From Leptolyngbyaceae cyanobacterium T60_A2020_046 (lineage in GTDB: Bacteria > Cyanobacteriota > Cyanobacteriia > Phormidesmidales > Phormidesmidaceae): DNA of 36,634 nt. The notes beneath the pieces are model-generated. The model did no database searches. It had not been told where the DNA came from and saw only the letters and a list, made by a program, of their open reading frames with translations. Position numbers and translations under genes: made by a program. The stretch is from NCBI GenBank assembly GCA_015272155.1, contig JACYME010000052.1:1-36634 (forward strand), written 5' to 3'. Shown here piece by piece: positions 1 through 36,634 of the stretch. Numbering within the stretch: position 1 is the first letter of the stretch; each line of letters starts with the position of its first letter.

Positions 1-5
1 TGGCT

Positions 6-653
6 ATGATGTCATTCAAAAGCTCTCCCCTCTCTCCCGTCAATACGATGAGCGCCGTCAACATTCCGCCGCCCCTCCTTGGGCTCACGCCAGATGCCCT
101 GAAACGCTGGACGGTGCAGGACTATCACCGCATGGCTGACCTAGGGCTTCTCGATCCCCAAGAGCGGACGGAACTGTTAGGCGGACAAATCACCCTCATG
201 GCTGCGAAAGGGACTGCCCATGTCACCGCCTTGCGCCTTTTGGCGACCCTGCTGGATAACAGACTGGCGGATCAACCCGTTTTTGTCGCTACCCAAGACC
301 CGATTCAACTGGATGATTTTTCCGAGCCAGAACCCGATTTGGTGATTATCCAAGGCACCGTCTTGGACTATGCCCAGCAGCATCCCCGCCCTGAAGTAGT
401 GGCGCTAGTGGTCGAGGTCGCAGATTCGACTCTAAAACAGGATCGTGACCTCAAGGATAAACTCTATGCCCAAGCTGGCATCCAGGATTATTGGGTCTTG
501 GATGTAAATAACCGCCAACTCCACGTTTTTCGCGACCCGACGGCGACGGGCTATGGCCGCCATCTGATTCTCTCGGAGCCCAATCAGGTCACACCGCTGG
601 TGTTTCCGCACCTCACCTTGGATTTGACGGCGATGCTGCCGCCTATCAATTAA
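6..653 (+). CDS. Uma2 family (DUF820) putative endonuclease
   Basis: The 215-residue product looks like the Uma2/DUF820 family, a PD-(D/E)XK nuclease fold that is greatly expanded in cyanobacteria and mostly of unknown target. Visible family features are an N-terminal helix with YHRMADLGLL and ERTELLGGQI, an acidic strand EPEPDLVII, a VVEVADST strand, and a Lys-rich helix before LYAQAGIQDYWVLDV. These supply the Asp, Glu and Lys expected of the active site. The start is uncertain: ATG codons lie at 6, 9 and 48, and the window edge hides any upstream ribosome-binding site. The ATG at 48 gives a product nearer the usual length. It is convergent with the next gene. The family call is firm; the biological role is not known. 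Confidence 0.85.
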   Translation: MMSFKSSPLSPVNTMSAVNIPPPLLGLTPDALKRWTVQDYHRMADLGLLDPQERTELLGGQITLMAAKGTAHVTALRLLATLLDNRLADQPVFVATQDPIQLDDFSEPEPDLVIIQGTVLDYAQQHPRPEVVALVVEVADSTLKQDRDLKDKLYAQAGIQDYWVLDVNNRQLHVFRDPTATGYGRHLILSEPNQVTPLVFPHLTLDLTAMLPPIN

Positions 654-736
654 GCCGAGAGCTACCGCCGTGTAAAGTTTTAGGAGTCCTTACGCGCGAT
701 CGCGCCATGCGTTTGCGCTCCCTCAAATGTTTTGCG

Positions 737-1411
737 CTACAGGAGGCGTTGTCCGGAGGGGGTGATGCCATAGTGGGGGGCGAATTCGCGGGGAGGCTGG
801 GTAATATCGCGACCCAACAAGCGGGTTGAGAGACGGGCAAGGCGATCGCTGGCGCGAAAATCGCGCTGGAGCAGACCGTAGTCGTATAAATCGACGAACT
901 GCTTGGCAACGCGATCGAAGACCTGTTCGCGGCGGCAACCCTCCAGTTGAAACCCAAGGCGCGTCATCCCCGTTTGTGGGGTAAAGGGGTTGTAGCCGTA
1001 GGTGTCGGCATAGAGCTTATTGAGATTGTAGTAGTTAAACACCACATCAAGTATGAGCAACGTGGCCTCAATGCCACAGCCTGCATAGCGTCGATCTAAG
1101 TCAAACAAGCCGATTAATAGCTCTGCACGGCGGTGGAGTGAGTTGACATCGGCGAGCGCACACAGGCCGATCGCGCCATGACGGTGATGGACAACCAGCC
1201 ATTCTAAATAGCGACGGTTTTGCGGCGGAACCTGTTGACGTTGCCGCCATCGATGGGCAATCTCCTCAGCACTGGTCGGCGTGTCATTGAGGCGAAAAAG
1301 CCGCATAAACTCCCGGCGCGAATATCCCCGGTCGTAGATGACGGGCGCATCGGCAAGCTGCGTCGCGCGAATGTGCAGGGTTCGTCCTTGACAAGGCAAT
1401 TCTGGGGTCAT
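737..1411 (-). CDS. GNAT family N-acetyltransferase (RimJ/RimL-like)
   Basis: This is a probable acetyl-CoA dependent N-acetyltransferase of about 224 residues. The first strand (LHIRATQLADAPVIYDRGYSR), a central strand (LEWLVVHHRHGAIGLCALADV), the LLIGLFDLDRRYAGCGIEATLLI segment that corresponds to the acetyl-CoA binding loop, and the late TRLGFQLEGCRREQVF segment are all typical of the RimJ/RimL branch. The acetyl-CoA loop (DRRYAGCGIEA) is a loose version of the usual R/QxxGxG/A. The open frame extends upstream to 1534, but that extension has no homology-like content, so the ATG at 1411 just ahead of the first GNAT strand is chosen. The substrate cannot be told from sequence. Confidence 0.8.
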   Translation of the reverse strand: MTPELPCQGRTLHIRATQLADAPVIYDRGYSRREFMRLFRLNDTPTSAEEIAHRWRQRQQVPPQNRRYLEWLVVHHRHGAIGLCALADVNSLHRRAELLIGLFDLDRRYAGCGIEATLLILDVVFNYYNLNKLYADTYGYNPFTPQTGMTRLGFQLEGCRREQVFDRVAKQFVDLYDYGLLQRDFRASDRLARLSTRLLGRDITQPPREFAPHYGITPSGQRLL

Positions 1412-1739
1412 GGCTCGCAAAAAAACGGGCGGTTTTTTGGGGGCCGACAGCGCCTGAGAGGGGATTTCTGAGAGAACTGTGGGCGCGATCGCGAATTGAT
1501 GATACCAATTCTTTGAAATCCCATAAAATCGCACAATCGCTTGAGAATTCCCCCAATCCCCTCCAACATGTTTGAACGGCTACCTTTCGCGGCCTCATAC
1601 CCAGTGGAAAACGGTGTCAAAATACCCACTCTCGGCGATCGCGAAGGAATGGGATGCCAGAGTTACGGCTCAAGATCGCCTCCGTCAAACGGGTGGGGAG
1701 ACTGCCGTCACAAAATCGGAGCTAGGGCTATCCCAGCTC
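1412..1739. other. Intergenic space between dnaA and the GNAT gene
   Basis: About 328 bp lie between the end of dnaA and the chosen start of the GNAT gene. The part next to dnaA holds the hairpin annotated separately. Short frames here on both strands have no recognisable content and overlap the N-terminal extension of the GNAT frame. It should carry the GNAT promoter, but no convincing -35/-10 pair was found. Confidence 0.5.
1707..1739 (-). terminator. Probable Rho-independent terminator of dnaA
   Basis: Read on the minus strand, the base right after the dnaA TAA begins the hairpin GAGCT-GGG-ATAG-CCC-(T)-AGCTC: eight paired bases with one bulge, at 1719-1739. It is followed by CGATTTTGTG, a short T-rich stretch. 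Position and form fit an intrinsic terminator, though the T tract is short. Confidence 0.6.
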
Positions 1740-3119
1740 TTAGCGCTGCCCAGATAGATTGATCTTGTCGCTCACGCGGCGGACGGTTTGGGCAAGATCC
1801 AGATCTTGCTTGATGAGTTTGGCGATTTTGTCGCAGCTATACATAACCGTCGTGTGATCTTTGCCGCCAAACTCTTCCCCAATTTTCGGCAGACTCAGAT
1901 CCGTATGTTGCCGCATCAGGTACATGCCAACCTGCCGCGCCAGGCTAATCTCGCGACGGCGGGAGTTGCCCTTGAGGTCATCGATCGCAACCCCAAAGGC
2001 TTCGGCAATCGTCTCAATCACGGCCTTGGGCGACACATCTGCCTTTTCGACTGGCGTATTGAGCACGGGCATCAGATTCTCGACGGTCATGGGCAGACCA
2101 GAAATCGAGGTGTAGGCGATCGCGCGAATTAGCGCCCCTTCCAGTTCTCGAATGTTAGACGTGTAGGTCGATGCAATGTACTCAATCACATCCCGAGGTA
2201 GGCGTACATTTTCATACTCCGCCTTTTTCTGCAAAATCGCCATCCGAGTTTCAAAGTCTGGCGGTTGAATATCGGCAATCAACCCCATCGAAAAGCGTGA
2301 GCAAAGCCGTTCTTGCAGGCGAGGAATTTGGTTAGGCGGGCGATCGGATGCCAAAACGATCTGCTTCCCCGCCTCATGCAGCGTATTAAAAGTATGGAAA
2401 AACTCCTCCTGGGTGTATTCCTTCCCTTCAATAAATTGGATATCATCCACCAGCAGCACATCCACCGCCCGGTAATGCTCCCGGAAGCGCTGCATACTGT
2501 CCTTACGAATCGCCGTGATCAGGTCATTCGTAAACTGCTCGGTAGACACGTAGGACACCCGCGCATCGGTACTAATCTCAAGGCGATAGTGCCCGATCGC
2601 CTGCATCAAGTGAGTCTTGCCCAACCCCACGCCGCCACATAAAAACAGCGGGTTAAACTCACGTCCGGGGGACTCCGCCACCGCCAACGCAGCAGCGTGG
2701 GCCATACGATTGTTGGCCCCTACCACAAAACGAGAAAAGACCGCTTTGGGGTTGAGGCCCGCAACACGACCATTAGGCGTGGGCAGCGGCTCGGGCACTT
2801 TGGATGGGGCGGGCATGGCCGGCCAGACCATCTCGGCAGTGGCGGTGGCCGGGGCGCTGCCGCCGTTGCCCATATCGACGGTTACCTCAATGTCAATTGG
2901 GCGACCCAGAACATCGGTGGCGACGCTGGCAATGGTGCCAAGGTAGTGCTTTTGTAGCCAATTGCGCGCAAAGGGGTTGGGAGTCGTGATGACCAAGGCT
3001 GTGTCTGACAAGTCTTGGGCGCGGGCAGGCTTAATCCAAGTTTCGAAGGTGGGACGGCTAAGCTGAGTTTGTAGCCGCTCAAGCACCTGGTTCCAGACTC
3101 CATCTAATGCCTTTTCCAC
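1740..3119 (-). CDS. dnaA: Chromosomal replication initiator protein DnaA
   Basis: DnaA opens the replication origin by ATP-dependent oligomerisation on DnaA boxes and helps load DnaB. The 459-residue product has every domain: domain I at about 1-80 ([21 protein letters not shown]), a short Ala/Pro-rich linker at about 85-120, AAA+ domain III with Walker A GGVGLGKT at 162-169 and Walker B LLVDDIQF at 222-229, and domain IV with the DNA-box recognition motif [10 protein letters not shown] at 419-428. Length is normal for cyanobacteria. The start is GTG at 3119, supported by GGGGAGG six bases upstream. A hairpin terminator follows the stop, so the gene looks monocistronic. No cluster of DnaA boxes is visible nearby. 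Confidence 0.98.
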
Positions 3120-3125
3120 TGCTCG

Positions 3126-3132
3126 CCTCCCC
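3126..3132 (-). promoter_or_regulatory. Ribosome-binding site fixing the GTG start of dnaA
   Basis: The minus strand reads GGGGAGG followed by CGAGCA and then GTG. This strong Shine-Dalgarno match with a six-base spacer decides for the GTG at 3119; no in-frame ATG lies nearby. Confidence 0.7.
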
Positions 3133-3935
3133 AGTTGCTATGCCGTCTCTTGCCAATGGACGAGCGGTTTACCCGTGGGCCGAGCCGACAATTTGGGCTC
3201 GGCGGGGTCAGCCCGCATCAGCGTGGTGATCTAGCATACGTCTTTCTTTCCCGTGCCGATCAACCGCCGTCGATCTCGCCACCGCCTTGGACTTACTAGC
3301 GTACTCGATCTATCAAACAAAGGCCGGCCGGAAAGAAAATCTGTATGTAGCGTTAAGACTGGGGCAAAACCACCACCACTATGATCCAGCGTGTTTTTTC
3401 TGTGGCTTAGGGCACAATTCTGAACCTTTTTGGGCGATCGCGTGCCAGCCAGATTTCCCGTTCGCTATGCTGGAAGTGGAGTTTCTGATTGCGGATCTCG
3501 CCAGGTGGGCCAGCAGCCCATGCATTGCGCGGATGTAGGGTTCACTCTGCGCGGGTGGTATCGCAGTTTTTGCGTCAAGAGTACCCCACATTCTTAAAAT
3601 TTTGATGAGTGTGAAACCGTTGTAAAAGATGGGGCACAAACGTCTGGGGTGATGCCCCAGCGCGATCGTAACTGCGGTGAAGTGTTGTGAAACCTCCTCA
3701 ACGCGATCGCTGTCCTAGGGAGGTGTCCTTCAATCCTGGTTCCATTGCCCAAGCTTGGCCCCGTGCGTGGGGGAATCACAGGCTCCCCTCCAATGGAGAC
3801 AAAACCGTAGGCGAACTTGTCGGCTTTCAATTGCCCCAAGAAATTGGCGCAAGCAGCATTTTGACAGGTGTTGAACGGTCAGACTTTTCTGGATAGAACC
3901 CCAGAGACTCCCCCTATCCTGATTGATGATTGCCT
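3133..3935. other. Long divergent space between dnaA and the serine protease gene
   Basis: About 830 bp separate the dnaA start from the protease start. Small frames in it (for example 3287-3538 on the plus strand) resemble no known protein and look like chance. The stretch at about 3585-3630 is AT-richer than its surroundings. I looked for DnaA boxes (TTATCCACA or the TTTTCCACA form) and found no cluster; the nearest is TTTTCCACT at 3112-3120, which overlaps the dnaA start itself. Both divergent promoters should lie here but cannot be placed by eye. Confidence 0.5.
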
Positions 3936-3941
3936 AAGGAG
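3936..3941 (+). promoter_or_regulatory. Ribosome-binding site deciding the protease start
   Basis: AAGGAG lies ten bases before the ATG at 3952. It favours that ATG over the longer frame opening at 3868, whose extra 28 residues have no signal-like content. Confidence 0.65.
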
Positions 3942-3951
3942 TACCACCACA

Positions 3952-5199
3952 ATGACTTCTCCAGAGCGTAAGCTGCGTCCATTCCGACATTTGCCCCGGT
4001 GGCGGCAAATGCTCGCCTACGGCACCTTGACCCTTGTGGGCACGGGGGCGTTGGTCTTGCTGAATCGCACCATCCCCTCCCAAGCCACGCTGCTGGATTT
4101 GATTGATCCCGAACCTGCCCCGCTTTTGGTAGCCCAGGAATCTGGCTCCCCTGCCACCGTGGCGCAATTGCCACCTCGCGACAGCAACTTCATCGCGGCG
4201 GCGGTGGATCGCGTAGGGCCAGCGGTAGTGCGGATCGATGCGTCTCGCACCGTGGTGCAGCGGGTGCCGAGCGCGTTCAATGACCCGTTTTTCCGTGAAT
4301 TTTTTGGGGATATGGGCATTCCGACTGAGCCCCAAGCTCGGGTTGAGCGCGGGACGGGATCTGGATTCATCATTGATGCGTCGGGCACGATTGTGACCAA
4401 CGCCCATGTCATTGAAGGAGCGGATCAGGTCGTGGTGACCCTGCGCGATGGGCGCGAGTTTCCGGGTCGGGTGGTGGGGGAAGATCCCCTCACGGATGTG
4501 GCGGTGATTCAGGTGGAGGCCAGCAACCTGCCGACGGTGCCCTTGGGAGATTCGGATACCTTGCGCCCTGGGGAATGGGCGATCGCGATCGGCAATCCCC
4601 TCGGCCTCGACAACACGGTAACGGCAGGCATCATCAGCGCCACGGGGCGATCCAGTTCTCAAATTCGCGTGCCCGATAAGCGCGTTAGCTTTATTCAAAC
4701 CGATGCAGCAATTAACCCCGGCAACTCCGGGGGGCCGCTGCTCAACGAACGCGGCGAGGTCATCGGCGTCAACACGGCCATTATCGGCGGTGCCCAGGGG
4801 CTTGGGTTCGCGATCCCCATCAATACCGCACAGCGGATCGCCAATGAACTGATTGTCAATGGCAAGGTCGAGCATCCCTACCTCGGCATTCAAATGCGGA
4901 CGCTGACCCCCGCTGTGCGTGAGGGGGTGAATCGGGAGTTGGGGGGTCAGGTTCAGGTGCGAGTAGATCGGGGTGTCATTGTGTTGGGAATCCAGCGGAA
5001 CTCCCCTGCAGCCCAGGCCGACCTGCGCCCCGGCGATGTGATTGTTGAGTTGGACGGGCGCACGGTGACGGATGCCGAAACGGTGCAGCAAATTGTGCAG
5101 GAAGCGACGATCGGTGAACCGATGGCCCTACGGCTGAACCGTAATGGGGATGAGGTCAGTGTGTCGATTCGCCCAGCGGCGATGCCGCTACCGCGATAG
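3952..5199 (+). CDS. HhoA/HtrA (DegP/DegQ-type) serine protease with one PDZ domain
   Basis: This is a periplasmic or thylakoid-lumen quality-control protease of the trypsin-like S1C family. The 415-residue product starts with a basic stretch and one hydrophobic segment (MLAYGTLTLVGTGALVLL), an uncleaved anchor or signal peptide. The protease domain follows with catalytic His152 (TNAHVIEG), Asp182 (DPLTDVAVI) and Ser259 (NPGNSGGPL). A single C-terminal PDZ domain spans about 320-410 and includes GVIVLGIQRNSPAAQADLRPGDVI. One PDZ matches the three cyanobacterial paralogues HhoA, HhoB and HtrA; which one this is cannot be decided by eye. The start at 3952 is supported by AAGGAG upstream. It is probably transcribed alone; peptide deformylase begins 160 bp downstream. 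Confidence 0.93.
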   Translation: MTSPERKLRPFRHLPRWRQMLAYGTLTLVGTGALVLLNRTIPSQATLLDLIDPEPAPLLVAQESGSPATVAQLPPRDSNFIAAAVDRVGPAVVRIDASRTVVQRVPSAFNDPFFREFFGDMGIPTEPQARVERGTGSGFIIDASGTIVTNAHVIEGADQVVVTLRDGREFPGRVVGEDPLTDVAVIQVEASNLPTVPLGDSDTLRPGEWAIAIGNPLGLDNTVTAGIISATGRSSSQIRVPDKRVSFIQTDAAINPGNSGGPLLNERGEVIGVNTAIIGGAQGLGFAIPINTAQRIANELIVNGKVEHPYLGIQMRTLTPAVREGVNRELGGQVQVRVDRGVIVLGIQRNSPAAQADLRPGDVIVELDGRTVTDAETVQQIVQEATIGEPMALRLNRNGDEVSVSIRPAAMPLPR

Positions 5200-5359
5200 G
5201 ACGTGGCGATCGCGACAACAGCGGCAACATGGGTGCAGCAAAGGCTGCCTGCGGGGACAGGGTATTGGTGGAGCGGTGTAAACCCAGGGGTGGATGGGCG
5301 ATCGCGCTTAACTTCCTCCACAATAAAGGGCAGTCGCCCACCCACAGAAAAAACTGCTG

Positions 5360-5899
5360 ATGACTGCCCAACTGCGCACAGTTCGACAACTCGGGGATCC
5401 GATTTTGCGACGGGTTGCCCAGCCCGTTGATGGCATCGACGATCGCCTACTCACCCTCATTGATGACCTGATCTGGACAGCGGAAAAAACCAACGGGGTG
5501 GGCATTGCTGCGCCCCAGGTGGGCGTGTCTCAGCGAGTGGTGATTGTGGCATCGCGCCCGAATCTGCGATATCCCCATGCGCCGCTGATGGAGCCCACCG
5601 CCCTGATTAACCCGGAAATTGTGGCCCGCGGCGATCGCCGGTCTGAGGGATGGGAAGGCTGCCTCAGCGTGCCCGACCAGCGCGGCCCCGTTTGGCGACA
5701 CGACGAGGTTGAGGTGTGCTATCTGACCCCGGCGGGCGAAATTCGGCAGGCGGTGTTCACGGGGTTTGTGGCCCGCGTCCTTCAGCATGAGTATGACCAT
5801 TTGGAGGGGGTGGTCTTTGTCGATCGGGTGACCGATCCCCAGCGTCTCCTCAGCGAAGCAGACTACTTTGCGCAGCTTACACCCGCCCCCGCCAAGTGA
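5360..5899 (+). CDS. def: Peptide deformylase
   Basis: The enzyme removes the N-formyl group from the initiator methionine of nascent proteins and is metal dependent (usually Fe2+). All three family motifs are present in the 179-residue product: GVGIAAPQ at 46-53, EGCLSVP with the metal ligand Cys101, and QHEYDHLEG with ligands His143 and His147 and catalytic Glu144. Length is typical. The start ATG at 5360 gives the usual N-terminus leading to LGDPILRRVA. Its last 23 bp overlap the end of the convergent gene downstream, so the two mRNAs are complementary at their 3' ends. Confidence 0.96.
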   Translation: MTAQLRTVRQLGDPILRRVAQPVDGIDDRLLTLIDDLIWTAEKTNGVGIAAPQVGVSQRVVIVASRPNLRYPHAPLMEPTALINPEIVARGDRRSEGWEGCLSVPDQRGPVWRHDEVEVCYLTPAGEIRQAVFTGFVARVLQHEYDHLEGVVFVDRVTDPQRLLSEADYFAQLTPAPAK

Positions 5900-7256
5900 G
5901 GGTTTGGGTGGCGGAGTTGGAGCCGAGCGATCGCAGAATTTTCAACTCCACTTCGACAAGGGTGCCCTGACGGAACGCATCGCCGTCGATGGGCAATCGC
6001 CCGAGGGCAAGCTCAAAGCGGTTGTTGTCGCGGGTGACGAGGTTGTTGGGAACCGCGCCGTCAAAGCGGGTGGAATAGCGCACTCGGTGATTGTCGCGCG
6101 GGTCGCCCAATGCGGTGCGATAGGTGAGCTGAAACTGGGTATTGAGATAGTCTGACTCGCCCGCGAGGTCTACCACCGCCATTGTGAAGCTTCTGCCGCT
6201 GCCGCTGCGCTGCCCCCAGTTAAGGCGGGTGGCATCGGCGGCGCGCACAATGTTGGTGATGGTGTACGTGGTTAGCGTATCGGTGCGATCGCGACGCCCC
6301 GCCACCCACATCCGCTCAGGAAAGCGAAACTGCACCTCGCCCGCATCATTGATGGCTACCGTAGGCGACAGGCTCAAAAAGGCTGTGGGCGATCGCTCCG
6401 CTTCCCACAGGATCTGGGCTTCGGCCTCGACTCGTCCGATATAAACCTGGTAGCGGTTGTTGACCACAGACCCTGGAGCCAAGAGCGATCGCGCCCCGGT
6501 GCGGTCTTCCCACAAATTCTTCGAGAGGCGTACAGGCTGCTGTAGTAGAGAATCGAGGGCAAGGGTCTGGGTCGGAGCCTCCGCCAGTAATGCCTCGCTT
6601 TGGTTAACCAGCCGCAGGGTGCCCGGCTGCCCGGTTTGGCCATCGCTGCCATTGCGGCCAGAGTAGCCATCGCGACCATCGCGACAGACAAATCGCTCCT
6701 TGGTGCAGTTGCCATTGTTGCAGGTTTCCACCTGCCAGCTAGTGTAGCGGCAGCGACAGCCTTCGCCCCCCAGGCCACCGCGCCCGCCGCGCCCGCCGCG
6801 CCCACCCGCTGCATTCACCAACAGTTGGCGCAGGTCAGCGGCATTGGTGTAGTAGAGCGTTACGTCGCCGCCATTGCCGCCATTGCCGCCATTGCCGCCA
6901 TTGCCGCCATTGCCGCCATTGCCACCATCGGGGGCTTGCAGGTCATAGCGCACGTCGCGCGGTTGATTGCTGCAATAGGCGCGATCGCCCCGTTCGCCAT
7001 CTTCGCCATCGCGGCCATCCCCACCGATCAGGTTCAGTTGTCGCGGCGTGCCATCCAGCCACAGGGTTTGGGCCGGGGCCGATTGTCCTGGGGTGCCCGT
7101 GCGCCCGTTGCGGCCTTGATTTCCGGCACTGCCAAAGGATCGGAAACTCTGGGCATAGGCGGCGAGGGGACAAACGACGCGGGGGGCGAGGGGAATGGCG
7201 GCACCCAACAGCGCGATCGCGGTGAGGGGAATCAGTTTGCGAGACCAGCGGTGCAT
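5877..7256 (-). CDS. Secreted Gly-rich (GGN-repeat, collagen-like) protein
   Basis: I do not recognise a characterised family. The 459-residue product begins with a clear signal peptide (basic MHRWSRK, hydrophobic core, AYA at 33-35 before Q36), so it is exported. Residues about 40-230 are rich in Gly, Asn and Arg. They include G-x-x stretches (GNQGRNGRTGTPGQ), a run of GGN triplets, a GRGGRGGRGG run, and a small Cys cluster (CRCRYTSWQVETCNNGNC) with another Cys at VCRDG. The remaining ~230 residues look like ordinary beta-rich globular sequence. The G-x-x runs recall collagen-like bacterial surface proteins, but the triplet is mostly GGN or GNG rather than GPP. The start at 7256 is chosen because the signal peptide begins there; the frame opens at 7340. 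Confidence 0.75.
   Translation of the reverse strand: MHRWSRKLIPLTAIALLGAAIPLAPRVVCPLAAYAQSFRSFGSAGNQGRNGRTGTPGQSAPAQTLWLDGTPRQLNLIGGDGRDGEDGERGDRAYCSNQPRDVRYDLQAPDGGNGGNGGNGGNGGNGGNGGDVTLYYTNAADLRQLLVNAAGGRGGRGGRGGLGGEGCRCRYTSWQVETCNNGNCTKERFVCRDGRDGYSGRNGSDGQTGQPGTLRLVNQSEALLAEAPTQTLALDSLLQQPVRLSKNLWEDRTGARSLLAPGSVVNNRYQVYIGRVEAEAQILWEAERSPTAFLSLSPTVAINDAGEVQFRFPERMWVAGRRDRTDTLTTYTITNIVRAADATRLNWGQRSGSGRSFTMAVVDLAGESDYLNTQFQLTYRTALGDPRDNHRVRYSTRFDGAVPNNLVTRDNNRFELALGRLPIDGDAFRQGTLVEVELKILRSLGSNSATQTLTWRGRV
6867..6929. repeat. Tandem 9-bp repeat (GCCGCCATT) coding for GGN triplets
   Basis: Six perfect head-to-tail copies of GCCGCCATT (6867-6920) are followed by a degenerate seventh (GCCACCATC). 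On the coding minus strand they give AAT-GGC-GGC, hence the Asn-Gly-Gly run. Such perfect arrays usually change copy number by slippage, so the protein may differ in length between strains. Confidence 0.9.
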
Positions 7257-7731
7257 AGAAAACTCTACCGAATGAGGATGACGACACATGACAACATCAG
7301 AAGCAACCTGTGATCGCCCGGGGCTGGGGCGATCGTGCATCCATCAGACCCAGAATGCCGATACCGCAGCGCGGTGAAAACGCCCAATTTATCCGGGCTG
7401 ATGATTGCGCCCCTGAACACGGGTGACGACACACGACCCAAGATCGTGCCAATGGTTACCCCACTGCGCCCGGATCGCGCCAAACGCTGAGGCGCATGAC
7501 CGCCCTGCGTTATCCCGGTGTTCTTGGGCCTATCTACATAGTCATCAATACGGACTGGCTGCGGGTGTTTACGGATTCGCCGTCGCTGTTTGCGCTAGAA
7601 ACTAGCCACAAACTCAGGCATTTCCCTGATTCTGTGGGGCATCCTGATCCGGTCGGTCGGACTGATCCGGTCGGTCGGCGTCGGTCGGGTGTTCGCGTTT
7701 TCATCGGGCGGATTCTACCCTTGGTACACCC
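7257..7731. other. Intergenic space upstream of the Gly-rich gene
   Basis: About 475 bp lie between the creatininase-family gene (ends 7732, minus) and the Gly-rich gene (starts 7256, minus). Small plus-strand frames here show no family resemblance. The only structure seen is the short direct repeat at 7644-7678. The promoter of the Gly-rich gene should be in this space. Confidence 0.45.
7644..7678. repeat. Two direct copies of a 17-bp unit
   Basis: CTGATCCGGTCGGTCGG occurs at 7644-7660 and again at 7662-7678, and CGTCGGTCGGG follows. The unit is itself built from GGTCGGTCGG. Similar GGTCGGTCGG strings are not seen elsewhere in the window. Confidence 0.8.
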
Positions 7732-8574
7732 TCAGCCTGGGGTGGAGATATCAGGGTTGGCCCAGGCTTGGGGTTGCTGAAATTGATAGACATCGCGAAT
7801 TAGACGCACCCAGCCCTCGGTCAAAGAGGCGAGTAAGCGATCGCCCTTCTCAACGGTGGCAACGGTGGCATCTCCCAAGACGCCGCTGCGGGTGAGGTCG
7901 CGGGTCACCCAAGCAAAGGGCAACGCCCCTTCCATGCTGAGCAGGCTGTCGGTTGGGAGGCCGTGGGGATATTCGCGCACCGCCCGATCCATGCGCACCT
8001 GATTCGGCAACAGCGAGAGCATCAGGCTCGTTTCGGCATCCCCGGCATGGATGCCGTATTCCAGTTCCTCGGGGTCAATCAAGGCTGCCGCCGCATTGGG
8101 CACCCGCCAGGTAAACAACGGAAAAACCGTCAGATCAGGGTAACGCTGGTGCAGATCTCGGGCGGCAATTTCAAACACCTGGGGCTGACCGCCGTGGGCA
8201 TTCATCCAGACCAGCTTGCGAAAGCCTGCTCGGTAAAGACTTTCGCTGGACTCGGTGAGAACCTGCCCCAAGGTCTGCGCCGAGAGCGTGATCGTTCCTG
8301 GAAAGTGCCAATGCTCGTTGGATTTGCCATAGTACAGTGGCGGCAGGGCATAGGCGGGCACCTCGGGCTCTAGTGCCTGGAGTGCCTTGCCCAAAACTCC
8401 CGTTGCGATCGCGGCATCTACCGCCAGCGGCAAATGGGGGCCGTGCTGCTCGATCGCGCCCGCGGGCTGAATTAACACCACGTTTTCTTTGTTGGGCATG
8501 GCCTCAACCTCAGGCCAGGTGAGGTAAGGGAAAAATCGCGCCGGGGGGATAAAGCCGTGCATCATCGGCAGCAT
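7732..8574 (-). CDS. Creatininase family (creatinine amidohydrolase-like) protein
   Basis: The product (280 residues) belongs to the creatininase family of metal-dependent amidohydrolases, which act on cyclic or linear amides. Metal-binding signatures are visible: AIEQHGPHLPLAVDA near residue 40, WMNAHGGQPQVF near 125, and GIHAGDAETSLML near 190. Family members include creatininase, the formamidopyrimidine deformylase of riboflavin/F420 synthesis and the mycofactocin protease MftE, so the substrate here is unknown. Three Met codons cluster at the N-terminus (residues 1, 4 and 5); the first is used. It is downstream of, and on the same strand as, the chelatase-like gene, but 205 bp away, which argues against tight coupling. 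Confidence 0.88.
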   Translation of the reverse strand: MLPMMHGFIPPARFFPYLTWPEVEAMPNKENVVLIQPAGAIEQHGPHLPLAVDAAIATGVLGKALQALEPEVPAYALPPLYYGKSNEHWHFPGTITLSAQTLGQVLTESSESLYRAGFRKLVWMNAHGGQPQVFEIAARDLHQRYPDLTVFPLFTWRVPNAAAALIDPEELEYGIHAGDAETSLMLSLLPNQVRMDRAVREYPHGLPTDSLLSMEGALPFAWVTRDLTRSGVLGDATVATVEKGDRLLASLTEGWVRLIRDVYQFQQPQAWANPDISTPG

Positions 8575-8779
8575 TGCACCACAAAGACCACCCTCTCAGG
8601 CTAGCCCAATTCTCGGCTCTCTTCCGGTGATCGCCCGTCACCATCCTGCCCCAGGTATGCAACCCCATCACGACCCGAAAAGTACCGCTCCTCCTGTGGC
8701 CGTTGTCAGGACGCGAAGGTGCTGCAAGATTTGAAAAAGCCCAATCCACGCCGCCTGTAGCCTATCCAGGAACCTGGTG

Positions 8780-11700
8780 TTACGCCTCAACCCCTTCCAG
8801 ATCAGCGTCGGTCAAGTCATAGAGGTGACGGAGCTGATCCAGCTTATCGGGGTCGGGGTGCCAAAACCCGCGCCCGTGAGCCTCCAACATACGTCCCACC
8901 ACATTGCGAAAGGCTTCGGGGTTGGCGTCCCGTAGCTTTTGGGCCATCGCTTCATCCAGGGCATAGGTGTCGGCGGCCTGGTCATACACCCAGGACTCTT
9001 TGAAGTCAGTGGTACCTGCCCAGCCAATCAGAGCCGTCATCCGCTGGGAAATTTCGTAGACCCCGCCAGAGCCCTGATCGGCCATGGCAGCGGCCCATTT
9101 GGGGTTGAGCAGTTTGGTGCGATACTCCATCCGGAGCAGGTCTTCCAGCTTGCGGGGGGTGGCGTCCTTAGAAAAACTTTCCACAAAGTTGGCGGTAACC
9201 CGTTTGCCCCGCTGCATTTCAGCGGCGCGCTTCAGCCCGCCAGTGTTGGCGTAGTATTCCTGAATGTCCGTCAGGCCGTATTCCACCGAATCGATCTGCT
9301 GTACCACCCGTTCTGTGCTGTGCAGCAGGGTCTGGAGAATTTCTGGGCGAGCCTGGCCCTTGTCCTGGCGACCGTAGCTAAAGGTGTTGCGATCGCGCCA
9401 GGTATCCCCCAGCTCATTTCCCGAGTCCCAATTGGCATCGGTAACGCGATCATTGACCAGCGAGCCAAAGTCCCCCGCCGGGTTGGAGAACAGGCGAGCG
9501 GTGGCATTTTCGACCCCCTGGGCTTGCAGGGCCAGGGCATGTTTGCGGATAAAGTTCTGGTCTTCGGGTTCATCAGCCGCCGCCGCCCGCTGGAACAGGT
9601 CGTCCAGCAGCTCGATGATGTTGACAAAACTGTCCCGAAAAATGCCCGACAGGCTGCCCAGCACATCCACCCGCGGGTGGCCCACCGCCGCCAGGGGCCG
9701 CAGCTCGTAGCGCACGATTCGCCCGGTGCCCTCTTTCACCGGCTCGGCCCCCACCAGTTCCAGCAAAATCCCAATGGACTCTCCCCGGGTCTTGATGGCA
9801 TCCAAGCCCCACAGCATCACCGCGATGGTTTCTGGATAGTGACCATTGTCCTGCAAATGCTGACCCAGGATTTTTTGGGCAATCTGCCGCCCCCGCTCGT
9901 AGGCGGCTGGGGAAGGCATGCGGTAGGGATCCAGGGCATGGATGTTGCGTCCCGTAGGGAGTACCCCAGGCCCATCCCGCAGCAGATCACCCCCTGGGGC
10001 CGGGGGAATATATTCACCGTTGAGCCCCCGCAGCAGGTTGGTCAACTCGTCGGTGGTTTGGCCCAGGCGATCGCCAATCTCCCGGGCCTGTTGCAGCTTT
10101 GGCTCAAGCTGGGCCCAGGCCGCTGGCGGGAGTTTGGCCTTCAGGGTTTGCAGTTTGGCCTCTAGCTCCTGACCTCTGGACTCTACGGTCAAATGGCTGA
10201 GGGTTTCCAGCAGGTCTGGGGGCAAATCGTCACCAAAATAGGCGGTGAGGTAGCGATACAATTCCTCGCCAGTGGGAGGCTGACCCAAAACGTGAAGACC
10301 ACTGGAGAACAGACGATTTTCCAGCACTTGCAGGTACTCATACAGGGTGACCAGGTAGCGATTAAAGACGGCGTCACTAAACAAATCCACCGTCTCTGGG
10401 GTAAATTCGATGCCCAGTTGGCGGGCCTCAGGGAGGGGGCAATCGCTGTCCAGACCGGCATCAAACAGCTTCTTCAGAATGGCCTCTTTCAGGGCGTAGT
10501 TTTTGGCCGGGTCTTCCCGGTATTCGGTAATCAACTCCCGCAGGGCCAGCAATTCTTTGTAGAGCCCGGCCCGGCCATAGGGAGGCACGTTGTGGGAAAT
10601 CAGCACCCCATAGCCCCGGCGTTTGGCCAGCATTGACTCGGAGGGGTTATTGGCGGCATAGAGATAGAGGTGGGGCAGGTTCCCCAGGAGAATGTCGGGC
10701 CAGGAGTAGCCAGTGTTGCCCAGGGGGGAGCCGGGCAGCCACTCTACGGTGCCGTGCATGCCAAAGTGCACCACGGCATCCGCCTGAAACTGCCTTTGCA
10801 GCCATTGATAAAAGGCGGCGTATTGAGGGTGAGGGGTGAGATCCCGCTCAAACATCAGCCGCATCGGGTCGCCCGAAATTCCCAGGGGAGGCTGTACCCC
10901 CAGCCAAACATTACCGAGCTGGACGCCCCCCAACAAAAACTGTTCGTCAAAGGTTTTGAGGTCGGCTTTTTCCAGATCCCCCCATTGGCGAATCATGCGA
11001 TCGCGCTGCACATAGGACAGCCATTTCTCGAGCTGCCGGATCGAAACTGTGGTGGGCTGTGGGGTGTCGAGATCCCCGGTTCCTCTAAAGAAACCGGGGA
11101 TCTGAACGCCGGAGGTCTGAACCCCAGGAATCGCTGCATCGGCGACCTTGACCCACTCAATCAGCGTCTCGCCCGCCTCCGGTAAATCCCCCACGCTATA
11201 GCCCTGCTCCTTCATGGCTTGCAGCAGGCGCAGCAACGATTTCGGCACGTTCAGCAGCGCCGCCGTGCCCGTAGCCCCATAGCCGGGGGGAAAGCCGTAG
11301 AGAATAATCGCAATCTTGCGCTCTGCTGGGGGCTTTTGTCGCAGGGCAATCCACCGCTTTAGGCGACCGGTGAGACGCTGCACCCGTTCGGGAATTAGGT
11401 AAATTTTGTCGCCCACCAGCCCGCCCAGGGGCACCGGGTCAATGGCCCCGTCTAGCTCCGGCAGGGCGTAGAGCACGACGCTTTGCAGACCACCAATGCC
11501 CTGGCGAGTCCAGGAATGAATATCCTGAATCAGCAGCGGTGCCGCCACCAGATAGGGCACATTTTTGGCGCTGAGGATGCGCTTGGCCACCTCCACCTGC
11601 CGCCCCGCCTCCATAGAGCCCGCTGGCCCACCCACCAGGGGAAAGCCAATGGTGGAAACAATCGAGTCCACGGCCCCAGCGTCTGGAGACAGGGATCGAG

Positions 11701-12595
11701 TTTCCCGGTGATTTTGCTGCCGCTGGGCGGTTTCGTAGGCGGTGGTCATCCAGTCTCGCACCGCCACATGGCCTTCCACCCCATTAATAAAGATCGGCAG
11801 GGGCAGCAACTGGGCCTGCTCAAACTGGCGAATCAACTGAGGAATGTAAGGCTGCTGGGTGATCACATGCTTGCGGTACAGCAGCAGCCCTACCACCGGC
11901 CAGGACTGGGTGTGGGAATAGGTTTGGCGATACCAGTCGAGGTACTGGCGAGGCGACTCAAAGTAGCCAACATGGTCGGGGTGTAACAGACCCATGTTGG
12001 GGGTGTCTAGGGGCGGCGGAATATTCCCCACCGTCAGGCCCAGATAGGTTTCTGCCAAAAACCAGAATAGGGCCGCTACATTGTCACTCCCTCCAGCGTT
12101 CCAGTAACCGTAAATAATCAGCCAGTGGCGCAGATCCTGCACCTTTTGCAGCGGTACGAACTTCAACAACTTGGGGCCGGTTTTAAGAAAGCTCAGGTAG
12201 CCCGCCAGCTTGTCTTCTTCCCGCCCACTGCTGAATTTGCTGAGAATGAACTTGACGGGCTTGGGCATCCCCTTGGGCTGGTCACCGATCGCAAATTTTC
12301 CCAGTCGAGTTAGGCTCATCAGTTCCAGGGCCGACTCAAACACGAGGCGAATGGGAATTGCGGTCATCCGCTCCCGCAGCCAGAGCACCTGGTCGTAGTC
12401 AAAGATCAGGCTGCAAAAGGCGACATCGGCCCCATCCAGGGCTGCCTCTACGTCCGTGGGGTGGGCGGCCAAATCGCGATCGCTAAAGACCCGAATCTCC
12501 AGGTCGGGGCAACGGGTCTGGGCCAGGTGGGCCGCCTGGCGATAGAGGTCGGCATTAAAGGATTCAAACCCAGCGATTAAGACAATGCGTTGCAT
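8780..12595 (-). CDS. ChlH/BchH-family (magnesium chelatase subunit H / CobN superfamily) paralogue
   Basis: The 1271-residue product belongs to the large porphyrin-binding subunit of Mg- or Co-chelatase. The N-terminal part (FESFNADLYRQAAHL, then SKFSSGREEDKLAGYLSFL and GPKLLKFVPLQKVQDLR) and the core AANNPSESMLAKRRGYG follow ChlH/BchH. The core motif near residue 610 reads HFGMHGTVEWLPG, which is closer to CobN (HGNLEWLPG) than to canonical ChlH (HGSLEFMPG). The N-terminus also differs from standard cyanobacterial ChlH as I recall it (which starts with a longer leader and a VVLESQYQSAL-like segment). It is therefore probably the second H subunit found in many cyanobacteria rather than the main chlH; its metal and tetrapyrrole are not established. 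The frame opens at 12709, but MQRIVLIAGFE at 12595 is the natural N-terminus. No I or D subunit gene is in the window. Confidence 0.88.
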   Translation of the reverse strand: MQRIVLIAGFESFNADLYRQAAHLAQTRCPDLEIRVFSDRDLAAHPTDVEAALDGADVAFCSLIFDYDQVLWLRERMTAIPIRLVFESALELMSLTRLGKFAIGDQPKGMPKPVKFILSKFSSGREEDKLAGYLSFLKTGPKLLKFVPLQKVQDLRHWLIIYGYWNAGGSDNVAALFWFLAETYLGLTVGNIPPPLDTPNMGLLHPDHVGYFESPRQYLDWYRQTYSHTQSWPVVGLLLYRKHVITQQPYIPQLIRQFEQAQLLPLPIFINGVEGHVAVRDWMTTAYETAQRQQNHRETRSLSPDAGAVDSIVSTIGFPLVGGPAGSMEAGRQVEVAKRILSAKNVPYLVAAPLLIQDIHSWTRQGIGGLQSVVLYALPELDGAIDPVPLGGLVGDKIYLIPERVQRLTGRLKRWIALRQKPPAERKIAIILYGFPPGYGATGTAALLNVPKSLLRLLQAMKEQGYSVGDLPEAGETLIEWVKVADAAIPGVQTSGVQIPGFFRGTGDLDTPQPTTVSIRQLEKWLSYVQRDRMIRQWGDLEKADLKTFDEQFLLGGVQLGNVWLGVQPPLGISGDPMRLMFERDLTPHPQYAAFYQWLQRQFQADAVVHFGMHGTVEWLPGSPLGNTGYSWPDILLGNLPHLYLYAANNPSESMLAKRRGYGVLISHNVPPYGRAGLYKELLALRELITEYREDPAKNYALKEAILKKLFDAGLDSDCPLPEARQLGIEFTPETVDLFSDAVFNRYLVTLYEYLQVLENRLFSSGLHVLGQPPTGEELYRYLTAYFGDDLPPDLLETLSHLTVESRGQELEAKLQTLKAKLPPAAWAQLEPKLQQAREIGDRLGQTTDELTNLLRGLNGEYIPPAPGGDLLRDGPGVLPTGRNIHALDPYRMPSPAAYERGRQIAQKILGQHLQDNGHYPETIAVMLWGLDAIKTRGESIGILLELVGAEPVKEGTGRIVRYELRPLAAVGHPRVDVLGSLSGIFRDSFVNIIELLDDLFQRAAAADEPEDQNFIRKHALALQAQGVENATARLFSNPAGDFGSLVNDRVTDANWDSGNELGDTWRDRNTFSYGRQDKGQARPEILQTLLHSTERVVQQIDSVEYGLTDIQEYYANTGGLKRAAEMQRGKRVTANFVESFSKDATPRKLEDLLRMEYRTKLLNPKWAAAMADQGSGGVYEISQRMTALIGWAGTTDFKESWVYDQAADTYALDEAMAQKLRDANPEAFRNVVGRMLEAHGRGFWHPDPDKLDQLRHLYDLTDADLEGVEA
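11070..11103. repeat. Palindromic repeat inside the ChlH-family gene
   Basis: AGATCCCCGGTT (11070-11081) and AACCGGGGATCT (11092-11103) are perfect 12-bp inverted arms around a 10-bp loop. The segment TAAAGAAACCGGG (11086-11098) also occurs at 31270-31282 in an intergenic repeat, so it looks like a dispersed element that inserted in frame. In the protein it gives IPGFFRGTGDLDTP, in a low-complexity linker. Confidence 0.75.
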
Positions 12596-12719
12596 ATCTT
12601 GGGCCTGAGGTGGCAGTGCTAAATTGATCTTAGTGCGCTGGCAAGGGGCTGGAGTTTTGGGGTGACAAAAGCTTGCAGTCTTGAATGAGGCCCCCACGAT
12701 CGCGGTCATTGCACTGGGT

Positions 12720-12756
12720 TTGACCGATTGACAAATTGCGATACAGTCCTTAAGAC
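12720..12756 (+). promoter_or_regulatory. Candidate overlapping promoters upstream of the DUF39 gene
   Basis: Two sigma70-like pairs overlap: TTGACC (12720-12725) with TACAGT (12742-12747) at 16 bp, and TTGACA (12728-12733) with TAAGAC (12751-12756) at 17 bp. Both would give a leader of roughly 100 bases. This is inference from consensus only. Confidence 0.35.
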
Positions 12757-12771
12757 ACGAGTCCTTTCAGG

Positions 12772-12793
12772 ATTTTGTGCGATCGCGCAAAAT
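12772..12793. repeat. 22-bp near-palindrome centred on HIP1
   Basis: ATTTTG and CAAAAT arms flank T-GCGATCGC-G. The only non-complementary pair (T/G) could wobble in RNA. It lies in the presumed leader of the DUF39 gene, so it may form a hairpin or be an operator, or be just a HIP1 site with chance flanks. Confidence 0.6.
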
Positions 12794-12860
12794 TCCCCAC
12801 GCGCCTCCCCCCGCCGTGTGGGAGCCCGCTGTCACCCCCTGGCCCCCACCCCAACGCCCC

Positions 12861-14045
12861 ATGCGCACCCTGGCCGACATTAACGCCAAAATTCGAGCCC
12901 AAACCGTAGTCGTTGAAACCGCTGAAGCCTTTAAGCAGCGGGCTGCTGAGGTGGGGATTGCCCAGGCGTACCAAGCCGTCGATGTGGTCACCACAGGCAC
13001 CTTTGAGCCGATGGAGTCCTCAGGGGCGATCCTCAATTTGGGGCACACCGACCCTCCTATCAAAATTCGCGAGTGCTACCTCAACGGTGTGTTGGCCTAC
13101 TCGGGCTTTGGGGCGGTGGATCTTTACCTAGGGGCCAGCCAACCGGTCGAGATTGGCAGCAGCACCGATGCCGAGCTCAATCGCGAGTATGGCGGCGGTC
13201 ATGTGATTGCTGCGCTGATTGCGGGCGAGACGGTGCACCTCAAGGCGGTGGGGCACGTCACCGACTGCTACCCCCGCGCCAGCTTTGAAACCACCATTAC
13301 CCGCGACACAATCAATCAGTTTTATTTATTCAATCCCCGCAATCTCTACCAGAACTTCATTGTGGGCGTGAATGGCGGCGATCGCCCCCTTGCTACCTAT
13401 CTCGGCCCCTTGCAGCCGAATTTGGGGAACGCCGTGTATGCCCATCCGGGGGCATTGTCGCCACTGATGAATGATCCCGACCTGGCTGTGATTGGCATCG
13501 GCAGCCGTATTTTTCTGGGGGGCGGGGTGGGCTATGTGGCCTGGGAAGGGACGCAGCACTTTCCGCGCCAAAAGCGCCTGCCCAACGATACGCCCATTGG
13601 CCCCGCTGCAACGGTGGCGCTGATTGGCGATGCCAAAACCATGCAGGCCCAGTGGGTGCGAGGCTGCTATTTTCGGGGATATGGCCCGTCGCTGATGATG
13701 GGGGTGGGGGTGGCGATTCCGCTGTTGAATGAGGCGATCGCGGCCCACTGTGCTGTGCGCGATGATGAAATTGTCGCCCCGGTGATGGATTTTGCCATTC
13801 CGCGCCGGGTGCGGCCCACCTTTGGCCTTGTTAGCTATGCCCAGCTCAAGTCCGGCTCGATTGTGCTGAATGGGCGAAAAGTCCGCACTGCACCCTTGGC
13901 CAGCGTGTACCTAGCGCGGCAGGTGGCGGCAGAACTCAAAGGCTGGATTGAAGCGGGTTCCTTTGAGCTGACGGAGCCCGTGATGGCGTTGCCCCGCGAT
14001 CGCGCCTTTGTGCCCCAAGATTTGGGCGGCATGGGCGGCGTTTAG
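12861..14045 (+). CDS. Homocysteine biosynthesis protein (HcyBio / DUF39 family)
   Basis: The 394-residue product looks like the DUF39/HcyBio family, shown in methanogens to be needed for making homocysteine from aspartate semialdehyde and sulfide; many members carry extra ferredoxin or CBS domains, absent here. Recognisable stretches are MRTLADINAKIRAQTVVV, VDVVTTGTFEPMESSGAILNLGH, NGVLAYSGFGAVDLYLGA, and a Gly-rich FLGGGVGYVAWEGTQHFP. The ATG at 12861 is chosen because the family N-terminus begins there, though no Shine-Dalgarno precedes it. The frame opens at 12777 with a Pro-rich extension that looks non-coding. In cyanobacteria the role is inferred only. It is divergent from the ChlH-family gene. 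Confidence 0.82.
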   Translation: MRTLADINAKIRAQTVVVETAEAFKQRAAEVGIAQAYQAVDVVTTGTFEPMESSGAILNLGHTDPPIKIRECYLNGVLAYSGFGAVDLYLGASQPVEIGSSTDAELNREYGGGHVIAALIAGETVHLKAVGHVTDCYPRASFETTITRDTINQFYLFNPRNLYQNFIVGVNGGDRPLATYLGPLQPNLGNAVYAHPGALSPLMNDPDLAVIGIGSRIFLGGGVGYVAWEGTQHFPRQKRLPNDTPIGPAATVALIGDAKTMQAQWVRGCYFRGYGPSLMMGVGVAIPLLNEAIAAHCAVRDDEIVAPVMDFAIPRRVRPTFGLVSYAQLKSGSIVLNGRKVRTAPLASVYLARQVAAELKGWIEAGSFELTEPVMALPRDRAFVPQDLGGMGGV

Positions 14046-14052
14046 GCCGGTT

Positions 14053-14820
14053 TCAATCAATTGGGGCGATCGCCCTTTCCCCTAGCCACTGGGCCGGATG
14101 GGGAGCCGGAACAACGATATAGCCCCCCGCGCGATCGCCCAGCACCCAGTTGCGATCGTGCCCCCACCACCACCAATGGGCTCCGGCGTAGGCGCAGGTC
14201 AAGCTATCGAGTTGGTCTTCAACAGCTTTCATTGCCTTGCCTTGGGTCGGGATTGGCGGCAGATCTGCCGCAGTCAAAGCCAGGGGCGGGTCAAGGGTCG
14301 GCAGCACGGTGTACTGATACTGGCGCAGCTTTTCGAGTTCGGGACGGCGATCGCTGAGCCGCCCTTTCTTGTATTTCAAAATGCGTGGCAGTTGAAAGAG
14401 GTGCACCGTCGCCGGATGGGGAAACAGCTCGATTTGGTAGCGTCCCAGCGCCTGGGGCGTCAGGGTGGGCGCGTGGGTAAAGCCCCTCGCCTCCAGCGCC
14501 ACACCAAACTGAATCAGGGCCGGAGCAAAGGCCAACCCTTGATTGGCAGGGTACGCGCCCGCATCATATTTGCCAAAGTGACGATGGGCCAAGCGATCGC
14601 ACAGGCGCATTCCCGTCGGGTTGGGGATCAGCGTCGGGGCATCCACCGCCACCATCGCCGAAAAACCCGGCCCAGCGTAGGCATCCACCCAGGCCAGCAC
14701 GTCGGCATGGGTGGCGCAGCAGCGCAAATCTCGCAGCGTGAGCTGCTCGCCCTGGCGCTCTAGGCAGCACACCCCGCTTGCTCCCGACTGCCAGCCCAGG
14801 TCAATGCCTAAAAACTTCAT
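14053..14820 (-). CDS. DUF429 family protein (predicted RNase H-like fold)
   Basis: The 255-residue product matches the DUF429 family, predicted to adopt an RNase H-like nuclease fold. The opening MKFLGIDLGWQSGASGVC holds the first acidic strand (Asp7). FSAMVAVDAPTLIPNPTGMRLCDRLAHRHFG provides the second acidic strand and the family's basic helix, and YQIELFPHPATVHLF follows. The chosen ATG at 14820 places the first strand at the N-terminus; the frame opens upstream at 14985 but would overlap the neighbouring gene. That gene ends 23 bp upstream, so the two are probably cotranscribed. Substrate is unknown. Confidence 0.82.
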   Translation of the reverse strand: MKFLGIDLGWQSGASGVCCLERQGEQLTLRDLRCCATHADVLAWVDAYAGPGFSAMVAVDAPTLIPNPTGMRLCDRLAHRHFGKYDAGAYPANQGLAFAPALIQFGVALEARGFTHAPTLTPQALGRYQIELFPHPATVHLFQLPRILKYKKGRLSDRRPELEKLRQYQYTVLPTLDPPLALTAADLPPIPTQGKAMKAVEDQLDSLTCAYAGAHWWWWGHDRNWVLGDRAGGYIVVPAPHPAQWLGERAIAPID

Positions 14821-14843
14821 GCCAAACCAATATCCGGGGCAAT

Positions 14844-15146
14844 TTATTGTTCTTGCATGAGGCGCAGGTAGTTTTGACGAAGCTGGAGGTGGCTTTCGGT
14901 CATGCGATCGGCCAGCTTCTTCTCCACCTCGCTCAACTCCTTCCAAAAGGCGGACGATCGCTGGGCAGCAACATAGGCTTGCCACAGTGATTTCAGCATT
15001 TCGGCTAGTTCAGGATGGCTGTGGCGGGCTTGGTCGTACAGGGTTTCAAACTCCGCGTGAGCTTGCCCGTGGTTGGCAACATCTTCGGCTAGGGCAATAA
15101 GGGATTGCAGGGTTTCAGCCGCAGTGGGGGGCAGGGCTTGGGTCAT
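14844..15146 (-). CDS. Small helical conserved hypothetical protein
   Basis: I do not recognise a named family. The 100-residue product is almost entirely alpha-helical by composition, with Leu, Glu, Ala and Gln in heptad-like spacing and no membrane segment or Cys. The segment SLWQAYVAAQRSSAFWKELSEVEKKLADRM looks like a conserved amphipathic helix pair. The frame opens at 15167, but the ATG at 15146 (MTQALPPTAAETL) is the more natural start. It sits just upstream of the DUF429 gene and divergent from trpS, with 111 bp of shared promoter space. Confidence 0.65.
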   Translation of the reverse strand: MTQALPPTAAETLQSLIALAEDVANHGQAHAEFETLYDQARHSHPELAEMLKSLWQAYVAAQRSSAFWKELSEVEKKLADRMTESHLQLRQNYLRLMQEQ

Positions 15147-15257
15147 GGAAAGTTTTGCTCTCAGCAACAGTAATGGCCATCGTGATCGGCCTGTGGATGA
15201 ACCGTCTCTTGATAGAATTCTTTACAGAGTATACACACCCCATAAAATTCCCAATTT

Positions 15258-16268
15258 ATGAGCAAGCAGCGCATTCTGTCTGGCATTCAACCCACGGGCA
15301 ACCTGCATCTGGGCAACTATCTCGGTGCAATTCGCAACTGGGTCGCCCTACAGGATGAGTACGACAGCTTCTTGTTCATGGCCGACCTGCACGCGGTGAC
15401 CGTGCCCCACGATCCCCAAAAGCTCGCGATCAACACCCTCAACGTCGCGGCTACCTACATCGCTTGCGGCATTGATCCCCAGAAAGCCACTATCTTTGTG
15501 CAGTCCCACGTTCCTGCCCACAGCGAGTTGGCGTGGTTGTTCAACTGCATCACGCCGCTGAACTGGCTGGAGCGCATGATCCAGTTCAAAGAAAAGGCAG
15601 TTAAACAGGGCGAAAACGTGACCGTGGGCCTGTTTGATTATCCTGTGTTGCAAGCCGCAGACATTCTCCTCTACGAGCCGGACTTGGTGCCCGTCGGCGA
15701 AGACCAAAAGCAGCACGTTGAGCTAACCCGCGACATCGCCAGCCGTCTGAACTTTCAATACGGTAGTGAGGAGAAGCCCGTGCTCAAGGTGCCGGAGCCG
15801 TTGATTCAAGCTTCGGGGGCACGGGTGATGAGCCTGACCGACGGCACGAAGAAAATGTCGAAGTCTGACCCGTCGGAACTGAGCCGCGTTGATCTTTCGG
15901 ACGATGCTGATACGATTCAAAAGAAGATTAAGCGCTGCAAAACCGACCCCGTTCGCGGGTTGGTCTTTGACGATCCAAAACGGCCCGAGTGCAACAACCT
16001 GCTGACCCTCTATATGCTGCTGTCGGGGCAGTCAAAGGAGGCGGTGGCGGTGGAATGTGCGGATATGGGCTGGGGCCAGTTTAAGCCTCTGCTCGCGGAG
16101 ACGATGGTAGAAGCCTTGCGTCCGATTCGGGAAACGTTTCTGGAGTTGACCAGCGATCGCGGCTATCTGGAGTCGGTGTTGCGATCAGGGCGAGAAAAGG
16201 CGGAGGCGATCGCAGCTCATACCCTTGCCAACGTCAAAACCGCAATGGGCTACACCATCCCGCGGTAG
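15258..16268 (+). CDS. trpS: Tryptophanyl-tRNA synthetase
   Basis: This class I synthetase attaches tryptophan to tRNA-Trp. The 336-residue product is of normal bacterial length. The HIGH-like signature is in GIQPTGNLHLGNYLGA (residues 9-24), the KMSKS loop is at 199-203, and the intermediate FVQSHVPAHSELAWLFNC and FDYPVLQAADILLYEPDLVPVGEDQKQHVELTRD match the Rossmann-fold and tRNA-specific regions. The ATG at 15258 gives the canonical N-terminus. It is divergent from the small helical gene and is followed by a long space, so it is probably monocistronic. Confidence 0.97.
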   Translation: MSKQRILSGIQPTGNLHLGNYLGAIRNWVALQDEYDSFLFMADLHAVTVPHDPQKLAINTLNVAATYIACGIDPQKATIFVQSHVPAHSELAWLFNCITPLNWLERMIQFKEKAVKQGENVTVGLFDYPVLQAADILLYEPDLVPVGEDQKQHVELTRDIASRLNFQYGSEEKPVLKVPEPLIQASGARVMSLTDGTKKMSKSDPSELSRVDLSDDADTIQKKIKRCKTDPVRGLVFDDPKRPECNNLLTLYMLLSGQSKEAVAVECADMGWGQFKPLLAETMVEALRPIRETFLELTSDRGYLESVLRSGREKAEAIAAHTLANVKTAMGYTIPR

Positions 16269-16690
16269 CGCAACGGAATCGCGAAATCAATCGGATTGCT
16301 AAAATCCATACCAGCATGGACTTGGGCAGCCATTTTAGAGTGTTAGGTGTTCAGACCCTGGATGACCTCCTCGACCAGGTAGAGTAGCGCTGTGGACAAC
16401 TCCTCAACCGCGCCGACTTGTTCTCAGGCTTGACCCAGCTGCACGGGGGGAGTTTTTCAGTGCTAAGTGGGGTTGATTAGGCAGACTTGATATGATTCGA
16501 CTTTTTTTCCCAAGAGAGTAGCGCGCCCCCGTTCGGTGAAGGGCTACAGCCCTCACAACGGCCAAAACCGATCTCTGAAGACTGATTGGAATGCGAACCA
16601 GAAACTTTTGTGTCGGCCTCCGGTTGGCAGAGGGTAACGGAATACGGCACGCTCCCCTTCCAATTCAGCACTGTCCTGGCATCGGGTGCC
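16269..16690. other. Space downstream of trpS
   Basis: About 420 bp without a convincing gene. From 16317 a plus-strand frame reads MDLGSHFRVLGVQTLDDLLDQVE, stops, and continues in phase to another stop at about 16480; this could be a decayed gene but I cannot name it. An isolated TGTGGACAA at 16391 is one base from a DnaA box. The inverted repeat at 16529-16561 is listed separately. Confidence 0.4.
16529..16561. repeat. Hairpin-forming inverted repeat
   Basis: Nested arms CCGTT/AACGG, GTG/CAC and AGGGCT/AGCCCT close on a 2-bp centre (AC). No T tract follows on either strand in the terminator direction, so it looks like a dispersed palindromic element or an RNA 3'-end structure of the minus-strand membrane protein gene. 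Confidence 0.65.
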
Positions 16691-16999
16691 CTAACGGCGC
16701 GATCGCGAGTAGCGCTGGTCGCGCCGACCCAAAAGTCCCAAAATCGGGAACCTCTTTTTGAGGCGGTCAAATCGCTGGCTGCCCACCTGAAACCGCTCTC
16801 CCAATTTGTCGAAGGTGCCAGAGGACACTTCCGTCGGTTCGCCGCCTGGGGTGCTCCACCAGGCGTTGACTGCGCCCCCCGCCAACCCTGCGATCGCGCC
16901 AAACACCACGCTGGGCACGACTTCATAGCCCACCAGCAGAAACGCAAACAGGAAAAATAGCCAGAGCCGCAAAGCGACGGGAACAATTTTGTCAGTCAC
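16691..16999 (-). CDS. Small membrane protein, function unknown
   Basis: The 102-residue product begins at a GTG (MTDKIVPVALRLWLFFLFAFLL). It has two adjacent hydrophobic segments, at about 8-25 and 29-48, joined by GYEVVP. The second ends in GAIAGLAGGAVNAWW, then a Pro/Gly turn. The rest is a basic cytosol-like tail (DRLKKRFPILGLLGRRDQ). Codon use and clean hydrophobic patterning make it more credible than the longer frames on the same strand at 16477-16986. It has no close partner; a gap of 74 bp separates its start from the kinase-fusion gene stop upstream on the same strand. Confidence 0.6.
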   Translation of the reverse strand: MTDKIVPVALRLWLFFLFAFLLVGYEVVPSVVFGAIAGLAGGAVNAWWSTPGGEPTEVSSGTFDKLGERFQVGSQRFDRLKKRFPILGLLGRRDQRYSRSRR

Positions 17000-17073
17000 G
17001 GGTTTGGCGCGGTAGACTGCAAGACTTCACGAGTCATGGAACATTGGAGGCAATGCCCCTCTATTCCTCAAGA

Positions 17074-18618
17074 TTAACCGACGGAGCTAAATCGTGCCTC
17101 AAGTTGGGGATCGACGGGTTGCATGGTATCTACGGTGAGCACCAGAGGGGCTTCGTCAGGGGTAAAGGGCTCAAAGTGCTGTTGGGCCAGCACCGCGAGG
17201 GTAGCGTCGGCAATGTCGCCCGTGCGCTGTTGCACCCGCGATCGCAGTACCTCAATCGGGGCCGTGCAGTAAACGATCGCGACCCCTAGGTTCGCCGCCT
17301 GAATTTGCGCGATCGCCCCTTGGCGCAGGGTTTCACGATCGTATTTGGCATCCAGCACCACGCTGTAGCCCGCTTGGGCAACCTGGATGCCCAGGGTGAC
17401 GAGGCGATCATAGGTGCGCTGGGTCATTTCCGGCGTGTAAAGACTATCATCGCCGCGATCGTGGAGGGGCACCCCAGCGAGATGCTTACGCACCGCATCC
17501 GATCGCAGATGAATCGCGCCGATGCGGTGGCTCAACTGCCGAGCCGTCGTTGTTTTCCCTGAGCCCGAGAGGCCTGCCATCAGCACCACCTGCCCAGCCG
17601 GGCGCTGGGGATATTGCCACGCCAGGGTGTAATAGGGCGCAGCCTTTTGCACCACCTCCGCCCTGGTGGCATCGTCTAAGGCCGGATCGTTCAACAAAAA
17701 GGACAGCACCTTGCCCCGTACATAGGACTGGCGGCTGACGTATAACGGCAGCACCCGCAACCCTTCCCAATCGCCCGTGTGCTCCACATACTCACTCAAA
17801 AAGGCGGCGGCAAGCCCCGCTTTGCCCTTCACCATCAAGTCCATGACAATGTAGGCGATGTCAAACATGACATCCACGAAGCGAAAGGATTCATTGAACT
17901 CAATACAGTCAAACAGCAACAGTTGATCCTGCCACTCGCAAATATTGTTGAGGTGCAGGTCGCCATGACAAGCCCGAATCCAGCCCTGATTGACGCGATC
18001 TTGCAACAACGCGGTTTCTGTGGCAAAAAAGCGATCGGTGTAGGCTTGGGTATCGTCAAACTGCTGCTGGGTTTGTGGCCCACCAATGAAGTCCACGGTT
18101 TGGGCATAGTTCTCATCAATGGAAGCGCGAATTTGTTCAACGCTGCCAAAGGTGCGAATGTAGTCGCTGGTTTCAGCCGCTTGATGAAAGTCCGCGATCG
18201 CGATCGCCAACCGTCGCACCATCTCTTCCGTCAATTCTCCGCGCTCAAACCGCTGGCTCAGCAGCGCCGACTGCGGAAACTGCCGCATTTTGACGGTGTA
18301 TTCCACGGGCTCGCCATCACCCCCCAACTGGTAGCGATCGCCCCCCTGCGAGATCGGCAGTACCGCCAAATACAGCATCGCCGCGCCCCGTTGATTGAGC
18401 CGCAGTTCCTCCTCGCAAAAGTGGCGGCGCTTCGCCAGGGTGGAATAGTCCAAAAAGCCAAAATCGACGGTTTTCTTCACCTTGTAGGCATAATCCCCTG
18501 TCAGCAACACATAGGACACGTGGGTTTGAATCAATTGAATCGGCGTTTCAACGGGATGGGGATAAAATGCTGGATCCAGCATTTGCTGGATTAAGGGCGG
18601 CAACACAGCATGCGTCAT
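17074..18618 (-). CDS. Fused aminoglycoside-phosphotransferase-like and P-loop kinase protein
   Basis: The 514-residue product joins two kinase folds. Residues about 1-320 resemble the APH/choline-kinase fold: YKVKKTVDFGFLDYST, catalytic-loop Brenner motif CHGDLHLNNIC near 217, and the metal-binding LLFDCIEFNESFRFVDVMFDIA after it. Residues about 335-514 form a P-loop kinase, with Walker A GLSGSGKTTTA near 346, IHLRSDAVRKHL, and YSVVLDAKYDRETLR. Proteins of this two-domain layout are common in cyanobacteria and proteobacteria but lack a settled substrate; the second half resembles gluconate-kinase/Zeta-toxin-like small-molecule kinases. The ATG at 18618 removes an 18-residue extension encoded by the upstream hairpin region. 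Confidence 0.85.
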   Translation of the reverse strand: MTHAVLPPLIQQMLDPAFYPHPVETPIQLIQTHVSYVLLTGDYAYKVKKTVDFGFLDYSTLAKRRHFCEEELRLNQRGAAMLYLAVLPISQGGDRYQLGGDGEPVEYTVKMRQFPQSALLSQRFERGELTEEMVRRLAIAIADFHQAAETSDYIRTFGSVEQIRASIDENYAQTVDFIGGPQTQQQFDDTQAYTDRFFATETALLQDRVNQGWIRACHGDLHLNNICEWQDQLLLFDCIEFNESFRFVDVMFDIAYIVMDLMVKGKAGLAAAFLSEYVEHTGDWEGLRVLPLYVSRQSYVRGKVLSFLLNDPALDDATRAEVVQKAAPYYTLAWQYPQRPAGQVVLMAGLSGSGKTTTARQLSHRIGAIHLRSDAVRKHLAGVPLHDRGDDSLYTPEMTQRTYDRLVTLGIQVAQAGYSVVLDAKYDRETLRQGAIAQIQAANLGVAIVYCTAPIEVLRSRVQQRTGDIADATLAVLAQQHFEPFTPDEAPLVLTVDTMQPVDPQLEARFSSVG

Positions 18619-18644
18619 CGTGACCTGGAGATTAGACAACAAGA

Positions 18645-18669
18645 AGCCAGGGAAGTGACTTCCCTGGCT
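18645..18669 (-). terminator. Perfect 12-bp-arm palindrome after rplY, probable terminator
   Basis: AGCCAGGGAAGT (18645-18656) and ACTTCCCTGGCT (18658-18669) are exact inverted arms around one base. On the minus strand it follows the rplY stop by about 20 bases and is followed by TCTTGTTGTCT, which is only moderately T-rich. It may end or attenuate rplY transcription before the kinase-fusion gene. A long run of T precedes rather than follows it. Confidence 0.55.
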
Positions 18670-18688
18670 CATCCTAAAAAAAGTGAAA

Positions 18689-19300
18689 TTATGCGTCCGC
18701 CGCTATCGCCGCTTCCTCTGCGGCATCCTCTTCGGTCGGCTTTGAGGGAGCAGCAATCATCGCCACGGCTTTGCTCGCGTCCGCCACGGCTTCAACACCA
18801 GCGGGCAGCTTGAGGTCAGTGATGTGCAGAATGTCACCCACCACTAAGTCGGTCACGTCCACTTCCAGCACTTCAGGAATGGATACCGGCGCGCACTTGA
18901 TCGCCAGTTCGTTCACCATGACATCCAAAACGCCGCCCGCTTCTCGCACACCCTTGGGCGTGCCCGTGTAGTGGACGGGCACTACCACTTCAACAGACTC
19001 CTGCGCTCCCACGGAGAAAAAGCTAATGTGATGGATTTTGTTTTTCCAGGGATGGGTTTGCACTTCCCGGAGCAGCGCCTTGCCCGACCACGGCAGTTCG
19101 GGGACGCTCACATCCACCAGGGTGTTGTTGATGGACGCTTTGCGCACCAAAAGCCCAGCAGCATGGGCATCGACAACAAGGGAAACTGACTCAGCGCCCT
19201 GGTGGCCGTAGAGAACGGCGGGCAACTTGCCTTCCCGGCGCAGGGCGCGGGGATTAATTCCCTCTGGACGCAGGTTGCATTCAATCGATAGTTGTTCCAT
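18689..19300 (-). CDS. rplY: 50S ribosomal protein L25 (CTC family)
   Basis: L25 binds 5S rRNA in the large ribosomal subunit. The 203-residue product is the long CTC form: an N-terminal RNA-binding domain (ECNLRPEGINPRALRREGKLPAVLYG, then WKNKIHHISFFSV) and a C-terminal TL5-type beta domain (VVVPVHYTGTPKGVREAGGVLDVMVNELAIKCAP, LEVDVTDLVVGDILHITDLKLPAGVEA) with an Ala/Glu-rich acidic tail. Length fits the CTC branch. It is 49 bp downstream of purA on the same strand, so the two may be cotranscribed. Confidence 0.93.
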   Translation of the reverse strand: MEQLSIECNLRPEGINPRALRREGKLPAVLYGHQGAESVSLVVDAHAAGLLVRKASINNTLVDVSVPELPWSGKALLREVQTHPWKNKIHHISFFSVGAQESVEVVVPVHYTGTPKGVREAGGVLDVMVNELAIKCAPVSIPEVLEVDVTDLVVGDILHITDLKLPAGVEAVADASKAVAMIAAPSKPTEEDAAEEAAIAADA

Positions 19301-19349
19301 AGGACGCTCTTACACCTAATCAATTCGCGAATTGGCAATCAAACAGACA

Positions 19350-20687
19350 TCAGGCAACTTGCGGGGTACTGCCATTTTCATAGAGCAACGCCCGCTTTGG
19401 ACCGTGGATCGGGTCTTCCACGATAATGGTCTGGTCGCGGCTGGCTCCCAGCGACACGATCGCAATGGGAACTTCCATCAACTCAGCCAAAAACTTGAGA
19501 TACCCCAAGGCTTGCTTGGGCAAGTCATCGAGGGATCGGCAGTCGGCGGTGGACTGCTTCCAGCCGGGGAGGGTGGTGTAAACGGGTTCGCATCGCGCGA
19601 ACTGACGCCCACTGGTGGGCAGCTCGCGGTGCAGTTCGCCGTCAATTCGATAGGCGGTGCAGACGTTGATTTCCTCAAGTTCGTCGAGGACATCGAGCTT
19701 GGTGACGGCAAGGCAGTCAATGCCGTTAATGCGCACGGCATACCGACCAATGACGCCATCAAACCAGCCACAGCGTCGCCGCCGCCCGGTGGTGGTGCCA
19801 AACTCTGCGCCGCGATCGCACAGCGCATTGCCCATTTCCCCAAACAACTCGGTGGGGAAGGGGCCTTCACCCACGCGAGTGGTGTAGGCTTTGGCCACGC
19901 CAATGACGCGATCGATCACCGTTGGGCCAACGCCAGAGCCGACGCAGGCCCCCCCGGCGACTGGGTTGGAGGAGGTGACGTAGGGGTAGGTGCCGTGATC
20001 GAGATCCAGCAGGGTGCCCTGCGCCCCTTCAAACAGGATGTTTTTCCGTTCCCGGATGGCGTGATCAATCAGCAGCGAACTATCGATGACGTGCGATCGC
20101 AGGCGATCGGCATAGCCCACGTATTCCTCAATCACCGCCTTGGGGTCGAGGGGCTCTAACCCGTAGAGCTTTTCGAGGACAACGTTTTTATACTGAATCG
20201 TCCACTCCAACTGCTCGCTCAGGGCTGCGGAATCCATGAGGTCAACCATGCGGATCCCAATCCGTTCAGATTTGTCCGCATAGGTCGGGCCGATGCCCCG
20301 GCGAGTGGTGCCAATCTTTTTGCTGCCGCGCCGTTCTTCCTCCGCTTGGTCAATCATGCGGTGGTAGGGCATAGTGACGTGGGCAGTTTCCGAAATTAAA
20401 AGATTGTTGGTCGAAACCCCAAGCTTTTCGAGGGTGTCCAGCTCAGTGATGAGGGTTTTCGGGTCGATGACGGTGCCGCCACCAATCACACACTCGGTTT
20501 CGGGATACAAAATTCCAGAGGGGATGAGGTGCAGCTTAAACGTTTGATCCTGCACCACAACGGTATGACCAGCGTTCACACCGCCTTGATAGCGAACCAC
20601 GACGTGGGCAGACCGACTCAGGAGATCGGTAATTTTGCCTTTGCCTTCATCGCCCCACTGGGCACCAATTACTACGACGTTTGCCAA
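19350..20687 (-). CDS. purA: Adenylosuccinate synthetase
   Basis: PurA joins IMP and aspartate with GTP hydrolysis in AMP synthesis. The GTP-binding [13 protein letters not shown] with catalytic Asp13, GGVNAGHT with His41, the IMP-loop segment [14 protein letters not shown] and late [14 protein letters not shown] are all present. The frame opens at 20714 (also TTG) and has no nearby in-frame ATG. The TTG at 20687 puts Met exactly where [14 protein letters not shown] normally begins and restores the standard numbering of Asp13 and His41, so I take a TTG start and a 445-residue protein. No good Shine-Dalgarno lies upstream. rplY follows. Confidence 0.95.
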
Positions 20688-21104
20688 GGGATTTCGGGTC
20701 TTGCGTTCACACAAATCACCATTATCAAGAGTTGATCAGCACCCTGTCAAGACGGTGTTCTAGGAAATAGCCTAGGTGTCTGGTTCTCGCGATCGCGCCC
20801 CTTGAGTCTGAATCAATGCTCCACTTTCGATACAAATCCGATAAAAATAAAACCCCTCATCTTACCCCCAGGTGGGGGATGTTTGCGCTAAAACAAGGAA
20901 ACACCTTGATTTTCTCTTTACGAATTTTCACGTTTCGTTCAGTCAACTGCACGCACAAATAGCCCAGACTCCGCCAATACGCAGTCTGTGGCCCTGTCTT
21001 CGCATGACCTAATTTCCCTGAGCTGACTGAGTTACGTAAGCATCACGCGCCCTGAGGCGCTGCAACGTTGCAGTATCCCATATTCCATTACCCTAGGAGT
21101 TGTT
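20688..21104. other. Divergent space between purA and the adenosine-deaminase-like gene
   Basis: About 415 bp hold both promoters. A small hairpin CCCCC-AGGT-GGGGG lies at 20865-20878, with CATC/GATG outside it, and the paired inverted repeats at 21047-21073 lie just before the right-hand gene. No gene-like frame is visible. Confidence 0.5.
21047..21073 (+). promoter_or_regulatory. Two abutting inverted repeats before the adenosine-deaminase-like gene
   Basis: GCGCC-CTGA-GGCGC (21047-21060) is immediately followed by, and shares one base with, the perfect palindrome CTGCAAC-GTTGCAG (21060-21073). They end 31 bp before the ATG. An operator or a leader hairpin pair is possible. AGGAG at 21095-21099 gives the ribosome-binding site. 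Confidence 0.5.
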
Positions 21105-22187
21105 ATGAGTCTCTATGCAGAGCTGCACCGCCACCTGGGGGGCTCCGTAGTTCCCCGTATTCTTTGGCGCTACTTCCAGCGCAATCGTCCTGATATTTCT
21201 GGTCAGTTTCCGCAATATTCCGAGTTTGAGCAGTTTTATACGCAGCCGCGCAAAACCCTGGCGGAATATTTGGAATTGCACACACTGGTAGAAAGTGTGC
21301 AAACTCAGGAAGCCCTGCCCTACTTTATTTATCGGCTAATTCGCGGAGCCTATGTTTTTGAGAATTTGGCGTATTTAGAGTTGCGATATACGCCCTATTT
21401 GCGCACGCCAGACCATTTAGAGATGCACGATCGCATCGAAAAAATGGCGGAGATTGTGGAAATTGTGGGGCGCGCCAGCCAACAGACGGAATATCCGGTG
21501 GTGACGCGCCAAATTCTCTGTATGCACTCGCGGCTACCCGCTGAGGTGAACCGCGCGATCGTCGAGTTGGCAACGCAGTATCCCCAGTATGTGTGTGCGA
21601 TCGATGTGGCGGGGGGCGATGCCCACTACCGCGATCGCCTCGACGAACTGATTGGGCTGTACGACTATGCCCAACGGCGCGGCCTCAAAACCACCGGACA
21701 CCTCTACGAAACCGAGGAGGGCTGCTATCCCGACCTGTTGCCCTATCTGATGCGCATTGGTCACGGGATTCAGATTCCCCTGCGCTATCCCGAACTGTTA
21801 AAGGAAGTGGCCGATCGCGGCCAGTGTCTAGAGGTTTGTCCCACCACCTATCTCAAAACCGGCACCCTACAAGATATCCGCGCCCTCAAGACCGTCTTCG
21901 ATCGCTGCTTTGAAGCCGGGGTTGACATCGCCATCTGCACTGATAACGCCGGGTTGCACAACGTCCGCCTGCCCTTTGAATACGAAAACCTGCTGACTCA
22001 GGATGTGATTGGCTTTGACGGGTTGCGCGCCTGCCAGGAAGCGGCCTTCCGCCATGCCTTTGCGTGGCCCCACGATTGCCAGCCCAGTTCTGTGATTACG
22101 GATATGCTCCATCGGCAACTGTCGGTCTGGGCTGAGGAGGAAGGCGATGACCTTGAAACGCTTATCTCCCCAGCTTCTTTGGGATAG
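21105..22187 (+). CDS. Adenosine-deaminase-like amidohydrolase
   Basis: The 360-residue product has the metal-dependent TIM-barrel deaminase fold of the adenosine/AMP deaminase family. Metal ligands His8 and His10 are in AELHRHLGGS, His199 and the catalytic Glu202 in TGHLYE (the family's HAGE), the catalytic His220 in RIGHG, and Asp280 in CTDN (family consensus TDDP). The second Asp of TDD is replaced by Asn281. The changed motifs make a true adenosine substrate uncertain; a related purine or modified nucleoside is possible. The ATG has AGGAG five bases upstream. No nucleoside pathway neighbours are present; purA is divergent upstream. Confidence 0.83.
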   Translation: MSLYAELHRHLGGSVVPRILWRYFQRNRPDISGQFPQYSEFEQFYTQPRKTLAEYLELHTLVESVQTQEALPYFIYRLIRGAYVFENLAYLELRYTPYLRTPDHLEMHDRIEKMAEIVEIVGRASQQTEYPVVTRQILCMHSRLPAEVNRAIVELATQYPQYVCAIDVAGGDAHYRDRLDELIGLYDYAQRRGLKTTGHLYETEEGCYPDLLPYLMRIGHGIQIPLRYPELLKEVADRGQCLEVCPTTYLKTGTLQDIRALKTVFDRCFEAGVDIAICTDNAGLHNVRLPFEYENLLTQDVIGFDGLRACQEAAFRHAFAWPHDCQPSSVITDMLHRQLSVWAEEEGDDLETLISPASLG

Positions 22188-22403
22188 GAAGCGCGATCAT
22201 GAGGCGGCGTGGCGGCATTTGAGGATCGCTGCGCCGCAGCTATCGTTGTTGCAACAGCAGAAAACATTCCAGGCCGTCAAGCTCTTCTCCTGCGGGAAGT
22301 TGAGCTGAGATAGTGGCTTGCCCCTTTCCCAGTGGGGAACGTTTGGAGCCCGGTTTTGGCGGCGCTCGCCCATCACGGACGTTGGTCAGTCGCCGCGTCG
22401 GGG

Positions 22404-23348
22404 CTAGCGGACGCGGGCGATCAGCGTGCGATGGCGGGGGCTGTTGAGAAACACCTGGGGCGTCTCGAAGCCCGCAGCCTGCATCGTGGTGCTGAAGTCG
22501 AGGGCGAAATATTCGTCGAGGTAGGGCTCAGTACTTTTCAGCAGCGTGAGGACAAAGGGCGGCATTTTTGCGAAAGTGTCGCAGGCGGGGTTCATGTCCA
22601 TGATCGCCAGGTGCCCGCCGGGACGCAGGATGCGCCGGGCTTCGTGGATGATGGCGATCGCGGCAAACTGCGGCAGTTCGTGAAACATCAGGCACGCCGA
22701 CACCAAATCAAACTGCCGATCGGGGAGTCCCGTCTGTTCCGCTGCAGCGTGGTGCCAAGTGAATGCAGCAGCTTCGGGTGTGGCTGCCGTGCGGTACTGG
22801 GCAACGGCCAAAAAGTAGGGCGAGAGGTCGATACCCGTCATCTGCGCGGCGGGGAAGGTGGCGTACAGGGTTTCGGTGCTCATGCCCACACCACAGCCCA
22901 GATCGGCGATCGCGCGCGGGGCTTCAGGCAACTGCGCCTTCAGCACATCGTGGTAGCTCTGGCGGAGCTTGGCATCCCCCGCTGCGCCTGCCTCAGGCCA
23001 GATGCGAGCATGGACGGCCTTGGCCGCCACCTCCACCTCCATTGCGGGCTTCCAGCCCAGGTTGCCCTCCTCATAGGCGTGGAAACTGGTGACGTAATAG
23101 TCGGGATAGGCCAGATTGGGGTTTTGCACCGCCGCCAGATCGTCCGCCCAGAGGGGATCAAAGGGGGCATTGGCGTCGCGGGCTTGCAGCCGTTTAACTT
23201 CCTCGCGCCAGTACACCCCAATGGATTCGGCGCGATCGATCATCATCGTGCGGGCGCGATTTTTGGCGAGGGTTGCCAGGGGCTTGATCGCCAGCACGCC
23301 ATTCACCACGGCGGAGAGCAAATTTGGGGCGGCAACGGAGGAGGTCAT
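22404..23348 (-). CDS. Class I SAM-dependent methyltransferase
   Basis: The 314-residue product has a Rossmann-type methyltransferase domain in its C-terminal two thirds. Motif I is IADLGCGVGMSTETL, motif II is MTGIDLSPYFLAVAQ, and the later strands FDLVSACLMFHELP and RRILRPGGHLAIMDMNP are standard for class I enzymes. The N-terminal ~130 residues (with PLWADDLAAVQNPNLAYPDYYVTSFHAYEEGNLGW) are typical of a cyanobacterial subfamily. Which small molecule or macromolecule is methylated cannot be read from sequence. It is convergent with the adenosine-deaminase-like gene and divergent from the aminopeptidase gene. Confidence 0.85.
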   Translation of the reverse strand: MTSSVAAPNLLSAVVNGVLAIKPLATLAKNRARTMMIDRAESIGVYWREEVKRLQARDANAPFDPLWADDLAAVQNPNLAYPDYYVTSFHAYEEGNLGWKPAMEVEVAAKAVHARIWPEAGAAGDAKLRQSYHDVLKAQLPEAPRAIADLGCGVGMSTETLYATFPAAQMTGIDLSPYFLAVAQYRTAATPEAAAFTWHHAAAEQTGLPDRQFDLVSACLMFHELPQFAAIAIIHEARRILRPGGHLAIMDMNPACDTFAKMPPFVLTLLKSTEPYLDEYFALDFSTTMQAAGFETPQVFLNSPRHRTLIARVR

Positions 23349-23611
23349 GGTTGAGTCGGCGCGTCAGAATGTGATGGGGTTGTAACGGACTGTAATACAG
23401 CTTAAGGGGGAAAGTCACGGGCGATCGCGGGTTTTTCCGGGGTTCTGGCATTGAAAGCGCCGGGATGGACAACTGCGCCAAGTGGACACCGCGTCCCACG
23501 ATGGAAGCGTTACTCTGGTATACGTTCAGGGTCTTTCGCTGCGCCTCGCCAGATGAATCTGAACCCACTCGGTGAGTGCAGGTGACGCACAACAACCGTT
23601 TTCGCCGCTGC

Positions 23612-23616
23612 AAGGA
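23612..23616 (+). promoter_or_regulatory. Ribosome-binding site deciding the aminopeptidase start
   Basis: AAGGA lies seven bases before the ATG at 23624, favouring it over the in-frame GTG at 23576. Confidence 0.55.
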
Positions 23617-23623
23617 ATGTGCA

Positions 23624-26224
23624 ATGTTGAATTTCTACCACTCCGATACCGAAACTCCCACCCACCAGACCTTCGAGCTACCCGGTGCACGGCCCCACTA
23701 CACCCCCGATCGCCCCGGCCAAGTCAAACACATTGCCCTCGACCTTGATCTCGATATTCCCCAGCAGCGCTATCGCGGCACCTGTCGCATTCGCCTCAGC
23801 CCCATGCGCAATGGCATCACCCACCTGACGCTGGATGCGGTGAGCCTACACATCGAGTCCGTCACCGTGGGCGCGATCGCCCAAGCCTTTGACTACACCG
23901 GCGAGCAGTTGCACATCACCCTCAGCACGCCGACCCAGGTGGGCACTAGCCTGGAACTCGCGATCGCCTACCATAGCGAAAATCCCCAACGCGGCCTCTA
24001 CTTCGTTACCCCCACCAAACACCAGCCCGACAAACCCATCCAGGTGTGGACCCAGGGTGAAGATGAAGACTCCCGCTACTGGTTCCCCTGCTTTGACTAT
24101 CCGGGCCAGCTTGCGACCAGCGAAATTCGGGTGCGCGTCCCCAAGCCCTACCAAGCCCTGTCCAATGGCGAACTGGTGGAAGCCCTAGAAGACGGAGAAT
24201 TCAAGATCTTTCACTGGGTGCAGCGCCAGGTGCATCCCAGCTATTTGATGACCTTGGCGGTGGGCGATTTCGACGAAATTCGCGACGAATGGCGCGGCAT
24301 TCCCGTCACCTACCACGTCGAAAAGGGCCGCAAAGACGACGCCCGCCGGACGATGGGCAAAACCCCCGCGATGATTGAGTTTTTCAGCGATCGCTTCGGC
24401 TATGCCTACCCATACCCCAAGTACGCCCAAGTGTGCATCACCGACTTCACCTTTGGCGGCATGGAAAACACCTCCTGCACGCTGCTCACCGATCGCTGCC
24501 TACTGGACGAACGCGCCGCCCTCGACAACCGCAGCTCCGAGTCCCTCGTCGCCCACGAACTAGCTCACCAGTGGTTTGGCGACCTGCTGGTGATCAACCA
24601 CTGGGCCCACGCCTGGGTAAAAGAGGGCATGGCGACCTACTCTGAGGTGCTGTGGACAGACCACGAGTACGGGGCCGAGGAAGCTGCCTACTATCGCCTC
24701 GGTGAAATGCGCAGCTACCTGTCGGAGGACAAGCTCCGCTATAGCCGCCCGATGGTGACCCATGTGTATCGAGAGCCGATTGAACTCTACGACTGTCACA
24801 TTTATGAAAAGGGCGCATGCGTTTATCACATGATTCGCACCGAATTGGGCGATGAGCTGTTTTGGCAGGCCATTCATCACTTTGTGAATCAGTTCGCCCA
24901 TCAAACGGTGGAAACGCTGGATCTGGTGCGGACGATCGAAGCCAGCACGGGCCGTAACCTCCGATTTTTGTTCGATCAGTACGTGTTTCGGGGCGGCCAC
25001 CCCGACTACAAGGTCGCCTATAGCTGGGATGCGGAGAGCCACTTGGCGAAGGTGACGGTGACCCAAACCCAAGCCAAGGCCGGCGACAAGGGCACTCAAA
25101 GCGGTCTGTTTGACCTCAAGGTGCCGATTGGGTTTGGGTTCGTGAACGGGGATGCGGTGACCGTGAAACCCCTCACCATACGCCTCTATGAGCAAGAGCA
25201 GACACTCTACTTTCCCCTGGAGGCGAAGCCGGATTTCATTAGCTTTGATGTGGGCAATCACTACACCAAGACGGTGAAGCTGGAGTACCCGCTGCCTGAA
25301 CTCAAGGCGCAACTCGCCCACGACCCTGATCCCATTGCGCGGATTTATGCGGCCCAGGCGATCGCCCAAAAGGGCAACCTAGAGGCGGTGGCAGCTCTTG
25401 AAATGGCGCTGACCCGCGATCGCTTTTGGGGCGTGCGCGCTGAGGTGGCCGAACAATTGGCGGAGGTCAAGCTGGATCAAGCGATCGCGGCGCTGCACAA
25501 AGGACTGGCCGATCCCCATCCGCGCGTGCGGCGGGCCGTGGTCGAAGCCCTCGGCTCGGTGAAAACCCGCCACAGCTATGACACGCTGGCCGCACTGGTA
25601 GAACAGGGCGACGCCAGCTATTACGTGGAGGCAGCGGCGGCACGATCGCTGGGCCAAGTCGGAGCCTGCCGCCTGCCGGAAATTCCCGATGAGGCAGAAA
25701 CGCTGCAACGCCTAGAAGAGGTGCTGCAAACCCGCGCGGGGTGGAACGATGTGGTGCGATCCGGGGCGCTCAGCGGCGTTAGCCAGTTCAAAACCTCCAC
25801 TGCTGCCCTGGAAATCATCCTGCGGTATACGGAGCCTGCGGTGCCCTATATGCTGCGCCTTGGGGCGGTGCGGGCTTTGGGGGCAATTTCCACGGGCCAG
25901 AGGAAGCCCGATGTGGCGCGCATTCTGGAACGACTGGATGCGATCGCCCGGGAACCTCAATTCCGTACCCAAATGACCGCGATCGCCGCCCTGGGCCTGA
26001 TGAGCGATCCCGGCGCAATTTCCGTGCTGCAATCCATCGCCGACCATATGGAAGACGATGGTCGGGTGCGTCGCCGCGCTGAAGAGGCGATCAAAAAGGT
26101 GCAAAAGGCGATCGGTAAAGATGCCGCTGTGCAAAAACTTCAACAAGAGCTAGAGGAACTGAAAAAGTCAAACCAAGACCTCAAAAGTCGCCTCGAAGCC
26201 CTTGAAGCCAAGGCCAAATCCTAA
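23624..26224 (+). CDS. M1 family aminopeptidase with HEAT-repeat C-terminus
   Basis: This zinc metallopeptidase of 866 residues releases N-terminal amino acids. The GGMENTSC motif (family GAMEN) and the zinc site H311-E-L-A-H315 followed by Glu334 (VKEGMAT), with exactly 18 residues between, match M1 enzymes of the aminopeptidase N/leukotriene A4 hydrolase group. An N-terminal beta domain precedes it. Instead of the usual C-terminal helical domain, residues from about 575 on form HEAT/PBS-lyase-like helical repeats (for example ARIYAAQAIAQKGNLEAVAALEMAL and PRVRRAVVEALGSV), ending in a charged coiled coil. HEAT-like repeats suggest binding to other proteins. No signal peptide is seen, so it is probably cytosolic. 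Confidence 0.92.
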   Translation: MLNFYHSDTETPTHQTFELPGARPHYTPDRPGQVKHIALDLDLDIPQQRYRGTCRIRLSPMRNGITHLTLDAVSLHIESVTVGAIAQAFDYTGEQLHITLSTPTQVGTSLELAIAYHSENPQRGLYFVTPTKHQPDKPIQVWTQGEDEDSRYWFPCFDYPGQLATSEIRVRVPKPYQALSNGELVEALEDGEFKIFHWVQRQVHPSYLMTLAVGDFDEIRDEWRGIPVTYHVEKGRKDDARRTMGKTPAMIEFFSDRFGYAYPYPKYAQVCITDFTFGGMENTSCTLLTDRCLLDERAALDNRSSESLVAHELAHQWFGDLLVINHWAHAWVKEGMATYSEVLWTDHEYGAEEAAYYRLGEMRSYLSEDKLRYSRPMVTHVYREPIELYDCHIYEKGACVYHMIRTELGDELFWQAIHHFVNQFAHQTVETLDLVRTIEASTGRNLRFLFDQYVFRGGHPDYKVAYSWDAESHLAKVTVTQTQAKAGDKGTQSGLFDLKVPIGFGFVNGDAVTVKPLTIRLYEQEQTLYFPLEAKPDFISFDVGNHYTKTVKLEYPLPELKAQLAHDPDPIARIYAAQAIAQKGNLEAVAALEMALTRDRFWGVRAEVAEQLAEVKLDQAIAALHKGLADPHPRVRRAVVEALGSVKTRHSYDTLAALVEQGDASYYVEAAAARSLGQVGACRLPEIPDEAETLQRLEEVLQTRAGWNDVVRSGALSGVSQFKTSTAALEIILRYTEPAVPYMLRLGAVRALGAISTGQRKPDVARILERLDAIAREPQFRTQMTAIAALGLMSDPGAISVLQSIADHMEDDGRVRRRAEEAIKKVQKAIGKDAAVQKLQQELEELKKSNQDLKSRLEALEAKAKS

Positions 26225-26281
26225 GCTCAACATCAAATCCGATTCATTTTCATTGCTCCCGCGATCGCGGCCCTCATCCCA

Positions 26282-26478
26282 AACCCTTCTCCCTAGGGAG
26301 CTATCCGTTCGGCAAAAGTCGCTCAAACCCCATTTTGTCCTTGGGGCAGACCCTGGCAACGCTTGCGGGAAAGGGGGTCTGGTGCTGAGATCCTAAACCT
26401 GTACCCGGCAGCGGTAACGCCCCGTACCTCAGGGTTACATCACCTTGTGACAAGTAGGTAGCCCCAAGGAGAAGGGTT
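26282..26478 (+). ncRNA. Candidate structured RNA or repeat element between two gene ends
   Basis: A long self-complementary block occupies most of the space between the aminopeptidase stop and the convergent Cys-motif gene. Outer arms AACCCTTCTCC (26282-26292) and GGAGAAGGGTT (26468-26478) pair perfectly. TCCTTGGGGC (26338-26347) and GCCCCAAGGA (26461-26470) pair over 10 bp. Inside are CAGACCC/GGGTCTG (26347-26353 / 26375-26381), GCAA/TTGC with loop CGC (26356-26366), GGTGCTGAG with CTCAG and CACC (26381-26389 / 26428-26444), GTAC/GTAC, a GCG-GTAA-CGC GNRA-type tetraloop hairpin (26411-26420), and CTTG-TGA-CAAG (26444-26454). The tetraloop favours the plus strand. It does not match any riboswitch or housekeeping RNA I know. 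A mobile repeat with CCCTTCTCC ends is the main alternative. Confidence 0.4.
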
Positions 26479-26492
26479 CAAAGGCTAACTTC

Positions 26493-26511
26493 CCGAATCC
26501 TCTTCGGGAGA
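26493..26511. terminator. Hairpin between convergent gene ends
   Basis: TCCCGAA-TCCTC-TTCGGGA is a 7-bp hairpin about 17 bp beyond the stop of the minus-strand Cys-motif gene. No T tract follows on either strand, so terminator function is only possible. Confidence 0.35.
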
Positions 26512-26527
26512 CTTCGGGCGGCGGCAC

Positions 26528-27028
26528 TTATTTGGGATCAGTTTTGGGATCAGTCCAGACGGACTGCCAGTCCGGGCATTTGGGTTCTTCTGGCCCGTAG
26601 GGATACAGAGCGCAAACAAACATCGTGCTGCCATAGACCTGTCCGTGATAGTGACGGCAGCCCATACAGGGGCCGTGATCGTTCATCACGGGCTCGACGG
26701 TGTTGTTGATGGGGCGTGAGACGGCTTCAGCCCAGGCTTCTAAGCCAGTCACGAGGGGTTCGACAACAGGCGTGATAAAGGTGGTGAACTCAGTGATAAT
26801 GCGATCGCTTTCCTGATCGAGGACAGTTTCAAGGGGTTCGATCGCGCGGTTCACCTCTTCAGCCCATGCGTCTAACACTGGCCCCCACTGCTGCTCTAGC
26901 TCATCGGCCACCGCATCTGCGGTTTCCACCGCTGCCGAAACCGTGTGCTCGGCCCAGGCTTCGGTGATGCGCACGGTTGTTTCGAGAAATGCGGTGAGGT
27001 GCTGAGTCCAGTCTTGCGAGTCAGGCAT
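26528..27028 (-). CDS. Helical protein with C-terminal Cys-rich motif, function unknown
   Basis: I do not recognise a named family. The 166-residue product has two parts. Residues 1-115 are amphipathic helical with repeated AWAE segments (ITEAWAEHT, LDAWAEEVNRAIEPLE, GLEAWAEAVSRP). Residues 120-160 form a compact motif CMGCRHYHG...CALYPYG...CPDW with four Cys, plausibly a metal or cluster site; the same CxxC-YHG-CALHPxG-CPDW pattern recurs in small cyanobacterial proteins. The ATG at 27028 is used because the longer frame to 27160 runs into the neighbouring gene. It begins 28 bp after the phasin-like gene stop, so the two are probably cotranscribed. Confidence 0.7.
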   Translation of the reverse strand: MPDSQDWTQHLTAFLETTVRITEAWAEHTVSAAVETADAVADELEQQWGPVLDAWAEEVNRAIEPLETVLDQESDRIITEFTTFITPVVEPLVTGLEAWAEAVSRPINNTVEPVMNDHGPCMGCRHYHGQVYGSTMFVCALYPYGPEEPKCPDWQSVWTDPKTDPK

Positions 27029-27056
27029 GGGAAAACGGCGCGTAAGTTCTGCGAGA

Positions 27057-27422
27057 TTAGGCTTGGCGCTTGAGCGAATCAAGCTGCTGACGGAGTTCTT
27101 CGACTTGTTTGCGGAGGGCTTCGGCTTCTTGGGCTTCGGTAGAAGTGGTATCGTCATCATCCAAGATTTCGATGCGCCGAGGCTCGGGGGTGGCAGGATC
27201 AGTTGTGGCGGGAGCCTGTTGTTGGGCCTGCTGCATCATTGAATTAAGCAATTGCTGGGCTTCTTCTGCGGTGAGTTCGCCCCGTTCAACGAGTTCGTTG
27301 ACGATCTTTTGCCCCTGCTCGCGCACTTCTTTGAGGGTGCTGCCGGCTTTTTCGCCCGCATAGGAAGCGAGCCCAACGCCGAGGTAAAACGCTTTTTGAA
27401 CAATATCGCCTAGCCCTGCCAT
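27057..27422 (-). CDS. Phasin-like small coiled-coil protein
   Basis: The 121-residue product starts MAGLGDIVQKAFYLGVGLASY and continues as amphipathic helix (EKAGSTLKEVREQGQKIVNELVERGELTAEEAQQLLNSMMQQ). After a Pro/Thr linker it ends in an acidic segment (ILDDDD) and a coiled coil (EAEALRKQVEELRQQLDSLKRQ). Such proteins are annotated as phasin-family in cyanobacteria, where phasins coat polyhydroxyalkanoate granules, but no PHA genes lie nearby, so the function is open. It heads a two-gene unit with the Cys-motif gene and is divergent from aroA. Confidence 0.75.
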   Translation of the reverse strand: MAGLGDIVQKAFYLGVGLASYAGEKAGSTLKEVREQGQKIVNELVERGELTAEEAQQLLNSMMQQAQQQAPATTDPATPEPRRIEILDDDDTTSTEAQEAEALRKQVEELRQQLDSLKRQA

Positions 27423-27656
27423 GGTTGCTGATCTCCCGATACGTCGCTTACAGCATAGGCGGAGAGTTTGGGAAGTGGCTACTTCGGGTAGCCGTCCCCG
27501 TGGGTGGGTATTCCGGTTGCTGTGTTTTCAGGATAGTCGCCTTTGGGGTGGGGATGGAGGGGTGGGGAGGATACGGACGCGGTCGCGCTGTGCCCGTGAT
27601 ATGGATTTAATAAAGATGCAACGCGGTGGGGTGAGCGGCCTAAACCCCTTGCCTTG

Positions 27657-27670
27657 GGTGCTCGGGCACC
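27657..27670 (+). promoter_or_regulatory. Small hairpin in the aroA leader
   Basis: GGTGC-TCGG-GCACC forms a 5-bp stem with a four-base loop, 34 bp before the aroA ATG. Its role is unknown; no T tract follows. Confidence 0.35.
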
Positions 27671-27704
27671 TTAAGATTGCATCCGGTTCTCTCCCGTACC
27701 CTCC

Positions 27705-29060
27705 ATGACTTCATCTGTGTTGCAACTGTCGGAGTCGCCTCCGCACCAAACTTTAACGCTTACCATGCCGCCGGGAGGGGTGGCCCTGACCGGACGGATT
27801 CAAGTGCCGGGGGATAAGTCGATTTCGCACCGGGCGCTGATGTTGGGGGCGATCGCTCAGGGTGAGACGCGCATCAAGGGCTTGTTGTTGGGGGAAGATC
27901 CGCGCAGTACTGCGGCTTGCTTTCAGGCGATGGGCGTGCAGATCTCAAACCTGGAGGAGGAGTGGATCACCGTGCAGGGGGTGGGGCTCGGGAAGCTTCA
28001 AGAACCTGTGGATGTGCTGAATGCGGGGAATTCGGGGACGACGCTGCGGCTGATGCTGGGGCTGCTAGCCTCGCACCCCGATCGCTTTTTTGTGGTGACG
28101 GGGGACGACTCGCTGCGATCGCGACCGATGGGCCGCGTCATCCAGCCCCTGAGCCAAATGGGAGCCCAGATTTGGGGCCGCCAGGGGAATGGGTTGGCCC
28201 CGCTGGCGGTGCAGGGGCAGCCGCTGAAGCCGATGCATTACTACTCCCCGATCGCCTCTGCCCAGGTGAAATCCTGCATTTTGCTGGCGGGCCTCAACAC
28301 CGAGGGCAGCACCAGCGTCACCGAACCGACGCGATCGCGCGACCATAGCGAACGCATGTTGCAAGCGTTTGGGGCACCCCTCACCGTCAACCCCGATACC
28401 TGCACCGCTACCGTTCACGGGCCAGCAACGCTGACTGGGCAAACCGTCATCGTGCCGGGCGACATCAGCTCTGCGGCATTTTGGTTAGTCGCTGCCGCCA
28501 TTACCCCCGGCTCCGATCTGGTCATTGAAAACGTGGGCATCAACCCAACCCGCACCGGCATTTTGGACGCGCTCCATTGCATGGAGGCCGACATCACCCT
28601 CGAAAATGAGCGCGAGGTCACGGGTGAGCCCGTGGCCGATTTGCACGTTCGCTATCGTCGCCTCCAGGCCGCTACCTTCGACGGCGACATCATTCCGCGC
28701 ATGATTGACGAAATTCCGATTCTGGCGGTGGCGGCGCTGTTTGCTGAGGGCACTACGATCATTCGCGATGCAGCAGAGCTGCGGGTCAAGGAGAGCGATC
28801 GCATCACCGTCATGGCGACCCAGCTTGGCCGCATGGGGGCACACATTATAGAACTGCCCGATGGCATGGAGGTGCGGGGCGGGGCGCTGTTGCGCGGCGC
28901 GGCGGTAGACAGCCACACCGATCATCGGGTCGGGATGAGTCTGGCGATCGCGGCCCTGCGCGCGGTGGGGTCTACCCAGTTGGCACGGGCGGAGGCCGCT
29001 GCGGTGTCCTATCCCAGCTTTGTGAGTACCCTGCGATCGCTGTGTGCTCCGGCCAGTTAG
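27705..29060 (+). CDS. aroA: 3-phosphoshikimate 1-carboxyvinyltransferase (EPSP synthase)
   Basis: AroA makes 5-enolpyruvylshikimate-3-phosphate from shikimate-3-phosphate and PEP in the shikimate pathway to aromatic amino acids, quinones and tocopherol. The 451-residue product has [13 protein letters not shown] (residues 35-47), the PEP-site [47 protein letters not shown] and RVKESDRI. Two-domain length is normal. The sequence GDKSISHRA with NAGNSGTT suggests a standard bacterial form; sensitivity class cannot be asserted. The ATG at 27705 lacks a Shine-Dalgarno, and an ATG at 27765 is an alternative nearer the conserved domain. Confidence 0.96.
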
Positions 29061-29406
29061 GGCTAGCGATCCCAACGCCCTAGGAAATGCAGTTGGGAAA
29101 TTTCCTCAATAGCATGGGCAAAATGCCGACCACAGCGCGACACAACTCGCTGACATGAAATCACACTGGGAGGAAGATGGCCGCAATCGCAATAGACGGG
29201 CAGGATGCAGCGCACTCCCAAAGCCGGGGCCGGGGTTCTGCGCCGTGGGCGATGCCTACGGTGTTTGGCAACGCTCCCTGCATAGGCCGCGATCGCAAAC
29301 AAGGCAGAATCCCAAAGGCCGTCTTAAGATCCCAGCCCCAGTGGTATCCCCCCAAAACGGCAGTGGATACGCTGAGGCGTCCACTGGTTAGACTTTTACA
29401 TCTCTG
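29061..29406. other. Leader space before the REC-GGDEF-EAL gene
   Basis: About 345 bp with no gene-like frame. Near aroA, AGGGC/GCCCT arms form a weak hairpin after the stop. The last 70 bp hold the structure at 29338-29387. Promoter elements could not be placed. Confidence 0.45.
29338..29387 (+). promoter_or_regulatory. Predicted three-way junction in the leader of the EAL protein gene
   Basis: Arms CCAGTG (29338-29343) with CACTGG (29382-29387), GTATCC (29344-29349) with GGATAC (29365-29370), and the small hairpin CGC-TGAG-GCG (29370-29379) could form a compact three-helix structure that ends 19 bases before the ATG at 29407. It does not look like the known c-di-GMP riboswitches by eye. 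It could also be a dispersed repeat. Confidence 0.35.
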
Positions 29407-31107
29407 ATGCGAAAACTGTTGATGATTGAAGCCGCAGAGGATGCCCGGCACCGCCGAGTGTCGCTGCTCTGTGACGAGGGCTATACGGTCATTACAGCAG
29501 CGACTGCCGATGAAGGTCTGCGCGCGGCCCTCCAGGAATTGCCCGATCTCATCCTCTGCGGATTAGATTTGTCGGGTGGAGACAACACCGCCCTACTCGA
29601 AGGGCTCAACCAGCAGCTTGACCTGAGCGCGACGCCTATCATTGTGCTGACCCACCGCAGCGATCGCGACTATTGGCGCAAATGTACCGAACTCGGGGCC
29701 GATGATTACCTCCTGTCGCCCTTTAGCGGAGAGGAGTTGTGCGCCGCGATCACCGCACGGCTGCGCAAACAAGACGCCCTCACCCAGCGCTACAACACCC
29801 TCATGCGCCACACCGCCGAGCGCCTCAATCGCCTCGCCCACTACGACAGCCTGACGGATTTGCCCAATCACCACCTGCTGCGGCAGCGCTTGACCCAGGC
29901 AGTTCAACGGGCGAGCCACGGCAATCAACGAGTGGCCTTGATTGCCCTCAGCCTCGATCGCCTGCGCCAGGTGAACAACACCCTCGGCTACCCAGCAGGG
30001 GATACGCTGCTGCGGGCCACCGCCCGACGGCTGACGGGCATTTTGCCACGATCAACCGCTGTGGCTCGCCTCACGGGCAATCAGTTCGCGATTGTGCTGC
30101 CTGCCCCCAGCGATCGCGCCGCCATTCGCGCGATCGCAGAAGACATCATCGACAGCCTGTCCCGCGCCTTTTCGCTGCCCGGCCAAGAAGTCTTCGTCAC
30201 CGTTAGCGTCGGCATTTCCCTCTTCCCCGACGACACCGACGACATCAACACCCTCATGCGCCAGGCCGACGCCGCCCTGGACTGGGCCAAACACCAGAAA
30301 AGCAACGCCTATCAGTTTTATCGTCCAGACATGCCCGTTATTTCAGGGGATGAGCTTCAGCTTGAAACCTGGCTGCGCTATGCCCTCGAACGTCACGAGT
30401 TTGAGGTGTGCTATCAGCCCAAGCAGCATATCCAAAGCGGTCGCATTGCCGGAGCCGAAGCCTTGATCCGGTGGCAGCATCCTGATCAGGGCTACATTTC
30501 GCCCGCCCGATTTGTCCCCCTCGCAGAAGAAACCGGGCTGATTGTCCCCGTTGGCGACTGGGTGCTGCGCACGGTGTGCCAACAAATGGCTGCGTGGCGC
30601 GATCGCGGCCTGCCCCCCATCCGAGTCGCGGTCAACCTCTCCAGCGTGCAACTCAACCAAGCCCATCTGCCTCGGGTCATCGAAACCATCCTGACCGAAA
30701 CCCAACTCCCTGCCTCTCAGCTTGAGCTAGAAGTCACCGAAACCGCCTTGATGCAGGATATTGAGTCCGCCTTGGGGCTCTTGCATCAGCTTCGGGCCTT
30801 GGGGGTCAAACTCGCGATCGATGACTTTGGTACGGGCTATGCGTCCCTGGGCTACCTGCGCGAACTGCCCATCGATATTCTCAAAATCGACACCTGCTTT
30901 GTTCACCACCTCGATCGCGATCCCAAAAATCAGGCCATTTTGAAGCGCGTCATTGCGATGGCCCACGACCTAGGGCTGATGGTAGTGGCCGAAGGCGTGG
31001 AAACCGAGGCGGAACTCGCCCTCCTCAAAGATTACGACTGCGACCTCGCCCAAGGCTACTGGATCGGCTCCCCCATGCCCGCCACCGACCTCGCTGCACG
31101 GCTGTAA
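29407..31107 (+). CDS. Response-regulator-like REC-GGDEF-EAL protein (probable c-di-GMP phosphodiesterase)
   Basis: The 566-residue product has a receiver domain (1-120), a GGDEF domain (145-305) and an EAL domain (320-566). The receiver lacks the phospho-acceptor Asp: PDLILCG has Gly52 where Asp is expected, though Asp54 lies two residues on, and the switch Lys is Ser104 (YLLSPF). The GGDEF signature is TGNQF at 223-227, so cyclase activity is not expected. The EAL domain is intact: GAEALIRW (EAL at 351-353), NLSSVQL, EVTET, LAIDDFGTG (472-477), ILKIDT and EGVETE (529-534). It should therefore degrade c-di-GMP, with degenerate domains serving as sensory or regulatory modules. No histidine kinase gene is adjacent. 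Confidence 0.92.
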   Translation: MRKLLMIEAAEDARHRRVSLLCDEGYTVITAATADEGLRAALQELPDLILCGLDLSGGDNTALLEGLNQQLDLSATPIIVLTHRSDRDYWRKCTELGADDYLLSPFSGEELCAAITARLRKQDALTQRYNTLMRHTAERLNRLAHYDSLTDLPNHHLLRQRLTQAVQRASHGNQRVALIALSLDRLRQVNNTLGYPAGDTLLRATARRLTGILPRSTAVARLTGNQFAIVLPAPSDRAAIRAIAEDIIDSLSRAFSLPGQEVFVTVSVGISLFPDDTDDINTLMRQADAALDWAKHQKSNAYQFYRPDMPVISGDELQLETWLRYALERHEFEVCYQPKQHIQSGRIAGAEALIRWQHPDQGYISPARFVPLAEETGLIVPVGDWVLRTVCQQMAAWRDRGLPPIRVAVNLSSVQLNQAHLPRVIETILTETQLPASQLELEVTETALMQDIESALGLLHQLRALGVKLAIDDFGTGYASLGYLRELPIDILKIDTCFVHHLDRDPKNQAILKRVIAMAHDLGLMVVAEGVETEAELALLKDYDCDLAQGYWIGSPMPATDLAARL

Positions 31108-31423
31108 TCTCAACTTCGGCGGGGATGGTGCAATTCAACCTCTCAACTCTCCCGAGAATCACAGCTTTCAGGACGCCGAGGGGCGTGATGGATACTGGGA
31201 TGGGCGAGAACCTCGGTACAGAAACCCGGTTTCTCTGGGGTAATTTGCCTAGCCTCGTGAAGTAGCCCTTAAAGAAACCGGGTTTCTCGTCAGACGGTAT
31301 GGGTGGACTAGATCGGGATGCCCGCGACATGCTACGGAAAATACGGAATCCTGGTGAGTGGCTAAAGCCCCTTGAGTTCCTTGGGAACACTGGATGCAAC
31401 CGCCTGACAGGCTTGTGCATCCT
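31108..31423. other. Intergenic space with dispersed repeats
   Basis: Some 315 bp lie between the EAL protein gene and the hypothetical gene at 31424. It carries the paired AGAAACC(C/G)GGTTTCT elements at 31220-31287. No other gene-like content is seen; short frames on the minus strand look like chance. Confidence 0.5.
31220..31287. repeat. Inverted pair of AGAAACCCGGTTTCT elements
   Basis: AGAAACCCGGTTTCT (31220-31234) and its exact reverse complement AGAAACCGGGTTTCT (31273-31287) form an inverted pair over a 38-bp loop; each is itself nearly palindromic. The second copy shares TAAAGAAACCGGG with the element inside the ChlH-family gene. Confidence 0.8.
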
Positions 31424-31861
31424 ATGTGGCAGACCGCGATCAATCTATTTCGTAGCCTCTGGACTTACCGTGAGCTGAGTCCAGACTTGGGCTTGCGTCG
31501 TCGGGTCAATCTCCGGTTGCGAAGTCGGCCACGGCTTGGGTTTGAGGAGTGGGCTGGAACCTTTAACTTGCCGCCCTCTGGTCACAATCAGCGGTTGTTG
31601 CGCTTTATCTATACCCAACTACAGCGGGGGGCGGGGTTAGATGTGGGTCGTATTCGCCCCAGCGATCGCCTGATTGATGATCTGCACCTGCCCTTGGTGT
31701 GCTGGTTCGACTGGCCGAGTCAGCTTTGTGACGCATTTTTTACAACCTTTCAGCGAGACATTCTCGAAGAGTTTGACGAGTCTTTGCTCGATACCGTGGG
31801 CGATCTGGCCTGGTTTCTGAATCAAAAATTGCAATCAATGGATTCTCTATCGTCCGCGTAG
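31424..31861 (+). CDS. Conserved hypothetical protein
   Basis: I do not recognise a named family with confidence. The 145-residue product (MWQTAINLFRSLWTY start) has a basic N-terminal stretch (LRRRVNLRLRSRPRLGFEEW), then IRPSDRLIDDLHLPLVCWFDWPSQLCDAFFTTF and an acidic helical tail (EEFDESLLDTVGDLAWFLNQKL). The central PSDRLIDDLHL segment faintly recalls acyl-carrier-like DUF1493 proteins, but no phosphopantetheine-type DSL is present. The frame opens at 31394; the ATG at 31424 is chosen. ycf3 begins 79 bp downstream on the same strand, so a shared transcript is possible. Confidence 0.6.
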   Translation: MWQTAINLFRSLWTYRELSPDLGLRRRVNLRLRSRPRLGFEEWAGTFNLPPSGHNQRLLRFIYTQLQRGAGLDVGRIRPSDRLIDDLHLPLVCWFDWPSQLCDAFFTTFQRDILEEFDESLLDTVGDLAWFLNQKLQSMDSLSSA

Positions 31862-31896
31862 GCAGCGATCGCTCCAGTGAACGCTAGAGTATTTAA

Positions 31897-31924
31897 AAGC
31901 TCAGTGTCCAAAGCTCAGTGTCCA
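31897..31924. repeat. Exact 14-bp tandem repeat before ycf3
   Basis: AAGCTCAGTGTCCA is repeated head to tail at 31897-31910 and 31911-31924, ending 16 bp before the ycf3 ATG. It lies in the leader or promoter region and could be a regulator site or a simple duplication. Confidence 0.85.
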
Positions 31925-31940
31925 CAGTGCTCGTGCGGTT

Positions 31941-32462
31941 ATGCCCAGAACTCAGCGAAACGACAACTTTATCGACAAAACCTTCACGGTCATGGCCGAC
32001 ATGATCCTGAAGATGATGCCGACCAAGCAAAGCGCCAAAGAAGCCTTTGCCTACTACCGAGATGGCATGTCTGCCCAAGCCGACGGCGAATATGCCGAGG
32101 CCATGCAGAACTACGAAGAAGCCCTCAAGCTCGAAGAAGACCCCTACGACAAAAGCTTCGTGCTTTACAACATGGGGCTGATTCACGCCAGCAACGGCGA
32201 ACACGAAAAAGCCCTAGAGCGCTATCGGCAAGCCCTAGAACTGAACCCCCGCATGTGTCAGGCGCTCAACAACATGGCCGTCATCTACCACTACAAGGGT
32301 GAGCAGGCCGAGGCGTCTGGGGATGCCCAAGCCGCCAATGAGCTGTATGACGAGGCAGCAGGGTATTGGATGGAGGCCATTCGCATTGCCCCCAACAACT
32401 ACATCGAAGCTCAAAACTGGCTGAAAAATACGGGTCGGATGAAGGTAGATTCCTTCTTCTAG
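31941..32462 (+). CDS. ycf3: Photosystem I assembly protein Ycf3
   Basis: Ycf3 is a thylakoid-associated TPR chaperone needed to assemble the photosystem I complex, binding PsaA/PsaD-type subunits. The 173-residue product has the family N-terminus ([28 protein letters not shown]). Tandem TPR units follow ([80 protein letters not shown]), then the conserved tail [13 protein letters not shown]. Length matches the family. No Shine-Dalgarno is visible; the tandem repeat lies just upstream. Confidence 0.97.
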
Positions 32463-32634
32463 TCAGTTTCTGTGTCTAGCGCAGGGATGAGGGGCGATCG
32501 CCATCCATCGGATAATGTCCCCTCACACCGACCGACTCCGCCGTCCGATGTTCTGTCGGGTTCCTTGACAGCGCGGTGCAACCTCAGCCAAATCAGCCAA
32601 AGTACAAATTCTTCTTAACAGACGAGTGCTGGTC

Positions 32635-32919
32635 ATGATTGATCTCGAACAAGTGCGCAAAGTGGCGACCCTCGCCCGTCTTGAACTGTCTCCCGAAGAA
32701 GAAGAACAGTTCACCACCCAGCTCAACAGCATTCTGGAATATGTCGAGCAACTGAATCAGCTTGACACCGCCGACGTGCCCCCCACAACCCGGGCCATTG
32801 AGGTGAGCAATGTGACACGCGCCGACCAAAAGGTGACCTTCAGCGATCGCGAGCTCGTGCTCAATTGCGCCCCCGATCGCGAAGATGATTACTTCAAAGT
32901 ACCGAAAATTTTAGACTGA
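32635..32919 (+). CDS. gatC: Glutamyl-tRNA(Gln) amidotransferase subunit C
   Basis: GatC is the small subunit of the GatCAB complex, which amidates misacylated Glu-tRNA(Gln), and Asp-tRNA(Asn) where needed; it wraps around GatA and helps bind GatB. The 94-residue product has the family pattern [42 protein letters not shown] and the C-terminal [12 protein letters not shown]. The frame opens at a GTG (32626), but ATG 32635 matches the usual N-terminus. gatA and gatB are not in the window, the usual dispersed arrangement in cyanobacteria. Confidence 0.94.
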
Positions 32920-32982
32920 CGCCCCCAGTTTTCAGTCAGACTGCCCCTGCGCTCCAACGCTCGGAGCGGGGATGGTACGTAC

Positions 32983-33021
32983 AAAAAACCGTAGAGCGAC
33001 GATATTCCTGCCGCTCTACGG
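32983..33021 (-). terminator. Rho-independent terminator of psb30
   Basis: On the minus strand a perfect 10-bp stem, CCGTAGAGCG (32989-32998) with CGCTCTACGG (33012-33021), closes a 13-base loop and is followed directly by TTTTTT (32988-32983). This is a classic intrinsic terminator, about 107 bp past the psb30 stop. Confidence 0.85.
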
Positions 33022-33128
33022 GTTCGATGTGTTCAATTGGGCCGAATTTGACTTGAACTCCGAATGTCCGGCACCCGATGCGCATGCGTGGTGGAATCCG
33101 GTCGCATTCCCCCGCAGAACAGCGTGGC

Positions 33129-33248
33129 CTACAGGTCGCCACCCCGCGCCGCCAGCAAGAACACGATGACCGGCCCTGCAATCACAATCATTACCAGCAT
33201 GGTGAGCTGCGCAATCAATTCAAAGTTAATGCTGCTTAAAAACCCCAT
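33129..33248 (-). CDS. psb30: Photosystem II protein Psb30 (Ycf12)
   Basis: This 39-residue protein is a single-span subunit of photosystem II. It reads MGFLSSINFELIAQL, a hydrophobic helix (TMLVMIVIAGPVIVFLL) and the C-terminus AARGGDL, the Ycf12 pattern of helix, AGP, LLAAR and G-x-L end. GGGAGG lies four bases before its ATG on the minus strand. It is short enough to be missed by ordinary gene calls. A strong terminator at 32983-33021 ends its transcript; it is divergent from the YkgJ gene. Confidence 0.88.
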   Translation of the reverse strand: MGFLSSINFELIAQLTMLVMIVIAGPVIVFLLAARGGDL

Positions 33249-33374
33249 GGATCCTCCCAAACAGACAAAGGTTAATGCCCTAACTCAAGGCTTTGCGCTA
33301 TTTTATCCGGTGTTAGGAGCCCCATTTAAACTAAGTTTACAAAATTCTAAGGGCTGAGGAGCAACCCACCCACC

Positions 33375-33749
33375 ATGGCAAATTGGATGTGCATTCAGGG
33401 GTGCGGAGCCTGCTGTAACCTTGATCCCCGCGATCGCCCCGATCTCGAAGACTACCTCACCCCAGACGACCTCGCGCTTTATCTCAGCTTAGTTGGAGAA
33501 GACGGCTGGTGTATTCACTACGACACTGCTACCCGGCAGTGTCGCATTTATGACGATCGCCCAAGCTTTTGCCGCGTCCAACCCGACACCTTTGAGGCGA
33601 TGTTTGGCATTGCCCCAGAGGACTTGAATGATTTTGCGATCGCCTGCTGCCAAGAACAGATCAGCGGCGTGTATGGCGAAGGCGGCTCAGAAATGGCGAG
33701 CTTTTGTACCCAAGTCGGGTTGGATTCTGATGCCGAGTCCTCACGTTAG
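33375..33749 (+). CDS. YkgJ family (UPF0153) cysteine-cluster protein
   Basis: The 124-residue product carries the family pattern CIQGCGACC near its N-terminus, WCIHYDTATRQCRIYDDRPSFCRVQP in the middle, and a final Cys pair (ACCQEQ) and late Cys (SFCTQV). The family is predicted to bind Zn2+ or an iron-sulfur cluster through these Cys; the biochemical role is unknown. There is no signal peptide or membrane segment, so it is probably cytosolic. It precedes the GDT1 pair by 72 bp on the same strand. Confidence 0.88.
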   Translation: MANWMCIQGCGACCNLDPRDRPDLEDYLTPDDLALYLSLVGEDGWCIHYDTATRQCRIYDDRPSFCRVQPDTFEAMFGIAPEDLNDFAIACCQEQISGVYGEGGSEMASFCTQVGLDSDAESSR

Positions 33750-33821
33750 CATTGCCAAGCCGACCAGAATTCCAGATAATGAAACAAATATGAAAAGTCC
33801 CTGTCACCGTCGAGACATTCT

Positions 33822-34211
33822 GTGACCCAAGCCTCCGAAACTCTGTCTCCAGATTCCTTTTCTGCTCCGCCCCAGCAGCCAACTGCACCGGCTTCAAAGG
33901 CAGACCCCATCCAGCGATCCGCTCGCCGTCCCGGCTTTGGGCGTGTGCTCGTGTCTACCTTTCTCACCATCTTTTTGGCCGAACTGGGGGATAAAACCCA
34001 GGTGGCGACGCTGCTGATGAGCGCTGAATCTGGCAATCCCTGGGTGGTGTTTTTGGGCGCAGGGACGGCACTCGTCCTCACCAGCCTGCTGGGGGTGGTT
34101 GTGGGGCAATGGCTGGCGCGGCGGGTTTCGCCCCGCACCCTAGACACGGCAGCGGGCGTCATGCTGCTGGTCATCACCGTTTGGCTGTTGTGGGATGTGG
34201 TCACCCTGTAA
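33822..34211 (+). CDS. Half-size GDT1/TMEM165 (UPF0016) membrane protein, first of a pair
   Basis: The family (GDT1/UPF0016) exports Mn2+ (or Ca2+) with an E-x-G-D-(K/R)-(T/S) motif in each half. Full-length members have two such motifs; this 129-residue product carries one, AELGDKTQVA, and so must pair with another half. The N-terminal ~35 residues are Pro/Ser-rich and cytosol-like; hydrophobic segments follow at about 40-57, 72-94 and 107-127. The start is GTG at 33822. With the next gene it forms a likely heterodimeric transporter; paired half-size cyanobacterial members have been described as hemi manganese exporters. Mn2+ export protects photosystem II-bearing cells from excess Mn. Confidence 0.85.
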   Translation: MTQASETLSPDSFSAPPQQPTAPASKADPIQRSARRPGFGRVLVSTFLTIFLAELGDKTQVATLLMSAESGNPWVVFLGAGTALVLTSLLGVVVGQWLARRVSPRTLDTAAGVMLLVITVWLLWDVVTL

Positions 34212-34250
34212 TTTTCTGAAGCAGCAGGCATTGCGAGGCGAAGGGCATTG

Positions 34251-34598
34251 ATGGATTGGCAACTGTTGGGACTGAGCTTTATCGCGGTTTTTTTGTCAGA
34301 ACTGGGGGACAAGAGCCAGTTGGCTGCGATCGCCCTGGGCGGCGGCTCCAAGCATCCTCGCGCGGTCTTTTTGGGCACAGCGGCGGCGCTGTTGTTAACC
34401 AGCCTGCTGGGCGCACTGTTGGGAGAAGGCACGGCACAACTACTGCCGACTCGACTGGTGAAAGCGATCGCGGCGATCGGCTTTGCGGTCATGGCCGTGC
34501 GGTTGCTGTGGCCCGAGCCCACCTTAAACGGCTTTGGCGACGAGGCCAGCAACCTGGCAGGCTCACCTCAAGCCTCCCAAGATTCTGCCGCGCAATAA
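34251..34598 (+). CDS. Half-size GDT1/TMEM165 (UPF0016) membrane protein, second of a pair
   Basis: This 115-residue product carries the second motif, SELGDKSQLA, and three hydrophobic segments at about 5-20, 35-57 and 67-85. A polar Ala/Ser tail ends it. It starts with ATG at 34251, 39 bp after the first half's stop, so the two are almost certainly cotranscribed and their products should assemble together. The motifs LGDKTQ and LGDKSQ correspond to the two halves of full-length GDT1 proteins, consistent with a split transporter. Confidence 0.86.
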   Translation: MDWQLLGLSFIAVFLSELGDKSQLAAIALGGGSKHPRAVFLGTAAALLLTSLLGALLGEGTAQLLPTRLVKAIAAIGFAVMAVRLLWPEPTLNGFGDEASNLAGSPQASQDSAAQ

Positions 34599-34677
34599 TC
34601 CAAGGTTTCCGCTGCTATCCTGATCGTCTTCCGGGTTGCAAATGTTGCGTTTTCTGAGTTGCAGTTGAGTTGCAGTC

Positions 34678-35781
34678 ATGGTGTCCCTTTCTCCAGCGCT
34701 TCAGGCCCGGTTAGCAACTCCATTGCAGATTGGGACGGTAGCAGTGCACAGTCGCGTGTTGCAGTCCCCCCTCTCAGGTGTGACAGACCAAGTCTTTCGG
34801 CGACTGGTGCGGCGCTATGCCCCCAGCTCCATGCTGTATACCGAAATGGTTCACGCGGCGGGCGTGTGCCACGTCGAGAGCCTGCCTCAGATCATGGAAG
34901 TAGATCCCGACGAACACCCCATCAGCGTCCAGCTCTTTGACTGTCGGCCCGACTTTTTGGCCGATGCGGCGCGGCGGGCCGTGGCCGAAGGGGCAGACAC
35001 CATTGACCTCAACATGGGCTGCCCCGTCAACAAAATTACCCGCAAGGGTGGGGGCTCCTCGCTGCTGAAGGATCCGGAGATGGCGGTAGCGATCGCCAAA
35101 ACCGTCGTCAACGCGGTGGAAGTGCCCGTATCCGTCAAAACCCGCATCGGCTGGGATGATGACACCATCAACGCCGTGGACTTTGCCCGCCGCATGGAAG
35201 ACACGGGCATTCAACTTTTGACGCTGCATGGACGCACCCGCGCCCAGGGCTACACTGGCCCCGCCCGCTGGGACTGGATTACCCGCGTCAAGGCCGCACT
35301 GGCGATTCCGGTCATTGCTAATGGCGATATCACTTCCGTAGAGTCGGCGGTGCGCTGTCTGGAAGTTACCCGCGCCGATGGCGTCATGTGCTCGCGGGGG
35401 ACGCTGGGCTATCCCTTTTTAGTCGGGGAAATCGACTACTTTTTGAAAACCGGACAATGCCCCCCCCAGCCCACGGCGGTCGATCGCTTGCACTGCGCCC
35501 AAACCCATCTGCGGCTGATTGCGGCCTATAAGGGCGATCGCGGCATTTGTCAGGCCCGTAAGCATATGACCTGGTACGTGAAAGGCTTTAGCGGTGCCGC
35601 AGAACTGCGCGATCGCCTGTGCCAAATCACCACCGTCGCCGAGGGAGAAGAATATCTACAAACCGCGATCGCCCAACTCGAAGCCGCGGGCATCCACGCC
35701 CAGGTCTGGGATCGCTGGACACCCCCGAGCCCCCTGACCCAGGTTGGGGAGATCCCGGCCTCTACCCCAGAGAAAGTTTAA
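34678..35781 (+). CDS. tRNA-dihydrouridine synthase (DusB/NifR3 family)
   Basis: This FMN enzyme reduces specific uridines of tRNA to dihydrouridine. The 367-residue product has the FMN-binding TIM barrel: VLQSPLSGVTDQVFRRL, HPISVQLFDCRPD, catalytic Cys115 in LNMGCPVNKI, PVSVKTRIGWDDD, LLTLHGRTRAQGYTGPARWDWI and PVIANGDI. The late GTLGYPFLVGEID corresponds to the family's phosphate-binding stretch. Cyanobacteria usually have DusA and DusB-type genes; this one is closest to DusB/NifR3 by eye. The ATG at 34678 gives the typical N-terminus. Confidence 0.92.
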   Translation: MVSLSPALQARLATPLQIGTVAVHSRVLQSPLSGVTDQVFRRLVRRYAPSSMLYTEMVHAAGVCHVESLPQIMEVDPDEHPISVQLFDCRPDFLADAARRAVAEGADTIDLNMGCPVNKITRKGGGSSLLKDPEMAVAIAKTVVNAVEVPVSVKTRIGWDDDTINAVDFARRMEDTGIQLLTLHGRTRAQGYTGPARWDWITRVKAALAIPVIANGDITSVESAVRCLEVTRADGVMCSRGTLGYPFLVGEIDYFLKTGQCPPQPTAVDRLHCAQTHLRLIAAYKGDRGICQARKHMTWYVKGFSGAAELRDRLCQITTVAEGEEYLQTAIAQLEAAGIHAQVWDRWTPPSPLTQVGEIPASTPEKV

Positions 35782-35861
35782 GATAAGATATCTATAACGC
35801 TAGCCTGTGGCTTCGCGTCATCTTGCTAGGGTGTTGTGCTCTCTAAGTTTTCCTGATTTCC

Positions 35862-36512
35862 ATGACCTCCTACGCTACTTCCACCGCCCGTGCCGACATG
35901 GGAGAACTGCGTCGGTTGCGCAGTCTTCTGCCGCCAGAGCTTCAAAGTTGGGTCACGGTTGAAGCGGCGACGGACGTTTCTCCGCCGCTGATTACCTGCG
36001 AGGAACTGGGAAAAGATCAGGTCGAAATTCAGATCGACCTTGCCAAGTGGGAAAGCCTCGCCCTCGACCAACGAAACCTGATGTTTTGGCACGAGGTGGG
36101 CCGCATCCAGAACGACACCATTCCCCGAGACGGGTGGGAAATGGCAGCTCTTGCCATTGGTCTAGGCGGCGCGATCGGCGAATTGTGGGTGCAAGACGGG
36201 CTGTTGCTGATGCTGGCGCTGGCGCTGTGCGGGTTCTCGGGCTGGCGGCTCTATCGCCGCAACAACCCCCAAAAATCCCTGGCCGAGGCCATTGATGCCG
36301 ACGAGCGGGCGATCGCGATCGCCACACGCTTTGGCTACACCTTGCCCAACGCCTACAAGAGCCTGGGCAGCGCCCTCAAAACCTTGATTGAGCAGACCCC
36401 CAAAAAGCGCAAGCGGGATCAATACATCAAGCGGCTGGATGCCCTGAAGAAAAGCGCTGCCAAAGCCAAGGATCGGGCTCGCGCCGGGGGAAATACCCGC
36501 CCTGCCTATTAA
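35862..36512 (+). CDS. DUF3318 family membrane protein
   Basis: The 216-residue product matches DUF3318, a largely cyanobacterial family of unknown function. It begins with a soluble segment (MGELRRLRSLLPPELQSWVTVE) and LDQRNLMFWHEVGRIQND. One or two hydrophobic stretches follow at about 95-126 (MAALAIGLGGAIG and LLLMLALALCGFSGW), then ADERAIAIATRFGYTLPNAYKSLGSALKTLIEQTP, and a strongly basic tail (KKRKRDQYIKRL, KKSAAKAKDRAR). The terminator immediately downstream suggests it ends its transcript. It lies 80 bp downstream of dus. Confidence 0.85.
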   Translation: MTSYATSTARADMGELRRLRSLLPPELQSWVTVEAATDVSPPLITCEELGKDQVEIQIDLAKWESLALDQRNLMFWHEVGRIQNDTIPRDGWEMAALAIGLGGAIGELWVQDGLLLMLALALCGFSGWRLYRRNNPQKSLAEAIDADERAIAIATRFGYTLPNAYKSLGSALKTLIEQTPKKRKRDQYIKRLDALKKSAAKAKDRARAGGNTRPAY

Positions 36513-36532
36513 GCTAGGAATTGATTGAACAG

Positions 36533-36566
36533 GCCGGAGCTGAGTTGTTCTCACCTCCGGCTTTTT
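36533..36566 (+). terminator. Rho-independent terminator after the DUF3318 gene
   Basis: GCCGGAG (36533-36539) pairs with CTCCGGC (36555-36561), with an inner CTGAG/CTCA extension, and TTTTT follows at 36562-36566. It begins 20 bp beyond the DUF3318 stop. Confidence 0.87.
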
Positions 36567-36580
36567 CACGGGTTACGTTG

Positions 36581-36634
36581 TCACGCCATCATACGCTGCA
36601 AATAGGCCGCGATCGCGCTCATGGCAAACCTGAT
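36581..36634 (-). CDS. Possible C-terminal end of a gene cut by the window edge
   Basis: On the minus strand the last 54 bp read as an open frame ending in a stop (TGA at 36581-36583) with predicted C-terminus SAIAAYLQRMMA, a plausible helix. It is too short to identify. The converging terminator just to its left fits a gene end here. Confidence 0.35.
   Translation of the reverse strand: MRFAMSAIAAYLQRMMA

Follow-up and report, generated by a model that had tools for sequence, protein, structure and literature searches.

The densely paired stretch at 26282-26478, in the spacer between a gene for an M1 aminopeptidase with HEAT repeats and the convergent gene 26528-27160, raises the question of whether this strain of Leptolyngbyaceae carries a new RNA or a piece of mobile DNA. 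All positions are those of the window, i.e., the whole 36,634-nt stretch of DNA that was analyzed. The initial annotation had considered both options: an RNA whose outer and closing stems could exchange, and a palindromic repeat that is mobile and has CCCTTCTCC ends.

The Pairings and Their Surroundings

The pairings described initially were confirmed. The 11-bp outer arms AACCCTTCTCC (26282-26292) and GGAGAAGGGTT (26468-26478) are perfectly complementary, as are the two strands of the closing stem, TCCTTGGGGC (26338-26347) and GCCCCAAGGA (26461-26470), and the outer arms and the closing stem overlap by three bases. The claim that such a density of pairs exceeds chance was borne out only in part: the pairings are real, but perfect inverted repeats of at least 11 bp within 200 nt occur at about 10 other places in the window. 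Counted as k-mers, such inverted repeats total 20 in the window vs 2.5 in Markov shuffles, so inverted repeats are a common feature of this DNA. The 221-nt fold reached -81.5 kcal/mol on the plus strand and -87.6 kcal/mol on the minus strand, with z-scores against shuffles of only -1.81 and -1.69, respectively. Given z-scores near -1.8 and the abundance of inverted repeats, the density alone requires no RNA. The proposed GTAA tetraloop is present as GCG-GTAA-CGC near 26411-26420, but the loop is not conserved and is replaced by AAAA in the sister copy described below. Elsewhere in the window, a stretch of about 70 bp (31220-31287) holds a perfect inverted repeat, the arms of which measure about 15 bp.

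The convergent gene 26528-27160 (minus strand) encodes a 210-aa protein with the C-terminal Cys motif CMGCRHYHG...CALYP...C, and its 3′ end contains a 12-bp perfect tandem duplication (TTTGGGATCAGT twice, 26531-26554), which gives the product its C-terminal TDPKTDPK. The protein matched no Pfam or NCBIfam family, and no relative was detectable in the aminopeptidase flanks (up to 3.5 kb) of 80 other cyanobacterial genomes.

A Dispersed Palindromic Repeat Cut in Two

The 30-mer CCCTCATCCCAAACCCTTCTCCCTAGGGAG has at least 15 further copies, partial or full, elsewhere in the genome, and many in related genomes. Searched with a 4-base centre (a 3-base centre returned few copies), the uninterrupted palindrome CCCTTCTCCNNNNGGAGAAGGG was found 51 times in the 4.2-Mb genome at no more than three mismatches, with 12 perfect copies, against two matches for the reversed pattern that served as a control. 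One locus (L003) carries an intact repeat with similar flanks, CCCTCATCCCAAACCCTTCTCCCCAGGGAGAAGGGCTTAAAAGGC. Natural copies of the repeat have both centre types, CTAG and CCAA, and CCCCAAGGAG itself is also found as a natural centre. Since the arms correspond to halves of a repeat that has 51 intact copies and stands uninterrupted in L003, the outer stem represents one palindrome cut in two; judged by their sequence, the outer 11-bp arms are the two halves of the dispersed cyanobacterial palindromic repeat CCCTTCTCCNNNNGGAGAAGGG.

This result divides the initial proposal of a mobile palindromic repeat. CCCTTCTCC is indeed an arm of a multicopy dispersed repeat, but it belongs to the target and is not the end of a mobile unit; the true unit comprises the 161 bp between the arms and has ends of its own (Table 1). 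Small dispersed repeats in cyanobacterial genomes were treated by Elhai et al. (2008), as cited in PMC3116915 and PMC3733652. As far as these citing texts describe them, they resemble the target in being short, dispersed and cyanobacterial, a likeness of description and not of repeat family.

Table 1. Features recognized in and around the densely paired stretch (window coordinates).
Feature	Position	Strand	Basis
Left half of dispersed cyanobacterial palindromic repeat (CCCTCATCCCAAACCCTTCTCCCTAGGGAG)	26271..26300	+	Further copies in the genome and in relatives
Left target-site direct repeat CCCTAGGGAG	26291..26300	.	8/10 identical to right copy
Probable non-autonomous IS50-type element (MITE), 161 bp	26301..26461	+	Terminal inverted repeats also found in related genomes, on insertion sequences and MITEs; full-length sister copy
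Left terminal inverted repeat CTATCCGTTCGGCAAAAGTCGCTCAAA	26301..26327	+	IS50 consensus 7/7; similarity to insertion-sequence ends
Right terminal inverted repeat, reverse complement CTACCTACTTGTCACAAGGTG	26441..26461	-	IS50 consensus 6/7; aligned to left end
Right target-site direct repeat CCCCAAGGAG	26462..26471	.	8/10 match to left copy; natural repeat centre
Right half of split palindromic repeat (CCCCAAGGAGAAGGGTT)	26462..26478	+	Deleting the element plus one direct repeat leaves AACCCTTCTCCCTAGGGAGAAGGGTT; intact form in L003

The 161-bp Element and Its Relatives

The ends of the element, CTATCC...GG(A/T)AG, are common to IS50-type insertion sequences. For the IS50 subgroup of the IS4 family, the literature gives the end consensus CW------Y---CA-A--W-, an element size of 1350-1550 bp, and direct repeats that measure 8-9 bp (PMC2266710, Table 1). 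The left end CTATCCGTTCGGCAAAAGTC agrees with this consensus at all seven conserved positions, whereas the diverged right end CTACCTACTTGTCACAAGGT retains six; 0.03% of window positions fit the full consensus. Over 17-27 bp, the left end is 81-90% identical to insertion-sequence ends at three loci of related genomes (L092, L093, and L103). The element is small and has no capacity to encode a transposase, and its overlapping ORFs of 63-64 codons enter from outside. Phage and plasmid collections gave no match to the feature.

When the inner 165 bp were used as a query, related ends (GCTATCCNTTNNGCAAAAGTCGCTC) were found in several genera of the family, and 37 of 63 genomes gave matches in an end-pattern search, frequently with two ends facing each other. 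Some of these pairs lie about 1.5 kb apart (L092:357-1855, L093:322-1822, and L103:556-2067), and the window element shares its ends with transposase-encoding IS50-type elements. The L092 and L093 elements have one long ORF each, the products of which scored 418-422 bits against the IS4 family transposase model NF033590 (cut-off 160) and contain the Pfam Tn5 dimerisation and DNA-binding domains; the L093 transposase matched Tn5 transposase structures with an E-value of about 4e-37. The size of the autonomous elements, 1395-1512 bp, fits the published range for the subgroup. Shorter end pairs, 136-480 bp apart, are MITEs, because they are too short for a transposase gene. The ISL3 family had been suggested as the parent by an apparent 8-bp duplication, and two ISL3 transposases were found in the search; this candidate was dropped, as the paired ends 1.5 kb apart flank IS50-type transposases.

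Many MITEs of this family, in the genome itself as well as in its relatives, hold an inner palindromic repeat (AACCTCACCGCC...CCTCTCCTTNNNAAGGAGAGG...GGTGAGGTT), for example L046:1503-1802, L047:1502-1767, L060:1503-1778, L094:331-640, L096:396-662, L099:343-686, and L104:318-767. MITEs therefore contain palindromic repeats and vice versa, so the nesting runs in both directions. A second family of small elements was observed at similar nested places (L104:421-585; L053:1645; L110:848, minus strand; L122:732). Some of its ends closely resemble the Tn5 mosaic end (CTGCCGCTTATACACATCT, 17/19), and the L104 copy measures 165 bp, has the ends CTACTAAGTACACACA, and is flanked on both sides by CCTTCCCAAGG.

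Target Duplication and the Restored Palindrome

The 10-bp direct repeats CCCTAGGGAG and CCCCAAGGAG are identical at 8 of 10 positions. With a spacing of 161 bp, 0.1% of window positions reach this level of agreement. Among mismatched left/right flank pairs of the family, 8/10 or better was reached by 5.7%, a background that arises because the targets resemble one another, and among true elements by 40%. Flank identity over 35 elements was 0.50 for 9 bp and 0.61 for 10 bp, vs 0.36 and 0.41 in mismatched pairs, and neither 8 nor 11 bp gave an excess in these elements. Members with direct repeats of 9/9 or 10/10 are numerous. The family-wide peak at 9-10 bp lies in the range of about 8-10 bp used to define membership, the window copy being an imperfect case.

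Once the element and one direct repeat are removed, the remaining sequence reads AACCCTTCTCCCTAGGGAGAAGGGTT, which belongs to the repeat family and is perfectly palindromic (11/11 symmetric pairs). In a palindromy test that allows a shifted centre, the restored targets of 11 of 21 elements had at least 8/11 symmetric pairs, vs rates of 1.4% among shuffles and 1.9% at random places.

At several palindrome-centre insertions (L103:546-2077, L112, and L105), the direct repeat on one side has inverted or otherwise altered central bases (CTCCTTGGAG / CTCCAAGGAG), which gives the impression of a flipped target centre; the direct repeats in the window likewise differ in the centre only. ISRm22, also of the IS4 family, inserts at the axis of palindromy of REP sequences, where imperfect direct repeats, present at some copies, have been put down to recombination, and palindromic targets with GC ends have been noted for Tn5 (PMC1525189).

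Copies in the Genome and Conservation at the Locus

A full-length sister copy lies between C-rich and G-rich arms elsewhere in the same genome (G000:C87:12932-13097), with an alignment score of 103.7 vs 46.2 for shuffled sequences (SD = 6.1). The score of a left-half relative at C240 was 94.7 vs 40.5 ± 6.4. Altogether, the relatives in the genome consist of this one full-length sister, one or two partial copies, and several other places with related ends; none is near-identical. A search of 61 other genomes of the family for a full-length relative found none. Our search for an intact IS50-type transposase in the 250 contigs of the genome returned degenerate fragments only (L132, at G000:C72:8730-9365, L133, and L134), with 32-44% identity and internal stops in two of them; they are the sole traces of a possible partner in the genome. 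As the search turned up nothing but degenerate pieces of transposase, the window copy probably represents an old fossil. An orthologous empty site was looked for and not found: the 80 aminopeptidase loci examined in other cyanobacteria lack both the neighbour gene and the element.

Alternative Explanations

That the stretch is a structured non-coding RNA (a small RNA or one of riboswitch type) with exchanging outer and closing stems now appears very improbable. Many helices could form, and one promoter-like match is present on the minus strand (26359-26332); however, the Rfam search gave no match, either at the gathering threshold or at E-values up to 10, and the modest z-scores given above point the same way. 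The minimum-energy fold of the element has 45 pairs; the sister copy can form only 21 of them, and a single one of these shows a two-sided, compensatory change. The consensus fold of the two copies reaches -12.6 kcal/mol, compared to about -50 and -45 kcal/mol for each alone, so no structure common to both emerges. The stretch therefore shows neither membership in a known RNA family nor stems maintained by compensatory change, and the element is absent from the 80 other aminopeptidase loci and was not found at full length in the 61 other family genomes. The idea of exchanging stems is likewise unsupported: the closing stem pairs the interior of the element with target-site DNA, spanning the last base of the element and the right target repeat, and therefore cannot belong to a mobile RNA unit.

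The arms might also be two separate halves of palindromic repeats that arose independently around unrelated intergenic DNA, with no single insertion. The two differences between the 10-bp repeats and the occurrence of both CTAG and CCAA centres among natural copies would fit such an origin, but we regard it as scarcely credible, because the halves join exactly at ends of the IS50 consensus, in the 10-bp register of other family members, and restore a perfect palindrome, and because the sister copy of the interior has the same end-points. Imperfect direct repeats are, moreover, known from the ISRm22 insertions in REP sequences (PMC1525189). An unlikely proposal, although one compatible with a MITE, is that the element is under selection as a bidirectional terminator or an mRNA stabiliser for the convergent genes. 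It draws on the position between these genes and on the observation that transcribed MITEs with tight folds can influence expression (PMC3049150); against it, no terminator-like site lies inside the element, and the element is not conserved at the locus.

Preferred Explanation

Taken together, the similarity of the ends, the direct repeats of the family, the restored palindrome, the sister copy, and the transposase-bearing relatives lead us to conclude, with high confidence, that the densely paired stretch represents a decayed IS50-type (IS4 family) MITE within a dispersed palindromic repeat rather than a new RNA. As such, it belongs to an already known kind of mobile-DNA debris. Against the MITE stand the mismatches at 2 of 10 positions of the direct repeats, the diverged right end, the failure to find an intact transposase in this assembly of 250 contigs or an orthologous empty site, and the predominance here of direct repeats of 9-10 bp vs the published 8-9 bp for the IS50 subgroup (PMC2266710).

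The 161-bp element would have landed at the centre of a pre-existing copy of the repeat in the spacer between the aminopeptidase gene and 26528-27160, and the insertion would have duplicated 10 bp of the target, the uninterrupted form of which would have been AACCCTTCTCCNNNNGGAGAAGGGTT. The many helices could then be explained by the superposition of the split-repeat arms, the inverted ends of the element, and ordinary GC-rich folding. By analogy with the Tn5 mechanism, movement was presumably by cut-and-paste in trans, and the copy would now be an immobile fossil.

Known Systems and Implications

With the IS50 subgroup, represented by the Tn5/IS50 transposase (PMC2266710), the elements described here share the end consensus, parents of 1.4-1.5 kb, a Tn5-like transposase, and direct repeats roughly one helical turn long; they differ in the missing transposase gene of the window element and in the length of most direct repeats. 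Nezha is a cyanobacterial MITE with proposed mobilisation by ISNpu3-like elements (PMC3049150), and it is likened here by this description, as a short element that lacks autonomy and for which a partner insertion sequence has been proposed, and not by sequence. ISRm22 and other REP-targeting insertion sequences resemble our elements in their IS4-family affiliation, in the use of the symmetry axis of a dispersed palindrome, and in some imperfect direct repeats (PMC1525189). ISRm22 differs in belonging to the IS4Sa subgroup (PMC2266710), in the host phylum and palindrome family, and in its 6-bp direct repeats (PMC1525189).

A plausible, though tentative, generalization is that IS50-type insertion sequences and MITEs in this cyanobacterial family may preferentially target the symmetry axes of dispersed palindromic repeats; these would serve as landing sites and are also found inside MITEs. 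Palindrome targeting at a genome scale has been reported for ISRm22 (IS4Sa); as far as we found, there is no such report for IS50-type elements beyond the palindromic tendency of Tn5.

Our analysis removes one candidate RNA from consideration and offers an annotation for the "dense inverted repeat" that recurs in cyanobacterial spacers, namely a MITE nested in a palindromic repeat. If true, the preference of IS50-type elements for palindrome centres would extend the REP targeting of ISRm22 to another IS4 subgroup and another phylum.
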